Shown: positions 1 to 64,000 of the stretch, one piece after another
Layout of the letters: every line of letters starts with the position of its first letter
How positions within the stretch are numbered: the first letter of the stretch is position 1
Assembly (NCBI RefSeq): GCF_025999835.1
Contig: NZ_AP025628.1
Location: forward strand, 1,736,001 to 1,800,000
DNA: 64,000 nt
Direction of reading: 5' to 3'
From: Caldinitratiruptor microaerophilus
GTDB taxonomy: Bacteria > Bacillota > Sulfobacillia > Symbiobacteriales > ZC4RG38
Position numbers and translations under genes: made by a program
The notes under the pieces: generated by a model
What the model was told of the DNA's origin: nothing
Databases searched by the model: none
The model's input: the letters and a program-made list of their open reading frames with translations, nothing else

Positions 1-805
1 TGGCCCGGGTGGGGGCCGTGAGCCGCTGCGACAGGACGACCTGGAAGGCGTCTCCCGCCGCGATGTACTCCTGGATGCGCCTTACCGCCGCCAGGAATCG
101 CTCCCGGGGGAAGTGGGCGTGGAGGCCGCCGGCCGCCGCGCCTGCCCGGGTCGCCGGGGCCACGGGGGGCGCCGGGGCCACCGGGGCCGCCAGCCGGGCC
201 CGGGCCTCGCCCAGGACGTCGAGGGCCCGGGCGTACGCCCCCTCCGGGTCGCCGCCCGGGACGGCCAGCGCCACCAGGTACAGGCGGTGGGTCAGGTGGT
301 CGAAGACCGCGACCAGCTCGGGCACGAGGAAGACGGCGTCCGGCGCGCCCAGGACGTCCGGGGGGGCGCCGGGAAGGCGCTCGAAGTGGCGAACCACGTC
401 GTAACCCAGATACCCGACGGCGCCGCCGAGGAAGGGCGGCAGACCGGTGGCCGGGGGGCCGGCGAGAGGCACGGGTGGGGCGGCGTCCAGCCCGGCCAGC
501 AGTTCCCGCAGGTGCCGGAGCGGATCGCCGGTCCGTACGGCCTCGCCCTCCGGCCCGCTCCGGACCGTCCGCCCCTCCCGGTGGACCAGCCGGGCCAGCG
601 GGCGGCCGCCCAGCATGGAGTAACGGCCGACCCGGTCGCCGCCGTCGGCGCTCTCGAGCAGGAACGCGTCGCGGTCCTGCGCGAAGAGCTTGAGGAAGAG
701 GGAAATCGGCGTCTCCAGGTCGGCGATCAGCTCCTGGTAGACCGGCACGGTGCGGAAGCGCGAGGCCGCTTCCAGGAACGGCGCCGGTACGGTGCGGGTC
801 AGCAT
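1..805 (-). CDS. trpE: Anthranilate synthase component I, N-terminal part (cut by window edge)
   Basis: Chorismate to anthranilate, first step of tryptophan synthesis, working with a TrpG glutaminase subunit. The 268 visible codons start at an ATG preceded by GGAGGT seven bases upstream. The N-terminal feedback domain is recognisable from 'FRTVPVYQELIADLETPISL' and 'LLESADGGDRVGRYSMLG', followed by 'LGGAVGYLGYDVVRHFE' and 'RIQEYIAAGDAFQVVLSQR', all characteristic of TrpE rather than PabB. The chorismate-binding C-terminal half lies outside the window. A Trp-type T-box leader lies directly upstream, which agrees with the assignment. The rest of a trp operon is expected beyond base 1 but cannot be seen. 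Confidence 0.95.
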   Translation of the reverse strand, partial: MLTRTVPAPFLEAASRFRTVPVYQELIADLETPISLFLKLFAQDRDAFLLESADGGDRVGRYSMLGGRPLARLVHREGRTVRSGPEGEAVRTGDPLRHLRELLAGLDAAPPVPLAGPPATGLPPFLGGAVGYLGYDVVRHFERLPGAPPDVLGAPDAVFLVPELVAVFDHLTHRLYLVALAVPGGDPEGAYARALDVLGEARARLAAPVAPAPPVAPATRAGAAAGGLHAHFPRERFLAAVRRIQEYIAAGDAFQVVLSQRLTAPTRA

Positions 806-860
806 GGACGGGACCTCCTCGAGGGGGACGGTGTGGCGACGGGCGGGGGCAGGTGTACGC

Positions 861-1206
861 AAAAAGGCGCTCCGTCCCGATTCCGGGACGGAGCGCCTGT
901 CGACGTCTCCGCGGTGCCACCCCGCTTGGGCTCCGGCAAGAGCCGGGCCCCACTCCTTCGCAGGTACGGCCGCATGGCGGCGTATACCCTCTACCCGGTA
1001 ACGGCGGAAGTCCCCGGCTGAGCCTACTTGCACGCCCACCCTGACACGGGCGGCGTTCGGTCAGCGGCTCGTGGGCCCATTCGCCAGGCGGTTCCGCACC
1101 GGACCTCGCACCCCGGCACCGGCTTCCGCCGGTGCCCGCCGGCTCGCTGCAGCGGCCCCGCCTGGGTACTCTTCCCACTCATCGCCTCTGGCGGCGGTGT
1201 CGTTTG
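861..1206 (-). promoter_or_regulatory. Tryptophan T-box leader with intrinsic terminator, upstream of trpE
   Basis: Transcribed leftward. The T-box core GGGTGGCACCGCGG is at 922-909, pairing with the uncharged tRNA acceptor end. It is followed by a 13-bp perfect hairpin (897-866) and a T5 run (865-861), the terminator. In Stem I an AGTA motif sits near 1170 and an AGCGAGCC-type motif near 1150. A TGG triplet at 1079-1077 in the context GAATGGGCC is the likely specifier codon, matching tRNA-Trp and the downstream trpE. Known T-box logic: uncharged tRNA-Trp stabilises the antiterminator and switches trpE on. The 5' end is estimated from the promoter. Confidence 0.9.
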
Positions 1207-1212
1207 GCTATG

Positions 1213-1241
1213 ACGGTACCACCTGGGGGCCGGGGTGTCAA
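1213..1241 (-). promoter_or_regulatory. Promoter of the trp T-box leader
   Basis: TTGACA (1241-1236), 17-bp spacer, TACCGT (1218-1213), with TG one base before the -10 (extended -10). Its start site would fall near 1206, just ahead of the T-box Stem I. Confidence 0.75.
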
Positions 1242-1261
1242 GAGCCCAGCCGGCCTTCCGC

Positions 1262-1822
1262 TCAGAACCGGATGTGCAGCGGTTTCGCCTCCTCCGCCCG
1301 GGCGCGTTCGAACACCAGCTCCAGAACCCCGTTCTGGTATGTGCTGCCCACCCCCGTGTCCTTCACCGGCACGGGCAAGTCGATCACCCGGGAGAACCGG
1401 CCGGTCGCCCGCTCCTGCTGCACCACCGCTTCGGGCTGGCTGGCCAGCGGGTGCGGCGGGATGGTGCCCTCGACGCGCAGGCGGGAGTCGCCGACGAGGC
1501 TCGCCCGCAGGTCGCCCGGGTCCCGGAGCCCGGGCAGCGAGATGCAGACGATGACGTTCCGGGGGGTGAGGAAGAGGTCGACGGGCGGACCGGCGGCGAC
1601 CGGGCGCTCCGCCTGCGCCTGCATCGGGGCGCCCCCTCCTCCGGCCGGCGGTGCTGGAAAAACGTTCTGGCCGGGGGGGAAGAGTCCGGCCAGCTGCTGC
1701 ATCTGTTTCCAGAAACCCTCGTCCAGCGGTCCGGAGCCGTTCATCATGCTGCTCCAAAAGTCCGGCCCGAACAGTTCCTCGACCTTGCGCAATTTTTCGA
1801 TGGCATCCCGCAGGGGGTTCAC
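1262..1822 (-). CDS. Hsp20/alpha-crystallin family protein, probably spore-associated
   Basis: 186 residues. The C-terminal half is an alpha-crystallin domain ('LTPRNVIVCISLPGLRDPGDL', 'RLRVEGTIPPH', 'FSRVIDLPVPVKDTG', 'YQNGVLELVFER'), with the usual beta-strand alternation and the ERxTGxFxR-type turn of small heat-shock proteins. The N-terminal 85 residues hold a charged helix (about residues 4-16) and a Pro/Gly/Ala-rich linker. Start chosen at GTG 1822, which has GGAGGTGG seven bases upstream; the longer frame upstream lacks a ribosome site. It sits back to back with gerP-type genes. Bacillus spore coats contain Hsp20-like proteins (CotP, GerT), so a coat or germination role is likely by context but inferred. 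Confidence 0.8.
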   Translation of the reverse strand: MNPLRDAIEKLRKVEELFGPDFWSSMMNGSGPLDEGFWKQMQQLAGLFPPGQNVFPAPPAGGGGAPMQAQAERPVAAGPPVDLFLTPRNVIVCISLPGLRDPGDLRASLVGDSRLRVEGTIPPHPLASQPEAVVQQERATGRFSRVIDLPVPVKDTGVGSTYQNGVLELVFERARAEEAKPLHIRF

Positions 1823-2019
1823 GGGGTCCACCTCCGGACCGGTCCGCGAGCCTACCCATGAGTATGCAGGTTCTGGAGGGATTCCGTCCCCGCCCGGCGC
1901 GGACGGGCTGCTGCATGGCGGCGACGCGCCGCTCATACGATGCGGCAGTCCGGATCCCGTGGCAGGCGCAAGTGGGCAGGCCGTGGGGGGTGGCGACCGC
2001 GGGCAGCCTCCGGAGCGTG

Positions 2020-2514
2020 ATGGAAGCGATCGTCCGGTTCGTGCGGGGCGGACCCTGGGCCTGCGGACGGCGTCAGGAGCACCGCACCCTGGCCGAGCTG
2101 GCGGCGCTGCGGCGCCGGCTGGACGCCGCCTGCTCCGCCGTGACCGAGGCCGGGCACCTGCGGGCCGACCTGGGACACCTCATGGAAGAGGTGCACCGCC
2201 TGCGGGCGACGTGCGAGGGTCTGGAGCGGCTCATCATCGGGCTTGCGGGTGACCGCCCCGTCTACGTCGACAAGGTGGCCATCGGCCGGCTCGAGTACGT
2301 GGTGGGAGCGGTGTACGTCTCCGAGGTGAGCGGCTCCCTGAACCTCGGCTACAGCTACGCCGTCCGGGTGGGGGGTGACGCCGCCGCGGGCGCCGGCCGG
2401 CGGCCCCCGGGCCCCGCAGGGCGCTCACCCGCCGCCGGCAGCGCGGACCCCCGGCGTCCCCACCCCGCGCCTCCGCCGCGGACCCCTTCCGGCGGCAAGG
2501 GGGTGGGGCGATGA
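2020..2514 (+). CDS. GerPC-like spore germination protein
   Basis: 164 residues. Residues about 15-75 form a helix ('LAELAALRRRLDAACSA', 'MEEVHRLRATCEGLERLI') and then comes the conserved GerPC block 'VDKVAIGRLEYVVGAVYV...VSGSLNLGYSY', equivalent to the 'I-E-KI-EYKFDQLKVETLSGTLNIG' segment of Bacillus GerPC (recalled, not searched). The last 45 residues are a Pro/Gly/Arg-rich tail. ATG 2020 follows a CGGAG site. The stop overlaps the next ATG (ATGA at 2511), implying translational coupling. GerP proteins make the spore coat permeable to germinants. Shorter than the ~200-residue Bacillus protein. Confidence 0.7.
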   Translation: MEAIVRFVRGGPWACGRRQEHRTLAELAALRRRLDAACSAVTEAGHLRADLGHLMEEVHRLRATCEGLERLIIGLAGDRPVYVDKVAIGRLEYVVGAVYVSEVSGSLNLGYSYAVRVGGDAAAGAGRRPPGPAGRSPAAGSADPRRPHPAPPPRTPSGGKGVGR

Positions 2515-2753
2515 CCCCGATCTTCGTCATCTTCGTGCTCAAGATCCAGTCGGTGGCGACGGGCGCGGCAGTGAACCTGGGGGAGATCGTCGTCTCGTCC
2601 CCGACGAACAACAACAAGCGCAACGCCGGGGCGGGCGACTCGTTCGGCGACAACCACACCCTCGGGTTCCGGAGCGTCACGCTCGACCCCGATCACAACG
2701 ACACGCTGGCCTGGCAGCCGAGCAACATGCCAGTTCGCTGGCTGGGCTTCTGA
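2511..2753 (+). CDS. GerPA/GerPF-family spore germination protein (copy 1)
   Basis: 80 residues with the family layout: a hydrophobic first strand ('FVIFVLKIQSVATG'), then 'AVNLGEIVVSSPTNNNK', corresponding to the 'G-VNFGD...SPKS-SKT-AGSGSFN-GD' core of GerPA/GerPF, followed by 'AGAGDSFGD' and a C-terminal segment ending in Trp-Leu-Gly-Phe. Overlaps the GerPC-like gene by four bases and is followed after 16 bases by a close paralogue, so the three form one operon. Expected to be a forespore/mother-cell coat protein; no sporulation promoter could be defined convincingly. Confidence 0.75.
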   Translation: MTPIFVIFVLKIQSVATGAAVNLGEIVVSSPTNNNKRNAGAGDSFGDNHTLGFRSVTLDPDHNDTLAWQPSNMPVRWLGF

Positions 2754-2769
2754 AAGGGGGAACACGGCG

Positions 2770-3015
2770 TTGCCCGCCTTGTTCAACATCTGGTTCTTCA
2801 AGACCAACGGAACGCCGACGAGCGGCAGTGTAAACCTGGGCCAGTTCGTCACTCCGTCCCCCGTCAACAACCTGAAGCGCAACGAGGGTGCCGGCGATTC
2901 CTTCGGGGACTTCCAGTACATCTACGCGCCGCTCACCGCCAGCGCGGACCAGGACCTGGCCGACACCTCGGCCTGGCAGCCCACCTGGCGGCCCTACACC
3001 AACGTGGGGTTCTGA
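2770..3015 (+). CDS. GerPA/GerPF-family spore germination protein (copy 2)
   Basis: 81 residues, starting at TTG 2770 behind AAAGGGGGAA. It is a paralogue of the preceding gene: both have 'VNLG...PSP/SSP-NN-KRN-GAGDSFGD', a middle loop that differs, and an ending 'AWQP...GF'. The shared KRNxGAGDSFGD block is the conserved GerPA/PF core. The downstream gene is convergent 23 bases away. B. subtilis has six gerP genes; only three are seen here (PC-type plus two PA/PF-type), so the set is reduced or the others are elsewhere. Confidence 0.75.
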   Translation: MPALFNIWFFKTNGTPTSGSVNLGQFVTPSPVNNLKRNEGAGDSFGDFQYIYAPLTASADQDLADTSAWQPTWRPYTNVGF

Positions 3016-3038
3016 GGCGCCGCACGGTGCCCGCGGGC

Positions 3039-3683
3039 TCACCGCCCGGACAGGCCGTACACCTCCCGCAAGCGTTGGAACGTATCCGACGGCAGGTTGG
3101 GCGGGTCGCCGATCTGCAGGGCCAGCACGTAGACCATGGCCACCTCCTCCAGGTCGAGGGCCCGCAGGATGGCCTCCTCCGGATCGCGCCCGACGGCAAG
3201 AGCCCCGTGGGCCTGGAGGAGGGCGGCGCGGGCGCCGGTGCGCCGGAGCGTCTCGGCCACCCGCTCGCCCAGCTCCGGCGTGCCGGGAAGGGCGAAGGGC
3301 GCGACCGGCACCTCCTCGCCCAGCTTGATCATCTCCGGAAGGACGGGAGGGATGGGGCGCCCGAGCAGCGCCAGGGCGGTGGCGTAGGGGGAGTGGGTGT
3401 GCGCCACCGCGTGCACGTCCGGCAGGGTACGGTAGAGGTGGGTGTGCATCGGCGTCTCGCTCGACGGCCGGCGATCGCCCTCCGCCACCGTGCCGTCGGG
3501 ACGGATCACCACGAGGTCCGCCTCGGTCATGACGTCGTACGGCATGCCCGAGGGCGTGATGACGATGAGGCCGCTTCCCGGGTCCCGGGCGCTGAAGTTC
3601 CCGTTGGCCCCTTTCATGAGCCCGGCGGCGTGGGCGCGGCGGGCCATGCGGAGCACCTCGGTGCGGAGGGAAGAGAGCTGCAC
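3039..3683 (-). CDS. Class II aldolase/adducin family protein (fuculose-phosphate aldolase-like)
   Basis: 214 residues, the usual length of the FucA/AraD fold. Zn-site histidines are visible as 'MHTHLYRTLP' and 'VAHTHSPYA', with the third in 'LLQAHGALAVG'. 'GLMKGANGNFSARD', 'ITPSGMPYD' and 'PSSETPMH' are the phosphate-binding and catalytic (Glu of SSE) segments. Substrate cannot be read from sequence: fuculose-1-P, ribulose-5-P or methylthioribulose-1-P enzymes share these motifs. Starts at GTG 3683 behind GGGAGTGAGG. Last gene of the asp23-fakA-recG-birA run, 56 bases after birA, with no sugar-catabolic neighbours. Confidence 0.85.
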   Translation of the reverse strand: MQLSSLRTEVLRMARRAHAAGLMKGANGNFSARDPGSGLIVITPSGMPYDVMTEADLVVIRPDGTVAEGDRRPSSETPMHTHLYRTLPDVHAVAHTHSPYATALALLGRPIPPVLPEMIKLGEEVPVAPFALPGTPELGERVAETLRRTGARAALLQAHGALAVGRDPEEAILRALDLEEVAMVYVLALQIGDPPNLPSDTFQRLREVYGLSGR

Positions 3684-3739
3684 AGGGCCTCACTCCCGAT
3701 GGGCGTGGCGTGCGGTCCGTGCGGGCCACAGCCCGGTCC

Positions 3740-4729
3740 TCACGTGTCCGCCGGCCGCAGGCTGACCTCGCCGGCCAGGACCCGGTGGAGCCGGCCGTCC
3801 GGCAGGCGGAGGAGCAGGGCGCCGTCCCCGTCGACGTCCTCGGCCACCCCCGCGAGCGCCGGCTGGCCCTCGGCCACGGGAAGGATCCGCACCGGCCGGC
3901 CGAGGGTCACGGACAGGGCCCGCCAGCGCGCCAGCACCCCGTCGAACCGCCCGGCAAGGGTCTCCCGGTACGCGTGTTCGAGCCCGGCGAGGATCGCGCG
4001 GGCCAGGGCGGCGCGGGGGGCGGGCCGGCCCTGCTCGATCCGGATGGACGTGGCGCTCTCCCGGATCTCGGGCGGGAACGCCGCCGCCGGCGTGTTCACG
4101 TTCACCCCGATGCCCACGACGACGAAGTGCACCCGTTCCCAGTCTGCCTCGATCTCCGTGAGGATGCCGCAGAGCTTGCGGCCCCCGGCCACCACGTCGT
4201 TCGGCCACTTGATCCCGCACGGCACGTCCGAGACGGCCCGGACGGCCTCGGCCACGGCCACCGCGGCCGCCAGGGTGAGCCGCGCCACCTCGGGCGCCGG
4301 CAGGGGCGGGCGCAGGAGCACGGACATCCACAGGCCCACCCCGGGCGGGGAGGCCCAGGCGCGCCCGAGCCGGCCCCGCCCGGCCGTCTGCTCCTCGGCC
4401 ACCACGACGAGCCCCTCGGGGGCGCCGCGGCGGGCCCGTTCCTTCGCCAGGTCGTTCGTGGAGGACACCGACTGCCGCACCTCGACCTGCCGGCCCAGCA
4501 CCTCGGTCGCCAGACCGCTCCGGATCTCCTCCGCCGTCAGCAGGTCGGGCACCGACTCGAGGACGTACCCCCGCCGGGGGCTCCCTTCGATCGGATAGCC
4601 GGCCCGGCGCAACGCCGTCACGTGCTTCCACACCGAGGTGCGGCTGAGGCCGAGGGCCCTCGCCAGCTCCTCGCCGGAGACCGGCCGCCCCCGGTTCTCG
4701 CGCAGGATCTCCAGGATCCGGGCACGCAC
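3740..4729 (-). CDS. birA: Bifunctional biotin--protein ligase / biotin operon repressor
   Basis: 329 residues. An N-terminal winged helix-turn-helix (about residues 1-60, 'VSGEELARALGLSRTSVWKH') is followed by the ligase domain with the adenylate loop 'AGRGRLGRAW', 'GIKWPNDVV' containing the catalytic Lys, 'VVGIGVNVN', and a C-terminal SH3-like domain. It joins biotin to ATP and transfers it to carboxylase carrier domains; the HTH form usually also represses biotin genes. Start GTG 4729 with GGGGGTGGGGGC upstream, 11 bases after the recG stop. No biotin genes or obvious operator are in the window. Confidence 0.95.
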   Translation of the reverse strand: MRARILEILRENRGRPVSGEELARALGLSRTSVWKHVTALRRAGYPIEGSPRRGYVLESVPDLLTAEEIRSGLATEVLGRQVEVRQSVSSTNDLAKERARRGAPEGLVVVAEEQTAGRGRLGRAWASPPGVGLWMSVLLRPPLPAPEVARLTLAAAVAVAEAVRAVSDVPCGIKWPNDVVAGGRKLCGILTEIEADWERVHFVVVGIGVNVNTPAAAFPPEIRESATSIRIEQGRPAPRAALARAILAGLEHAYRETLAGRFDGVLARWRALSVTLGRPVRILPVAEGQPALAGVAEDVDGDGALLLRLPDGRLHRVLAGEVSLRPADT

Positions 4730-4740
4730 GCCCCCACCCC

Positions 4741-6825
4741 CTACCCGACCCGGGCGAGACCGAGGGTCTCGCCCCAGCGCTCCTCCACCGCCCGCAGGAT
4801 CGGCCCGGCCAGGGCGGCGTCGGACCGGGCCAGGAGGCGCTCGGCCTCCGCCCGGGCGGCCTCGAGGAGCTCCCGGTCGGCCAGGAGGTCGGCGAACTGC
4901 AGGCCCCAGCCGCTCTGCTGCGTGCCGGTGAACTCGCCCGGTCCCCGGATGCGCAGGTCCTCCTCCGCCAGGACGAACCCGGAATGGGTGCGCTCGAGGA
5001 TCCGCAGCCGCTCCTCCGCCTCCGGGGTGCGCGGGTCGGCCAGCAGGACGCAGTACGCCTTCTGGCCGGCGCGCCCCACCCGCCCCCGCAGCTGGTGGAG
5101 CTGCGCCAGCCCGAAGCGGTCCGCCTCCTCGATGACGATCACGGAGGCGTTCGGCACGTCGACCCCCACCTCGACGACGGTGGTCGCCACCAGCACCTGC
5201 ACCGCCCCCGTGCGGAACGCCTCCATCGTGGCCTCCTTCTCCTCCGGCCGCATGCGGCCGTGCAGCAGGCCGAATCGCACGCCGGTCCCCCCGTACCGCT
5301 CCACCAGTTCGGCGTGGAGCGTGGTTGCGGCCTGCGCCTCGAGGCGGTCGGACTCCTCCACCAGCGGCGCAATCACGTACCCCTGCTGACCCCGCAGGGC
5401 GAACTTCTCCACCAGCGTGCGGTAGACGTGGTCCCGCTCCGAGCGGCGCCGCCACACCGTGACGACGTCCTGGCGGCCCGGCGGCTTCTCGTCGATGACC
5501 GAGACGTCCAGATCGCCGTACAGCGTCATGGCCAGCGTGCGGGGGATGGGGGTGGCGGTCATCACCAGCACGTCCGGATCGCGCCCGGCCTCCCGCCCCT
5601 TCTCGTGCAGGCGAGCCCGCTGGCGGACGCCGAACCGGTGCTGCTCGTCGATCACGACCAGCGACAGGTCGGCGAAGCGCACCCCCTCCTCCAGCAGGGC
5701 GTGCGTCCCCACCACGACCCGCGCGTAGCCCAGTCCGACCGCCCGCAGCGTGTCCGCCCGCTCCCGGCGGCCCTGCCTCCCGGAGACCAGGGCGACCTGG
5801 ATGCCGAGGGGCGCCAGGAGGCGCCGCAGGGACAGGTAGTGCTGCTCGGCGAGGATCTCCGTCGGCGCCATGAGTGCCGCCTGGTGCCCGCTCTCCACCG
5901 CCTTGACCATGGCGAGGGCCGCCACGACCGTCTTGCCGGCGCCCACATCGCCCTGGAGGAGGCGGTTCATCGGGCGGTCGGACTCCATGTCGGCCGAGAT
6001 CTCCCGGATCACCCGCTCCTGGGCCCGGGTGAGCGCGAAGGGGAGCCGCTCCCGCAGGGCCCGGGTCAGCTCGCCGTCGGGCTTGTGCCGCACCCCCTGG
6101 CGGGGGCTCCGGATCCGGGCTCGCACCAGGCCGAGGCCGACCTCCAGAAGGAAGAGCTCCTGGAACTTGACGGTGCGCCGGGCCTTGTCGAGCCGGTCCT
6201 GGGACGAGGGCCAGTGCACCTCCTGCCACGCCTCCGGGGCGGGCAGAAGGCCCTGGCGGGCCCGCACCTCCTCCGGCAGCACCTCGGGCATGTGCGGCGC
6301 CGCCAGGGACACGGCCTCCCGCATGAGCCGCCGCATCTCCCGCTGGTGCAGGCCCTCGGTCAGGCCGTAGACGGGGACGATCCGGCCGGCGTGGAGGAGG
6401 TCCGCCTCCTCGTCGAGGACGTCCCACTCCGGGTTCTTGAGGACGAGACCCCCCCGATCCCACTCCGGCCGGCCCGAGAGGGCCACCGTGGCCCCGGGGG
6501 TCAACGCGCGCACGAGCCAGCCCTGGCCGAACCACAGCGCCCGCAGGTGGCCGGTGCCGTCGCTCACGACGGCGGTCACCACGGCGAGCGACGGGCGCCG
6601 CGGGGGCCGGACGTCGGACACCGAGACCACCCGCCCGAGCACCGTGGCAGGCCGGCCGGGGAGCAGGCTGCCGATCTTCTGGAAGTTCGCGTAGTCCAGG
6701 TACCGGCGGGGAACGTGCTCGACCAGCCGGCGGAGGGTGGTGAGGCCGAGGCGCGCCAGGAGGCGGGCCCGCGCCGGGCCCACCCCCTTGACGTACTGCA
6801 CGTCCCGGTCGAGTACCGACTCCAC
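4741..6825 (-). CDS. recG: ATP-dependent DNA helicase RecG
   Basis: 694 residues, full length. The N-terminal wedge/OB domain (about residues 1-170, with the helix-hairpin-helix-like 'VKGVGPARARLLARLG') grips branched DNA. The helicase core has Walker A 'GDVGAGKT', DEQH box 'VVIDEQHRFG', motif III 'MTATPIPRT', and motifs 'TTVVEVGVDVPNA' and 'QLRGRVGR'. It remodels stalled forks and Holliday junctions. Starts at GTG 6825 behind GGAGGGGGAT. Positioned between fakA and birA, 16 bases downstream of fakA, in the Firmicute order. Confidence 0.97.
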   Translation of the reverse strand: MESVLDRDVQYVKGVGPARARLLARLGLTTLRRLVEHVPRRYLDYANFQKIGSLLPGRPATVLGRVVSVSDVRPPRRPSLAVVTAVVSDGTGHLRALWFGQGWLVRALTPGATVALSGRPEWDRGGLVLKNPEWDVLDEEADLLHAGRIVPVYGLTEGLHQREMRRLMREAVSLAAPHMPEVLPEEVRARQGLLPAPEAWQEVHWPSSQDRLDKARRTVKFQELFLLEVGLGLVRARIRSPRQGVRHKPDGELTRALRERLPFALTRAQERVIREISADMESDRPMNRLLQGDVGAGKTVVAALAMVKAVESGHQAALMAPTEILAEQHYLSLRRLLAPLGIQVALVSGRQGRRERADTLRAVGLGYARVVVGTHALLEEGVRFADLSLVVIDEQHRFGVRQRARLHEKGREAGRDPDVLVMTATPIPRTLAMTLYGDLDVSVIDEKPPGRQDVVTVWRRRSERDHVYRTLVEKFALRGQQGYVIAPLVEESDRLEAQAATTLHAELVERYGGTGVRFGLLHGRMRPEEKEATMEAFRTGAVQVLVATTVVEVGVDVPNASVIVIEEADRFGLAQLHQLRGRVGRAGQKAYCVLLADPRTPEAEERLRILERTHSGFVLAEEDLRIRGPGEFTGTQQSGWGLQFADLLADRELLEAARAEAERLLARSDAALAGPILRAVEERWGETLGLARVG

Positions 6826-6841
6826 CCCGATCCCCCTCCGG

Positions 6842-8572
6842 TCACTCGAGGCCGAAGAGATACGGGTACAGCGGCTGCCCGCCGAAGTGGACCTCCACCT
6901 CGTGGTCCGGGTAGAGCGCCCGCAGGTCGGCGGCGAGCGCCTGCGCCCGGGTCCCGTCCGTCCCCTCGCCCCAGAAGAGGGTGATGACCTCCCCGCCCCG
7001 CTTCGCGACCATCCGGGCCACGACCGCCTTGACCGCCTCCTCCGGGTCCCGCCCGGTCACCACGATGTCGCCGCCGTGGAGCCCCAGCACGTCGCCGGCC
7101 CGGATCGTCAGGTCGCCCACCGCCGTGTCCCGGACGGCCCAGGTCACCTCCCCGGACTCCACCTCTTCGGCGGCGCGCTGCATCGCCGGCAGGAGCCGGT
7201 CGGCGCCGGCGTCCGGGTGCCACGCGACCATGGCCGCCAGCCCCTCCAGGACCGACCGGGTGGGGATGACGTGCACCTCCACCGGGGCGAGCTCCGCCGC
7301 CTGCCGGGCGGCGAGGATGACGTTCCGGTTGTTGGGGAGGACGAACACCACAGGAACACCCGTCTCCCGGATGGCCGCGAGGATGTCCTCCGTGCTGGGG
7401 TTCATGCTCTGCCCGCCGGCCACCACCCGGCTGGCACCCAGGCTGAGAAAGACGGACTCGATCCCCTCCCCGCTCGCCACCGCCACCACCGCCGTGGACG
7501 CGGCGACCTGCCCAGGGCTCGCGCCGGGCTCCTGCGGGTCCGCCCCGGACGGGTCGGGGGGGTCCGGCGGGCCACCGGCCTCCGCCGCCCGGGCCCGCAG
7601 GTCCTCGTGCTGCTCCCGCATGTTGTGGATCTCGATCCGGATCAGCTCGCCGTAACGGATGCAGAAGTCGAGCACCGGGCCCGGGTTGGCCGTGTGGATG
7701 TGGACCTTGGCGAGTTCGGGGGAACCCACCACGTACACGCTGTCCCCGAGGGGCTCGAGCCCGGCCCGGATCGCGTCGAGCGGGATCCCGTGCCCCCGGA
7801 TGAAGAACTCGGTGTCGTAGGGGAACGGGATCCGGGCGATCTCCTCGTCGAGGCGGAAGGCGATCCGGGTGGCCGGCGACCGGTCCCGCGCCGCCCCGGC
7901 ATCCTGCAGCGCGTCCGCGGCGGCGCCCGCGGGGGCACCGGTCGCGGCGGTGTCCACCGCCCGCACCGCCTCCAGCCAGCCGCGGAGGATGCACGTGTAG
8001 CCCTTTCCCCCGGAATCGACCACCCCGGCCTTCTTCAGGATGGGGAGCTGCTCCGGCGTCCGGGCGAGGGCGGCCTCGGCCTCGGCCAGAGCCGCCTCCA
8101 GGATGCCGCCGACGTCCCGCCCCTGCCGCGCGGCGGTGCCGGCTGCCCGGGCGGCCTGCCGGGCCACGGTGAGCATGGTGCCCTCGACCGGCTTCATCAC
8201 CGCCCGGTAGGCGGTGTCCACGCCGTCCTGGAGCGCTCGCGCCAGGTCAGCGGGTCCGAGGGTGCGGAGCGACCCCGAACGCTGGGCGAACCCGCGGAAC
8301 AGCTGCGAAAGGATCACCCCGGAATTCCCCCGGGCCCCCATGAGCGAGCCCTGGGCCAGTGCCCGGGCCACCGGGCCCACCTCGGTGCCCTGCACGCGCT
8401 CCACCTCGCGCAGCGCGGCCTCCAGGGTGAGGGCCATGTTCGAGCCGGTGTCACCGTCCGGTACCGGGAAGACGTTCAGCGCGTTGACCGCGTCCTTCTC
8501 CGCTTCGAGAACACGCGCGGCCGCCGCCACCATCTCGCGCAGGAGGCGGCCGTCAATCTCGGTGGCGGACAA
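6842..8572 (-). CDS. fakA: Fatty acid kinase, DAK-phosphatase subunit (YloV family)
   Basis: 576 residues. The N-terminal DhaL-like nucleotide domain carries the hallmark 'NALNVFPVPDGDTGSNM' and 'MGARGNSGVILSQLFRG'. The middle and C-terminal domains ('FVLPNNRNVILAA', 'TLFWGEG') complete the YloV/FakA architecture. Known role: phosphorylates fatty acids carried by FakB binding proteins, feeding PlsX/Y lipid synthesis. No fakB, plsX or fapR is in the window. Predicted start TTG 8572 with GAAGGGACGGG upstream; this weak start is the least certain part. Preceded by asp23, as in most Firmicutes. Confidence 0.92.
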   Translation of the reverse strand: MSATEIDGRLLREMVAAAARVLEAEKDAVNALNVFPVPDGDTGSNMALTLEAALREVERVQGTEVGPVARALAQGSLMGARGNSGVILSQLFRGFAQRSGSLRTLGPADLARALQDGVDTAYRAVMKPVEGTMLTVARQAARAAGTAARQGRDVGGILEAALAEAEAALARTPEQLPILKKAGVVDSGGKGYTCILRGWLEAVRAVDTAATGAPAGAAADALQDAGAARDRSPATRIAFRLDEEIARIPFPYDTEFFIRGHGIPLDAIRAGLEPLGDSVYVVGSPELAKVHIHTANPGPVLDFCIRYGELIRIEIHNMREQHEDLRARAAEAGGPPDPPDPSGADPQEPGASPGQVAASTAVVAVASGEGIESVFLSLGASRVVAGGQSMNPSTEDILAAIRETGVPVVFVLPNNRNVILAARQAAELAPVEVHVIPTRSVLEGLAAMVAWHPDAGADRLLPAMQRAAEEVESGEVTWAVRDTAVGDLTIRAGDVLGLHGGDIVVTGRDPEEAVKAVVARMVAKRGGEVITLFWGEGTDGTRAQALAADLRALYPDHEVEVHFGGQPLYPYLFGLE

Positions 8573-8608
8573 ACCAACCCGTCCCTTCGTTCATGCGTAC
8601 CCGGGGAA

Positions 8609-8971
8609 CTACGGGGGACCCTGAACCCGCACCCCCTGGACGTTGATCCGGACCGACCGCACCTTGAGTCCGGTCGCACCCTCCACCACGTAGCGCACCT
8701 TCTCCGTGATGTTCCGGGCGATCTCGGAGATGCGGGCGCCGTACCCCATGACAACGTACAGGTCGATGTCGACCTCGTCCCCGTCCCCGTGCACCCGGAC
8801 GCCCCGGGCCAGGTTCTCCCGGCCGAGCATCTCCGCGATCCCGTCCTGCAACCGGGTGGAGGCCATGCCCACCACGCCGTAGCACTCCGTGGTGGCAACG
8901 CCGGCCAGGGTGGCGATGACCTCGTCGGAGAGCGTGATGCGTCCGAGTTCCGTCCGGACCTCCTTCGGCAC
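8609..8971 (-). CDS. Asp23/Gls24 family envelope stress protein
   Basis: 120 residues. Contains the DUF322 (Asp23) pattern: 'LGRITLSDEVIATLAGVAT', 'CYGVVGMAS', 'VDIDLYVVMGYGARISEIA' and a final 'VRINVQGVRV'. Equivalent to YloU, the gene that precedes fakA in Bacillus. Family members are membrane-associated envelope-stress or cell-shape proteins of unclear biochemistry. Start set at GTG 8971 (GGGGAGGGGGG upstream), because the longer upstream reading has no conserved content. Divergent from rpmB with 190 bases between starts. Confidence 0.9.
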   Translation of the reverse strand: MPKEVRTELGRITLSDEVIATLAGVATTECYGVVGMASTRLQDGIAEMLGRENLARGVRVHGDGDEVDIDLYVVMGYGARISEIARNITEKVRYVVEGATGLKVRSVRINVQGVRVQGPP

Positions 8972-9087
8972 CGGCCCCCCTCCCCGTGGTCCGACCTTAC
9001 CTGTGGTTCGTGCCGCCTTTGGCAGACTCCTGCACGAACAGCAGCCCCGCGGCGGACCACGCACGGCCCCGCGGCCCCGGGGCGGGA

Positions 9088-9116
9088 TTGCCCGCACCCT
9101 CCCCGCGTGATATGAT
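9088..9116 (+). promoter_or_regulatory. Promoter of rpmB
   Basis: TTGCCC (9088-9093), 17-bp spacer, TATGAT (9111-9116) preceded by TGA (extended -10). rpmB starts 46 bases downstream. Confidence 0.75.
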
Positions 9117-9161
9117 GAGGCGTGTGCGCCCGGAACCTTCGCAGCGAGGGGGTGGACGGAA

Positions 9162-9353
9162 GTGGCTCGCCTTTGCGAGGTGTGCGGCAAGAAGTGGTGG
9201 CGGGGGAAGCAGATTTCCCACTCGCACATCCGCACGAACCGCACCTGGTCCCCGAACATCCAGCGCGTGCGCGCCGTGGTGGACGGGAAGAAGGTCCGGC
9301 TCTACGTCTGCACCTCCTGCCTGAAGGCCGGGAAGGTGCAGCGGGCCGTCTAG
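9162..9353 (+). CDS. rpmB: 50S ribosomal protein L28 (C+ type)
   Basis: 63 residues. Two CxxC pairs, 'CEVCGKKWW' and 'CTSCLKAGKVQRA', form the zinc ribbon of a zinc-binding (C+) L28. 'GKQISHSHIRTNRTWSPNIQ' is the L28 core. GTG start with GAGGGGGTGG upstream. Divergent from asp23 as in Bacillus. Its TAG shares the palindrome CTAG with the stop of hslO, which converges on it, so the two coding regions overlap by four bases. Confidence 0.97.
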   Translation: MARLCEVCGKKWWRGKQISHSHIRTNRTWSPNIQRVRAVVDGKKVRLYVCTSCLKAGKVQRAV

Positions 9354-10300
9354 TCCGGGCCCGGATCGGTCGAACCTGCAGGTGGGCCGGAAGCCGCCCC
9401 TCGGGGGCGGCTTTCCGCGCGGGCGCCCCGGGTCTCCTCCAGTACCGCGGCCAGCTCGTCCCGGCCGAAGCGGTACACCGTCCCGCAGAACTCGCACCGG
9501 AGCTCGGCCTGCCCCTCCTCGCGGAGCATCGCCTCGAGCTCCGCACTGCCGAGGCTCGCCAGCACCCCCGCCGCGCGCTCCCGGCTGCACCGGCAGCGGA
9601 ACTCCAGGGCCTGCTCGTCCAGCACATGATACGCAAAGCCCGCGAGGAGCCGTTCGAGCATCTGGTGGGGACCGAGCCCCGCGGCGATCGCCCGGCTCAC
9701 CGCGCCCAGCTCCCGGAGGTTGGCCTCCAGGCGCTGCCGCTCCTCCTCCGCCGCGGTGGGCAGGAGCTGCATCAGGTAGCCGCCGGCGGCCGCGATGGCG
9801 CCGTCCGGGTGTACGAGCACGCCCAGGGCCACGGCGGCCGGCTGCTGCTCGGACGTCCACAGGTAGTGGGTGAGGTCCTCGGCGATCTCGCCGCTCACCA
9901 GGGGCGCGCTCCCCGTGTACATCTCCTTCAGGCCGAGGTCCCTCGTCACGTAGAGAAACCCGGTCCTGCCCACCGCCGCACCCACGTCGAGCTTGCCATC
10001 CTTCAGCGGTAGGTCCACGTGCGGGTGGGTCACGTAGCCCCGGACGTGGCCCTCTCCGTCGGCCTCGGCGAGGATGGCCCCCAGCGGGCCGTCCCCGTGG
10101 ATGCGGAGGGTCACGGTCTCGCGCCCCTTCAGGCCCGCGCCCAGAAGCGCGGCCCCCACCAGGGCGCGCCCGAGTGCCGCGCTGGCGACGGGCCAGGTGT
10201 CGTGGCGCCGGCACGCCTCCGACACCAGGCCCGTGGCCTCGGCGGCAAGCACCCGGATGAGGCCGTCCCCCGCGATCGCGCGCACCAGCAGGTCGGACAT
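9350..10300 (-). CDS. hslO: Redox-regulated chaperone Hsp33
   Basis: 316 residues. The zinc-binding redox switch is present: 'FRCRCSRERA' (CxC) and 'LRCEFCGTVYRF' (CxxC) near residues 233-270. The N-terminal fold is marked by 'LVRAIAGDGLIRVLAAEATG', 'LKGRETVTLRIHGDGPLG' and 'GYVTHP'. Oxidation releases zinc and activates holdase function in the cytoplasm. A 25-residue Pro/Gly/Arg tail exceeds the family length and coincides with the rpmB terminator. The ATG lies only six bases after a strong -10, so the mRNA is probably leaderless. Confidence 0.96.
   Translation of the reverse strand: MSDLLVRAIAGDGLIRVLAAEATGLVSEACRRHDTWPVASAALGRALVGAALLGAGLKGRETVTLRIHGDGPLGAILAEADGEGHVRGYVTHPHVDLPLKDGKLDVGAAVGRTGFLYVTRDLGLKEMYTGSAPLVSGEIAEDLTHYLWTSEQQPAAVALGVLVHPDGAIAAAGGYLMQLLPTAAEEERQRLEANLRELGAVSRAIAAGLGPHQMLERLLAGFAYHVLDEQALEFRCRCSRERAAGVLASLGSAELEAMLREEGQAELRCEFCGTVYRFGRDELAAVLEETRGARAESRPRGAASGPPAGSTDPGPD
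9391..9413 (+). terminator. Rho-independent terminator of rpmB, inside the 3' end of hslO
   Basis: AAGCCGCCCC-TC-GGGGGCGGCTTT: a 10-bp stem with a short T run, about 40 bases after the rpmB stop. It is encoded antisense within the last codons of hslO (a low-complexity Arg/Gly/Ala/Pro tail), so both functions share the DNA. Confidence 0.65.
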
Positions 10301-10306
10301 GGCCTC

Positions 10307-10334
10307 ATTGTAGCGAACCGCCGGCCGGAGACAA
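10307..10334 (-). promoter_or_regulatory. Promoter of hslO
   Basis: TTGTCT (10334-10329), 16-bp spacer, TACAAT (10312-10307). Only GAGGCC separates the -10 from the hslO ATG, so the start site should coincide with the first codon. Confidence 0.75.
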
Positions 10335-10375
10335 GGTCCGCACCGGCGGTCCGTCCGGCCGCGGCGGTGGCCCCC

Positions 10376-10462
10376 CTAGCCGCTCCGCCGGGAGAAGACC
10401 GACAGGATCGCGAGCAGGACCTTGCCGAGGGGCCTCGGCAGGCGGATGACCGTGATCCTCAA
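10376..10462 (-). CDS. spoVM: Stage V sporulation protein M
   Basis: 28 residues starting at TTG 10462, nine bases after GGAAGGGGG. 'TVIRLPRPLGKVLLAIL' matches the amphipathic helix of Bacillus SpoVM ('TIKLPKFLGGIVRAML', 26 residues): the Pro-x-x-Leu-Gly kink and the basic tail are conserved. SpoVM recognises the positively curved forespore membrane and anchors SpoIVA to build the coat. The position, downstream of rpe and before the rpmB region, is exactly its Firmicute location. Missed by length cut-offs and by TTG start. Confidence 0.9.
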   Translation of the reverse strand: MRITVIRLPRPLGKVLLAILSVFSRRSG

Positions 10463-10483
10463 CGCCGATCGCCCCCTTCCCCG

Positions 10484-10651
10484 CTACCGCCCGCGCTGCA
10501 CCGTGTAGCCCAGGTACGCCAGGAAGGCGCCCAGGGCCGCCGCCCACAGGTAGGCGGGGACCGACAGCACCAGGACGAGTCCGCCCAGGACCATGAGCCC
10601 GTAGCCAAGGGCCGCGGCCGCCCGCTGCGGGCTGCGGCGTCCGATGCGCAC
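10484..10651 (-). CDS. Small membrane protein between rpe and spoVM
   Basis: 55 residues from GTG 10651 with GGGAGGGGTGGGCC upstream. Layout: a basic start 'RIGRRSPQR', a hydrophobic helix about residues 13-31 ('LGYGLMVLGGLVLVLS'), a proline, a second helix about 33-50 ('AYLWAAALGAFLAYLGY'), and a basic end 'VQRGR'. This looks like a two-helix hairpin with both ends cytoplasmic. No family recognised. It ends 21 bases before the spoVM start, so it is almost certainly co-transcribed and may be sporulation-linked (inference). Confidence 0.8.
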   Translation of the reverse strand: MRIGRRSPQRAAAALGYGLMVLGGLVLVLSVPAYLWAAALGAFLAYLGYTVQRGR

Positions 10652-10743
10652 GGCCCACCCCTCCCTGGCGCCAGCACGGCCCCCGGTTCAGTCACGTTCA
10701 CAGTATGCCGGACCCGGGGGGTTTGTGCGGACGGTGCGACCGG

Positions 10744-11433
10744 CTACCCCGCCGAGGCCCTCCGCAGCGCAGCGATGGCCTCGCCGGCGTCCGGCTGTCC
10801 GAAGACGGCCGAGCCGGCCACCAGGACGGTGGCCCCTGCCGCCACGCAGGCCGGCGCGGTGTCGGGGGCCACCCCGCCGTCGACCTCCAGCTCGACCCGG
10901 CCGGCCAGGCCCCGGTCGGCCAACAGGCGCCGGGCGGCCGCGATCTTGGGCAGCACCTGCGGGATGAACCGCTGGCCCCCGAAGCCCGGGTTGACCGTCA
11001 TGAGCAGCACCAGGTCGACCAGATCGATCACGTGCTCGATCAGGCTCAGGGGGGTGTGGGGGTTCAGGGCGACCCCGACCCGCACCCCCGCCTCCCGCAC
11101 CTGGGTGAGCACCCGGTGCAGGTGCACGCACGCCTCCGCGTGCACGGTGATGAGGTCCGAGCCGGCCCGGACGAAGTCGCCGATGTACCGCTCCGGGTTC
11201 TCGATCATGAGGTGCGTGTCCAGGGGCAGCCGGGTGCGCTCCCGGATCCGCGCCACCACGGGCGGCCCGAAGGTCAGGTTCGGCACGAAGTGGCCGTCCA
11301 TCACGTCCAGGTGGACCCAGTCGGCCCCTCCGGCCTCGATCCGCCGGAGCTCGCCGGCCAGGTCGGCAAAGTCGCTGCTCAGGAGCGAGGGCGCCACCTT
11401 GAGCCGCTGCGGCTCGATCGCCATCGGCGGCAC
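10744..11433 (-). CDS. rpe: Ribulose-phosphate 3-epimerase
   Basis: 229 residues, TIM barrel. 'VAPSLLSSDFADL', 'HLDVMDGHFVPNLTFGP', 'THLMIENPERYI', 'MTVNPGFGGQRFIP' and 'VDGGV' carry the metal-binding His/Asp and catalytic Asp residues. Interconverts ribulose-5-P and xylulose-5-P in the pentose phosphate pathway. GTG 11433 follows AGGAGGGG; an ATG three codons later is an alternative. Placed after rsgA as in Bacillus, but the usual thiN between rpe and spoVM is absent. Confidence 0.97.
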   Translation of the reverse strand: MPPMAIEPQRLKVAPSLLSSDFADLAGELRRIEAGGADWVHLDVMDGHFVPNLTFGPPVVARIRERTRLPLDTHLMIENPERYIGDFVRAGSDLITVHAEACVHLHRVLTQVREAGVRVGVALNPHTPLSLIEHVIDLVDLVLLMTVNPGFGGQRFIPQVLPKIAAARRLLADRGLAGRVELEVDGGVAPDTAPACVAAGATVLVAGSAVFGQPDAGEAIAALRRASAG

Positions 11434-11478
11434 CGCCCACCCCTCCTTTCCTGCCCTGCAGGCCGCCGCGTCCGGCGC

Positions 11479-12348
11479 TCACCAGGGCTTCTGGGCTTCG
11501 ATCTCCGCGAGGAAGGCCAGGTAGTGTTCGTACCGGTGCCGGGCGATCCGCTCGCCGACCGCTGCCTTGACCGCGCAGCCGGGCTCGGCCCGGTGCAGGC
11601 AGTCGTCGAACCGGCAGGGACCCACGCGGTGGAAGTCGGGGAACAGGTGGCCCAGCGCCCGGGCCTCGACGCCCTCGAACTCCAGGTAGGTGAACCCGGG
11701 GGCGTCGGCGACGAGGCCCCCCGCCGGCAGGCGGATCAGTTCGACGTGGCGCGTCGTGTGGCGCCCGCGCCCCAGCTTGCGGGCCAGGGTCCCCACCCGG
11801 GCCTGGTACCCGGGGGCCAGCGCCCGCGTGAGCAGCGACTTTCCGGCCCCGCTCTGCCCGGCCAGGACCGAGGTACGCCCGGCGAGGCGGGCGGCCAGGT
11901 CGGGGATCCCCTCGCCGGTGAGCGCGCTCACCGGCACCACCGGATATCCCACCGTCTCCCCGTACAGCCGGCGGAAGCCCTCCACCTCCTGCGGCGTGCA
12001 CAGGTCGGTCTTGTTCAGCACCAGGAGCGCCTCGATGCCGGCGTGCTCGACGTGGACCAGCACGCGGTCCAGGAAGCGGTAGTCCGCCTCCGGCTCGTGG
12101 AGGGTGAACACCACGGCGCACAGGTCGACGTTGGCCACGGGCGGCCGGCGCAGCTCGCTGGCGCGGGGCAGCACCCGGTCGATCCGCCCCTCGCCGTCCG
12201 GGGCCAGCGTGACCTCCACCCGGTCGCCGGCGAGGATGCGCCGCTCCTCCAGCCGCAGTTTCCCCCGCGGCCTGCACTCGACCTCCCGGCCATCAACCAG
12301 CACGTAGTGGATGTGGCTGTGGGATCGGATCACCTGCCCAACCGGCAC
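11479..12348 (-). CDS. rsgA: Ribosome small subunit GTPase A
   Basis: 289 residues. Circularly permuted GTPase: G4 'VLNKTDL' precedes G1 'GQSGAGKS', then G2 'GRGRHTTRHVEL' and G3 'VADAPGF'. An OB-fold occupies residues about 1-65, and the C-terminal zinc motif is 'CRFDDCLHRAEPGC'. Assists late 30S maturation. Starts at GTG 12348 with a modest GGGTGAGG site. Directly downstream of prkC (31 bases), in the conserved stp-prkC-rsgA-rpe order. Confidence 0.96.
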   Translation of the reverse strand: MPVGQVIRSHSHIHYVLVDGREVECRPRGKLRLEERRILAGDRVEVTLAPDGEGRIDRVLPRASELRRPPVANVDLCAVVFTLHEPEADYRFLDRVLVHVEHAGIEALLVLNKTDLCTPQEVEGFRRLYGETVGYPVVPVSALTGEGIPDLAARLAGRTSVLAGQSGAGKSLLTRALAPGYQARVGTLARKLGRGRHTTRHVELIRLPAGGLVADAPGFTYLEFEGVEARALGHLFPDFHRVGPCRFDDCLHRAEPGCAVKAAVGERIARHRYEHYLAFLAEIEAQKPW

Positions 12349-12379
12349 GGACCGGCCTCACCCCCTTCAGGCTCGGCGT

Positions 12380-14263
12380 TCACGGCAGGGGGATCTCCCG
12401 GGCAGGCTTGCCGTCCGCGTAGACCAGGAGCCGGGCGCTCTCACCCGTCCACCGCACGGCGAGCTGGAAGATCTCCCCCGCCGGATGCCGGGCGTGGTGG
12501 ACCGTCGTGACGCCGGCGGCGTCCACGAGGTCGACCCGGACGTCGACGGCCCCCTCCTTCCCGGGCACCTCGATGAGCTTGGTGGCCTCCCGGATCGCCG
12601 GCTGCGGCGGCCCGCTGCTCAGCGTCACGTTCACCGCCGACCCCGGGGCCACCTCGGCACCCGGCTGCGGATCCTGCGAGATGATCAGGTCCTCCGGCTG
12701 GTCCGAAGGCTGCCGCCCCACCTGGCCGAGGGCCAGCCCCTGGTCCTTGAGGAGCGCCTCCGCCTCGGCCAGCGTCTTGCCGGCCAGGTTCGGCACCTGC
12801 TGGCCGCCGCGGCTGACGACGATGTCCACCACCGTCTTCAGGCGCACCGGGACCCCCGGGCTCAGGCTCTGGGAGATTACGCGGCCCTCCGGAACCTTCG
12901 GGTCGAAGACCTCGGTGACGTTGCCGAGCTGCAGGCCCTTCTCGGCGAGGGCTGCCTCGGCCTCGGGCCGGGTCATGCGGGAGAGGTCGGGGACGGGAAC
13001 CAGGCGGGGGCCCATGGACAGCCGCACCGCCACCACGCGCCCGGGCTTGACCTTCGAACCCGCCTCGTACTCCTGCCAGGTCACCCCATCCGGCGGGATC
13101 GAGTCCGAGTACTCCAGGGCGTCCACCTTGAGGACCAGGCCCGCGGCCGCCAGGCGCTCCTCCGCCTCCTGACGGCTCATGCCGACCACGTAAGGCACCT
13201 GGACGTCAGGGACGTCCAGGAGACGCATGACGTAGAAAGCCCCGGTGCCCAGGGCCGCGAGGAAGAGCGCGACGAGCCCGAGGGCAATCCACAGGCCGGC
13301 CGGGCTCCGCCTGCGCCCGGGTTCCTCCTCGTCGTCGGCGTCCACGTCCGGCGGCGGCAGGCGGCGCGCCGCCCGGGCCCGCACGGCCCGCAGGTCCTGG
13401 GTGGGGGCGTCGTCCGCGGAGAAGTGCACCCGGCCCTCCCGGTACGCGGCCAGGAACCGCTCGAGGTCGGCGCGCATGGCCTGGGCCGAGGCATAGCGGT
13501 CCTTCGGGTCCTTCTCCATCGCCCGGAGCACGATGGTCTCCAGCTCGGCCGGGATACCGGGCACGAGGGCCGAGGGCGGCCGCACCTCCTCCTGCACGTG
13601 CTTGAGCGCCACGGATACCGGCGACTCGCCGGTGAAGGGCACCCGCCCGGTGAGCATCTCGTAGAGGACCACGCCCAGGCTGTAGAGGTCGGACTTCTCG
13701 TCCGCCGGCCAGCCCCGGGCCATCTCCGGGGAGAAGTAATGGGCGGAGCCGAGCAGCGATCCGGTGTTGGTGACGGTGTCGTGGCTCACCGCGCGGGCAA
13801 TGCCGAAGTCGGTCACCTTCACGCGCCCGTCCCGGGTGAGCAGGATGTTGTGCGGCTTGATGTCCCGGTGGACGATGCGGTGCCCGTGGGCGTGCGCCAA
13901 GGCGTCGAGGATGCCGACGGTGATGCGGGCGGCCTCGTCCGGCGGGAGAGGGCCGTGCGTCTGGATCCGGTGCTTGAGCGTCTCCCCCTCCACCAGTTCC
14001 ATGACGATGTAGTGCAGATCGTCTTGGTGGCCGACGTCGTAAACCGACACCACGTTCGGGTGGGACAGGCTGGCAGCCGCCTGGGCCTCGCGCCGGAAGC
14101 GGCGCACGAACTCCTCGTCTGCCGCGTACTGGGGCTGCAGCACCTTGACGGCCACCGGGCGGTTCAGGAACAGGTCCTGGGCCCGGTAGACCACGGCCAT
14201 GCCGCCCCCGCCCACCTTGTCGAGGACGCGGTAGCGGCCGCCGAGCACCGTACCCTGCTGCAC
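12380..14263 (-). CDS. prkC: PASTA-domain Ser/Thr protein kinase
   Basis: 627 residues. Kinase domain about residues 10-270: 'GGGGMAVVYRA', 'VAVKVLQ' (ATP-binding Lys 40), 'HRDIKPHN', 'VTDFGIAR'. A basic/acidic juxtamembrane stretch leads to one transmembrane helix near residue 335 ('ALGLVALFLAALGTGAFYV'). Three PASTA repeats follow, then about 75 residues of extra beta-rich tail. PASTA domains sense muropeptides; in spore-formers PrkC can trigger germination and regulates cell-wall growth. GTG 14263 is preferred (AGAGGTGA eight bases upstream); GTG 14275, overlapping the stp stop, is possible. Confidence 0.96.
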   Translation of the reverse strand: MQQGTVLGGRYRVLDKVGGGGMAVVYRAQDLFLNRPVAVKVLQPQYAADEEFVRRFRREAQAAASLSHPNVVSVYDVGHQDDLHYIVMELVEGETLKHRIQTHGPLPPDEAARITVGILDALAHAHGHRIVHRDIKPHNILLTRDGRVKVTDFGIARAVSHDTVTNTGSLLGSAHYFSPEMARGWPADEKSDLYSLGVVLYEMLTGRVPFTGESPVSVALKHVQEEVRPPSALVPGIPAELETIVLRAMEKDPKDRYASAQAMRADLERFLAAYREGRVHFSADDAPTQDLRAVRARAARRLPPPDVDADDEEEPGRRRSPAGLWIALGLVALFLAALGTGAFYVMRLLDVPDVQVPYVVGMSRQEAEERLAAAGLVLKVDALEYSDSIPPDGVTWQEYEAGSKVKPGRVVAVRLSMGPRLVPVPDLSRMTRPEAEAALAEKGLQLGNVTEVFDPKVPEGRVISQSLSPGVPVRLKTVVDIVVSRGGQQVPNLAGKTLAEAEALLKDQGLALGQVGRQPSDQPEDLIISQDPQPGAEVAPGSAVNVTLSSGPPQPAIREATKLIEVPGKEGAVDVRVDLVDAAGVTTVHHARHPAGEIFQLAVRWTGESARLLVYADGKPAREIPLP

Positions 14264-14271
14264 CGCCGCGA

Positions 14272-15018
14272 TCACCTCTCCCGCACCGTCGCGACCACGG
14301 TGACGTTGTCGTAGCCGCCGCGATCGTTGGCGAGTTCCACGAGGCGCGCCGGCAGCGTGTCCAGCCCGGCGGGGTCGCGGGCGGCCTCCGCCAGTTCGGC
14401 GGCCGTGACCAGGTTCGTGAGGCCGTCCGTGCACAGGATGAGGATGTCCCCGACCTCCCACGTGGCGACCCGCGTGTCGATGCGGACCTCGCCCGGCGCG
14501 CCGAGGGCGCTGGTCAGGAGGTTGCGCTGCGGGTGGTGCATCGCCTGCTCCTCCGTCAGCCGCCCGGCCCGGACAAGTTCGCCCACCACCGAGTGGTCCT
14601 CCGTCAGCACCTCGATCTCGCCGTCCTTGCCCACCCGGTACGCGCGGCTGTCGCCGACGTGCACGATGGCCACCTCCGGCCCGGCCACCACCGCAGCGGT
14701 GAGGGTCGTCCCCATGCCGGCGTACGCCGGATTGGCCTGCTGGGCCGCCACGATGCCGGCGTGCGCGGCCAGCGCCGCCTCCCGCAGGCCGGCCGCGGCG
14801 TCCGGGGCCCCCGCCCAGGCGGCCTGGGCGGCCGCGACGTGCTCGTGCAGGATCTGCACGGCCAGGCTGCTGGCCACCTCGCCGGCGGCGTGCCCGCCCA
14901 TGCCGTCCGCGACGGCCAGGAGCGCCCACCCCTCTTGGGGGCGGAGCTCCTCCACCACGTACGCGTCCTGGTTGCCGGACCGCATCCGGCCCACGTCCGT
15001 CGCTGCCACCACCCGCAC
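14272..15018 (-). CDS. PP2C-type Ser/Thr protein phosphatase (Stp/PrpC)
   Basis: 248 residues. PPM motifs: 'TDVGRMRSGNQDAYVV', 'LLAVADGMGGHAAGE', 'HVGDSRAYRVGKDGEI', 'LTEDHSVVGELVRAG', 'LCTDGLTN' and 'GGYDNVTVV', supplying the Mn/Mg-binding aspartates. Dephosphorylates PrkC and its targets. Start GTG 15018 behind GGGAGGG. Adjacent to prkC (8-base gap to the preferred start), the standard kinase-phosphatase pair. Confidence 0.96.
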   Translation of the reverse strand: MRVVAATDVGRMRSGNQDAYVVEELRPQEGWALLAVADGMGGHAAGEVASSLAVQILHEHVAAAQAAWAGAPDAAAGLREAALAAHAGIVAAQQANPAYAGMGTTLTAAVVAGPEVAIVHVGDSRAYRVGKDGEIEVLTEDHSVVGELVRAGRLTEEQAMHHPQRNLLTSALGAPGEVRIDTRVATWEVGDILILCTDGLTNLVTAAELAEAARDPAGLDTLPARLVELANDRGGYDNVTVVATVRER

Positions 15019-15040
15019 ACACGGCCCTCCCTGGCGGCGG

Positions 15041-16195
15041 TCAGGCGGGCGCCGGAGCCCCCGGCCCGCCCGGCGTCTGCCCGAGCCGGGCAGCCGGCTG
15101 CCGGGCCCGGTTCCGGAGCTGACCGCACGCCGCATCGATCTCCCCGCCCATCTCCCGGCGCACCGTCGTCGCGATGCCGCGTGCCTCCAGCGCCCGGGCG
15201 AACCGGGCCACCCGGGCCCGACCGGGCCGGCGGTACTGCGGGCGCTCGGTCACGGGGTTGAACGGGATGAGGTTCACGTGTGCCAGGCTGCCCCGCAAGA
15301 GCCCCGCCAGGCGCCCGGCGTGCTCCTCCCCGTCGTTGACGCCCTCGATGAGCAGGTACTCGTAGGTCACCCGGCGCCCCGTCCCGGCGGCGTACTCCCG
15401 GGCAGCCGCCAGCACCTCGGCCAGCGGGTAGATCCGCGTGATCGGCATGAGCCGCGCCCGCAACTCGTCGTCGGGGGCGTGGAGAGACACCGCCAGGGTG
15501 ACCGGCAGCCCCTCCCCGGCGAGCCGCCGCATCGCGGGGACCAGGCCGGCGGTCGAGATCGTGATGTGCCGGTAGCCGATGCCGGGGCCGTCCGGGTCGT
15601 GGAGCAACCGGATGGCCTTCAGCACGTTGTCGTAGTTCTCCAGGGGTTCGCCCGAGCCCATCAGGACCACGTGGCCGATCCGCTCGCCTGCCGGTACCTC
15701 CCGGCTCATGACCAGCAACTGATCGACGATCTCCCCGGCCGTGAGGTTCCGCACCAGGCCCCCCAGGGTGGAGGCGCAGAAGGTGCAGCCCATCCGGCAG
15801 CCGACCTGGGAGGAGAGGCACACGGACCAGCCGTAGTCGTGGCGCATCAGCACCGACTCGACCACGTTGCCGTCCGCCAGCAGGCGAAAGAGGAACTTCG
15901 TCGTGCGAGTGGCGGGGCTGTGCTGCCGCCGCTCCTCGACCAGGCAGCCGGGGTGCGCGACCGCTTCCAGCCGGGACCGGAGGTCCCGCGGCAGGTCCGT
16001 CATCTCGGCGAAGCTGCGGGCTGCCCGGCCGTACAGCCACCGGAAGAGCTGCCGCGCACGGTAGCGGGGCTCGCCCAGCGTTTCAACGAACGCCTCGAGC
16101 GCCTCGCGACTCAGTCCCACGAGGGCGCGCCGCCCGCCCACGGGGAGCTCGACGGGCGCCCTGTCCGGGGACAGCTCTCTGAGCTCGCGGACCAC
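15041..16195 (-). CDS. rlmN: Dual-specificity 23S rRNA/tRNA (adenine-C2) methyltransferase RlmN
   Basis: 384 residues, radical SAM. The cluster-binding motif is 'GCRMGCTFCAS' (CxxxCxxC) and the methyl-carrying Cys is in 'EIDAACGQLR'. 'RHDYGWSVCLSSQVGC', 'MGSGEPLENYDNV' and 'LIEGVNDGEEHA' are RlmN-specific. Methylates A2503 of 23S rRNA and A37 of some tRNAs. GTG 16195 chosen for its GGAAGGGGGGAT site. A Pro/Gly/Ala tail of about 25 residues follows the catalytic domain. Confidence 0.96.
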   Translation of the reverse strand: MVRELRELSPDRAPVELPVGGRRALVGLSREALEAFVETLGEPRYRARQLFRWLYGRAARSFAEMTDLPRDLRSRLEAVAHPGCLVEERRQHSPATRTTKFLFRLLADGNVVESVLMRHDYGWSVCLSSQVGCRMGCTFCASTLGGLVRNLTAGEIVDQLLVMSREVPAGERIGHVVLMGSGEPLENYDNVLKAIRLLHDPDGPGIGYRHITISTAGLVPAMRRLAGEGLPVTLAVSLHAPDDELRARLMPITRIYPLAEVLAAAREYAAGTGRRVTYEYLLIEGVNDGEEHAGRLAGLLRGSLAHVNLIPFNPVTERPQYRRPGRARVARFARALEARGIATTVRREMGGEIDAACGQLRNRARQPAARLGQTPGGPGAPAPA

Positions 16196-16270
16196 GGGAT
16201 CCCCCCTTCCGCTGCCGGGAACCGACCTAGTTCCGTTCGCCCCGTCCCGCCTCATTCCCTCTCGCCAGCG

Positions 16271-17653
16271 TCATCCACTCCGCCGGCGCAGGCGGGCGAT
16301 GAAGAACCCGTCCGTGCCGTGGCGGTGTGGAAGGAGCTGGATGCGGCCTTCCCGGACCCCCGGCTCGCCAGCCAGGCCGGCAGGCAGGTAGGGCGTCAGG
16401 TCCTCCGGGACCAGGTCCGGGTGGCGCCGGACCAGGGCCTCCACCCGCTCCTCGTTCTCCTCCGGGGTGATCGTGCAGGTGCTGTAGACCAGCACCCCGC
16501 CGGGACGCAGCGCGCCCCAGGCGGATTCGAGGATCTCGTCCTGGAGCGTGGCCAGCGCCGGGATGTCGGCCTCCTGCTTGCGCCAGCGGGCGTCCGGCCG
16601 GCGGTGGAGGGTGCCGAGGCCCGAGCACGGCAGGTCGCACAGCACGGCGTCGGCCCGCCCGGCGAAGAGCCGGCCGACCGAACGGGCGTCCGCGCACACG
16701 GTCTCGATCGACCGCAGCCCGAGCCGGCGGGCGTTCTCCTCGACGAGCTCCAGCCTTTGCGGGTGGAGGTCGATCGCAAGCACCCGCCCCCGGTCGCCCA
16801 TCCGCTCGGCCAGGTGGGCGGCCTTGCCGCCCGGGGCCGCGGCCACGTCCAGCACCAGGTCGCCGGGGCGGGGGTCCACCACGGGCGCCACCAGCATGGA
16901 GGACTCGTCCTGGACGGAGAAGAGGCCCTCCCGGAAGGACGCCAGCTCCTTCAGGCTGCCCGTGCTCGCCACCCCCGACAGGACCAGGCCGTCCGGCGAC
17001 CAGCGCGTCGGGTGGGCCTCCACCCCTTCCCGGGCGAGGCGCTGCCGCAGCGCGTCCCGGTCGGTACGGAGGCGGTTCACCCGCACCGTGAGCGGCGGGG
17101 TCTGGCCGAGCGCCTCCAGGAGGGCCTGAGCCTCATCGAACCCGTAGCGCGCCAGCCACCGCTCGACCAGCCAACGCGGCTGCGAGGTGAGGAGGGCGAG
17201 GTGCTGGACGGGGTCGGCGGCCGCATCGGGCAGCCGCAGCTCGGGCAGGCGCCGCAGGAGCCCGCGCAGGACGCCGCTCACGAAGCGCGCCACGCCCTCG
17301 TGGCCGTGCCGCCGCGCCAGCTCCACCGCCGCGTGGGTCGTCGCCCACTCGGGGATGCGGTCGAGGTACAGATACTCGTACACGGCCATCCGGAGGATGT
17401 TGCGGACCTGCGGGGTCATGTGCGCCAGCGGCCGGGTGGAGACCTGCTCGAGGTACCAGTCCAGGGTCTGCCGCCGCCGGATCACCCCGTAGGCGAGCTC
17501 CGTGGCCAGGGCGCGGTCCCGGGGGTCGAGGGCGCGGCGGCGGAGGACCTCGCCGAGCGCGAGGGAGGCGTAGGCCCCACCGGCGTCCACACGCCGGAGC
17601 ACCTCCAGGGCCGCCTCCCGCGCCGCGCCGGCCGTACCCGCCAGCGCCCTCAC
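16271..17653 (-). CDS. rsmB: 16S rRNA (cytosine967-C5)-methyltransferase RsmB
   Basis: 460 residues. N-terminal NusB-like helical domain (about residues 8-150, 'ALATELAYGVIRRRQTLDWYL'), then the methyltransferase with SAM loop 'VLDVAAAPGGKAAHLAERMG', 'CDLPCSGLGTLHRRPD' and 'VYSTCTITPEENEE', the two catalytic cysteines. Start GTG 17653, close to a GGGGCAGGGGG purine tract. Lies between yugP and rlmN; 75 bases separate it from rlmN. Confidence 0.96.
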   Translation of the reverse strand: MRALAGTAGAAREAALEVLRRVDAGGAYASLALGEVLRRRALDPRDRALATELAYGVIRRRQTLDWYLEQVSTRPLAHMTPQVRNILRMAVYEYLYLDRIPEWATTHAAVELARRHGHEGVARFVSGVLRGLLRRLPELRLPDAAADPVQHLALLTSQPRWLVERWLARYGFDEAQALLEALGQTPPLTVRVNRLRTDRDALRQRLAREGVEAHPTRWSPDGLVLSGVASTGSLKELASFREGLFSVQDESSMLVAPVVDPRPGDLVLDVAAAPGGKAAHLAERMGDRGRVLAIDLHPQRLELVEENARRLGLRSIETVCADARSVGRLFAGRADAVLCDLPCSGLGTLHRRPDARWRKQEADIPALATLQDEILESAWGALRPGGVLVYSTCTITPEENEERVEALVRRHPDLVPEDLTPYLPAGLAGEPGVREGRIQLLPHRHGTDGFFIARLRRRSG

Positions 17654-17740
17654 CCCCCTGCCCCGCCCAAGGAAAAGGGTGTGGCCCCGCCACACCCGCC
17701 GATCGCCCTCGTACGCCGGGCACCCGCGGCGCCCCGGCCG

Positions 17741-18454
17741 TCAGTCGTCGTCGCGCATCATGCCGCGGATGAACAGGAGACGCAGCAGCTGGGAGACCGC
17801 CATGGCCGCCGACGCCACGTAGGTCATCGCCGCCGCCCACAGCACCGCCCGGGCGCCCCGCAGCTCCTCCCCCTGCAGGTAGCCGTGGCCCTCGAGGATG
17901 GCCAGGGCCCGCCCGGAGGCGTTGAACTCGACCGGCAGAGTGATGAGGTAGAACCCGACCGCCAGGCCGAACAGCAAGATGCCGAGGTCCATCAGCATGC
18001 CGCCGAGGGCGCTGCGCGGGAAGAACAGCCCGAGCATGAACAGCACCGGACCGCCCATGCTGCCGAGGTTCGCCAGCGGCACGAAGAAGTTCCGGGCCGT
18101 CAGCGGGATGTAGCCCATGTCGTGCTGGATGGCGTGCCCGGCCTCGTGCGCCGCGACCCCGATCGCGGACACCGAGTTGCTGTAGTAGACGCTCTCCGAA
18201 AGGCGAAGCGTGCGGGTGCGCGGGTCGTAGTGGTCCGTGAGGTGGCCCGGCGTCGGCTCCACCACCACATCGGTGAGGCCGGCGTCGGCCAGGATGGCCT
18301 CGGCGACCTGCGCGCCCGTCAGGCCCCGCAGGGTGCGCCGCCGCCCCCATTCGGCGAACGTCGACTGCACGCGGGCCTGCGCCCACAGGACGAGCGCCAG
18401 CGCGGGCAGCACCAAGATGTAGGTCCAGTCGAAGAAGAATCCCGGCATGAACAT
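17741..18454 (-). CDS. YugP-family zinc metallopeptidase, membrane protein
   Basis: 237 residues. The zinc-binding motif is 'GVAAHEAGHAIQHDMGY'. One N-terminal helix (residues 7-25) and at least two further hydrophobic segments ('VLFMLGLFFP', 'LLFGLAVGFYLITLPVEFNAS') match PF04298 (Zn_peptidase_2). Substrates are unknown. First gene of a leftward operon with its own promoter, ahead of rsmB-rlmN-stp-prkC, a placement often seen in Firmicutes. Confidence 0.92.
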   Translation of the reverse strand: MFMPGFFFDWTYILVLPALALVLWAQARVQSTFAEWGRRRTLRGLTGAQVAEAILADAGLTDVVVEPTPGHLTDHYDPRTRTLRLSESVYYSNSVSAIGVAAHEAGHAIQHDMGYIPLTARNFFVPLANLGSMGGPVLFMLGLFFPRSALGGMLMDLGILLFGLAVGFYLITLPVEFNASGRALAILEGHGYLQGEELRGARAVLWAAAMTYVASAAMAVSQLLRLLFIRGMMRDDD

Positions 18455-18522
18455 ACGGCTTGCGTCCCTCCTCGTACGAGCCAGGGCCGCAGACGGGTTC
18501 AGCGTCCTTTCGTCGCGATCCT

Positions 18523-18551
18523 ATTCTAACAACCCGGCCGGCCCGCAGCAA
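18523..18551 (-). promoter_or_regulatory. Promoter upstream of yugP
   Basis: TTGCTG (18551-18546), 17-bp spacer, TAGAAT (18528-18523) in the 150-bp gap between fmt and yugP. It would drive yugP-rsmB-rlmN-stp-prkC-rsgA-rpe-(55-codon gene)-spoVM. Confidence 0.65.
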
Positions 18552-18604
18552 TCGCGGCCACGCCCCGGGGCCCCTCACGGGACCGCATCGGAGCTTGCCC
18601 GACT

Positions 18605-19585
18605 TCAATGATCACCCGGGCCGGGCGCCGGGTTCGCGCCGCCCGGCGGGACGCCGAGGCGGTCCCCCACCCGCAGGCGGTGACCGGCGGCGTAAGATGC
18701 GCCGCTCATGCGCCGGCGGCCCTCCGGCTGCACCTCCACGAGCGCCACGGCGCCCTCCCCGCAGGCGACGACGGGCGCCCCGCCGCGGGGGACCGCCACC
18801 AAGGTGCCCGGCTCGGCCGCGGGCGCCCCGGGAACCACCTCGACAACCCACACCTTCAGGATCCCCGTCGGGGTCTCGGTGTACGCTCCGGGCCACGGGG
18901 AAAGCCCGCGCACGCGGTCGCGCACCCGTCCCGCCGGTTCACTCCAGTCGATCCGCTCGTCCTCCCGGGTGAGCCGGGGCGCGTACGTGGCGCGGGCGTG
19001 GTCCTGGGGAATGCGCGGCGCCCGGCCTTCCTCCACCAGCCGGAGTGCCTCCACGGCCAGCTCCGCCCCGAGCGCGGCGAGCCGGTCGTGAAGCGTGCCG
19101 GCCGTGTCCTGGGGCAGGATCGGGACGCTCCGCCAGATCAGCATGTCCCCGGTGTCCATGCCCTCGTCCATCCACATGATGGTGACCCCGGTCTCGGTCT
19201 CTCCGTTCATCACCGCGCGGTGGATCGGCGCCGCCCCGCGGTACCGGGGGAGCAGGGAGGCATGGACGTTGAGGCTGCCGAGGCGGGGGAGGGCGAGCAC
19301 CTCGGCGGGCAGGATCTGGCCGAAGGCCGCGGTCAGGATCACGTCCGGCGCCAGTTCCCGGAGCCGGGCCACCACCTCCGGCCGGCGGACCCGGCGGGGC
19401 TGCAGGACCGGGATCCCCAGCCGCTCCGCCAGGACCTTGACGGGGGGCGGGGTGAGGCGCCCGCCGCGGCCGGCGGGGCGGTCCGGCTGGGTGACGGCCG
19501 CCACGACCGGGTGGCCGGCCCGGTGGACGGCCTCCAGGACCGGGCAGGCGAAGTCCGGGGTGCCCATGAAGAGGACGCGCAGCAC
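18605..19585 (-). CDS. fmt: Methionyl-tRNA formyltransferase
   Basis: 326 residues. The N-terminal formyltransferase domain has 'VLFMGTPDFACPVLEAVHRAG' split here as family start and 'FGQILPAEVLALPRLGS', 'NVHASLLPRYRGAAPIHRA' (folate-binding and catalytic Asn/His), 'DEGMDTGDM'. A C-terminal OB-like tRNA-binding domain follows. Makes fMet-tRNA for initiation. GTG 19585 overlaps the def stop by one base (TAGTG), with GGGGAGG upstream, so it is coupled to def. Confidence 0.97.
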   Translation of the reverse strand: MLRVLFMGTPDFACPVLEAVHRAGHPVVAAVTQPDRPAGRGGRLTPPPVKVLAERLGIPVLQPRRVRRPEVVARLRELAPDVILTAAFGQILPAEVLALPRLGSLNVHASLLPRYRGAAPIHRAVMNGETETGVTIMWMDEGMDTGDMLIWRSVPILPQDTAGTLHDRLAALGAELAVEALRLVEEGRAPRIPQDHARATYAPRLTREDERIDWSEPAGRVRDRVRGLSPWPGAYTETPTGILKVWVVEVVPGAPAAEPGTLVAVPRGGAPVVACGEGAVALVEVQPEGRRRMSGASYAAGHRLRVGDRLGVPPGGANPAPGPGDH

Positions 19586-20127
19586 TAGCCGTCCTCCCCG
19601 CTCCGGACGGCCGCCGGGTCCGACTCGGCGTCGCTCCCGCCCTCCGCCTTCTCCTGGGCTTCCGCCGGCGGGACCTCCCGCACGTTCGTCGCCTTGTCGA
19701 TGTACAGGACGCCGTCGAGGTGGTCGATCTCGTGCTGGAGGCAGCGGGCCCAGAGCCCCTCGGCCTCGATCCACACCCGCCGGCCCTCGGGCGTGAGGGC
19801 GGTGACCTTCACCCGGGCCGCGCGCTCCACCTCGCCCACGTACCCGGGGATGGACAGGCACCCCTCGGTGCCGACCTCCGCCCCCTCGGCCTCGAGGATC
19901 TCGGGGTTGATGAGCTTGAGCAGGCCGTGCGGCTCCCCGCAGTCCGCCACGATGACCCGCTTGAGCACGCCGACCTGTGGGCCGGCCAGGCCCACGCCGG
20001 GCGCTGCGTACATGGTCTCCGCCATGTCGTCGAGGAGGCGCCGGAGGGCCGGGCCGATCTTCTGGACCGGCCGGGCCTTGCGCCGCAGGATGGGGTCCGG
20101 GTGCAGTACGATGGGCAGGACGGCCAT
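19585..20127 (-). CDS. def: Peptide deformylase
   Basis: 180 residues. The three signature motifs are '[10 protein letters not shown]', 'EGCLSIPG' and 'QHEIDHLDG', whose Cys and two His bind the catalytic metal. Removes the formyl group from nascent proteins. An acidic tail of about 30 residues (Glu/Ala/Gly/Ser/Asp) exceeds the usual ~150-residue length. ATG start. Between priA and fmt, as in Bacillus. Confidence 0.97.
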
Positions 20128-20165
20128 GTACTCGCCTTCCTTTCTGCAGCTCCGAGCTCTCGGCC

Positions 20166-22472
20166 TCAGAGCATCGAGTAGGGCCCGACGTCGACGGTGA
20201 GCCGCACCTCCCGGCCGCGCCGCCAGCGCGAGGGCGGACCGCCCAGGGCGGCGCGCACGGCCCGCACCAGACCGTCCCGGTCGGGCCCCTTCAACACCAC
20301 ATGATAGCGGTAGAGTCCCCGCAAGAGCGCGAGGGGCGCCGGCACGGGGCCCAGAATCTCGGCCGGCGCGGCGGCGGCCTCCGCCTCGAGCAGCCGAGTC
20401 GCGGCATCGGCGCTCGCCGCCACTTCCGCCTCCGCGGGGCCGGCGAAGACCAGGCGGACGAACTCGGCGAACGGCGGGTATCCCATCAGCCGCCGCCAGG
20501 CCGCCTCCTGCTCGAAGAAGCTATCGTAGTCGTGGGCAGCGGCGGTGCGGACGGCGAAGTGGTCCGGCTGGTACGTCTGGACCACCACGCGCCCGGGGCG
20601 ATCCCCCCGCCCGGCACGGCCCGCCACCTGGGCGATGAGCTGGAAGGTGCGCTCCGCCGCCCGGAAGTCGGGCAGGCGCAACGTGGTGTCGGCCAGCACC
20701 ACGCCGACCAGGGTGACCCCCGGCAGGTCCAGCCCCTTGGTGACCATCTGGGTGCCCACCAGCACGTCGGCCCGGCCCTGCGCCAGCGCGCCGAGGATGC
20801 GGGCGTGGCTGCCCCTGCGGCGGGTGGTGTCCACGTCGAGCCGGACCACGCGCGCCCGGGGGAAGAGCCGGGCGAGTTCCGCCTCCACCCGCTCGGTCCC
20901 GCTGCCCAGGAGCCGGATCGAGGGGGACCCGCACCGGGGGCAGGCCGAGGGAGGAGGCTGGCGGTGGCCGCAGTAGTGGCACGCCATGTAGGCCCCGGTA
21001 CGGGCCGGACGGTGCAGGGTGAGCGCCACGGAGCAGCGGGGGCACGTCACCGCCTCGCCGCAGGCCCGGCACAGGGCGAACGTGTGAAAGCCCCGGCGGT
21101 TCAGGAACAGGATGGCCTGTTCCCCCCGTGCCAGCGCATCGCCCAGCGCCTCCTCGAGCCGCCGGCTGAAGAGGCCCGCCCGTCCGGACCGCAGCTCGGC
21201 CCGCATGTCCACGATCTCCACGGGCGGCAGCGGGCGCCCGCGCACCCGCTCCGGCAGGCGGACCAGGGCCACCCGCCCCTCCCGGGCCCGCCAGAACGTC
21301 TCCAGGGCCGGGGTGGCACTTCCCAGGAGCACGAGCGCCCCCTCGCGCCGGGCCCGCTCCTCCGCCACCTCGCGGGCGTGGTAGCGGGGCACCTCGTCCT
21401 GCTTGTAGGTCGCCTCGTGCTCCTCGTCCACCACGATGAGCCCGAGGCGCTCGAACGGGGCGAACACCGCGGAGCGGGCGCCGACGGCGATGTCGACCTC
21501 GCCGCGCCGGATCCGCAGCCACTCGTCGAAGCGCTCGCCCGGGGACAGGGCCGAGTGCAGCACGGCCACGCGGCCGGTGAAGCGGGCCCGGAAGCGGGCC
21601 ACCGTCTGCGGCGTCAGGGCGATCTCGGGTACCAGGACGATGGCCTGCCGCCCGGCCGCCACGACCCGGGCGATGGCCTCCAGGTAGACCTCCGTCTTCC
21701 CCGAGCCGGTCACCCCGTGAAGGAGCACCGGCTGGCGGGGCGGGGGAGCGGCCAGGGCCTCCTCCACCTTCGCCACCGCTGCCGCCTGCGCCGGGGTGAG
21801 GGCGGGCGGCGAGGCCGGCTCCGTCTCCACCGCGCCCTCCGGGCCCAGCGGGTCCCGCCGCACGGGGAGGTCCACCCGCCGGACGAGCCCGCCCCGCACG
21901 AGGGCCGCGGCAGCCCCCCGGGCGTCGCCCCCGACGGTGCGCTCGAGCGCCTCGAGCGGCACCGGCCCGCCGGCCCCGAGGAGCGTCCGCAGGACCGCCG
22001 CCTGGCGGGGAGCCCGGCTCCCGAGCCGCGCGGCCGCCTCTGCGGCTGCTTCCGCCCCGACGGCCAGCGCGAGCGCGGCGCGGCGGCGCGGCCGCACCTC
22101 CCCGCGGCGTGCGCCGGCGGGAATGAGGAGGCGCAGGGCCGCCGCCAGCGGGCACAGGTACCGGCCGGCCACCCAGCGGGCCAGGTCGAGCAGGGCGGGA
22201 GGCACCGGCGGGAGGCCGGTCACGATCTCCCCGAGGGGCCGAACCTCCACCCCGGGCGGAGCCGCCGGCGCCGGCTCCACGTAGCAGCCCAGGATCTGCC
22301 GGCGCCCGAAGGGTACGGAAACCCAGGCCCCCGGCGCCAGCCGGCCACGGAGCGGGTCGGGGACCGAATAGGTGAAGAGGCGGTCCGCCCCGGCCGCGGC
22401 CAGGTCGACGGCCACCCGGGCGTACCGGGGCGCGCCCTCCGGCCCGCCCCCCGCCGCGGTCGGCTCAGCCAT
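20166..22472 (-). CDS. priA: Primosomal protein N' (replication restart helicase)
   Basis: 768 residues. N-terminal 3'-DNA-end-binding domain, then a helicase core with '[17 protein letters not shown]' (Walker A), '[14 protein letters not shown]', and two zinc modules '[13 protein letters not shown]' and 'CHYCGHRQ...CPRCG'. '[14 protein letters not shown]' is motif VI. Reloads DnaB at collapsed forks. ATG 22472 overlaps the last eight bases of coaBC, a coupled arrangement. Confidence 0.97.
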
Positions 22473-23715
22473 GCTCCGGATCCCTCCGGCCGAGGAGCGC
22501 TGCCACGCGGTCCAGGATCGCCGCGGCCAGCGCGTCCTTCGACATGAGGGGGAGGTCCTCCTGGCGGCCGTCCCGGTGCACGAGCACGGCCCGGTTCGTG
22601 TCCACCGCGAACCCGGCGTCCGGCTGGGTCACGTCGTTGGCCACGATGAGGTCGAGGTTCTTCTCCTCCAGCTTGCGGCGGGCATACTCGGCCAGATCCG
22701 CGGTCTCCGCCGCGAAGCCCACCAGCACCTGACCCGGGCGCTTCTGCCGGCCCAGGTCGGCGAGGATGTCCGGGTTCCGGACGAGCTCCAGCACGAGGCG
22801 GTCCTCGCCCTTCTTGATCTTGTGCGGCTGGAACACCGCAGGCCGGTAGTCCGCCACCGCGGCGGCGCCGATCGCCACGTCGAGCCACCCGGCGCGGGCC
22901 AGCACCGCCGCGTGCATGTCCCGGGCGCTTTCCACGTGGACGACCTCGACCCCCTCCGGATCGGGAAGGTTCCCCGGACCCGCCACCAGGACCACCTGCG
23001 CCCCGCGGCGGGCCGCCTCCCGCGCCAGCGCGTAGCCCATCTTCCCGGTCGAACGGTTGGACAGGAACCGCACCGGATCGAGCGCTTCCCGGGTCGCCCC
23101 CGCCGTCACGAGGACGCGACGGCCCGCCAGGGTCGGGTCCACGGCTCCCCCGCCCGCCCCGGCGGCGCGGTGCGCGCACACCAGGCGGACGGCCTCGGCG
23201 AGGATCGCCTCCGGCTCGGGCAGCCGGCCCGTGCCCCGCAGCCCGGAGGCCAGGTACCCCGTCTCGGGCGCCATCACGTGGTAGCCGATCTCCTCGAGCC
23301 GCCGGAGGTTCGCCTGGGTGAGCGGGTGCCGGTACATGTGCTCTTCCATCGAGGGGCAGACGAGCACGGGGCACGCCACCCCGAGGGCGGCGGCGGTCAC
23401 CGGATCGCCCGCCATCCCGGTCGCCAGCCGGGCCACCGTGTTCGCGGTCGCCGGCGCGACGATGAGGAGGTCGGCGCGGCGGGCCAGGATCACGTGATCG
23501 ACGTGACCGTGGCGCTGCTCGGCCAGCAGGTCCGTCTGCACCGGGTTGCCCGACAGCGCCTGGAAGGTGAGCGGCGAGACCAGCCGGGTCGCCGCCGGGG
23601 TCATGAGCACGTGGACGGTCGCCCCCGCCTGCACGAGGCGGGAGCAGAGGGCTGCCGCCTTGTAGGCGGCGATGCCCCCGCTCACGCCCAGGAGCACGGT
23701 CTTCCCACGCAGCAC
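22465..23715 (-). CDS. coaBC: Bifunctional phosphopantothenoylcysteine decarboxylase / phosphopantothenate--cysteine ligase
   Basis: 416 residues. CoaC half (1-185): flavoprotein 'LLGVSGGIAAYKAA', catalytic His in 'RHGHVDHVILARR', 'APATANTVARLATG', and the Cys-bearing lid 'CPSMEEHMYRHP'. CoaB half: 'VLVTAGATREALDPVRFLSN', 'STGKMGYALA', 'VADYRP', and 'FAAET'. Two steps of coenzyme A synthesis. GTG 23715 is preferred (GAGGTGA upstream); another GTG lies three codons earlier. Confidence 0.96.
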   Translation of the reverse strand: MLRGKTVLLGVSGGIAAYKAAALCSRLVQAGATVHVLMTPAATRLVSPLTFQALSGNPVQTDLLAEQRHGHVDHVILARRADLLIVAPATANTVARLATGMAGDPVTAAALGVACPVLVCPSMEEHMYRHPLTQANLRRLEEIGYHVMAPETGYLASGLRGTGRLPEPEAILAEAVRLVCAHRAAGAGGGAVDPTLAGRRVLVTAGATREALDPVRFLSNRSTGKMGYALAREAARRGAQVVLVAGPGNLPDPEGVEVVHVESARDMHAAVLARAGWLDVAIGAAAVADYRPAVFQPHKIKKGEDRLVLELVRNPDILADLGRQKRPGQVLVGFAAETADLAEYARRKLEEKNLDLIVANDVTQPDAGFAVDTNRAVLVHRDGRQEDLPLMSKDALAAAILDRVAALLGRRDPEHG

Positions 23716-23774
23716 GCCCCTCACCTCGATGGGCCCGAGGATGGTGGAAAGGGGGCGCCGGCGGCGCCCCCCGG

Positions 23775-23981
23775 TCACTTGATGCCTTCCTTCGTGCGCT
23801 CGTACAGGAGCCGGCCGGACGCCAGCTCCTCGAGGGCGATGCTGACCGGCTTGTTGGACCGGCTGTCCACCTGCGGCGGCTTGCCGTTCATGAGCTCGCG
23901 GGCCCGCTTGGCGGCGGCCACGACCAGGGTGTACTTGGAGTCGACCTTCTCGATGAGCGTGTCGATGGACGGCTTGATCAC
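23775..23981 (-). CDS. rpoZ: RNA polymerase omega subunit
   Basis: 68 residues. 'PSIDTLIEKVDSKYTLVVAA', 'AKRARELMNG' and 'NKPVSIALEELASGRL' are the omega core that clamps the beta-prime C terminus. GTG start overlaps the gmk stop as GTGA, so it is translationally coupled. Confidence 0.96.
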   Translation of the reverse strand: MIKPSIDTLIEKVDSKYTLVVAAAKRARELMNGKPPQVDSRSNKPVSIALEELASGRLLYERTKEGIK

Positions 23982-24607
23982 GGTTCGATGACCCCCTTCT
24001 CCAGCAGGGTGCGGATGAGCTCCCGCCCCCGGCGGCCGACGCGGCACTTCTCGGCCACGATGATCGCCCGGAGCTGGGAGACGGCATGCTCGAGGTCGTC
24101 GTTGACGAGGACGTAGTCGTACTCGAGCCCCTGGGCGATCCAGCGGGGTGCCTCCGCCAGGCGGCGCCGGATCGCCTCCTCGGTCTCGCTGGCCCGCCGG
24201 CGCATCCGGACCTCCAGCTCCGCCATGGACGGCGGGAGGACGAACACCGACAGCGCGTCCGGGTACTGGCGCCGCACGGCCGTCGCGCCGGCGATGTCGA
24301 TGTCCAGGATGATGTCCTCCCCCCGGGCCAGCGCCTCCTCCACCGGTTTACGCGGGGTGCCGTAGTAGTTGCCGTAGACCTCGGCCCACTCGAGGAGGTC
24401 CCCCGCCTGGACCCGGCGCTCGAACTCCTCCCGGGTGACGAAAAAATACTCGACCCCGTCCCGCTCACCGGGACGAGGGGGACGGGTGGTCACGGAGACC
24501 GAGAACCGGACTCCGGAGCCCTGCCGGAGGAGCGCCCTGCAAATGGCGCCCTTCCCGACCGCCGAGGGTCCGGTCACGATGATGAGCAAACCCCGGCCAG
24601 CTCGCAA
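23978..24607 (-). CDS. gmk: Guanylate kinase
   Basis: 209 residues. P-loop variant 'IVTGPSAVGKGAICRALL', GMP-binding 'SVSVTTRPPRPGERDGVEY' and 'GNYYGTPRKPVEEAL', and 'ILDIDIAGA'. Phosphorylates GMP to GDP; also linked to (p)ppGpp control in Firmicutes. TTG 24607 start with GGAGGAGCG. Note the P-loop reads GKG rather than GKS/GKT, a variant seen in many Gmk proteins. Confidence 0.96.
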   Translation of the reverse strand: MRAGRGLLIIVTGPSAVGKGAICRALLRQGSGVRFSVSVTTRPPRPGERDGVEYFFVTREEFERRVQAGDLLEWAEVYGNYYGTPRKPVEEALARGEDIILDIDIAGATAVRRQYPDALSVFVLPPSMAELEVRMRRRASETEEAIRRRLAEAPRWIAQGLEYDYVLVNDDLEHAVSQLRAIIVAEKCRVGRRGRELIRTLLEKGVIEP

Positions 24608-24634
24608 GTGCCTACGCTCCTCCGGATGCCCCGG

Positions 24635-24910
24635 CTATTCCTCACCGGCCTCCTCCGGCGGTGCCTCCCGGCTCGTCAGGCGGTGGGCGACCGTCTCCGG
24701 CTGTACCGCCGACAGGATCACGTGGTCCGAGTCGGTGATGACCACGGCACGGGTCCGCCGGCCGTAGGTGGCGTCGATGAGGACGCCCTTGTCCCGGGCC
24801 TCCGTGATGATGCGCTTGATCGGCGCCGACTCCGGGCTGACGATGGCCACGATCCGGTTGGCGGACACGATGTTGCCGAAGCCGATGTTCACCAGCTTGA
24901 TCTCGGGCAC
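24635..24910 (-). CDS. remA: RemA-type extracellular matrix/biofilm regulator (DUF370)
   Basis: 91 residues. '[20 protein letters not shown]', '[12 protein letters not shown]', '[20 protein letters not shown]' and '[10 protein letters not shown]' match RemA, a DNA-binding ring-forming regulator of matrix and osmoprotection genes in B. subtilis. GTG 24910 behind GGGAGGACC. Sits between yicC and gmk, the conserved Firmicute position. Confidence 0.93.
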
Positions 24911-24975
24911 CCCGAGGTCCTCCCTTGCTCGCCCACGGTCCCCTGCCCGTACCCAGGCGGGGGCGCTTCCGCTGC

Positions 24976-25866
24976 TCACTCGATGTTCTGCACCTGCTCG
25001 CGGATCTTCTCCAGTTCGGTGCGAACGGCCAGCACGCGGCCGGCGATGGCCAGATCCTGCGCCTTGGCGCCCAGTGTTCCGATCTCCCGGCCCATCTCCT
25101 GCACCAGGAAGTCCATCTGCCGCCCCACCGGCTCGGACCTCGGGCCCCCCACGCCCGCCAGCAGCCGGCGGAACTGGTCCAGGTGGCTCCGGAGCCGCAC
25201 GATCTCCTCCGTGATGTCGGCACGCTCGGCGAAGAGGGCGACCTCCTGCGCCAGCCGGGCCGGGTCGACCAGACCCGGTGCCCCGAGTTGCCCGAGGCGC
25301 TGCTCGAGGCGCCTGCGGTACTCCTCCACCACGGCGGGCGCCCGACCGGCGATCTCGCCCACGGCCTCCTCGATGCGGCCCAGCCGCTCCCCGAGGTCAG
25401 CCGCCAGCGCCGCACCCTCCCGCTCCCGCATGGCGACCAGGGCGGAGACTGCGGCCCGCAGCGCCTCGCTCAGTGTGCCCCACACCAGATCCTTCGGAAT
25501 GTCGGGCTGGTCAACGATCAGGACGTCCGGCAGTCTCAACAGAATGTCTGCGGTTAGCTCCAGTTTCCTTCCGATGACGTCCGATAGCTCTCTCAGCGCA
25601 CTATCATACGCGAGCGCCAGTTCCCTGTCAACCAAGATCCGGGGGCGGGCCGCCCCAGCCGGGCGCCAGTCGACGGCCACCTCGACCCGGCCCCGGCGGA
25701 CCTCCTCCTGGATCAGCCGGCGGGCGTCGTCCTCCAGGGCCACGAGGGGTCGCGGCAGCCGCAGCACGATCTCGGCGTAGCGGTGGTTCACCGCCCGCAG
25801 CTCGGCCGTGAAGCGCCCGGCCGGGCCCTCCGCCTCGCCGCGGCCGTACCCCGTCATGCTCCGCAA
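24976..25866 (-). CDS. YicC-family endoribonuclease
   Basis: 296 residues. The signature start '[15 protein letters not shown]', '[19 protein letters not shown]', '[12 protein letters not shown]' and the C-terminal '[21 protein letters not shown]' (DUF1732) with conserved Glu residues are present. YicC proteins are RNases involved in sRNA/mRNA decay. TTG 25866 is used since it restores the canonical MRSMTG N terminus and has GGAGGGAGC upstream. Starts 14 bases after the dapL stop, so it reads through from dapF-dapL. Confidence 0.94.
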
Positions 25867-25880
25867 CCGCCGCTCCCTCC

Positions 25881-27059
25881 TCAGCCGATGCGAACCTGGG
25901 CGGTCATACGGTCCAGCGCCTCCTGCAGGCGCTCGTCCGGGAGGCAGAGGGACAGCCGGACGTAGCCCTCGCCGCCGGGCCCGTATCCGATCCCCGGCGT
26001 TACCACCACCCCGGCCTTCTCCAGCAGAAGGGTGGCGAAGCTCGTCGACGTGTGCCCCGCCGGCACCGGCACCCAGAGGTAGAAGGTCCCCCTAGGCGCC
26101 TCCACGTCGAGCCCCATCCGGCGCAGGGCCTGCACCGCCATGTCGCGGCGGCGGGCGTAGACCGCGTTCATCCGGCGGATGAACGCCTCCGCCTCCGGTG
26201 ACTCCAGCGCGGCGGCCGCGGCCATCTGGATGGCGGTGAACTGGCCGGAGTCCAGGTTCGTCTTCACGATCCCCAGCGCCCGGTACAGGGCATCCGCATT
26301 CCCGACCGCGGCCGCGATGCGCCACCCGGTCATGTTGAACGGCTTGGAAAGGGACCAGAACTCGACGGTCACGTCCCGGGCGCCGGGGACCTCGAGGGCG
26401 CTCGGGGCCACAAAGCCGTCGAAGGTCATCTCCGAGTAGGCGTTGTCGCTCACCAGGAGGATGTCGTGCTGCCGGCAGAAGGCCACGGCCTCTTCGTAGA
26501 AGGCGCGGTCGGCCACCGCGCCCGTCGGGTTGTTGGGATAGTTCACGAAGAGCAGCTTGGCCCGGCGGGCCACGTCCGTCGGGATGGCCCCCAGGTCCGG
26601 CAGGAAGCCGCGCTCCCGCCGGAGCGGCATCACGTACGGTTCACCGCCGGCCAGCCGGGTCTGCGTGAGGTACACGGGGTAGGCCGGGTCCGGCACCAGC
26701 ACGACGTCGCCGGGGTCCACGTAGGCCCAGATGAGGTGCGCGAGGCCCTCCTTCGAGCCGATGAGGGCCAGGACCTCCCGGTCGGGGTCGATCTCGACCC
26801 CGAACCGGCGGCGGTAGAAAGACGCCACGGCGCGGCGGAAGGCCGGGTGCCCCTCGTAGTCGGGGTAGCGGTGCCAGCGGGGATCCCGGATCTCCTGCGC
26901 CATCCGCTCGACCACGAAGTCGGGGGTGGGCAGGTCCGGGTCGCCGATGCCGAGGGAGATCACGTCCACCCCTCGCGCCGCCACCTCACGGCGCTTGCGG
27001 TCGATCTCGGCGAACAGGTAGGGCGGGACGGACTCGATCCGTCGGGCAGGCCTGGGCAC
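25881..27059 (-). CDS. dapL: LL-diaminopimelate aminotransferase
   Basis: 392 residues, class I/II PLP aminotransferase. 'SLGIGDPDLPTPDFVVE', 'YPDYEGHPAFRRAVASFY', 'NYPNNPTGAVA', PLP Lys in 'SLSKPFNMTGWRIAAAVGN'. Adjacent dapF, 14 bases away, supports the DapL call: it converts tetrahydrodipicolinate straight to LL-DAP, which DapF then epimerises. Without that context it could pass as an aspartate or alanine aminotransferase. Start GTG 27059 with GAGGAGGCGAGG upstream. Confidence 0.88.
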   Translation of the reverse strand: MPRPARRIESVPPYLFAEIDRKRREVAARGVDVISLGIGDPDLPTPDFVVERMAQEIRDPRWHRYPDYEGHPAFRRAVASFYRRRFGVEIDPDREVLALIGSKEGLAHLIWAYVDPGDVVLVPDPAYPVYLTQTRLAGGEPYVMPLRRERGFLPDLGAIPTDVARRAKLLFVNYPNNPTGAVADRAFYEEAVAFCRQHDILLVSDNAYSEMTFDGFVAPSALEVPGARDVTVEFWSLSKPFNMTGWRIAAAVGNADALYRALGIVKTNLDSGQFTAIQMAAAAALESPEAEAFIRRMNAVYARRRDMAVQALRRMGLDVEAPRGTFYLWVPVPAGHTSTSFATLLLEKAGVVVTPGIGYGPGGEGYVRLSLCLPDERLQEALDRMTAQVRIG

Positions 27060-27073
27060 GTTCCCTCGCCTCC

Positions 27074-27958
27074 TCAGCTCCGGGCGGCGGCCTCTCGCCG
27101 CCAGTCCCGCGTGAACTCGCCGCGGCAGACCTCGTTGGCGGGGCCGGTCTGGTAGACGTGTCCGTCCTCCGCCCACTCCACGCGCAGGGTCCCGCCGGGA
27201 AGGTGCACGTCCGCGGTGCGCCCGGACCGCCCCGTCAGGCTGGCGGCGACGAGCGCGGCGCAGGCGCCGGTCCCGCAGGCCAGCGTGATCCCGCTTCCCC
27301 GCTCCCAGGTGCGCATCCGCAGCTCGCCCGGCCCCTCGGGGCGGACGAAGTGCACGTTCGTGCGCTGGGGAAACAGGGGATGGTGCTCCAGAGCGGGCCC
27401 CACGTGCGCCAGGTCGATCCGGTCCAGGTCCGCGTCGGTGAAGATCACGATGTGGGGGTTGCCCATGGAGACCGCCGCGAACGTGAACGACTCGCCGGCC
27501 GCTTCCACCGTCTCGGCGAGGACCGGCCCGCGCTCGGGTCCGGTCAGCGGGATCTCGGTGCTCCGCAGGCGGGGCGGGCCCATGTCCACCCGGACTCCCT
27601 GCACCCGGCCGGCCTCGTCCAGGACGATCTCGGGGACCACCGGGCCGGCCAGCGTCTGCACGCGGATCCGGGTCTTGCGCACGAGCCCGCGTTCGAAGGC
27701 CAGCCGGGCGAACGAGCGCATGCCGTTGCCGCACATCTCGCCCTCGCTCCCGTCGGCGTTGAACATGCGGAAGCGGAGGTCGAAGCCCGGCTCGGTGGGA
27801 GGGAGGATGACGATGAGGCCGTCGGCGCCGACACCGAAGTGCCGGTCGCTGACGGCCCGGGCGAGAACTGGGAACTCCTCCTCGGGAAGGCGCTCGGCGA
27901 AGTTGTCAATGAAGATGTAGTCGTTCCCGAGCCCTTCCATCTTGGTGAAGCGAACCAA
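27074..27958 (-). CDS. dapF: Diaminopimelate epimerase
   Basis: 294 residues. The two catalytic cysteines are in 'GEMCGNGMRSFARLA' and 'LACGTGACAALVAA'. The start 'RFTKMEGLGNDYIFID' is typical. Converts LL-DAP to meso-DAP for lysine and peptidoglycan. TTG 27958. First gene of the long leftward cluster, 50 bases below a near-consensus promoter. Confidence 0.97.
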   Translation of the reverse strand: MVRFTKMEGLGNDYIFIDNFAERLPEEEFPVLARAVSDRHFGVGADGLIVILPPTEPGFDLRFRMFNADGSEGEMCGNGMRSFARLAFERGLVRKTRIRVQTLAGPVVPEIVLDEAGRVQGVRVDMGPPRLRSTEIPLTGPERGPVLAETVEAAGESFTFAAVSMGNPHIVIFTDADLDRIDLAHVGPALEHHPLFPQRTNVHFVRPEGPGELRMRTWERGSGITLACGTGACAALVAASLTGRSGRTADVHLPGGTLRVEWAEDGHVYQTGPANEVCRGEFTRDWRREAAARS

Positions 27959-28008
27959 TCCCCCCGAACCCCCTCGGTCAAGCCTCCTGGAGCCCGTCGA
28001 ACACGACC

Positions 28009-28038
28009 ATTATAGAGCGGCGCCTCCCGCACCGTCAA
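28009..28038 (-). promoter_or_regulatory. Promoter of the dapF-dapL-yicC-remA-gmk-rpoZ-coaBC-priA-def-fmt unit
   Basis: TTGACG (28038-28033), 18-bp spacer, consensus TATAAT (28014-28009). No other good promoter or terminator was seen before the fmt-yugP gap. Confidence 0.85.
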
Positions 28039-28088
28039 AACCGGCCCCGCTCGGATCGCCTCGCGCATGGTTGCGGGAGGAGACCGGG

Positions 28089-28970
28089 CTAGCCGGCCTG
28101 ACGGCGCAGGATGTCCAGGACCTGGGGGTCGATCCGCCCCATCGCCGTCAGATCCCGCTCCTCGAAGTTCTCGCGCCCGATCCAGCGCTCGAGCGCCTGC
28201 CGCACCTCTTCACGACCGGCGGCCGCCGTGTCGAGGAAGCCGAGCCTGGCCAGGTGGCCGGCGATCTCGTTCCACAGGGCGTCGTCGAGGACCACGGCGG
28301 TCTCCGGGTCGGCCTTCTCGAAGTAGAGCCGCCAGAGGCCCAGGAGGCGCTCGAGTTCGGCGAAGGGATCGGGGTGGTCGTCCACCCGCAGGTCGATCAG
28401 CCGGTCGTTGAACCCTCCGTACCCGCCCTTCTCCTTGACCACCAGCAGGGCGGCCGACTGCTTGCCCCGGGTGTCGCCGCCCTCCCGCTGGCCGGCCTTG
28501 AGCGCCTCCAGGAGTCGGACGGAGAGGGGGCCGGCCGTCGACAGGAAGGTCTCGGCCATGGCCTCCACCACGCGGGGTCCGGCCAGGATGTTGCCCTGGC
28601 AGGCGAAGCCGTCGCCGGTCACGCTGCCGGCCCACGGCATGCACTTCGCGCCGGTGAAGCTGGCGGCCCGGCCCTGCGCGTCGACGATGCCGACCTGGCG
28701 CAGGTCCCGGTCGGGGTCTTCGGCGACGAGCCGGTCCAGCACCTCCTGGGCCGACAGCCCGCCGGCCAGGAGCTCGAGGCCCTTCGGCCCGTAGGTGGTG
28801 TTGGCGAAGGACTGGGTCGCGATCGCGCCGACCCCGGCCCGGGCCCATGGCACCACCGCGCCCACCGCGAGGAACCGGGACTGCACCGCGACTCCCCACT
28901 CGCCCGCCACGGGGTCCCGGGCAACGATGGAGAACGTGGCAACCGGCGGATCGGCATGAGTGCTGCGCAC
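28089..28970 (-). CDS. DUF1028 family protein (Ntn-hydrolase-like)
   Basis: 293 residues. Residues 1-215 carry the DUF1028 pattern: 'FSIVARDPVAGEWGVAVQSR', 'VPWARAGVGAIATQS', 'YGPKGLELLAGG', 'GFACQGNILAG', 'GGDTRGKQSAALLVVKE', 'DLRVDDHPDPFAELERLL'. About 75 extra C-terminal residues resemble the helical tail found on some members. Function unknown; the fold is related to N-terminal-nucleophile hydrolases. GTG start with GGGAGGA. It follows dppC by 13 bases, so it is the last gene of a peptide-uptake operon, suggesting peptide or amide hydrolysis (inference). Confidence 0.88.
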   Translation of the reverse strand: MRSTHADPPVATFSIVARDPVAGEWGVAVQSRFLAVGAVVPWARAGVGAIATQSFANTTYGPKGLELLAGGLSAQEVLDRLVAEDPDRDLRQVGIVDAQGRAASFTGAKCMPWAGSVTGDGFACQGNILAGPRVVEAMAETFLSTAGPLSVRLLEALKAGQREGGDTRGKQSAALLVVKEKGGYGGFNDRLIDLRVDDHPDPFAELERLLGLWRLYFEKADPETAVVLDDALWNEIAGHLARLGFLDTAAAGREEVRQALERWIGRENFEERDLTAMGRIDPQVLDILRRQAG

Positions 28971-28983
28971 GAGACATTCCTCC

Positions 28984-29913
28984 CTAGCGATCCTTCAGCC
29001 GGGGGTCCAGGGCGTCCCGGAGACCGTCACCTGCCAGGTTCAGCGCCAGCACCACGAGGAAGATGGCCATGCCGGGCAGGAGCGACAGATGCGGGGCCGT
29101 GCGGATGTACTTGCGGCCGTCGCTCAGCATGACCCCCCACTCGGCGGTGGGAGGCTGGGCACCCAGGCCCAGGAAACTCATCCCGGCCGCCGCCGTGATC
29201 ATCCAGCCCACGTCGAGCGTGGCGGCCACGATGATCGGGGAGAGGACGTTTGGCAGGATGTGGCGGACCAGGATGCGCCAGTCGGGGGCCCCCAGGGCGT
29301 GCTGGGCCTCGATGAACTCCCGGTCCCTGAGCGCCAGCACCTGACCGCGCGCGATCCGGGCGTAGTACGGGATGCCCGTGATGGCGACGGCCAGCATGGC
29401 GTTCGTGAGGCCAGGCCCCAGGGCGGCGATGATGGCGATGGCGAGGAGCACGTACGGGAACGCCATCAGGATGTCGACACCCCGCATCGCCACGGCGTCG
29501 AACGGCCCGCGGTAGTAGCCGGCCAGGACCCCGATGATCACCCCGACCACCATCGCCTCCAGGGTGGCGAGGAAACCGACTCCGACGGAGAGGCGAGTCC
29601 CCCACAGAAGGCGACTCAGGACGTCGCGGCCGAGTTCGTCGGTGCCGAGGAGGTGCCCGGGCGTTCCGGGGGGCCGCAGGCGCAGGGTCAGGTCGACGTC
29701 CCGGGTCGGGTGGTACGGGGCGATCCAGGGAGCCAGGAGGCCGAGGAGCACCACGACCACGAGAAAGGCGAGTCCGGCCACGGCGAACCGGTCGCGCCTC
29801 AGCCGCCTCCAGACCGTCCTCCAGCCGCCTCCCCCCGGCATGGGCGCACGTCCGGGTTCCGGCGGCGACGGCGCGGAACCGGCCAAGTCAGCAAGATGGG
29901 GCTCTGCGCTCAC
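28984..29913 (-). CDS. Oligopeptide/dipeptide ABC transporter permease, DppC type
   Basis: 309 residues. A cytoplasmic, Pro-rich N terminus precedes a first helix ('FAVAGLAFLVVVVLLGLLA') and a BPD_transp_1 domain with 'GTDELGRDVLSRLLWGTRLS' and the coupling (EAA-type) loop 'EAQHALGAPDWRILVRHILP'. Start GTG 29913 chosen because GGGGG lies seven bases upstream; a longer start would overlap dppB by 35 bases. Operon order is dppA-dppB-dppC-DUF1028; no ATPase subunit genes are here. Confidence 0.92.
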   Translation of the reverse strand: MSAEPHLADLAGSAPSPPEPGRAPMPGGGGWRTVWRRLRRDRFAVAGLAFLVVVVLLGLLAPWIAPYHPTRDVDLTLRLRPPGTPGHLLGTDELGRDVLSRLLWGTRLSVGVGFLATLEAMVVGVIIGVLAGYYRGPFDAVAMRGVDILMAFPYVLLAIAIIAALGPGLTNAMLAVAITGIPYYARIARGQVLALRDREFIEAQHALGAPDWRILVRHILPNVLSPIIVAATLDVGWMITAAAGMSFLGLGAQPPTAEWGVMLSDGRKYIRTAPHLSLLPGMAIFLVVLALNLAGDGLRDALDPRLKDR

Positions 29914-29926
29914 TCCGGTTCCCCCT

Positions 29927-30883
29927 CTAGCCGTACCGGATACGCGGGTCCACGACCGCATAGAGCAGGTCGACTACGAGGTTGACGAGCACGTAGGAGG
30001 ACGCCACCAGGAGGACGGCCCCCTGGACTAGCGGAAAGTCCCGCGCCTGGATGCCGTTGACCATGAGGAGGCCGATGCCCGGCCAGGAGAAGACCATCTC
30101 CACCATCACAGCGCCGCTCAGGAGGTATCCGACCTGCATCCCGACGACCGTGATGACCGGGATGAGCGCGTTGCGAAGGGCGTGCCGGTAGATGACGGCG
30201 CGCTCGGGCAGGCCCTTGGCCCGGGCGGTCGTGATGAACTCCTGGCGGATTACCTCCACGAGGCTGGAGCGGGTCATCCGGCCGATCACGGCCGCCGCGC
30301 CGGTCGCCAGGGTGAGAGAGGGAAGGACCATGTGGGCCAGAGTGTCCAGCACCCCGGTGGTGTTCGGGGAGTTCATCCCGGAGACGGGGAGGATGGGCCA
30401 CCGCAATCCGAAAAGGATCTGGAGCACGATCCCGAGCCAGAACACGGGGAGGCAGAAGCCCACGAGGGCCAGCAGCATCCCGGCGCGATCGGCCAGGCTG
30501 TACTGGCGTGTGGCGGAGACGACCCCGGCGGCCAGTCCGAGAACCACCGCCAGGACCGTGCTGCCCACCGTGAGGAGCGCCGTGGCCCCGAAGCGCTGCA
30601 GGACCAGAGGCAGCACCTCACGCTTGAGCTGCAGGGAGCGCCCCCAGTTCCCGGCCAACACGTTCCCGAGCCACCGGAGGTACTGGACGACCAGCGGCTG
30701 GTCGAGGCCCAGCTCGTGGCGAAGCCGGGCGAGGGATTCTTCAGTGGCCTTTGGACCCAGGATGATCTGGGCCGGGTCGCCGGGGGCCAGGTGCATGATG
30801 AGGAACACCAGCACCGTGACCCCCAGCAGGACCGGGACGAGCGCGGCGAGACGCCTCAGGGCGTACCGGACGAGCGGGCTCAA
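29927..30883 (-). CDS. Oligopeptide/dipeptide ABC transporter permease, DppB type
   Basis: 318 residues, about six membrane helices. 'RYALRRLAALVPVLLGVTVL' and 'FLIMHLAPGDPAQIILGP' form the typical DppB N terminus; 'TTARAKGLPERAVIYRHALR' is the ATPase-coupling loop and 'VFSWPGIGLLMVNGIQARDF' the conserved C-terminal segment. TTG start overlaps the stop of the binding-protein gene as TTGA. Confidence 0.94.
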   Translation of the reverse strand: MSPLVRYALRRLAALVPVLLGVTVLVFLIMHLAPGDPAQIILGPKATEESLARLRHELGLDQPLVVQYLRWLGNVLAGNWGRSLQLKREVLPLVLQRFGATALLTVGSTVLAVVLGLAAGVVSATRQYSLADRAGMLLALVGFCLPVFWLGIVLQILFGLRWPILPVSGMNSPNTTGVLDTLAHMVLPSLTLATGAAAVIGRMTRSSLVEVIRQEFITTARAKGLPERAVIYRHALRNALIPVITVVGMQVGYLLSGAVMVEMVFSWPGIGLLMVNGIQARDFPLVQGAVLLVASSYVLVNLVVDLLYAVVDPRIRYG

Positions 30884-32520
30884 GGCTGGATGTCCACCGT
30901 CTCGAACCGGAATACGCCGGTCGGATGCAGCTGGAAGCCCTTGATCGACTTCTTGTACGCTACGATCTGGGTCTCGTGGTCCACCCAGATCCAGGGGGCG
31001 TCCGCCACGAGAAGCTTCAGCGCCTCCTCGTACAGGGGCTGGCGCTCCGCCTGGGTGCGCAGCCGCTGGGCCTGCTTCAGGAGTTGGTCGGCCTTCGGGT
31101 TCGAGTAGTAACCCAGGTTGAAACCGTTCGGGGGGGCCTGGTCGCTTGCGAGGAGGTAGTGGAGGAAGTTGTCCGGGTCGCCGTTGTCACCGATCCACGA
31201 CATCTCGAACATCTCGGGCAGCGAGGACTTGTCGCCCATCACCTTGTCGAGGTAAGTGCCCCACTCGAAGGTCTGGATCCGGGTCTGGATGCCCACAGCC
31301 TGGAGGTCCGCCTGGATGGCCGTCGCCATCTCCCTGGGCTGCTGCATACCGGAGCCCGACTCCGGTACCCAGAATTCGGCGGAGAAACCGTTCGGATAAC
31401 CCGCTTCCGCCAGCAGCTGCTTTGCCTTCTCCGGGTCGTACGGGTATTGCGGCACGTCCTTCGTGTAACCCCACACCACCGGCGGCAGCGGACCTGTGGC
31501 AAGGACGCCGGTACTACGCAAGAGCTGCTCCACGATAGCCTTGCGGTTGACCGCGTAGTTCACGGCCTGCCGGACCTTCGGATTGTCGAAAGGAGGCTTG
31601 GTGGCGTTGAGCACCACGTACCAGACGTGCATCCCCGGCTGCTCCTGGACCTCGTACTGCGGGTTCTGCTTCAGCCGGGCGAGGTCCTCCGGCGGGATGC
31701 CCACGATGAAGTCGAGCTGGCCAGCTTCGAACTCGGTGAGCCGGGCCTGGTCCTCGATCACGGGCCGGTAGATGACCTGGTCGATCTTCGGAGCACCCTT
31801 CCAGTACTCCGGGTTCTTCTCCAGGACGACCTCGACGCCCGGCGTCCAGCGCACGAAGCGGAACGGGCCCGTCCCAACCGGGTGCTTGGTGAAGTCCTTG
31901 CCGTACTTCTTCACGGCCTCCGGACTCACGATGCTGGCCGCGTGGATCGCGAGGTTGGAAAGGAAGGGAGCATACGGTTCCTTGAGTTCAATCTCTACTG
32001 TATATGGATCCTTGATACGGACCTCTTTTACCTTTCCAAAAGTAAAATCAGCGTAGGCGAACTCACCCGTGTTGTGATAAGGATGATTCGGATCGATCTG
32101 CCGCTCGATCGAGAACTTCACGGCATCGGCGTTGAACTCCGTCCCGTCGTGGAACTTCACGCCCTTGCGCAGGTGGAAGGTGTACACCAGGCCGTCCTGG
32201 GAGATGTCCCACGACTCGGCGAGGCCGGGCTCCAGCTCCGTGCTGCCGTCCTTGAACCGGACGAGCCGGTCGAACATCCCGTCGGCGGCGCGGCTCGAGT
32301 TGTAGTCGGATATCTGGGCAGGGTCCAGGTTCGTCGGTTCCGCCTGCAGCCCCACGACGATGGTCTTGCCGGTCGCCTTCTGGCCCGCCTCGGTCGTCGA
32401 CCCCGCCCCCTGTCCGGGCTTCGTCTCCGCGCCCTGGGAAGCCGGCCGCGTGCACCCGGCCAGGGATCCCAGCAGCAGGGCGGAGGCCAGGACGATGCCA
32501 ATTGCTCTGCGCACTGCCAT
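30880..32520 (-). CDS. Peptide ABC transporter substrate-binding lipoprotein
   Basis: 546 residues, SBP family 5. Lipoprotein signal with lipobox 'LGSLAGC' (Cys 23), then a Gly/Thr/Lys-rich linker. The mature domain has 'GLQAEPTNLDPAQISDYNSS', 'YTFHLRKGVKFHDGTEFNAD', 'PVGTGPFRFVRWTPG' and 'DNPKVRQAVNYAVNRKAIVE'. Peptide specificity is not readable. ATG 32520 or the GTG two codons later (better GAGGGG spacing). A stretch near residues 155-181 (31981-32060) is only about 38% GC. Confidence 0.95.
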   Translation of the reverse strand: MAVRRAIGIVLASALLLGSLAGCTRPASQGAETKPGQGAGSTTEAGQKATGKTIVVGLQAEPTNLDPAQISDYNSSRAADGMFDRLVRFKDGSTELEPGLAESWDISQDGLVYTFHLRKGVKFHDGTEFNADAVKFSIERQIDPNHPYHNTGEFAYADFTFGKVKEVRIKDPYTVEIELKEPYAPFLSNLAIHAASIVSPEAVKKYGKDFTKHPVGTGPFRFVRWTPGVEVVLEKNPEYWKGAPKIDQVIYRPVIEDQARLTEFEAGQLDFIVGIPPEDLARLKQNPQYEVQEQPGMHVWYVVLNATKPPFDNPKVRQAVNYAVNRKAIVEQLLRSTGVLATGPLPPVVWGYTKDVPQYPYDPEKAKQLLAEAGYPNGFSAEFWVPESGSGMQQPREMATAIQADLQAVGIQTRIQTFEWGTYLDKVMGDKSSLPEMFEMSWIGDNGDPDNFLHYLLASDQAPPNGFNLGYYSNPKADQLLKQAQRLRTQAERQPLYEEALKLLVADAPWIWVDHETQIVAYKKSIKGFQLHPTGVFRFETVDIQP

Positions 32521-32725
32521 CCCCCTCGATCTTGTGCTTTATATTTACGAGTTTTGATAGCAGCCCCCGCCGCTTTTCATTCATTCTACCTGCGCGTCCG
32601 GAGCAAAGGCAACCGCCCCACTGATACACCGCCCCAATGATACAGCGCAGCAGAGGGACCCCCGTACCACAGGCCCGCTCCAGGGCGGCGGAGCAGGCGC
32701 CGGCAGCGGCATCGTACGAGATCCA

Positions 32726-35500
32726 TCACCGCGTCGAAGACGTCGGCAGATACGGAATCCCCCGCACCGGCGCCAGCGCGCGCAGGACGAGCAGGGCCTG
32801 CGGAGCGCCGGCCACCGCTGCCACCACGGCCCAGTCCCGCAGGGCCAGCGGGGCGGTCTCCATGACCACCGCCAGGGGTGGCCAGTAGACGGAGGCCAGG
32901 AGGAGCAGGAGGGACGATGCCACCGCCGCGACCAGCCAGGGGTTGGAGTACCACCCCACCTCCCAGATGCTGCGGGTCTCCGACCGGCAGTCGAACACGT
33001 GCACGAGCTGGGCCAGCACCAGCCCGGTGAAGGCGAGCGTGCGGGCCCGGGTCACGTCCCCGGTCCGCAGGCCCCACACGAAGAGGCCGAGCGTGCTCAG
33101 ACCGATCACGAGCCCCCGGGTGAGGATTCGCCGCCCCAGGCCGCGGGCGAAGACGCCCTCGTCGGGGGGCCGGGGCGGGCGCCGCATGACGTCCGGGTCG
33201 GGGGGATCGACCCCGAGGGCGAGGGCGGGGAGACCGTCCGTGACGAGGTTCACCCACAGGATCTGGATCGGCAGGAGCGGCAGCGGCAGGCGGCTCACGG
33301 CGGCGAGGAACATCGTCAGGACCTCGCCGGTGTTGCAGGACAGGAGGTAGCGGATGAACTTGCGGATGTTGTCGTAGATCCCGCGTCCCTCCTCCACCGC
33401 GGCCACGATGGTCGCGTAGTTGTCGTCCGCCAGCACCAGCTGGGACGCCTCCCGGGTGACGTCGGTCCCCGAGAGCCCCATGGCGATGCCGATGTCGGCC
33501 TCCTTGACCGCCGGCGCGTCGTTCACGCCGTCGCCGGTCATGGCAACGACCTCCCCGCGGGCGCGGAAGGCCCGGACGATCCGGAGCTTGTGGGCGGGGG
33601 ACACCCGGGCGAAGACGCGCACACGGCCGGCCGCCTCCTCCAGCTCGCGGTCCGTCAGGCGATCCAGGTCGCTGCCGGTGAGGACCGGGTCGCCTGCCCG
33701 GGCGATGCCGAGCTCGCAGGCGACCGCCCGAGCGGTCGCCGGGTGGTCGCCGGTGATCATCACCGTCCGGATGCCCGCCCGGCTGGCCGCCGCCACGGCC
33801 CGCCGGACCTCGGGCCGCGGCGGGTCGATCATGCCCACCAGGCCGGCGAAGGTGAGATCCTCCTCGAGCGCGTCGGCCGCCTCCCCGAGCGCGTCGGGCT
33901 GGCGCGCGAGCTGCGGGGGCACCTGCCGCAGCGCCACCGCCAGGACGCGCAGCGCCTGCGCGGCGAGACGGTCGGCGGTGGCGGCCACCACCCGCCGGTC
34001 GGACTCCGCGAGCGGCCGCTCCCGCCCGTCGGCCCCCAGGATGCGGGTGCACCGGGCCAGCACCGTGTCCGGCGCCCCCTTGAGGTACAGGGAGAGGTCC
34101 CCGCCCGCCCGGTCCCGCACGACCACCGACATCCGCCGGCGCTCCGGGGTGAACGGCGCCTCGGCCAGGGTCTCCCACGCCGCCCGCAGCCGCGCCGGGT
34201 CCCGACCGGCCTTGGCGGCGGCCACGAGGAGCGCGCCCTCGGTCGGGTCACCCTGGATCGACCATCCCCGGCGCCCGTCCCGCCCGGGGCGGCCCCGGCC
34301 CCCGGCACGCGGCGGCAGGAGGACCGCGTTCGTGCACAGCGCCCCGCCGGCGAGCGTGCGCAGGAGGGCGGGGTGGCCCTCCGGGTCGGCCCGCCGGCCC
34401 TCCAGGAGGAACTCCCCCTCCGGGCGGTATCCGTCGCCGGTGACCTCGTACAGCCGCCCGCCCGCCCACACGGCCCGGACCATCATCTCGTTCCGGGTCA
34501 GCGTCCCGGTCTTGTCGGACAGGATGGCGGTGGCGCAGCCGAGCGTCTCGACGGCCTGGAGCCGCCGCACGATGGCGCGCCGCCGGATCATCCGCTGCAC
34601 GCCCACCGCCAGGGCCACGGTGACGATGGCCGGCAGCCCCTCCGGGATCGCGGCCACGGCGAGGGAGACCCCGGTGAGGAACATCCGGGCGAAGGGCTCC
34701 CCGCGCAGGGCCCCCGCCAGGACCACGACCGAGCACAGCGCCACGCTCACGGCGACGAGCCACCGCCCGAGCTGGGCCAGGCGGCGCTGGAGCGGGGTCG
34801 GCCCCTCCTCCGCCTCCTGGATGAGTCCGGCGATGCGGCCCACCTCGGTCTCCATCCCGGTGGCGACCACGACGGCGTCCCCCCGCCCCCGGGTGACGAC
34901 CGTCCCCATGTAGACCATGTTCCGGCGGTCCCCCAGCGGAGTCTCCGCCGGCCCCCGCCAGCGGGCGTCCTTGGCGACGGGGACGGACTCGCCGGTCAGG
35001 GCCGCCTCGGTCACGGCCAGCGCGTGCGCCCGCAGGAGGCGCGCGTCCGCCGGGACGCGGTCACCGGCCTCGAGCACCAGCACGTCGCCAGGCACCACCT
35101 CCGCCGCGGGCACCGGCTGCACGCGGCCGTCGCGCCGAACCCGGGCGACGGGGGCCGCCAGCTGCCGGAGCGCGGCCAGCGCCTCCTCGGCCCGGTACTC
35201 CTGGGCGAAGCCGAGGAGGGCGTTCAGGACCACGATGGCGATGATCGTGTACGCGTCCGCCCGCTCCCCCATGGCCCAGGAGACGCCCGCCGCCACCAGC
35301 AGCACGAGGACCATGAAGTCCTGGAACTGGGCGAGAAGCAGGTGCCACCACGGGTCCGGCGGTCTCTCCCGCAGGACGTTCGGGCCGGCGACCCCGAGCC
35401 GGCGCCGGGCCTCCCCGCTATCCAGGCCCTCGCCGTCACGGACCCCCAGGACCGCCAGGACCTCGGCGGTTTCCATCGCATGCCAGGCGCGCCCGGACAA
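32726..35500 (-). CDS. Calcium-transporting P-type ATPase (type IIA)
   Basis: 924 residues. Actuator motif 'LTGESVPVAKD', phosphorylation site 'SDKTGTLTRNEMM', nucleotide site 'YLKGAPDTVL', hinge 'MTGDGVNDAPAVKEADIGIA'. The Ca-site residues of SERCA pumps are kept: 'IPEGLPA' (M4), 'NTGEV' (M5), 'WVNLVTDGLPALALG' (M6). A C-terminal block of four helices completes the ten-helix topology. Exports Ca2+; in spore-formers such pumps are expressed in sporulation or stress. TTG 35500 with GGGAGG close by; ATG eight codons later is an alternative. Monocistronic. Confidence 0.95.
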   Translation of the reverse strand: MSGRAWHAMETAEVLAVLGVRDGEGLDSGEARRRLGVAGPNVLRERPPDPWWHLLLAQFQDFMVLVLLVAAGVSWAMGERADAYTIIAIVVLNALLGFAQEYRAEEALAALRQLAAPVARVRRDGRVQPVPAAEVVPGDVLVLEAGDRVPADARLLRAHALAVTEAALTGESVPVAKDARWRGPAETPLGDRRNMVYMGTVVTRGRGDAVVVATGMETEVGRIAGLIQEAEEGPTPLQRRLAQLGRWLVAVSVALCSVVVLAGALRGEPFARMFLTGVSLAVAAIPEGLPAIVTVALAVGVQRMIRRRAIVRRLQAVETLGCATAILSDKTGTLTRNEMMVRAVWAGGRLYEVTGDGYRPEGEFLLEGRRADPEGHPALLRTLAGGALCTNAVLLPPRAGGRGRPGRDGRRGWSIQGDPTEGALLVAAAKAGRDPARLRAAWETLAEAPFTPERRRMSVVVRDRAGGDLSLYLKGAPDTVLARCTRILGADGRERPLAESDRRVVAATADRLAAQALRVLAVALRQVPPQLARQPDALGEAADALEEDLTFAGLVGMIDPPRPEVRRAVAAASRAGIRTVMITGDHPATARAVACELGIARAGDPVLTGSDLDRLTDRELEEAAGRVRVFARVSPAHKLRIVRAFRARGEVVAMTGDGVNDAPAVKEADIGIAMGLSGTDVTREASQLVLADDNYATIVAAVEEGRGIYDNIRKFIRYLLSCNTGEVLTMFLAAVSRLPLPLLPIQILWVNLVTDGLPALALGVDPPDPDVMRRPPRPPDEGVFARGLGRRILTRGLVIGLSTLGLFVWGLRTGDVTRARTLAFTGLVLAQLVHVFDCRSETRSIWEVGWYSNPWLVAAVASSLLLLLASVYWPPLAVVMETAPLALRDWAVVAAVAGAPQALLVLRALAPVRGIPYLPTSSTR

Positions 35501-35558
35501 AGACCTCCCTCCCCGGGGCCCGGAGCCCCCGGGAGAAGGTGTACGCGCCCGGCCAGGG

Positions 35559-35598
35559 AAAAAGACTGGCCCGCCCGCCGCTCAGCGGACGGGCGGGC
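35559..35598 (-). terminator. Terminator of the amidase gene; loop is the stop codon
   Basis: Leftward: a 13-bp GC stem with one bulged base (598-585 against 581-569), loop of three bases that are exactly the amidase TGA, then CTTTTTCCC (564-557 region). It separates the amidase from the Ca-ATPase. Confidence 0.8.
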
Positions 35599-37333
35599 GG
35601 CGACCGGACCACCCGGCTGCCGCCTCGTAGGCGGCGCCGATCCGGAGCACCGTGGGCTCGTCGAAGACCCGGCCGACGATCTGCAGGCCCACCGGCAAGC
35701 CGCCCTCCGTGAACCCGCACGGGACCGACAGCGCGGGCTGGCCGGTGACCGAGAAGGGCGCGGTGAAGCGGATGAGCGCCTCCGCCACGGGTTCCTGCTC
35801 TCCGCCGGCGTACGTCCAGATTCCCTGCCCGATGGGCGCGGCGGGGATCGGCAGGGTCGGCGTGAGGAGGGCGTCCACCCGGGCCATGACCTGCGCGACC
35901 TCGCGGGCCAGTTCGCCCCGGAGCCGCTGGGCGGTCAGGTAGTCCCGGGCGAGGAGGAACTGGCCCAGCTCGAGGCGCGCCCGGACGTCGGGGCCGTACG
36001 CCTCGCCCCGGGCGGCCAGGAGCGGCGCGTGGAAGGCACCCGCCTCGCCAAGGGTGATGATTCGGTTCACGAACATCATCACGTCCGCCGGGGGCAACTG
36101 CACCGGCACCACCACCGCGCCCAGGTCCGCCAGGACGGCCAGGGCGGCCTCGAAGGCCTTGCGCACCCCGCCGTCGACCCGGTCCTCCAGCCAGGCCTGC
36201 GGCACCCCCAGCGTGAGGCCCTTGAGGCGTGCCGACCCGCCCGCCTCGGCCGCGACCCGGTAGTCGGGGACCGGCGCGGGGGAGGCCTGCGGGTCCAGGG
36301 GGTCAGGCCCGGCGAGCACCTGCAGGGCCAGCGCGGCGTCGGCCACGCACCGGCAGAGCGGCCCGGCGTGGTCCAGGGACCAGCTGAGCGGCAGGATTCC
36401 CCTCGCCGGCACCCGGCCGTACGAGGGCTTGAGCCCCACCACCCCGCAGGCGGCCGCCGGGATGCGGATCGATCCGCCCGTGTCGGTGCCGAGCGCCAGG
36501 GGCACGAGGCCGGCGGCCACGGCCGACCCGGACCCGCCGCTGGAGCCGCCGGGGATCCGCGCGGGATCCCACGGATTGCGCGTCGGGCCGTGGTAGGGGG
36601 AATCCGTGGTCGGGCCGAAGGCGAACTCGTGGGTCGCCGTCTTCCCGACCAGCGCCCCGCCGGCCGCCTCCAGACGCCGGACGGCGACGGCGTCCGCGGC
36701 GGAGGTGTACCCCTCGAGGGCGGCGGACCCGGCCCGGGTCGGCAGCCCGGCCACCTCGTACACGTCCTTCACGGCGACGGGAACCCCCGCCAGAGGGCCG
36801 GGGTCCTCGCCCCGCAGGAGGGCCTCCTCGGCACGGCGGGCCGTGGCCAGCGCCCGCTCCCGGGTGACCAGCACGAAGGCGTTCAGGGTCGGGTCCAGGG
36901 CGTCGATCCGGTCGAGAGCGGCCTGCACCAGCTCGACCGGCGACACCTCCCGGCGCCTCACGGCGGCCGCCAGGCGACTGACCCCCTGTTCCAGAAGGTC
37001 CGCATGCGGCCCGGGTCCCGACGGGAGGCGCGGGGGCGACGCCGTCTCCACGCCTGTCCTCCCGCTGGTGCCCCCGTACCCGCTCCCGCCCCGCCCCGCG
37101 CGCGCCATGCCGGCCCACACGGGCTCGCCCGGCAGCGGCGGGCCATGGTAGGCCGGGTGGTCGGGCACGAAGGCGAAGGCCGGCGGCAGGGTCCACAGCC
37201 GCTCCTCGGCGACCGCCCGGATGCGGCGCAGCAGCGCCTCGAGCCGGGCGGCCGTCTCGCGGGCCAGTTCCCGGTCCAGGTCCTGGCGCCCGAGCACGTC
37301 CCGGGCCAGTTGCAGGATCAGGTCATCGGTCAT
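35582..37333 (-). CDS. Amidase-signature enzyme with N-terminal AtzG/GatC-like segment
   Basis: 583 residues. Amidase-signature triad: Lys in 'VPVAVKDVYEVAGLPT', Ser in 'GGSSGGSGSAVAAG', nucleophile Ser in 'LGTDTGGSIRIPAAACGVVG'. Substrate unknown. Unusual: about 115 residues precede the amidase domain. Residues 1-62 form a helical segment ('LILQLARDVLGRQDLDRELA', 'LLRRIRAVAEERLWTLPPAF') that resembles small amidase partner subunits in style, followed by a Gly/Pro/Arg linker. ATG 37333, with GAGGGGG upstream. It could be a fused small subunit; that is an inference. Confidence 0.88.
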   Translation of the reverse strand: MTDDLILQLARDVLGRQDLDRELARETAARLEALLRRIRAVAEERLWTLPPAFAFVPDHPAYHGPPLPGEPVWAGMARAGRGGSGYGGTSGRTGVETASPPRLPSGPGPHADLLEQGVSRLAAAVRRREVSPVELVQAALDRIDALDPTLNAFVLVTRERALATARRAEEALLRGEDPGPLAGVPVAVKDVYEVAGLPTRAGSAALEGYTSAADAVAVRRLEAAGGALVGKTATHEFAFGPTTDSPYHGPTRNPWDPARIPGGSSGGSGSAVAAGLVPLALGTDTGGSIRIPAAACGVVGLKPSYGRVPARGILPLSWSLDHAGPLCRCVADAALALQVLAGPDPLDPQASPAPVPDYRVAAEAGGSARLKGLTLGVPQAWLEDRVDGGVRKAFEAALAVLADLGAVVVPVQLPPADVMMFVNRIITLGEAGAFHAPLLAARGEAYGPDVRARLELGQFLLARDYLTAQRLRGELAREVAQVMARVDALLTPTLPIPAAPIGQGIWTYAGGEQEPVAEALIRFTAPFSVTGQPALSVPCGFTEGGLPVGLQIVGRVFDEPTVLRIGAAYEAAAGWSGRRPPVR

Positions 37334-37428
37334 CGTGCGGCACGCCCCCTCGATCACCGCAGGGAACGTTCCTTGCGGCGCACCCGCCCTCCTCCGGCAA
37401 CAGTTCACAAATCGCCGGCCATGCCCCG

Positions 37429-38619
37429 TCAGGCCGGCTGGAGGCGGGGCAGGCGGGCGAGGGCGGACCGCATCCGCCGCAGGGCCTCCTCGATGTTCGC
37501 CATCGAGGTCGCGTAGGACAGGCGCAGGTACCCCTCGCCGGACGGGCCGAAGGCCGTCCCCGCGAGCACCGCGACCCCGGCCTCGTCCAGGAGATAGCGG
37601 GCGAGCTCCCGGGAGGGCATGCCGAAGGCCCGGACGTTCGGGAACACGTAGAACGCCCCGCCGGGCACGCGGCAGGTCACCCCGGGGATGTCGTTCAGCC
37701 CGGCCACGATGGCGTCGCGGCGCCGCCGGAACTCCTCGCGCATCCGCTCCACGCTGTCCTGAGGGCCGGTCAGGGCAGCGATTCCCGCCCACTGCACGAA
37801 GGCCGCGGTGCATGAGACCGAGTTGATCACGAGCCGCGTCACGGCCTCGGCAAGATGAACCGGCATGACCCCCCAGCCCAGGCGCCAGCCCGTCATGGCG
37901 TATGTCTTGGAGAAGCCGTCGAGGAGCACCGTCTGGTCCTTCATCCCCGGCTCCGACAGGATCGACGGGACCGGTCCGCCGTAAGACAGGCGGCTGTATA
38001 TCTCGTCGGAGAGGACCCAGACGGGCCGGCCCCGAACCATGTCGGCAATGGCCCGGACGTCCTCCGCCGACAGGGCACCGCCGGTCGGGTTGCCGGGCGA
38101 GTTCAGGATCACCAGCCGGGTGCGGGGGCTCAGCCGTGCCCGCAGCTCCTCGACGTCGAAGCGGAAGTCCCGCTCCTCCCGGAGCGGAATCGGCACGGGC
38201 ACCCCGCCCACGTAGCGGACACAGGACTCGTAGATGGGAAAGCCCGGGTCGGGGTAGATGACCTCGTCCCCCGGGTTGACGGTGGCCAGGATCGTGTAGA
38301 AGATGATGGGTTTCCCACCGGGGGTCACGACCACCTCCGCCGGGTCGACGGGAACGCCGCGCGTGTGGCGGACGTAGGCGGCGATGGCCTCTCGCAGCTC
38401 CCGGATCCCCGGCGAGGGGACGTAGTGGGTGTGCCCGGCCTCCAGGGCTTCCGCCGCGGCACGGCGCACGTGCGGCGGGGTGTCGAAGTCGGGCTCGCCG
38501 ATCTCCATGTGGACGATCGACCGGCCCTGCGCCTCCAGCTCCCGGGCGCGGGCCAGTACCTCGAACGCGCTTTCGGTACCCAGACGTGTCAGGCTCTCCG
38601 CCAGCGGCAGCGCGGTCAC
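37429..38619 (-). CDS. Class I PLP-dependent aminotransferase (aspartate aminotransferase-like)
   Basis: 396 residues. 'IVHMEIGEPDFDTPPHVRRA', 'GHTHYVPSPGIRELREAIA', 'NSPGNPTGGALS', PLP Lys in 'DGFSKTYAMTGWRLGW', and Arg in 'YLRLSYATSMANIEEAL'. Closest to the Igamma aspartate/aromatic aminotransferases; a second, LL-DAP-type, paralogue lies at 25881-27059. GTG 38619 with GGAGGAGAGG. 95 bases upstream of the amidase on the same strand. Confidence 0.92.
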   Translation of the reverse strand: MTALPLAESLTRLGTESAFEVLARARELEAQGRSIVHMEIGEPDFDTPPHVRRAAAEALEAGHTHYVPSPGIRELREAIAAYVRHTRGVPVDPAEVVVTPGGKPIIFYTILATVNPGDEVIYPDPGFPIYESCVRYVGGVPVPIPLREERDFRFDVEELRARLSPRTRLVILNSPGNPTGGALSAEDVRAIADMVRGRPVWVLSDEIYSRLSYGGPVPSILSEPGMKDQTVLLDGFSKTYAMTGWRLGWGVMPVHLAEAVTRLVINSVSCTAAFVQWAGIAALTGPQDSVERMREEFRRRRDAIVAGLNDIPGVTCRVPGGAFYVFPNVRAFGMPSRELARYLLDEAGVAVLAGTAFGPSGEGYLRLSYATSMANIEEALRRMRSALARLPRLQPA

Positions 38620-38751
38620 GCCGTCCTCTCCTCCGCTTCGTCAGGCTGGGGAGCGGATTCGACGCCGGTACGGCCGGTCCTCCCGCAGGCGAACGCCACG
38701 CGCGGGCGCGGGCGTTCGGCGCGTTCTCCCTCTGGCGCCACGGGCCTCCGG

Positions 38752-38781
38752 TTGACGCGCGCGTCGATTCGGTGGTACCGT
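38752..38781 (+). promoter_or_regulatory. Promoter of the GH130 gene pair
   Basis: TTGACG (38752-38757), 18-bp spacer, TACCGT (38776-38781) preceded by TGG (extended -10). The block GGTGGTACCGTC is identical to that of the trp promoter. Confidence 0.7.
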
Positions 38782-38901
38782 CGCGGTGAAATCTCCGACC
38801 GCAACGGAACATAAGCGACGTCCAGGTCTCCTTACCGGCTCCAGCCGTGACACCACACCCGTCAGGCCCTGTCCGCCAGAGGGAGGACGGCCGCTCCCCG
38901 C

Positions 38902-39804
38902 ATGATTCGACTGAAAAGACTTGCCGACGAGCCGGTCCTGACGCCGGACCCGTCCCGCCCGTGGGAGCGGGCCGCGGTCTTCAACCCGGCGGTCGTTCAC
39001 GAGAACGGGACCTTTCACCTCCTGTACCGGGCGTGCGACAGACCCTTCCACCTGGACACCCCGGTGCCGCAACACCGCTTCACGTCCGTGATCGGACACG
39101 CGACCAGCCGTGACGGGATCCACTTCGAGCGGGACCCGCTGCCGGTCTTCACGGGTCAGGGGCCCCAGGAGGCCTGGGGGGTGGAGGACCCCCGCATCAC
39201 CCGGCTCGGTGCGGAGTACATCATGCTCTACACGGCGTTCGGCGGGCGGTCCTGGGACGACGTGCGGATCGCCATGGCCCGATCTCGGGACCTTGTCCAC
39301 TGGGAGGACCGCCGGATCGTCCTGGACGAGCCCAACAAGAACGCCGCCCTGTTCCCGGAGCGCGTCGGCGGGCGTTACGCCCTCCTCCACCGGCGGCATC
39401 CGGACATCTGGATCGCCTGGTCGGAGGACCTCCGGACCTGGACCGACCACCAGGTGGTCATGCGCCCGAGGGAGGGCGCCTGGGACTGCCGGAAGATCGG
39501 CGCCGCCGGTCCGCCCATCCGCACCGCGGACGGCTGGCTCCTCTTCTACCACGGGGTGGACGAACGCCGCACGTACCGCCTCGGGGTGGCCCTGCTCGAC
39601 CCCGACGATCCGTCCCGGGTGCTGGCCCGGCAGGCGGAGCCGGTCCTGGAGCCCGAGCGGGACTGGGAGCTGCAGGGCCTCGTGCCGGGAGTGGTGTTCA
39701 GCTGCGGGGCAGCCGACGTCGGCGACTCGTACTATGTGTACTACGGGGCCGCCGACACGGTGATCGGCGTGGCCGTGCTCCCCAAGGCTGACGTTCGGTT
39801 CTAG
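38902..39804 (+). CDS. GH130-family glycosidase/phosphorylase-like protein (copy 1)
   Basis: 300 residues, five-bladed beta-propeller type. 'RAAVFNPAVVHENGTFHLLY', 'GVEDPRITRLGAEYIMLYTA' (the VEDPR motif contributes the catalytic Asp), 'LDEPNKNAALFPERVGGRY', 'HPDIWIAWSEDL' and 'GDSYYVYYGAADTVIGVA'. GH130 enzymes phosphorolyse or hydrolyse beta-mannosides. Ends 65 bases before a paralogue. ATG 38902; the nearest purine site GGGAGGA is 14 bases away, so the start could differ. Confidence 0.88.
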   Translation: MIRLKRLADEPVLTPDPSRPWERAAVFNPAVVHENGTFHLLYRACDRPFHLDTPVPQHRFTSVIGHATSRDGIHFERDPLPVFTGQGPQEAWGVEDPRITRLGAEYIMLYTAFGGRSWDDVRIAMARSRDLVHWEDRRIVLDEPNKNAALFPERVGGRYALLHRRHPDIWIAWSEDLRTWTDHQVVMRPREGAWDCRKIGAAGPPIRTADGWLLFYHGVDERRTYRLGVALLDPDDPSRVLARQAEPVLEPERDWELQGLVPGVVFSCGAADVGDSYYVYYGAADTVIGVAVLPKADVRF

Positions 39805-39869
39805 CCGACGAGAAAGGAGGATACGGCCGCGCCCGGGCCGCGGACCTGGTCCGGCGACGGCCTTCACCC

Positions 39870-40763
39870 GTGTTCAAGCTGGAGCGTCTTTCGAAGCAGC
39901 CGGTCCTGAAGCCGATCCCGGAACATCCTTGGGAGAGCGCCGCCGTCTTCAACTGCGCTGCCATTTACTGGGAAGGCCGTATCCACCTGATCTACCGGGC
40001 GACCGACATCGGCCCGCACGCTCGTTACGGCAGGTACGTCTCCTCGCTCGGGTACGCCGTCAGTGACGACGGGCTGCACTTCAAGCGCCTCGACCGCCCG
40101 ATCCTGCCTCCCGGCGAGGTCCCCCAGGAGCAGCGGGGCGCCGAGGATCCCCGCCTGGTGCGCCTGAACGGCAGCTTCTTCCTGGTGTACACAGCCTACG
40201 GGGGCCGCTTCGAGGGCGACTGGCGCATCTCGCTCGCCAGCTCCCGCGAGCTCACCCGCTGGCAGCGCCACGGGGTGGTGCTGGACGAGCCCAACAAGGA
40301 CGCCTCGCTCTTCCCGGAGAAGGTGGGGGGCCGGTACGTGATGCTGCACCGCCGCTACCCGGACATCTGGGTGGGGTTCTCCGAGGATCTACGCCACTGG
40401 ACGGACCACCAGTCGATCATGAGCCCGCGGCCGGGCATGTGGGACTCGGCCCGGATCGGCATCGCCGGTCCGCCCATCCGGGTGCGGCAGGGCTGGCTCC
40501 TCCTCTACCACGGCGCCGACCACGAGAACGTGTACCGCCTGGGCGCCGCCCTTCTGGACCCCCGGGACCCGACGCGGGTGCTCGCCCGCCAGGACGAGCC
40601 GATCCTCGAGCCCGAGCTCGAGTGGGAGCGCGAGGGCTGGGTGCCCAACGTGGTGTTCAGCGCCGGGCAGGCCGAGGTCGGTGACTCGATCTACGTCTAC
40701 TACGGCGGCGCGGACACGGTGATCGGCGTGGCCAAGGTCGACCGCGACGCGATCCGCTTCTAG
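39870..40763 (+). CDS. GH130-family glycosidase/phosphorylase-like protein (copy 2)
   Basis: 297 residues, clearly duplicated from the preceding gene: both keep 'EDPR', 'LDEPNK-A-LFPE-VGGRY', 'H-RYPDIW/HPDIW' and 'YYG-ADTVIGVA'. Begins at GTG 39870, but the only good Shine-Dalgarno (AAAGGAGG, 39813-39820) is about 50 bases upstream with no usable start codon between. Either initiation is weak or structured RNA brings the site closer. Its TAG shares CTAG with the stop of the convergent exported-protein gene. Confidence 0.88.
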   Translation: MFKLERLSKQPVLKPIPEHPWESAAVFNCAAIYWEGRIHLIYRATDIGPHARYGRYVSSLGYAVSDDGLHFKRLDRPILPPGEVPQEQRGAEDPRLVRLNGSFFLVYTAYGGRFEGDWRISLASSRELTRWQRHGVVLDEPNKDASLFPEKVGGRYVMLHRRYPDIWVGFSEDLRHWTDHQSIMSPRPGMWDSARIGIAGPPIRVRQGWLLLYHGADHENVYRLGAALLDPRDPTRVLARQDEPILEPELEWEREGWVPNVVFSAGQAEVGDSIYVYYGGADTVIGVAKVDRDAIRF

Positions 40764-41488
40764 GCCGAGGGGGTGTCCCACCACCGCCGGGTGAGCCGCA
40801 CCACGAGCGTCCCGCCGACGATCAGCACCACCGCCGCACCGGCGATCGCCGCCGGGAGCGCGCGCAGGGAGCGGGCCTCGACCACCAGGGCCTCCGGCCC
40901 GGACCCGAGCTCCGCCGCCGCTGCGGCCCAGCGCACGGTGGTCCCGCTGACCTCCCCCAGCGTGCTGCGGATCACCCGGCCGGGCACGGTGATCTCCCGC
41001 TCCAGCCGGACGGACCCGGCGACCCGCATGACCCACGGGCGGGCTTCCGACTCCAGAGGGCGCGGCAGCCGCTCCATCAGGTCGTCCAGGTCGAGCCCCC
41101 CGATCTCCTCCCGGTACTCCACCAGATCGTACAGCGGGTGACGGGTCACCCGGATCGTCCCGTCGCTGCCGCGGTTGAACTCGGCAACGCTGCGGTACCG
41201 GCGCCGGAGGATCAGGGCGACGGTGTCGCCCTCCTCCCGCCGGTCCAGCTTCCAGCCGAACCGCTCCACGGCGGACACGGCGTCGGCCCCGTCCCGCCAG
41301 AGCCGGGCCAGGGTCCCGGAGGCCACGAGCTCCCGCGTCTCCTCGACCTCGCCGCGGCCGGTGATGACGACCCGCCGGACCACCCGCAGCGATGGAGCCC
41401 CCTCCGGCGCGGCGAGCGAGGGCGCCGCCGCGCCGAGAGCCGTGAGCGCCAGCGCCAAGAGGGCCAGGAGCCGTCTCCCGGACGGCAC
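40760..41488 (-). CDS. Exported, C-terminally membrane-anchored protein of unknown function
   Basis: 242 residues. A signal peptide (residues 1-26, basic start then 'LLALLALALTALGAAAPSLA') is followed by an extracytoplasmic region of beta-strand character ('VVRRVVITGRGEVEETREL', 'REITVPGRVIRSTLGEVSG') and one C-terminal helix ('IAGAAVVLIVGGTLVVRL') with a basic, cytoplasmic end. The layout resembles LppM/DUF3153-type exported proteins, but no family is firmly recognised. GTG 41488 has GGAGGAGGGA upstream. It follows the aldehyde oxidoreductase by 31 bases. Confidence 0.75.
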   Translation of the reverse strand: MPSGRRLLALLALALTALGAAAPSLAAPEGAPSLRVVRRVVITGRGEVEETRELVASGTLARLWRDGADAVSAVERFGWKLDRREEGDTVALILRRRYRSVAEFNRGSDGTIRVTRHPLYDLVEYREEIGGLDLDDLMERLPRPLESEARPWVMRVAGSVRLEREITVPGRVIRSTLGEVSGTTVRWAAAAAELGSGPEALVVEARSLRALPAAIAGAAVVLIVGGTLVVRLTRRWWDTPSA

Positions 41489-41519
41489 CGCACGTCCCTC
41501 CTCCACCCGGTCTCCCCGC

Positions 41520-43415
41520 CTAGAGGCCGGCCAGATCGGCCACCCAGCCCAGGTCGAGCTCCTCCAGCCTGGCGCGGGTGGGCAGCCCCGTCGACGGGTC
41601 CCAGCCCGCCATGCCGTAGTAGAGGTCCAGCGCGCGCTCGATCTCGGCGCGGTCGAGCGCCACACCGTCGGAGGGCCCGCCCTTGAGCGGCTCGAACAGG
41701 CGATCCGGAAGCCGGTCGGCCTCCCGGCCGATCCCCTCCCGGGCGTTGAAGGCCCGCAGGAGGTTCAGCCTCCGCTCGCCGACCTTCATGATCTCCCACA
41801 GGCTGGTGTCCCAGCCCGTGGCGTAGCGCACCAGCTCCACCAGCTCGTTCGGGCCGTAAAGCTGCCAGGAGCTCCCCCAGACGAACTGGCAGACGCCGAA
41901 GGTGTCCAGCGCCGAGTAGTACACCTGGGTCCAGTAGCCGGCCCGCACCTTGGCCGGAGACAGGTCCTTGCCGTCCATCCGCTCCGTGATGCCCAGCGCC
42001 TCGAGACGCTGGCGGAAGATGGTGCCCGGCTTCGAGCGGTAGGCCGTGTCGTGCTCGGAGGACTGGTGGTCGGCGCCGAAGGGGTTGACGGCGTAGATGA
42101 GGCCCAGGGAGCGCTTGACCTGCGGCATGTGGGCGGGCAGTTCCTGGCCCTTCACCGTGACGGTCAGCTTCTCGGCCTCCGGGCCGAGGCTGCGGGCGGC
42201 GCGCAGGCTCCCCTCCGCCAGGAGGTTGCCCAACCGCCCCTCCCGGTGCGCCAGCATCTCGATGGCCTTGAGCATCGCCTGCGCGTTCCCGAAGCGCAGG
42301 CCGATCCCCTCGTCGTCGAGGAGCCCCTTCTCCGCCGCCTCCATCGCCCAGGCGATGGTGGCCCCGCAGGAGATGGAGTCGAGCCCGTACTTGTTGACGA
42401 GCTCGTTCGCCTTGCAGAGCGCCGCCAGGTCGGAGACCCCGCAGTACGAGCCGAAGGTGGCCAGGGTCTCGTACTCCGGGCCGCCGTACGTCTCGTCCAC
42501 CTCGATCTCCGGGCTGTGGATCTCCACCACGCGCTTGCACTTCACCGTACAGGCGTAGCAGGTGTCGCGTTCCTTGAGGTACGTGGTGTAGAGGGTCTCG
42601 CCCGAGATCGCTTCGGCGCCCTCGAACACGCCCGAGGTGTAGTTGCGGGTGGGGAGGCCACCCTGGTAGTTCTGGGAGGTGACCACGCCCGCGGTGCCCA
42701 GGCGGCCGAACTCGACGATGCCGGGGTTCCGCTCCTGGAGCTCCTTGAAGCGGCGGGCCAGGGCCGCGAACTCCCTGGGCATGGCGGGCCTGGGCGGGTT
42801 CGTCCCCCGGACCGCGACGGCCTTCAGGTTCTTCGAGCCCATCACCGCCCCCATGCCGGTGCGGCCGTTCGCCCGGTTCGCCATGTTGATGATCGCGGCG
42901 TAGCGCACCAGGTTCTCGCCCGCCGGCCCGATCTGCGCGATCTGGACCTTCGGGTCACCCAGCTCCTTCTTGAGGATCGCCTCCACCTCGCCCGTGACCT
43001 TGCCCCAGAGGTGGCCGGCCGGCCGCAGCTCGGCCTCGCCGTCGTGCAGCCACAGGTAGACGGGCTCGGGCGCCCGCCCCAGGAACACGATCGCCTCCAC
43101 GCCGGCGGCGCGCATCTCGGCCGGGAAGAAGCCTCCGGACTGGCTGTCGCCGATGGCGCCCGTGAGGGGCGACCGGGCCGAGACGCTGAGCCGGCTCTGA
43201 CCGGAGATGGGCAGGCCGGTCAGCGGGCCGACCGCCCACACCAGCACGTTCTCAGGCCCCAGGGGGTCGGCGCCCCGGGGGATGTGCTTGAGCAACAGGT
43301 ACGCCGCCAGGGCGCTGCCGCCGGGGTATTTGCGGAAGGTCGCCTCGTCGAGGGTTTCCTTCCACACCCGGGCGTGGGTGAGGTCCACGTACAGGATCGT
43401 CGCCTCGAGGCCCAT
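41520..43415 (-). CDS. Aldehyde:ferredoxin oxidoreductase (tungstopterin family)
   Basis: 631 residues. 'GGSALAAYLLLKHIPRGADP', 'VWAVGPLTGLPISGQSRLSV', 'RANGRTGMGAVMGSKNLKAV' (pterin phosphate site), [4Fe-4S] cysteines in 'CYACTVKCKR' plus the distant 'TFGVCQF'. Oxidises aldehydes to acids with ferredoxin; tungsten is normal in this family. Start: ATG 43415 fits the family N terminus; a GTG five codons earlier sits on its own ribosome site. No molybdopterin genes are nearby. Confidence 0.93.
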   Translation of the reverse strand: MGLEATILYVDLTHARVWKETLDEATFRKYPGGSALAAYLLLKHIPRGADPLGPENVLVWAVGPLTGLPISGQSRLSVSARSPLTGAIGDSQSGGFFPAEMRAAGVEAIVFLGRAPEPVYLWLHDGEAELRPAGHLWGKVTGEVEAILKKELGDPKVQIAQIGPAGENLVRYAAIINMANRANGRTGMGAVMGSKNLKAVAVRGTNPPRPAMPREFAALARRFKELQERNPGIVEFGRLGTAGVVTSQNYQGGLPTRNYTSGVFEGAEAISGETLYTTYLKERDTCYACTVKCKRVVEIHSPEIEVDETYGGPEYETLATFGSYCGVSDLAALCKANELVNKYGLDSISCGATIAWAMEAAEKGLLDDEGIGLRFGNAQAMLKAIEMLAHREGRLGNLLAEGSLRAARSLGPEAEKLTVTVKGQELPAHMPQVKRSLGLIYAVNPFGADHQSSEHDTAYRSKPGTIFRQRLEALGITERMDGKDLSPAKVRAGYWTQVYYSALDTFGVCQFVWGSSWQLYGPNELVELVRYATGWDTSLWEIMKVGERRLNLLRAFNAREGIGREADRLPDRLFEPLKGGPSDGVALDRAEIERALDLYYGMAGWDPSTGLPTRARLEELDLGWVADLAGL

Positions 43416-43629
43416 GCCTTCGCCTCGCACCTCCTCGGGTCGTGCTCGGGAACTCCCGCGGTCCCTCTATTCGATTCCCTGTCAGCCCCGGGACCTCCTG
43501 TCGCCGGCGTACCGGCCGGCGCGACGACGTCCCGGGGGAGCCATGCGAGCCCGGAAACCGGTACCGGCCCCGGCGCCGCCATGGTACACTGCTGTGGGAG
43601 TGCGCCGGTCGGACAGGAGGTGTGGGAGG

Positions 43630-45498
43630 ATGGGGTTCGACGGTCTCACCACGGCCGCCGTGGTCCGGGAGCTGCAGGCCGCCGTGGGCGCCCGCCTGAC
43701 GCGGATCCACCAGCCCCGGCCCTTCGAGCTCACGCTGGGCCTGCACCTCCCACCCGGGACCGAGGCCCCGCCCGATCTCCTGCTCTCCTGTCATCCCCGC
43801 CACGCCCGGGCCCATCTGAGCCAGGCGGTCCGGCGCAATCCCCCCCGGCCTCCCGCCTTCGCCGCCCTCCTCCGCAGCCGGATCGGGGGCGGCCGCATCG
43901 AGCGCGTGCGGCAGCCGGGGCGGGAGCGGGTGATCTCGATCGACGTGAGCGCGCGGGACGACCTTGGCAACCCGGTCACCTACACGCTGGTGGCCGAACT
44001 CATGGGCCGAAATTCGAACGTCGTGCTGCTGGCGCCGGCGAGCGGGCCCGACGAGGACCCGCACGGGGCCGGCCGGCGGATCGTCGACGCGATCCGGCGC
44101 GCGGGCGCCGAGCAGAACGCCTACCGCACCGTGCTGCCCGGGCAGCCCTACGTGCCGCCCCCGCCGCCGGGCAAGCTCGACCCCCTGGCCCTCGACCCGG
44201 CGGCGCTCTCGGACCGCCTCCGCGCCGCGGACGCCGCCACGCCCGCCTGGCAGGCGGTGCTTGCCTGCGTCGACGGCATCGGCCCGCTCGCGGCGCGGGA
44301 GGTCGCCGCGCGCGCCGGGCTGGAGGGTGCCCCGGCCGGGGACCTCGACAAGGAGGGTGCCCGCCGCCTCGCGGCGGCGGCGGCCGCGCTCTGGCAGGAG
44401 GTGCTTGCCGGTGAGCCGCGCGGCTTTCTCCTCTACGACCCGGAAGGGCGCCTGGCCGACTTCGCCCCCTTCCGCCCGGTGACCTGGACGGGGCAGGTCC
44501 GGGCGATGCGGTCTCTCTCGGCGGCCCTGGACACGTTCTTCGCGCTCCGCGAGGAGGAGGAGCAGGTCCGGACGCTGGCTGCCGACCTGCGCCGCGCCCT
44601 CCTCGCGGCCCGGCAGCGCACCGCCCGCAAGGCCCAGGCGCAGGAGGCCGAGCTGGCCGAGGTGGGTGACCCGGAGCAGCTGCGCCGCTTTGGCGAGACG
44701 CTGCTCGCCCACCTGTGGCAGGTCCCCCGCGGCGCCGCCGAGGTGACGCTGCCCGACCTCTACGACCCGGCGGCGCCCCCCGTCCGGATCGCCCTCGACC
44801 CCGACAGGACGCCGGCGGAGAACGCGCAGGCGTACTTCCGCCGGTACCAGAAGGCCCGCAGCGCCCGGGACGCCATCGCCGCGCAGCTCGAGCGCAGCCG
44901 GGCCGCGCTGGCCCACCTCGAGGAGCTGGCGGCGCGCCTCGAGCAGGCGTCCTCCCTCCCCGATCTGGAGGCGATCCACCGGGAGCTCACGGCTGCCGGC
45001 CACCAGGCGACCGGCCGCGGCGCCGCGGGCGGGCCGGCCAAGGCCGCCCCGCCCCGCCCCAACGGGGCGAGCGGACCGCTCGTACTTCGGTCGCGGGACG
45101 GGCTGGAGATCTGGGTGGGCCGCAGCGGCCGCCAGAACGACGAGCTGACCCTGCGGCTCGCCGCCCCGACCGACGTGTGGTTGCACGCACAGAAGATCCC
45201 GGGGGCACACGTCATCCTGCGTGTGCCCCCGGGCACGGAGCCGACCGAACGGAGCCTCGAGGACGCCGCTGTGCTCGCGGCCTTCTTCTCCCGGGCCCGC
45301 CACTCGGCGAACGTCCCCGTCGACTACACCCTGTGCCGCCACGTGCGGAAGCCGCCGGGGGCCCGGCCGGGCATGGTGATCTATGAGCGGCAGCGCACCG
45401 TCCACGTGACCCCGGACCCCGAGCGCCACCCGATCCTCCGGCAGTTGCCGGAGGAAGCGCCTCAGTCGCCGGAACGCCCGGACACGGCCTCCGGGTAG
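43630..45498 (+). CDS. rqcH: RqcH (NFACT family, ribosome-associated quality control)
   Basis: 622 residues. NFACT-N start 'MGFDGLTTAAVVRELQAAVG', 'RNSNVVLLAPA'; a helix-hairpin-helix and coiled coil in the middle (about residues 325-460, 'AQAEELAEVGD'-like charged heptads); C-terminal NFACT-R 'PTDVWLHAQKIPGAHVILRV' and 'VDYTLCRHVRKPPGARPGMV'. Recruits tRNA-Ala to stalled 50S subunits and adds alanine tails. ATG 43630 with AGGAGGTG upstream. Its 3' end overlaps the malic enzyme gene by 37 bases. Confidence 0.94.
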   Translation: MGFDGLTTAAVVRELQAAVGARLTRIHQPRPFELTLGLHLPPGTEAPPDLLLSCHPRHARAHLSQAVRRNPPRPPAFAALLRSRIGGGRIERVRQPGRERVISIDVSARDDLGNPVTYTLVAELMGRNSNVVLLAPASGPDEDPHGAGRRIVDAIRRAGAEQNAYRTVLPGQPYVPPPPPGKLDPLALDPAALSDRLRAADAATPAWQAVLACVDGIGPLAAREVAARAGLEGAPAGDLDKEGARRLAAAAAALWQEVLAGEPRGFLLYDPEGRLADFAPFRPVTWTGQVRAMRSLSAALDTFFALREEEEQVRTLAADLRRALLAARQRTARKAQAQEAELAEVGDPEQLRRFGETLLAHLWQVPRGAAEVTLPDLYDPAAPPVRIALDPDRTPAENAQAYFRRYQKARSARDAIAAQLERSRAALAHLEELAARLEQASSLPDLEAIHRELTAAGHQATGRGAAGGPAKAAPPRPNGASGPLVLRSRDGLEIWVGRSGRQNDELTLRLAAPTDVWLHAQKIPGAHVILRVPPGTEPTERSLEDAAVLAAFFSRARHSANVPVDYTLCRHVRKPPGARPGMVIYERQRTVHVTPDPERHPILRQLPEEAPQSPERPDTASG

Positions 45499-46931
45499 CG
45501 CCCGTCCCGGACCACGTCCCGCCGCTCGCGCCGCGCCACGCCCGTGGCGTAGGCCGCCTCGATCACGGCCTGGCTCACGGCGTCCACCACCCGGCGGTTG
45601 AAGACGCTGGGGATGATGTATTCCTCGGACAGCTCGGCGTCGCTCACGACCCCGGCGATGGCGCGGGCGGCCGCCAGCTTCATCTCCTCGTTGATGGTGC
45701 GGGCCCGGCAGTCGAGCGCCCCCCGGAAGATGCCGGGGAAGCAGAGCAGGTTGTTCACCTGGTTCGGGTAGTCGCTGCGCCCCGTCGCCAGCACCCGCAC
45801 GTGCGGGGCGGCCACCTCGGGCTCGATCTCCGGTTCGGGGTTGGCCATCGCGAAGACGATGGGGTCCTTGGCCATGCGCCGGAGGTGCCCCACGTTGAGC
45901 ACCCCGGGGCCCGACACCCCGACGAACACGTCGGCCCCGTCGATCGCGTCCGCCAGGTTGCCCGTGATCCCCTCCGGATTCGTGTGCTGGGCGATCCACG
46001 TCCACATCGGGTTCTGCGGGTACTCCTTGCCCCGCTCGATGATCCCCATGCGGTCAACGCCGATCACGTTCTGCACGCCGGCCTCGAGCAGGAGCCGGAT
46101 GACCGCCGACCCGGCGGCGCCGATCCCCACCACTACCACCTTCAGGTCCTCCAGGCGCTTGCCCACCAGCTTCACGGCGTTCAGGAGCCCCGCCAGGACG
46201 ACCACGGCCGTGCCGTGCTGGTCGTCGTGGAAGACCGGGATGTCCAGTTCCTCTTTCAGCCGCTCCTCGATGTAGAAGCAGCGCGGCGAGGAGATGTCCT
46301 CGAGGTTAATGCCGCCGAAGCCGGGGGCCAGGCGCTTCACGATCTGGACGATCTCGTCGGGGTCCTTCGTGTCCAGGCAGATGGGCACGGCGTCCACGTT
46401 GGCGAACTGCTTGAACAGCATCGCCTTGCCCTCCATCACCGGGAGGGCGGCCGCCGGGCCGATGTCCCCGAGCCCCAGCACCGCGGTGCCGTCGGTGACG
46501 ACGGCGACCGTGTTGCGCTTCATCGTGAGGGAGAACACCTTGGCAGGGTCCTGGTGGATGGCCTGGCACACCCGCGCCACGCCGGGCGTGTACACCATGG
46601 ACAGGTCGTCCCGGTTCTTCACCGGGATCTTGGGCGTGACCTCGATCTTGCCGCCGAGATGGGCAAGGAAGACGCGGTCGGAGACGTTGATGACCCGGAC
46701 GCCGGGCAGCGCCGAGACCGCAGCCACCACGCGCTCGCCCTGGTCGGGGCTGTCCACCCCGACGGTCACGTCGCGGACAACCGACTCCTTGCCGGCCTGG
46801 ATGAGGTCGACGGCCATGATGTCCCCGCCGGCGGCACCGATGGCCGTGGCCACATAGCCGAAAATGCTGTGCGTGTTCTTGATCTCGAGTCGCAGGATGA
46901 GCCGAATCCCGCCTGCTCGCTCGAAGGCCAA
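45462..46931 (-). CDS. NAD-dependent malic enzyme with N-terminal ACT domain
   Basis: 489 residues from TTG 46931 (GAGGGGG eight bases upstream). An ACT domain covers about residues 8-80 ('TAIGAAGGDIMAVDLIQ'). The malic part has 'YTPGVARVCQAI', 'TDGTAVLGLGDIG', 'VFHDDQHGTAVVVLAGLLNA', and the NAD site 'VVVGIGAAGSAV'. Decarboxylates malate to pyruvate. A GTG at 47036 would add 35 residues that look non-coding; the promoter found at 46994-47023 lies between, favouring TTG. C-terminal codons overlap rqcH tail to tail. Confidence 0.93.
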   Translation of the reverse strand: MAFERAGGIRLILRLEIKNTHSIFGYVATAIGAAGGDIMAVDLIQAGKESVVRDVTVGVDSPDQGERVVAAVSALPGVRVINVSDRVFLAHLGGKIEVTPKIPVKNRDDLSMVYTPGVARVCQAIHQDPAKVFSLTMKRNTVAVVTDGTAVLGLGDIGPAAALPVMEGKAMLFKQFANVDAVPICLDTKDPDEIVQIVKRLAPGFGGINLEDISSPRCFYIEERLKEELDIPVFHDDQHGTAVVVLAGLLNAVKLVGKRLEDLKVVVVGIGAAGSAVIRLLLEAGVQNVIGVDRMGIIERGKEYPQNPMWTWIAQHTNPEGITGNLADAIDGADVFVGVSGPGVLNVGHLRRMAKDPIVFAMANPEPEIEPEVAAPHVRVLATGRSDYPNQVNNLLCFPGIFRGALDCRARTINEEMKLAAARAIAGVVSDAELSEEYIIPSVFNRRVVDAVSQAVIEAAYATGVARRERRDVVRDGRYPEAVSGRSGD

Positions 46932-46993
46932 GGCATGAGCCCCCTCGGTGGGAACCGAATCCGTGGACTGGCCGGACGATCGTTCACGGACCG

Positions 46994-47023
46994 ATTCTAC
47001 CTCAGGCAAAACCTGTTTGTCAT
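46994..47023 (-). promoter_or_regulatory. Promoter of the malic enzyme gene
   Basis: ATGACA (47023-47018), 18-bp spacer, TAGAAT (46999-46994). Its position inside the longer reading frame supports the TTG start at 46931. Confidence 0.6.
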
Positions 47024-47222
47024 CGGGGAGGGTCACGGTTGGCCGGCCCTCCCGAACTCGCGCTTATCCCGGCCGGCGACCCGCCCGGGAGGCCCGAGCC
47101 GGCTCACCGGCCCTGCCTGTTCGGGCAGTCCGCACGTTTTGACGGTAGCGACATAACATGGTGACCGACAACACACGGGACCCCTGCAGCTCTCCTGCGA
47201 ACACCGAAAGGCGGGGTCATGC

Positions 47223-48518
47223 GTGACGGTCACCGCTCCAGTGCTCTTCCTGCTCCTCCTGGGCGCCCTCGGGCTCGCGCTGGCGGCCGGGGCGGCCCCG
47301 GGTCACCTCTGGCTCCCCGTCCTCCAGGCGGTCTACGCGCGGTACCGGAGGCGCCTCTCGGGGAACAACCGCCTCTCCGTGCTCCTGCGGGGCCGGCGCG
47401 TGATTCTCCTGTTCTCCCCCGGCTGCCCGCCAGGGCGCTGCCTCGAACTGGCCCGGGCGATGGGCGCCCGGGACTCTCGCTTCCTGCCCCTGGTTCACGG
47501 CGTGGCCTGCCGCCTCCCCTCCCGGGCTTTGCGCCGCGTCCCCGGTGGCCTGGCGATCTCGGAGGCCCGGGCGCGGGCCGATACCCGGGCGATGCTCGTC
47601 CACGTGGAGGACGACGTCCCGATCTTCGCCTCGGACCTTCCGTTCCTGGACTGGCTGTGCCGCCGCCGCACCCTGTCCGGGCAGCAGGTACCGTGGGGCG
47701 TGGAGCGCATCGAGGCCCCCGCCGCCTGGCCCCAATCCCGGGGTGAGGGCGTGCGGGTGGCCGTGATGGACACGGGGATCGACCTGCGCCATCCGGACCT
47801 CCAGGACCGCCTGCGGCCGGGCTACAACGCGCTGCGGCCGGGCAGCCGTCCTCAGGACGACAACGGCCACGGGACCCACGTCGCCGGGACCGTGGCCGCC
47901 ACCGACAACGGGATCGGGGTGGTGGGCGTTGCCCCCCGCGCCCTCCTGCACCCCGTCAAGGTGCTCGACCGGTGGGGCAGCGGTCTCCTGTCGGACCTGG
48001 TCGAGGGCATGCGCTGGTGCGCGGAGAACGGCATGCAGGTCGTGAACATGAGCTTCGGCACGACCCAGGACAGCCGTACCCTGCGCGAGGCGGTCCGCCG
48101 CCTCCGCGACGCCGGCGCCGTGATCGTCGCGGCGGCCGGCAACGAGGGCCCGCCCGGCGAGGGTCAGCGCTCGAGCGTCACCTATCCCGCCCGCTACCCG
48201 GAGGTCATCGCGGTGAGCGCGGTGGATGTGGAGGACCACACCGCCCGCTTCAGCAGCCGCGGGCCCGAGGTGGACGTGGCGGCGCCGGGCGTCGGCATTC
48301 CCTCCACCTGGCCCGGGGGACGGTACCGCTCGCTGAGCGGCACCTCGATGGCCGCCCCGCATGTGTCGGGGGTGGCCGCCCTCGTGCTGGCGGCCGGGGG
48401 CGACCTGTCTCCGGACGAGGTGCGGGCCCGAATCACCGGCACGGCAGAGGATCTCGGCCTGCCCCCGGCCGAACAGGGTGCCGGGCTCGTGAACGCCCGC
48501 CGGGCGGTGGCCGGGTAA
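47223..48518 (+). CDS. Subtilisin-family serine protease (S8)
   Basis: 431 residues. A hydrophobic N-terminal helix (residues 4-25) acts as signal or anchor. Residues about 40-150 look like a propeptide. Catalytic triad: Asp 183 ('VAVMDTGID'), His 216 ('DNGHGTHVAG'), Ser 375 ('LSGTSMAAPHVSG'); oxyanion Asn in 'AAAGNEGP'. Two or more cysteines in the prodomain ('SPGCPPGRC') are unusual. GTG 47223 with AAAGGCGGGG upstream. Ends just before a strong terminator. Confidence 0.94.
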   Translation: MTVTAPVLFLLLLGALGLALAAGAAPGHLWLPVLQAVYARYRRRLSGNNRLSVLLRGRRVILLFSPGCPPGRCLELARAMGARDSRFLPLVHGVACRLPSRALRRVPGGLAISEARARADTRAMLVHVEDDVPIFASDLPFLDWLCRRRTLSGQQVPWGVERIEAPAAWPQSRGEGVRVAVMDTGIDLRHPDLQDRLRPGYNALRPGSRPQDDNGHGTHVAGTVAATDNGIGVVGVAPRALLHPVKVLDRWGSGLLSDLVEGMRWCAENGMQVVNMSFGTTQDSRTLREAVRRLRDAGAVIVAAAGNEGPPGEGQRSSVTYPARYPEVIAVSAVDVEDHTARFSSRGPEVDVAAPGVGIPSTWPGGRYRSLSGTSMAAPHVSGVAALVLAAGGDLSPDEVRARITGTAEDLGLPPAEQGAGLVNARRAVAG

Positions 48519-48542
48519 CGATCCCCCCGGAGGACGCGCAGA

Positions 48543-48582
48543 GGCGAGACCCGCTGCCGCAGGGGCGCGGGTCTCGCCTTTC
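48543..48582 (+). terminator. Terminator of the subtilase gene
   Basis: GGCGAGACCCGC (48543-48554) pairs with GCGGGTCTCGCC (48567-48578), 12-bp perfect stem, followed by TTTCC. It also separates the subtilase from the convergent gene that ends eight bases further on. Confidence 0.85.
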
Positions 48583-48589
48583 CGTCACC

Positions 48590-49255
48590 TCAGTGCTGAT
48601 GGTGCTGGACGGCCTGGCGCAGGGCGGAGATGAACATCGACTCGGGTACCCGGCCTTCGAACGAATGCACGTGATCGCCGACCTTGATGATCGTCTTGGG
48701 GACGGCGTACACGCTGTGTTCCCGCGAGTAGTCGGGGAACTCGGCGGCGTCGATCATCGCCCCGCGGATGCGAGGGTTCACCATGGCCGCCATGTGAGCC
48801 ATGCGCACGGCATGGGGGCAGTGCGGTCAGGTGGGGGTCGTGAACACCTCCAGGACCACGTCCTGCTGGATCGCCTGGATCGCCGCCCGGCCCTGCTGGC
48901 TCAGGTCGTCCTTGCCGGTCGACAGGTCGACGATGTCCTCCAGGAGCGGCATGAACTCCCGGCCCAGCGGGGCCCCGTAGAAGCGGATCCCGCGGTCGCG
49001 CCCCTCGGGGTCCAGCAGCAGGAGCGCCGGAAGGCGGTCGATCACGTACTGCGCTGCCTCCGGGCTGCCCGCCGCGTACTCCTCGAAGGAAAGCTTGTCG
49101 GTCAGCTCGGCCAGCTCGCCCATGAGCTCCCGGGTGGCATCCACGTACGGGTTCCCGCCGCCGGGCTCGGCGACCAGGATGGCCTTCACCGGCCGCTGGA
49201 GCTGCCCGAAGTAGGCCCGGACCTGGTTCTTGTTCGCCTCGGTCATGATCGGCAC
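48590..49255 (-). CDS. Selenocysteine-containing protein disulfide oxidoreductase (PDO, two thioredoxin folds)
   Basis: 222 codons including the final stop if the in-frame TGA at 48829-48827 is read as selenocysteine (residue 143). The motif is then T-P-T-U-P-H-C-P-H-A, i.e. the CxxC site of the second thioredoxin unit with Sec in the first position; the reading frame continues with proper PDO features 'YAVPKTIIKVGDHVHSFEG' (cis-Pro) to the end. The first unit (residues about 15-120) has lost its CxxC. PDOs are ~220-230 residues and reduce or form disulfides in the cytoplasm, often in thermophiles. GTG 49255 has AGGAGG eight bases upstream. Alternative: a nonsense mutation or sequencing error. 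Confidence 0.85.
48799..48829 (-). promoter_or_regulatory. SECIS-like hairpin after the in-frame UGA
   Basis: After UGA (48829-48827), CCATGC (48815-48810) pairs with GCATGG (48804-48799), loop CGTGC containing GU at nucleotides 19-20 after the UGA. In E. coli fdhF the GU of the apical loop is at about nucleotides 20-21, so the spacing fits a SelB-binding bacterial SECIS. Confidence 0.65.
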
Positions 49256-49347
49256 CGGCAACACCTCCTCTGCCTCGTGATCACCGGTGCCCACGGAGGA
49301 TGGCCCACGCCCTCCCCCGGCCGCGACCGAGCCCCGGCTTGCCCTTC

Positions 49348-49376
49348 ACCCTATCACCGGGGCGCGGGGCTGTCAA
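49348..49376 (-). promoter_or_regulatory. Promoter of the PDO selenoprotein gene
   Basis: TTGACA (49376-49371), 17-bp spacer, TAGGGT (49353-49348) with TGA just before the -10 (extended). It overlaps the leuB stop codon. Confidence 0.65.
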
Positions 49377-50439
49377 GGCGCGCCACCACCGCGTCGCCCA
49401 TCTCCGCGGTGGACACCAGCCGCGTGCCCTCCTCGCGGATGTCGGGGGTCCGGTAGCCGTCCCTCAACGCCGCCGCCACGGCGGCCTGCACGGCGTCCGC
49501 CGCCCCGGGTTGGTCCAGCGAGTACCGCAGGAGCATCTCGACGCAGAGGATCGCCGCCAGCGGGTTGGCCACGCCCTTGCCCGCGATGTCCGGGGCGGTA
49601 CCGTGGATGGGCTCGTAGAGCCCCGCGCGGCCGCTGCCCAGGCTGGCGGACGGCAACAGGCCGATGGACCCCGCCAGGGTCGAGGCTTCGTCCGTCAGTA
49701 TGTCCCCGAACGTGTTCTCCGTCACGATGACGTCGAACTGGCGCGGGTTCCGGATGAGCTGCATGGCACAGTTGTCCACGTACATGTGGCTCAGCTGCAC
49801 ATCGGGGTACTCCCGGGCCACCTCTTCCGCCAGCTCGCGCCAGCGGCGGGAGGTCGCCATCACGTTCGCCTTGTCGACCGAGACCACCCGTCCCCGGCGC
49901 CGGCGGGCCGCCTGCAGCGCCACGTGGAGGACACGGCGGATCTCCGCGTCCGTGTAGACGCAGGTGTCGATCGTCCGGTCCCCGTCCCGGCCCTTGGGCT
50001 GGCCGAAGTACAGGCCGCCCGTCAGCTCGCGGACGATCAGGATGTCGACGCCACCCTCCAAGATCTCCGGCCGGAGAGGCGAGGTGTGCAGGAGCGGCTC
50101 CCACGTGACCACGGGCCGCAGGTTGGCGAAGAGGTCGAGTTCCTTGCGCAGACCGAGGATCCCGCGCTCGGGGCGCTTCTCGAGCGGGAGGTGGTCCCAC
50201 TTGTCCCCCCCCACCGCGCCGAAGAGGATGGCGTCCGCCCAGCGGGCGAGTTCGAGGGTTTCCGGGGGCAGCGGGTCGCCGGTCGCATCGTACGCCGCCC
50301 CGCCGACCAGGCCCTCGCGGACCTCGAACGAGAGCCCGTGGCGCTCGCCGACGGCGCGGAGGACCTTGAGCGCCTCCGCCGTGACCTCGGGGCCGATGCC
50401 GTCGCCGGGCAGGACCGCAATCCGGTACGTCTGAGTCAT
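49354..50439 (-). CDS. leuB: 3-isopropylmalate dehydrogenase
   Basis: 361 residues. '[20 protein letters not shown]', 'GAVGGDKWD', '[14 protein letters not shown]', '[10 protein letters not shown]', '[14 protein letters not shown]', '[10 protein letters not shown]', '[15 protein letters not shown]' and '[13 protein letters not shown]' are the LeuB signature rather than isocitrate dehydrogenase. NAD-dependent oxidative decarboxylation in leucine synthesis. ATG 50439 behind CAGGAGG. Stands alone: no leuA, leuC or leuD neighbours in the window. Confidence 0.97.
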
Positions 50440-50717
50440 GTGCGAAGCCTCCTGCAAGATGGCGGCTGATAGGATGGATACCAGTCTCTTGCCCATTCGG
50501 CAGCGCGGGCGCGGTTCCTCCCGCGGACGAACCCCGCCGGGGCCCAGATGGACGGTCCCGCGTTCCCCCCAGTGAACCTCCAGTGGACGACCGGTTCGGA
50601 CTGACCCCGGCCCGCCAGAATGAGCAGAAGCCTCATGCCGCACGAAGAACCGATCGGCCGGTCCCTCCGGGGACCGGCCTGGTGGATCGCGTTCCTCCGG
50701 CCTTCGGCGGGCCGTCT
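50440..50717 (-). other. Intergenic region upstream of leuB
   Basis: 278 bases. It holds a 10-bp hairpin (GGCCGGTCCC / GGGACCGGCC, 50656-50679) without a T run, and a short frame starting at 50636 with four Leu codons in its first seven, lacking a ribosome site. No clear promoter or riboswitch was identified. Confidence 0.4.
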
Positions 50718-50972
50718 TCAGTCCGCTGCGGCGCTGCTCGAGGAGCTCGACGAGCTGGAATCCGACTTGGACCCGGAGCTCGTGTTCCCCCACTTCTTGC
50801 CCACGCCGTGGTGGCCGTTCTCCAGGCCGTGGGCCGCGAACACGGAGATCAGCTTCCGCGCCCCGACGTGCCCGCACTGGGGGCACTTCCGGCCGGCGCC
50901 GTCCTCATCGAAGCGGCACAGCTCCTCGAATACGTGGCCGCAGTTCTCACACCGGAACTCGTAGATCGGCAC
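50718..50972 (-). CDS. FmdB-type zinc-ribbon protein under CIRCE control
   Basis: 84 residues. The zinc ribbon is '[20 protein letters not shown]...[14 protein letters not shown]' (CxxC...CxxC, the FmdB/PF09723 pattern), followed by a Gly/His-rich stretch and a Ser-rich tail (nine consecutive Ser). Function unknown; FmdB-type proteins are proposed regulators. GTG 50972 with AGGAGGGGGG. The promoter directly upstream is overlapped by a perfect CIRCE operator, so HrcA should repress it and heat shock induce it. Confidence 0.9.
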
Positions 50973-51028
50973 CCTCGTCCCCCCTCCTGCATCGGGCCTT
51001 GCCGGCCGCGGCATGTACCTGGAATGGA

Positions 51029-51066
51029 ATGATAGGCAGCTAGCACTCGCTCGTCAAGAGTGCTAA
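51029..51066 (-). promoter_or_regulatory. CIRCE operator overlapping the promoter of the FmdB-type gene
   Basis: TAGCACTC (51041-51048), nine-base spacer, GAGTGCTAA (51058-51066): the CIRCE inverted repeat with correct N9 spacing. On the minus strand TTGACG (51057-51052), 17-bp spacer, TATCAT (51034-51029) places the -35 inside the CIRCE spacer, the classic HrcA repression layout. No groESL or dnaK is here. Confidence 0.92.
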
Positions 51067-51434
51067 CGGGAGCAGGCTTCGGGATGGCCCGACCCGGGCA
51101 GATACCCAGGTGCTGGGTCTATTGGCTTGATATCCCTCAAAGAGGCAAGAAGTGCGACTCGGGAAAAACCGCTGTGTTGCACCGATTGCCCCTTAGGGGC
51201 CCGCGCGCAGGCGGGAGGGAGACATAACATTGGATTTAGGTCGACCTGCAGCCCCCACCAGGTCGGTTTCGACCGCGCGGCCGGGCTCGTGAGCCGGCGG
51301 TGGGGCAAGAAATGCTCCATGAAGCCGCGGGCTTCATGGCACGGAATGCCTCTCGGCCCGACAAGCGAAACGCTGTACCGCCACGGGGAACACGACGGCG
51401 GCGGCGGGGAAGCGCGGGGTCACGCCCCCTCCCC
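51067..51434. other. Gene-free stretch with a branched hairpin element
   Basis: No coding region is supported. 51253-51305 folds as a three-way junction: outer stem CCCCACC / GGTGGGG (51253-51259 / 51299-51305), hairpin 51261-51274 (GGTCG-GTTT-CGACC), hairpin 51280-51298 (GCCGG.CTC-GT-GAG-CCGGC with one bulge). A separate 10-bp hairpin with a three-base loop, CCATGAAGCC / GGCTTCATGG, is at 51317-51339. The latter looks like IS200/IS605-type right-end hairpins, but no transposase or TnpB remains recognisable. Confidence 0.5.
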
Positions 51435-51629
51435 GGCTCCGCGCGCGCTTGCCAGGAGTTCGAGGCCCTGCGGACCGTACCCGGATCGGCGAAGGACCGG
51501 GTGGCGATCGCCCTGACCCCGGCCCGCGCCCGGGGGACACCACCCCGGCCGCGAGGGGGCGAGAGTCGGCGACCATCCCCGCCCGCCCTCGCCGGGGTCC
51601 CGGGCGGCGACCGAGAACGTGGCGACCGG
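51435..51629 (-). pseudogene. Decayed N-terminal fragment of a DUF1028 gene
   Basis: Leftward reading gives 'PVATFSVAARDP' in one frame, then 'RARAGVRAIATRSFA' in a second, then 'GYGPQGLELLAS' in a third. These align in order with 'PVATFSIVARDP', 'WARAGVGAIATQSFA' and 'TYGPKGLELLAG' of the intact DUF1028 gene at 28089-28970. At least two frameshifts and no downstream part remain, so it is a relic. Confidence 0.85.
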
Positions 51630-51676
51630 AGCGGCCGGAGGGGCAATCCGCGAAGGGAATCCCGCCTTCCGGGCAC

Positions 51677-53419
51677 TCACCCAAGCGGAACCGACGGGAC
51701 CAGCACCTTCTCCTCCATGACGTCCAGGAGCCCGGCAGGCGTGAGCCGCACACGCGGGAGGAAGTCGCCGGTGAGGAAGCTCAGGGAGTACAACACGTCG
51801 TTGTGGGGGTAGCCGCGGCGCACCAGCCGCTCCCGGAGGGCGCGCTCGGCCTCGACCAGCACCGCGAACGGCTGCGGGCTCATGTACGCCGAGACGGTGA
51901 GGGGGAACTCCCAGGCCACCTCGCCCGCCTCGACCACCACGAAGCCGCCCCCGAGTTCCACCACCCGCCGCGCGGCGAGCGCCATGGCCCTCGGGTCCCG
52001 TCCCAGCGACAGCACCCCCCGGGCCACGGTGTAGGTCGTGGCGAAACCCTCGACCTCGCCCAGCCCCGCGACCAGCGCCCGGGCGAGGCGGCCGCCCCGC
52101 TGGTCGAACAGCGCCGCGTGCAGGAGGCCGGGCCTGCCGGACAGGTCCACACGGCCGTCCTGCCGGGGCACGTCCACGTCGATCCGCCGCGTGATCACCG
52201 CGTTCGTGTGGTCGATCACCGGCACCGGCCCGGCGTCCGGGGCGGGGACGGCGTGCAGGTCGGGGCGGGCCACGCGCTCCGCCGGGGGCAGCGGGTTCAC
52301 GGCGCAGCAGCGCGCCCACGCTTCCCCGGGCGGCAGGGCGGCGGTGAGCCGGCCCTCCTCCGCCACCACCTGCCCGGCCGCCAGCACCCGGACGGGTCGG
52401 AAGGTCTCGAGGTCGGGCAGGAGCAACAGGTCGGCCCGGCGGCCCGGAGCCACGCCGCCGATGTCCCCTTCCGCCCCGTAGTACGTCGCCGGGTTGCGGG
52501 TCGCCATCTGGAGCGCCCGCACCGGGGGGACGCCGGCCTTGACCGCGATCCGCAGCATCTCGTCCAGGTGGCCGTGTTCGGCGATGAAGGCCGGCGTGGA
52601 GCCGTCGGTGGTGAACATGAGGCGGGCGGTGTCCACGCCTGCTTCGGTGACTGCCCGGATCACCTCGGGGAGGTCGGGGCGCAGGGAGGAGTGGCGCAGC
52701 ATGACCCACAGGCCCACCCGGAGGCGGTCGACCACTTCCTGGGCCCGGATGGGCTCGTGGTCCGAGGTGATGCCGGAGGCCACCAGGGCGGAGAGCCGCT
52801 CGGCGGAGGCGCCGGACAGGTGCCCCTCCACCCGCTTGCCCAGCCGCAGCGCCGCCTGGGCCGCGCCCAGGAGGGGCGGGTCGCCCCGGTACTGCAGGGG
52901 CCAGCGCCCGTACTCCATCATCCCGGCGGTCTGCGCGTGCCCGAGGCGGCCCCGGACTTCGTCCGGCGGGAACAGCGGCCGGCCGGCCGTCGCCGGGGCA
53001 GCCCGGGCGAGCCAGCGCAGGTACACGGGAAGCTCCTTCGCCACGTCCGCCGCGGCCCCGATCCCGGGCGCGCCGTGGTAGACCAGGATCATGTCGTCCG
53101 CGAAGTGCGCCGTGGTGCCCCGCGGGAGCGTGCCCTCCACGAGGCCGGTGGGCGTGTACAGGACAAAGGGGTGTGCGTGAGGCTCCACGAGGCCCGGCGC
53201 CAGGATGAGCCCCTCGGCGTCCAGCACCTGCGTGTGGGGACCCACGCCGGTCAGGCGGGAGCCCACGTACGCGATGCGCCCACGGTAGATGGCCACGTGG
53301 GCGGGATGCAGTTCGCCCGAGTAGACGTTCGCCAGGGTGGCGCCGCGGATCACGAGATCCGCCGGCCGCTCTCCCCTGGCGACCTGCATCAGGGCGCGCC
53401 GCTCGTCGAGGGTGAGCAT
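51677..53419 (-). CDS. Adenine deaminase-like amidohydrolase (YerA group)
   Basis: 580 residues. Metal-binding 'PGLVEPHAHPFVLYTP' (HxH at 81-83), 'SGITSDHEPIRAQEV', 'FTTDGSTPAFIAEHG' and 'DIGGVAPGRRADLLLLPDLE', then the C-terminal Ade_C domain ('FLTGDFLPRVRLTPAGLL'). The VEPHAHP form matches the YerA subgroup, whose substrate is not firmly adenine, rather than classic AdeC with its IESS motif. ATG 53419 with its own promoter. Downstream lies the DUF1028 relic. Confidence 0.88.
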   Translation of the reverse strand: MLTLDERRALMQVARGERPADLVIRGATLANVYSGELHPAHVAIYRGRIAYVGSRLTGVGPHTQVLDAEGLILAPGLVEPHAHPFVLYTPTGLVEGTLPRGTTAHFADDMILVYHGAPGIGAAADVAKELPVYLRWLARAAPATAGRPLFPPDEVRGRLGHAQTAGMMEYGRWPLQYRGDPPLLGAAQAALRLGKRVEGHLSGASAERLSALVASGITSDHEPIRAQEVVDRLRVGLWVMLRHSSLRPDLPEVIRAVTEAGVDTARLMFTTDGSTPAFIAEHGHLDEMLRIAVKAGVPPVRALQMATRNPATYYGAEGDIGGVAPGRRADLLLLPDLETFRPVRVLAAGQVVAEEGRLTAALPPGEAWARCCAVNPLPPAERVARPDLHAVPAPDAGPVPVIDHTNAVITRRIDVDVPRQDGRVDLSGRPGLLHAALFDQRGGRLARALVAGLGEVEGFATTYTVARGVLSLGRDPRAMALAARRVVELGGGFVVVEAGEVAWEFPLTVSAYMSPQPFAVLVEAERALRERLVRRGYPHNDVLYSLSFLTGDFLPRVRLTPAGLLDVMEEKVLVPSVPLG

Positions 53420-53451
53420 CTCCTCCCTCCTCGCGAACAGGTTGTGGGGCT

Positions 53452-53479
53452 ATTGTACCATAGTCGAAAGAATGGCCAA
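53452..53479 (-). promoter_or_regulatory. Promoter of the adenine deaminase-like gene
   Basis: TTGGCC (53479-53474), 16-bp spacer, TACAAT (53457-53452) preceded by TGG (extended -10). It lies directly after the pyrE stop. Confidence 0.7.
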
Positions 53480-53502
53480 TCCCCGAGAGCGCGACGGACG
53501 CC

Positions 53503-54081
53503 CTACCCCTTGGGCCTCACGAGCGGCAGGCCCTGCCGGCAGAGCGGACAGTCCGCCGGCAGCCAGGACGGGATGTCGAGGGTGATCAGGGCGTGCATGG
53601 GCACGCCGAAGTCGACCGCCCCGGAGGAGCGGTCGGCGATGACGCTCACCCCGACTGGCACGCCGCCGGCCTCCCGGACGACCGCCAGCACCTTCTCCAC
53701 GCTGCCGCCGGTCGTGACCGCGTCCTCCACCACGAGCACCCGTTCCCCGGGCCGGAGGCGGAAGCCGCGGCGCAGCGCCATCGAGCCGTCCCCGGCCTTC
53801 TCGGCGAACATCGCCCGGGCGCCCAGGTGCCGGGCGACCTCGTAGGCGAGGATGACGCCCCCCATGGCCGGCCCGATCACGGTCTCGACCGCCGCCTCCC
53901 GGAAGGGCTCGGCCATCGCCCGGCAGAGCCGCTCGGCGACAGGCGGGAACTGCAGGGCCTGGGAGAAGAGGAGGAACTGGCCGGAATGGCGCCCGGAGGT
54001 CAGGAGGAAGTGTCCCTCCATCAGCGTGCCGGTCTCCCGGAGGATCTGGAGCACCTCGTCGCGCTCCAGCGGCATGGCCAT
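53503..54081 (-). CDS. pyrE: Orotate phosphoribosyltransferase
   Basis: 192 residues. 'LMEGHFLLTSGRHSGQFLLF', 'VIGPAMGGVILAYEVA', and the PRPP motif 'VLVVEDAVTTGGSVEKV'. Extra cysteines in 'PADCPLCRQGLP' near the end match many thermophile PyrE proteins. Converts orotate to OMP. ATG 54081 overlaps the pyrD stop by one base (TGATG); ATG two codons later has slightly better spacing. Last gene of the pyr operon; pyrF is absent. Confidence 0.96.
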   Translation of the reverse strand: MAMPLERDEVLQILRETGTLMEGHFLLTSGRHSGQFLLFSQALQFPPVAERLCRAMAEPFREAAVETVIGPAMGGVILAYEVARHLGARAMFAEKAGDGSMALRRGFRLRPGERVLVVEDAVTTGGSVEKVLAVVREAGGVPVGVSVIADRSSGAVDFGVPMHALITLDIPSWLPADCPLCRQGLPLVRPKG

Positions 54082-55037
54082 CACCCCTCCACGATGCGCG
54101 GCAGGTTCTCCGCCGCGGTCTCCGCCGTGCGGGCCGCCCCGACGAGGTCGGTCACCCGGGCGAAGCCGTTCTGCCGCATGTAGGCCCGGATGCCGTCCAG
54201 GATCTCCAGCGGGGCGAGCGGGTTCCTGAACAGCGCCGTGCCCACCTGCACGGCGGTGGCGCCGGCCAGGAGGAACTCCAGGGCGTCCGTGGCGGTCGCG
54301 ATGCCGCCGATGCCCACCACGGGAATCTTCACCGCCCCCGCCACCTGCCAGACCATCCGCAGGGCGACGGGCTTCACCGCCGGCCCGGACAGCCCGCCGA
54401 AGACGTTGGTGAGAACGGGCCGCCGCCGCCGGACGTCGATGGCCATCCCCAGGAGCGTGTTGATCAGGCTCACGCCGTCGGCCCCGGCGTCCTCGGCCGC
54501 CTTCGCGAAGTCGACCACGGAGGTGACGTTGGGCGAGAGCTTCACGAAGAGCGGCAGCTTCGTGGCCTGGCGCACCGCCGCCGTCACCCTGTGGGTCTCC
54601 CGCAGGCTCGTGCCGAAGGCGAGGCCGCCCTCCTTCACGTTGGGGCACGAGATGTTGAGCTCGACGGCGTCGGCCACCTCGGGGGTCAGCCGCTCGGCGA
54701 CCCGGACGTACTCCTCCACCGTCCGGCCCACGATGTTCACGACCACGGTGGCACCCTGCCGGCGCAGCCAGGGGGCGTCGGCGGCCAGGTAGTGCTCCAC
54801 CCCGGGGTTCTCCAGGCCGATGGCGTTCAGCATCCCGGCCGGAGTCTCGGCCATCCGCACGCCGGGGTTCCCCGGCCACGGCTCGGGGGCGGTGCCCTTC
54901 GTGACCACGGCGCCCAGCTCGGACAGCGGAAAGAGGTGCGCGAACTCCCGGCCGTAGTGGAAGCAGCCCGACGCCACCCACACGGGATTCCTGCACCGGA
55001 GCCCGCCCACGTCGACGCTCAGATCAGGCTCCGTCAC
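54081..55037 (-). CDS. pyrD: Dihydroorotate dehydrogenase, class 1B catalytic subunit
   Basis: 318 residues. FMN-dependent TIM barrel: 'PVWVASGCFHYGREFAHLFP', 'VVTKGTAPEP', catalytic Cys in 'NISCPNVKEGGLAFG', 'GLSGPAVKPVALRMV', 'GIGGIATATDALEFLLAGAT'. The Cys and the neighbouring pyrK identify class 1B, which uses NAD+ through PyrK. Its start overlaps pyrK by 14 bases. Confidence 0.96.
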   Translation of the reverse strand: MTEPDLSVDVGGLRCRNPVWVASGCFHYGREFAHLFPLSELGAVVTKGTAPEPWPGNPGVRMAETPAGMLNAIGLENPGVEHYLAADAPWLRRQGATVVVNIVGRTVEEYVRVAERLTPEVADAVELNISCPNVKEGGLAFGTSLRETHRVTAAVRQATKLPLFVKLSPNVTSVVDFAKAAEDAGADGVSLINTLLGMAIDVRRRRPVLTNVFGGLSGPAVKPVALRMVWQVAGAVKIPVVGIGGIATATDALEFLLAGATAVQVGTALFRNPLAPLEILDGIRAYMRQNGFARVTDLVGAARTAETAAENLPRIVEG

Positions 55038-55938
55038 CCAGCCGCACCTCCTCCGCCCGGAACACGGGGCCGTCGACGCAGACGTGCAGGTACCCGGGGC
55101 CGGCGGCCCGGGGGATCGCGCAGGCCATGCAGACGCCGAAGCCGCAGGCCATGGGCCGCTCCACGCTCAGGTAGGCCGGAGCGCCTGCCTCCCGGGCGAT
55201 CCGCTGCACGGCGATCAGCATGGGCTCGGGTCCGCACGCCCAGATCTCGGCCGGGGGTGCCGCCTCGCCCCCGCCGGCGGCCGGCCCGCCGCCGGAGGCC
55301 GCGCCGGCCAGCGCCCCGGCCAGGAGCTCGGTCACCAGCGCTCGCCGCCCCGCCGACCCGTCGTCGGTGCAGACCTCCACGGGCACCCCGGTCGCCCGGA
55401 GCTCGTCCAGGGCGGCCAGCTCCCCCGCCGACCGGGCGCCGACCAGGGCGAGCACGTCCCGGCCCGCCTCCCGGGCCCAGGCGGCTGCCGCCACCATCGG
55501 CGGGATGCCGATGCCGCCCCCCACCAGGAGCAGCCGGGGCGCCGCCCCCGGGACGAAGCGGCCCGGGTCCGGGAACGACCGGCCGAGGGGTCCCAGGAGG
55601 TCGAGCTCGGCCCCGGCCGGCACCGCGCTGAGCGCCCGGGTCCCGCGGCCTGCGGCCCGGTAGACCACCGTGACCTCGCCCGTGCTCGGCCGGATCTCGC
55701 AGAGGCTGAACGGCCGCTTCAGGAGCGGATCGTGGCCGGCGTGGCCCGCCGGCAGCACGGCGAGCTCGACGAACTGACCCGGCCGTGCGGCCCCCGCGGT
55801 GTGCGGGGCGTGGAGCGTGAGCTTGAACCAGCCGGCCCCGCGCCGGGCGTGCGCCACCACCCGGGCGCGCTCGGGGCGCCAGGGCGATCGCACCCGACCT
55901 TCCCGCTCCGCCGCGGCGACTTCAGGGTCACCAGCCAA
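55024..55938 (-). CDS. pyrK: Dihydroorotate dehydrogenase electron-transfer subunit
   Basis: 304 residues. FAD-binding 'RPFSLCEIRPSTGEVTVVYR', NAD-binding 'LLLVGGGIGIPPMVAAA', and the [2Fe-2S] motif 'CGFGVCMACAIP' plus a later Cys ('YLHVCVDGP'). Passes electrons from PyrD to NAD+. Longer than usual (~260) owing to an Ala/Gly-rich insert near residue 205 and an N-terminal extension. TTG 55938 overlaps pyrC by 11 bases. Confidence 0.95.
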   Translation of the reverse strand: MAGDPEVAAAEREGRVRSPWRPERARVVAHARRGAGWFKLTLHAPHTAGAARPGQFVELAVLPAGHAGHDPLLKRPFSLCEIRPSTGEVTVVYRAAGRGTRALSAVPAGAELDLLGPLGRSFPDPGRFVPGAAPRLLLVGGGIGIPPMVAAAAWAREAGRDVLALVGARSAGELAALDELRATGVPVEVCTDDGSAGRRALVTELLAGALAGAASGGGPAAGGGEAAPPAEIWACGPEPMLIAVQRIAREAGAPAYLSVERPMACGFGVCMACAIPRAAGPGYLHVCVDGPVFRAEEVRLGDGA

Positions 55939-57238
55939 CCAGCCGCCCTCCCTCCATGACGAGGCGGCCGGAGACGACCGTGGCCGCCGGCGCGCCCACC
56001 AGTTCGCGGCCGAGGAACGGCGAGTTGCGGCTTCGGGACACCATGTCCTCGGCCCGGACGATCCACCGCTTCTCCAGGTCCAGTACCGTGACGTCCGCCT
56101 CGGCCCCGACCCGCAGCGACGGCGGGCGGAGGCCGAGGACCTCGGCCGGCCGGGTCGACATGGCGAGGATCATCCGCTCCAGGCTCAGCCGCCCGGTGCG
56201 GACGAGGGCGTCCAGCACCACCCCCACCGCCGTCTCGAGCCCGACGACCCCGTTCTTCGCCAGGCCGAACTCGACCTCCTTGTCGTCCCGGTGGTGCGGG
56301 GCGTGGTCGGTGGCGACGCAGTCGATCGTGCCGTCCGCCAGCCCCGCGATGAGCGCCTCCCGGTCCTCCGCCGACCGCAGCGGCGGGTTCATCTTGAAGT
56401 TCGTGTCGTAGCCGGAGCCGGCCACGTCCTCGTCGGTGAGGGCGAGGTGGTGCGGGGTCACCTCGGCGGTCACGCGCACGCCCCGGGCCTTCGCCTGCCG
56501 GATGATCTCCACCGACCGGGCCGTGGACACGTGCATGATGTGCACGTGCCCGCCCGTCGCCTCGGCCAGGAGCACGTCCCGGGCCACGTGCACCTCCTCG
56601 GCGAGGGGATCGTACCCGCGCAGGCCGGCCAGGGTGGAGAAGCGCCCGTAGTGCATCGCCCCGTCCTGGCTGAGGCTGCGGTCCTCCGCGTGGTCGAGGA
56701 CCGGCCGGCCGAACTGCCTGGCGTAGAGCAGGGCCAGGCGCATGACCTCCGCCCGCTCGATCGGGTGCCCGTCGTCGGTGAAGCCCACGGCACCGGCGGC
56801 GGCCATCTCGCCCAGCTCGGCGAGTTCCTCGCCCTTCTGCCCCTTGGTGACGGCCCCGTAGGGCCACACCTTCACGGCCGCCTCCCGGGCCGCCTTCTCG
56901 ACCACGAACCGCACCAGTGCGGCGTTGTCGATGACCGGGCGGGTGTTGGGCACGGCGCAGACGGCCACGAACCCGCCCCGGGCCGCCGCCCGGGTGCCGG
57001 AGGCGATGTCCTCCTTCCACTCCTCGCCCGGCTCGCGCAGGTGCACGTGCAGGTCGATGAAGCCGGGGGTGACCACGAGGCCCCGGCAGTCGACCACCCG
57101 GGCCGCGGGGTCCGTCAGGTCCTCGCCGATCGCCGCGATCACCGTGTCCGTGATCAGGACGTCCGCCACCCGGTCGACGCCCGCCCGGGGGTCCAGGAGT
57201 CGCCCGCCCTTGAGGAGCAGCTTACTCACCCGTGCCAC
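55928..57238 (-). CDS. pyrC: Dihydroorotase (class I)
   Basis: 436 residues. Zinc ligands '[20 protein letters not shown]', bridging site 'GFTDDGHPI', 'VLDHAEDRS', '[15 protein letters not shown]', catalytic Asp in '[19 protein letters not shown]'. Cyclises carbamoyl-aspartate. Starts inside the last 17 bases of pyrB, so the two are coupled. Confidence 0.97.
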
Positions 57239-58154
57239 CTCCGCCGAGGAGAAGGTACAGGACCGCCATCCGCACCGCCACCCCGCCCGTGACCTGCTCG
57301 AGGATGGCCGCCCGGTGCGAGTCGGCGACCTCGCTGGTGATCTCGACGCCCCGGTTCATGGGCCCGGGGTGCAGGACCAGCACGTCCTCCTTGCAGGCGG
57401 CAAGGCGCTGGGGGGTGATACCCCAGAAGCGGGCGTACTCGTGCACGCTCGGAAAGAGGCCCTTTTGCTGACGCTCCAGCTGGATGCGCAGCACGTTCAC
57501 CACGTCGGCTCCGTCCAGGGCCTCGTCCAGGTCGTGCGTGACGTGCACGCCCAGGGCCTCGAGCCCCGGCGGCAGGAGCGTGGCCGGGCCGGCGACCCAG
57601 ACCTCGCTCCCGTACTTGAGAAGGCCCCAGATGTTCGACCGCGCCACCCGGCTGTGGAGGATGTCCCCGACGATGGCGACCTTCAGCCCGCTCAGGCGGC
57701 CCTTGCGCCGCCGGATGGTGAAGAGGTCGAGGAGGCCCTGGGTGGGGTGCTCGTGGATGCCGTCGCCGGCGTTGACCACCCCGGCGCGCAGGCGGCGCGC
57801 CAGGAAGTGCGGCGCGCCGCCCTCGCTGTGGCGCATGATGACCAGGTCGGCCCCCATGACCTCGAGGTTGCGAGCCGTGTCGAGGAGCGTCTCGCCCTTC
57901 TGGACGCTCGACTGGGCGACGGCCACGCTCTGCACGTCGGCGCTCAGGTACTTGGCGGCCAGCTCGAAGGAGTTGCGGGTGCGGGTCGACGGCTCGTAGA
58001 AGAGGTTGACGATCACCTTGCCGCGCAGCGTCGGAACCTTCTTCACCGGCCGGTCGATGATCTCGCGCATGGACTCGGCCGTGTCCAGGATGAGGTCGAT
58101 CTCCTCGCGCGTGAGGTCCTGCAGGCCGAGGAGGTCCTTGCGCCTGAGGCCCAT
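57222..58154 (-). CDS. pyrB: Aspartate carbamoyltransferase catalytic subunit
   Basis: 310 residues. Carbamoyl-phosphate site '[16 protein letters not shown]', '[20 protein letters not shown]', '[19 protein letters not shown]', '[14 protein letters not shown]'. No regulatory pyrI is present, as in most Firmicutes. Follows pyrR by 13 bases. Confidence 0.97.
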
Positions 58155-58167
58155 GTCCCGTGCCCCC

Positions 58168-58890
<723 letters not shown>

Positions 58891-58919
58891 ACGGTAGCAT
58901 TCTGCCACGGCCGCGTCAA
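58891..58919 (-). promoter_or_regulatory. Promoter of the pyr operon
   Basis: TTGACG (58919-58914), 17-bp spacer, TACCGT (58896-58891), TGC before the -10 (extended). Transcription would begin just ahead of the attenuator. Confidence 0.7.
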
Positions 58920-59156
58920 GGCGGCCGCGCCTGGCGCGCCTGGCCGGTACGCCGCGCTTCGCCGGCCGCACGCCCGGTGGCCGGGAGGGGGCGGCCCACC
59001 CCGCGCCCCGCAGTTACGAGGGCGCCCCAGGGGAGAAGACGCCCGCCACCGCCATCCGCGGCGGCCCTGCAGGTCTCCGGCACAGACGTTGTCCGGTACG
59101 CTCCGAGCAGGGTCTTGTGAGGAAGGTCATGCCTATCCGGTGAACACCAACGGGTT

Positions 59157-59181
59157 GCGACTATCGATTATCGATAGTCGC
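59157..59181 (+). repeat. Perfect 12-bp inverted repeat upstream of the CoA-transferase gene
   Basis: GCGACTATCGAT (59157-59168) and its exact reverse complement (59170-59181) flank a single T. It lies about 60 bases upstream of the promoter in a locally AT-rich region. It resembles a regulator operator more than a terminator (no T run on either strand directly after it). Confidence 0.75.
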
Positions 59182-59238
59182 AAAACCGGATGTCGGATCG
59201 TGAACACAATCACTTTTTTCCCTTCGTCTGTTTCTCTC

Positions 59239-59292
59239 TTGCCGGCCACCTACCCACCGTGGTATCTTGGCGTTAAGAAGTGGTTAACCACT
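59239..59292 (+). promoter_or_regulatory. Promoter and palindromic operator of the CoA-transferase gene
   Basis: TTGCCG (59239-59244), 18-bp spacer, TATCTT (59263-59268) with TGG before it. The perfect 14-bp palindrome AGTGGTTAACCACT (59279-59292) starts ten bases after the -10, over the expected start site, the position of a repressor operator. The TetR gene at 61078 is the likely binder (inference). Confidence 0.65.
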
Positions 59293-59437
59293 CACTTTGA
59301 CCCCACCCTCTGCCGGCGGGGCTGACGAGTCTACCCCGGGCTCGAATGACCAACGTGGCCGAGCGTCGCATGGGTACCGACCGTTTGGTAGGCAAAGGCC
59401 CCGGAAGAGGGCGGTCGCCAGGGAGGCAGGAAGGCCG

Positions 59438-60967
59438 GTGTTCGAGGAACGGATCCGACACAGCGGCCTCCGGCAGCGCGTCTGCCGGCCCGAAGAGGCC
59501 GCACAGCTCATCCGCGACGGTGACGTCGTAGCGATCAGCGGCTTCACCCGAGCAGGGGATGCCAAGGTCGTGCTTCTCGAACTGGCCCGACAAGCGCGCG
59601 AAGGACGGCGCGTCCGCATCGACCTCTGGACCGGCGCCTCCGTCGGCGACCAAGTCGACGGCTTCCTGGCCGAGGCCGGCGTCCTGCGGCGGCGCCTCCC
59701 CTTCCAGGCCGAAGCCCGGCTGCGCGGCGCCATCAACCGCGGCGAGGTGCTGTTCATCGACCAGCACCTGGGCCACACGGCCGAATTCGTCCGCTCCGGC
59801 AGCATGGGCCGCCCGGACGTGGCGATCATCGAGGCGACGGCCATCACCGCCGACGGGGGCATCGTCCCCACCACCTCGGTCGGCAACTCGGCGATCTACG
59901 CCCGGACTGCCAGACGGGTGATCGTGGAGGTCAACGTTGCCCAGCCGCTGGCCCTCGAGGGCATGCACGACATCTACGACCCCGGCCCCCGGCCGGGCCG
60001 CCGGCCGATCCCGATCATGCGGGCGGGCGACCGGGTCGGCGACACCGTCATCCGCATCCCGCCTGAACAGATCCAGGCCGTCGTCGTGACCGAGAAGCTC
60101 GACGACTCCCGGCCGCTCGCCCCGCCGGACGAGGAAACCCGGGCCATCTCCGGCCACTTGATCGAGTTCCTGTTCCACGAGGTGCGGGTGGGCCGGCTCC
60201 CCCGCAACCTGGCTCCGCTGCAGAGCGGTATCGGGGTGCTGGCGAACGCCGTTTTCGCCGGGCTCGCGGACTCGCCCTTCCACAACCTCGAGGTCTACTC
60301 CGAGGTCCTGCAAGACGCCATGTTCGACCTGATGGACCTGGGAAAGCTCACCGTGGCGTCCGCCACCTCCATCACGTGCTCGCCCGACAGGTTGCGGGAC
60401 GTGCTGGCCAACCTGCACCGGTACCGGGACAAGGTGATCCTGCGGCCGCAGGACATCTCGAACCACCCGGAGGTCATCCGCCGCCTGGGGATCGTGGCCA
60501 TCAACGCCGCCCTGGAGGCCGACATCTACGGCAACGTCAACTCCACCCACGTCCTGGGCACCCGCATGATGAACGGGATCGGCGGCTCCGGCGACTTCGC
60601 CCGCAACAGTTACCTCTCCATCTTCGTCACCCGCTCCACCGCCAAGGACGGCGCCATCTCCACCATCGTGCCGATGGTCGCCCACGTGGACCACACCGAA
60701 CACGACGTGCAGGTCCTCGTGACCGAACAGGGGCTGGCCGACCTCCGCAACCTGGCGCCGCGCGAGCGGGCCCGCGTCATCATCGAGAAGTGCGCCCATC
60801 CCCGCTACCGTGACCTCCTGCGCGACTACCTCCGGGACGCCGAACGGCTGGGCGGGCAGACCCCCCACGACCTGCGCCGGGCCCTGTCCTGGCACCTGCG
60901 GTACCAGCAGACGGGGACGATGCTCCCCACGGCCGCCGAGGCGAGTCTGGTTCCGACCGGCGACTGA
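59438..60967 (+). CDS. Acyl-CoA:acetate CoA-transferase / acetyl-CoA hydrolase family protein
   Basis: 509 residues. 'GDVVAISGFTRAGDAKVVLL', 'GHTAEFVRSGSMGRPDVAII', 'NVNSTHVLGTRMMNGIGGSG' and 'VTEQGLADLRNLAPRERA' are the signature of the Cat1/SpcC (Ach1) family, which moves CoA between acids such as succinyl-CoA and acetate through a glutamyl-CoA intermediate ('LEVYSEVLQDAM' provides the Glu region). GTG 59438 behind AGGAAGG. Acid specificity is not readable. Next to a TetR regulator 110 bases downstream. Confidence 0.92.
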   Translation: MFEERIRHSGLRQRVCRPEEAAQLIRDGDVVAISGFTRAGDAKVVLLELARQAREGRRVRIDLWTGASVGDQVDGFLAEAGVLRRRLPFQAEARLRGAINRGEVLFIDQHLGHTAEFVRSGSMGRPDVAIIEATAITADGGIVPTTSVGNSAIYARTARRVIVEVNVAQPLALEGMHDIYDPGPRPGRRPIPIMRAGDRVGDTVIRIPPEQIQAVVVTEKLDDSRPLAPPDEETRAISGHLIEFLFHEVRVGRLPRNLAPLQSGIGVLANAVFAGLADSPFHNLEVYSEVLQDAMFDLMDLGKLTVASATSITCSPDRLRDVLANLHRYRDKVILRPQDISNHPEVIRRLGIVAINAALEADIYGNVNSTHVLGTRMMNGIGGSGDFARNSYLSIFVTRSTAKDGAISTIVPMVAHVDHTEHDVQVLVTEQGLADLRNLAPRERARVIIEKCAHPRYRDLLRDYLRDAERLGGQTPHDLRRALSWHLRYQQTGTMLPTAAEASLVPTGD

Positions 60968-61077
60968 GAGCGGTGCCGCCGGGGCTCCCCGGCGGCACCC
61001 GCGTGGCAGGACGCATCCGGCCGGTGTCGAAGGCTGTGAGGCGGACATCCATCCGGATCGGGAAGGGAAGGCGCTCG

Positions 61078-61704
61078 ATGTCGTCACGCGCACCGTGGAC
61101 GGAAGCCGCCGAGCGCCGCCGGCTGATCGTGGAGGCCGCCCTGCCGGTGTTCGCCAGCCACAGTTACTCCGGCGCCACGACCACCGACGTGGCCCGGGCG
61201 GCCCGGGTCGCGCAGGCCACCATCTACAAGCACTTTCCCACCAAGCGGGACCTGTTCCTCGCCGTGCTCGACCGTACCACCGACCTGGTTCTCGAGCGGT
61301 GGCAGCAGGCCATGGAGGGGGCGCCCACGCCCTTGGACCGCCTCGTTGCGCTCGTCCGCACGTACGCCATGATGGCCGCCACCGACCACCTGGCGTTCCG
61401 TGTCCGGGTGCGGGCGGTGGCCGAGTCGGGCGACCCCGTGATCGCGACCCACGCCCGGGCATCGTACCTGCGGATCGTCGAGTTTCTCCGGGACGTCATC
61501 GAGGAGGCCCGGGCCGCCGGCCAGACGCCCCCTGACCTGGATCCGGCGCGCGCGGCGTGGTACCTCCTCTCGGTCGGGCAGGGATTCAACCTAAACCACT
61601 ACGTGGGCCTGTCCTGGGACCCGGCCACCATCGACGGGCTCATCGCCTACGTCTTCCGGGGCCTGGGGGTGGAACTCGCCCCGGACCGGCCCCCCGCACC
61701 TTAG
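61078..61704 (+). CDS. TetR/AcrR-family transcriptional regulator
   Basis: 208 residues. N-terminal HTH about residues 10-55: 'RLIVEAALPVFASHSYSGAT', 'DVARAARVAQATIYKHFPTK', 'RDLFLAVLDRT'. The C-terminal domain is helical, typical of the ligand pocket. ATG 61078 with GGGAAGGGAAGG. Downstream of the CoA-transferase gene in the same direction; probably responds to an acyl-CoA-like ligand and binds the palindromes upstream (inference). Convergent with pstA, 12 bases away. Confidence 0.93.
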   Translation: MSSRAPWTEAAERRRLIVEAALPVFASHSYSGATTTDVARAARVAQATIYKHFPTKRDLFLAVLDRTTDLVLERWQQAMEGAPTPLDRLVALVRTYAMMAATDHLAFRVRVRAVAESGDPVIATHARASYLRIVEFLRDVIEEARAAGQTPPDLDPARAAWYLLSVGQGFNLNHYVGLSWDPATIDGLIAYVFRGLGVELAPDRPPAP

Positions 61705-61716
61705 CGAGGCCGCCGG

Positions 61717-62565
61717 TCACCGCAGAGCGCCGCGGGCGCGGGCATAGCGGCGGGCGGCGATGCTGGTCGCCAGCACGAGCAGGATAAGGACGGTGGCGCC
61801 GGTCCACGCCTGCCGGTGCCAGTCCTCGTACGGTGAGATGGCGTACGTGTAGATCTGCACCGGCAGGGAGGCCATCGGCTGGGTCAGGTCCAGCGACCAG
61901 AACCGGTTCCCGAGCGCCGTGAAGAGGAGCGGCGCCGTCTCCCCGGCGGCGCGGGCGATCGCCAGCATCGAACCGGTGACGATGCCGGGCAGGGCGGAAG
62001 GGATCACCACGGTGAGGATGGCCCGCCACCGCGTGGCGCCGAGGGCCAGCGCCCCTTCCCGCAGGGAGGTGGGCACGAGGCGGAGCACCGCCTCGGTGGT
62101 CCGCGTCACGGTGGGCAGCATGATGACCGCCAGCGCCAGGCTACCGGCGAAGCCGTTGAAGTGGCGGACAGGGACCACGGCCAGGGCGTAGACGAAGACC
62201 CCCACGACGATGGAGGGCACGCCGGCCAGCACGTCCGACCCGAACCGGATGGCGGACGCGACCCGGGTTTCACCGTACTCGCTGAGATAGACGGCGGCGA
62301 GGACCCCGAGCGGGATCGCCATCAGGGCGGCCAGGGAGACCATCACGATCGACCCGGCGATGGCGTTGGCCATCCCGCCGCCCGGCTCCCCCACCGGTCG
62401 GGGCATCGAGGTCAGGAACTCGAGCGTGAGGCCCGGCAGCCCCTGGCGGGCCGCGTAGAAAAGAATGCTCACAAGCGGTACCAGAACCACGATCGCCGCG
62501 GCGAACATGAGCGCTTCCATCAAGAGTCCCCGCAGGCGCCGCCCGCGGTGCCGGCTCCGCCTCAC
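61717..62565 (-). CDS. pstA: Phosphate ABC transporter permease PstA
   Basis: 282 residues, about six membrane helices. 'ANAIAGSIVMVSLAALMAIP', 'LGVLAAVYLSEY', 'SDVLAGVPSIVVGVFVYALA', and the coupling loop 'LREGALALGATRWRAILTVV'. GTG 62565 overlaps the pstC stop as GTGA. pstB is not downstream; the next gene converges. Confidence 0.95.
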   Translation of the reverse strand: MRRSRHRGRRLRGLLMEALMFAAAIVVLVPLVSILFYAARQGLPGLTLEFLTSMPRPVGEPGGGMANAIAGSIVMVSLAALMAIPLGVLAAVYLSEYGETRVASAIRFGSDVLAGVPSIVVGVFVYALAVVPVRHFNGFAGSLALAVIMLPTVTRTTEAVLRLVPTSLREGALALGATRWRAILTVVIPSALPGIVTGSMLAIARAAGETAPLLFTALGNRFWSLDLTQPMASLPVQIYTYAISPYEDWHRQAWTGATVLILLVLATSIAARRYARARGALR

Positions 62566-63551
62566 AGTACCCCACCCCCCAGGCTCCGGCCCCGCGTCAC
62601 CGACCAGATCAGCACCCGCGCGCCGATCCCCACGAGCAGGGTGACCCCGAATAGCACCAGCCCCACCTCCACGAGCGCCGCGAGGTGCACGTCACCGACC
62701 GCCTCCGCGAACTCGTTGGCGATCACGCTCGCCATGGTCTGCGCCGGTGACAGAAGGGACCTCGGGATCTCTGCCCGGTTCCCGATGACCATCGTGACAG
62801 CCATGGTCTCCCCCAGCGCCCGCCCGAGACCGAGGATGATCGCTCCCATGATGCCCGGCCGCGCCGCGGGTAGCAGAACCAGCCGGATCATCTCCCACCG
62901 GGTCGAGCCCATCGCCAGCGCTCCCTCCCGGAGGCTGTCCGGAACCGCCCGCAGCACCTCGCGGCTTACCGCCGTGATCGTGGGAACGATCATGATCGCC
63001 AGCACCACGCCCCCGGCCATCAGCCCCACGCCGAGGGGCGGGCCGCTGAACAGCGGAACAAAACCCAGGTGTTCCGAGAGGGGCACCTGTACGTGGTCCC
63101 GAAGCCACGGTGCCAGAACGAAAATGCCCCAGAGGCCGTACACCACGCTCGGAGCTGCCGCCAGGAGCTCCACCAGAAACGAGACCGGCTCCCGCAGCCG
63201 CGCGGGCGCCACCTCGGCCAGCCAGATGGCCACCCCGAGACCGGGCGGCCCGGCCAGGACCAGGGCCAGTGCGGAGGAGGCCAGGGTTCCGACCACGAAC
63301 GCCGCCGCACCGAACTCCTCCGCCACCGGGTCCCATTCCGCCCGCACGAGGAAGCGCCAACCGGTGCGGTCGATCGACGGGCCGGCCGCACGAACCATGC
63401 CAAGGGCCATCGCCAAGAGGATGAGCAGAATCAGCACGCCCGCCGCCAGGGTCAGCCACCGGAAGACCCCGTCGGCGCGCTGGCTGCGCAAGAACGCCTG
63501 CACCCGGCCCGCGCCAGTGCGCCGGGCCAGGGCTGCGGGTGGCACCTGCAC
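62562..63551 (-). CDS. pstC: Phosphate ABC transporter permease PstC
   Basis: 329 residues. 'FLVELLAAAPSVVYGLWGIF', 'IMIVPTITAVSREVLRAVPD', coupling loop 'SLREGALAMGSTRWEMIRLV', 'ALGETMAVTMVIGN'. About six membrane helices. GTG 63551 is preferred (GAGGTGAGAGG upstream). Partner of PstA in a heterodimeric membrane channel. Confidence 0.95.
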   Translation of the reverse strand: MQVPPAALARRTGAGRVQAFLRSQRADGVFRWLTLAAGVLILLILLAMALGMVRAAGPSIDRTGWRFLVRAEWDPVAEEFGAAAFVVGTLASSALALVLAGPPGLGVAIWLAEVAPARLREPVSFLVELLAAAPSVVYGLWGIFVLAPWLRDHVQVPLSEHLGFVPLFSGPPLGVGLMAGGVVLAIMIVPTITAVSREVLRAVPDSLREGALAMGSTRWEMIRLVLLPAARPGIMGAIILGLGRALGETMAVTMVIGNRAEIPRSLLSPAQTMASVIANEFAEAVGDVHLAALVEVGLVLFGVTLLVGIGARVLIWSVTRGRSLGGGVL

Positions 63552-63669
63552 GTACCTCTCACCTCGCAAGCTGGACGCTGGTGCGGGCCCTACGGATGTC
63601 CGGCAAGTGGAGGGACCGGACCGCCCCCCGTCGACCGGCGGCCCGGCCCCTGTTGTTGTGGATCGGAGG

Positions 63670-64000
63670 CTACTGGAGGAGCGGCTGCCCCTGGTAGGTG
63701 ATGGACTTGAGCTTGCCCTCGACGAGCTTGACGACCTCCGGGGGCAGAGGGGCGTAGAGGAGCTCGGGAGCCATCTTCTGGGCGTCGTGGGTCATCCACC
63801 ACAGGAGCTTCACGAGCGCCTCGCCCTTCGCCTTGTCCGCCTGCTCCTTGTAGACCAGGATGTAGGTGAAGGAGGCGATGGGGTAGCTCTTCTCGCCGTC
63901 CGGGTTCGTGATGCTCACCCGCAGGTCGGCCGGCATGTCCGCCGCGGCGCCGGCCGCAGCGGCCGAGGTGGTCTCGAGCGAGGGCTCGACGAACCTGCCG
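63670..64000 (-). CDS. pstS: Phosphate ABC transporter substrate-binding protein PstS, C-terminal part
   Basis: About 110 residues visible; the start lies beyond the window. 'SYPIASFTYILVYKEQADK', 'LVKLLWWMTHDAQKMAPELL' and 'YAPLPPEVVKLVEGKLKSI' are the typical PstS C terminus. Captures phosphate outside the membrane for PstCA. A 118-base gap to pstC contains no clear terminator. Confidence 0.95.
   Translation of the reverse strand, partial: GRFVEPSLETTSAAAAGAAADMPADLRVSITNPDGEKSYPIASFTYILVYKEQADKAKGEALVKLLWWMTHDAQKMAPELLYAPLPPEVVKLVEGKLKSITYQGQPLLQ

Follow-up and report, generated by a model that had tools for sequence, protein, structure and literature searches.

The stretch of DNA analysed here (64,000 nucleotides from Caldinitratiruptor microaerophilus, below called the window) carries on its minus strand a predicted selenoprotein gene (48590..49255) for a two-unit thioredoxin-fold protein disulfide oxidoreductase (PDO) of family TIGR02187. 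The gene starts with GTG, preceded at a distance of 7 nt by the Shine-Dalgarno sequence AGGAGGT (49263..49269, minus strand), and ends with TGA. The frame from 49255 to 48590 comprises 221 residues plus the stop, and its sole internal stop is a TGA at 48829-48827, on the first residue of the second thioredoxin motif. The translation around this codon reads VFTTPT-U-PHC-PHAV, with residue 143 as the putative selenocysteine (Sec) of a UPHC redox motif (Sec143-Pro-His-Cys146; 48818..48829, minus strand) and the resolving Cys encoded at 48820-48818. Beyond the TGA the frame remains family-conserved up to the cis-Pro of a VPK motif (Pro186, codon 48698..48700, minus strand), which faces the UxxC and is invariant in the family alignment, and then ends normally. 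The N-terminal thioredoxin unit contains no CxxC, unlike that of a canonical two-centre PDO, and U143/C146 would therefore be the sole redox pair of the protein. An earlier note on this DNA had described the interrupted frame, its continuation into family sequence and the Sec site as only centre; its coordinates proved exact, and these points held throughout. While a standard gene caller would cut the protein short at residue 142, the Sec reading corrects the annotation. An isopropylmalate dehydrogenase gene lies upstream and a convergent subtilase gene downstream, both ordinary table-11 genes. These neighbours gave no clue to a partner reductase, and a search for a phage link of the gene found none.

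The protein matched the NCBIfam model TIGR02187 (PDO_seleno_TRX) with 206.4 bits, above the curated cut-off of 185, residues 6-214 aligning to positions 2-208 of the 209-position model. Pfam Thioredoxin_3 matched over the second unit, spanning the TGA. The AlphaFold model (pLDDT 96.2) has a double thioredoxin fold, and its best PDB match was the P. furiosus PDO 1A8L (TM 0.92, 40% identity); the nearest solved structures are the Pyrococcus PDO (1A8L, 1J08), the Aquifex PDO and AhpF N-terminal domains. The fused flavin/NAD domain of full-length AhpF is absent, the 221-aa protein stopping after its second thioredoxin unit, and against the AhpF model the protein scored far below the cut-off.

The genome, a single 3.6-Mb contig, was found to hold the complete set of Sec decoding genes for which a search had been proposed in the earlier note: selA (595 bits), selB (376 bits), selC, i.e., a tRNA-Sec with anticodon UCA found by both Infernal and ARAGORN, and two selD genes, both above the model cut-offs. 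Each selD gene itself has an in-frame TGA where the catalytic Cys/Sec is encoded (KAGUGCK and GSGUACK), so that Sec decoding is to be expected at other loci. They are located at G000:C1:2013538-2014461 (-) (L131) and 1648211-1649131 (+) (L132), one of them directly after selA. On its strand, selB is preceded at a distance of about 150 nt by a thioredoxin reductase gene (G000:C1:250741-253665 (+); L133, L156), and the two possibly form one operon.

A search of 61 related genomes yielded 29 TIGR02187 genes, the window gene included, which were read through the TGA. The active-site column, whose alignment had likewise been suggested as a check, held TGA in 22 and Cys in 7 of these members and no other residue in any; the 21 TGA-bearing members besides the window gene are spread over many families and were assembled separately. 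Maximum-likelihood phylogeny placed the window protein in a supported group (100/97) that also contains four Sec proteins, all from the neighbouring Symbiobacterium family of the same order. All four of these nearest relatives carry the TGA, and an N-terminal CxxC is present in none of them (0/4). Identity to close relatives was 47-52% downstream of the TGA compared to 36-45% upstream, and substitutions were biased to third positions on both sides.

The same genome encodes a second Sec paralogue, which has two centres (CQYC and UPYC; G000:C1:3266543-3267193). A further, divergent paralogue has Cys (CPRC; 1129531-1129935). In the locus G000:C1:3265638-3267193 (-) (L130), the two-centre Sec paralogue is followed by the gene of a CoA-disulfide-reductase-like flavoprotein. 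This flavoprotein reached 427 bits to TIGR03385, under the 579-bit cut-off, and is a candidate electron donor. Genomes of one genus (G029, G048, G060, G239) contain as many as three Sec-PDO paralogues each (L143, L146, L150-L154), some of them with a long linker joining the thioredoxin units and with another SECIS register. Within another such group, a single genus, the close PDO relatives L021 (G051) and L022 (G033) carry Cys (TGC) and Sec (TGA) at the active site, respectively; their downstream sequences are nearly identical, indicating a recent Sec/Cys switch.

A SECIS-like hairpin of 6 bp (CCAUGC/GCAUGG; 48799..48815, minus strand) starts 11 nt past the UGA, the same distance as in E. coli fdhF, and exposes a G in its small apical loop CGUGC. 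The earlier note had drawn attention to this hairpin with its GU-containing loop at an fdhF-like distance, and the comparison of homologues bore it out by covariation, not by energy. Neither dinucleotide shuffles nor synonymous-codon controls made its folding energy stand out (z about -0.1), and over 50 nt of the window sequence the MFE structure was a different one. As thermodynamic folding was uninformative for the window, covariation was used instead. When 25 distinct Sec sequences were compared, 88.7% of cells were paired; shuffling lowered this share to 80.6% and sliding the register to 26-49%, and the covariation score was 0.301 versus 0.138. Seven double-sided changes were counted in these sequences, six of them at pair 18-28. 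At this pair the relatives have G-C (CAG...CUG, Gln...Leu), while the window gene has U-A (CAU...AUG, His...Met); the paralogue L027 shows CGU...ACG, and L028 AGC...GUU. With these compensatory codons the amino-acid changes track the RNA pairing.

All six pairs were kept in 20 of 29 distinct Sec sequences but in only 6 of 83 distinct Cys sequences, a contrast that partly reflects relatedness and GC content, since the Cys set is wider in phylogeny and composition than the Sec set. The Cys sequences were collected by a contig scan with a seed pattern starting at the Cys codon and thus comprise Cys forms only. Outside this stem register are the Sec genes L022, L031 and L033 and some paralogues. 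RNAalifold gave nearly no consensus energy for all Sec sequences together; for the five Symbiobacterium-type genes a consensus energy was obtained. Rfam scans of the window and of the gene returned no SECIS match, and the SECIS_1 model was silent in every control genome as well. On these comparative grounds we regard the hairpin at 48815-48799 as genuine and SECIS-like. The homologues (22 with Sec, 7 with Cys), together with the three paralogues of a single genome, offer a compact set on which to examine how a SECIS within coding sequence constrains the surrounding protein.

Could the TGA be a recent nonsense mutation or a sequencing error in an ordinary Cys PDO, making the gene a pseudogene or an artefact? 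TGA is one base away from TGC and TGT, and Cys homologues exist; yet the shared TGA column in separate assemblies and in every nearest relative, the coding-type conservation downstream and the covarying hairpin all argue against such an accident, which we consider very improbable. The earlier note had also judged a chance nonsense mutation unlikely at this codon, and the distribution of TGA and Cys in the family agrees with that judgement.

The frame would equally be open in any code in which TGA is a sense codon, and the UGA might be decoded as another amino acid (e.g., Trp, code 4) or passed by generic stop read-through. However, homologues without the TGA have Cys and never Trp at this column, the genome encodes the full Sec pathway, TGA also occupies the Sec positions of two selD genes and of the second PDO, and the neighbouring genes follow table 11. 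This explanation is hardly tenable. UGA decoding is generally in competition with termination, and on this general ground the gene might yield regulated dual products, a 142-residue N-terminal unit when selenium is scarce and the complete protein when it is abundant, each with a function. The 142-residue product, however, would be devoid of any redox motif, and we found no sign that it functions independently; two functional products therefore seem improbable.

Selenocysteine is thus the reading supported by the sel genes, the homologue column and the covarying hairpin. With a probability of roughly 95%, the window gene encodes a double-thioredoxin-fold disulfide oxidoreductase in which a UGA-encoded, SelB-decoded Sec forms the sole-centre Sec-Cys pair. 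Computation establishes the gene, the TGA column, the decoding machinery, the covarying hairpin and the fold; the actual insertion of Sec, the substrate and the reductant are inferred. The product would be a cytosolic enzyme of the PDO or AhpF-N-terminal-domain type with its redox pair U143-P-H-C146 in the second unit, and cytosolic thiol-disulfide exchange is its most likely function. SelB would decode the UGA with Sec-tRNA(UCA), guided by the hairpin. The target of the Sec selenolate might then be a disulfide in a substrate or, in a peroxiredoxin, the peroxidatic residue in its oxidised state, and Cys146 would resolve the mixed selenosulfide. The oxidised Sec-Cys pair could be re-reduced by a flavin reductase, for example the thioredoxin reductase of the genome (404 bits).

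The history of the gene is more tentative. The Symbiobacterium-type lineage may have lost the N-terminal CxxC and kept the C-terminal Sec; the resulting seleno-PDO with one centre would have separated in function from the two-centre Sec paralogue and from the Cys paralogue of the same genome, and the SECIS hairpin may also have dictated residue changes near the active site (Q..L to H..M, R..T, S..V). We hold the chances of this scenario to be about even.

Among known systems, the PDOs of P. furiosus (1A8L) and Aquifex aeolicus (2AYT) likewise consist of two fused thioredoxin units with a C-terminal CPxC site. They have Cys at the active site where the window protein has Sec, and each contains two CxxC centres, while the window protein has a single redox centre. 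The N-terminal domain of AhpF is closer in this respect, with two thioredoxin folds of which only the second bears a redox pair, and it matches the window protein structurally with TM 0.80-0.85 (1ZYN, 6IL7); in contrast to it, the window protein stands alone, without a flavin domain, and Sec replaces the first Cys. The family itself is already catalogued. A 2026 review lists the 'Homolog of AhpF N-terminal domain (Grx-like domain protein)', TIGR02187, UxxC, as a high-confidence predicted selenoprotein (Table 1; PMC13188914), and a 2006 survey gives the same TIGR02187 family for Symbiobacterium thermophilum and Carboxydothermus (Tables 1 and 3; PMC1794560). The window gene adds a member to this selenoprotein family, known since 2006 and also from the same order, and does not found a new one. 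It lies above the family cut-off and has the same UxxC position as the catalogued proteins, but comes from another organism and, as in the Symbiobacterium-type relatives, is missing the N-terminal CxxC.
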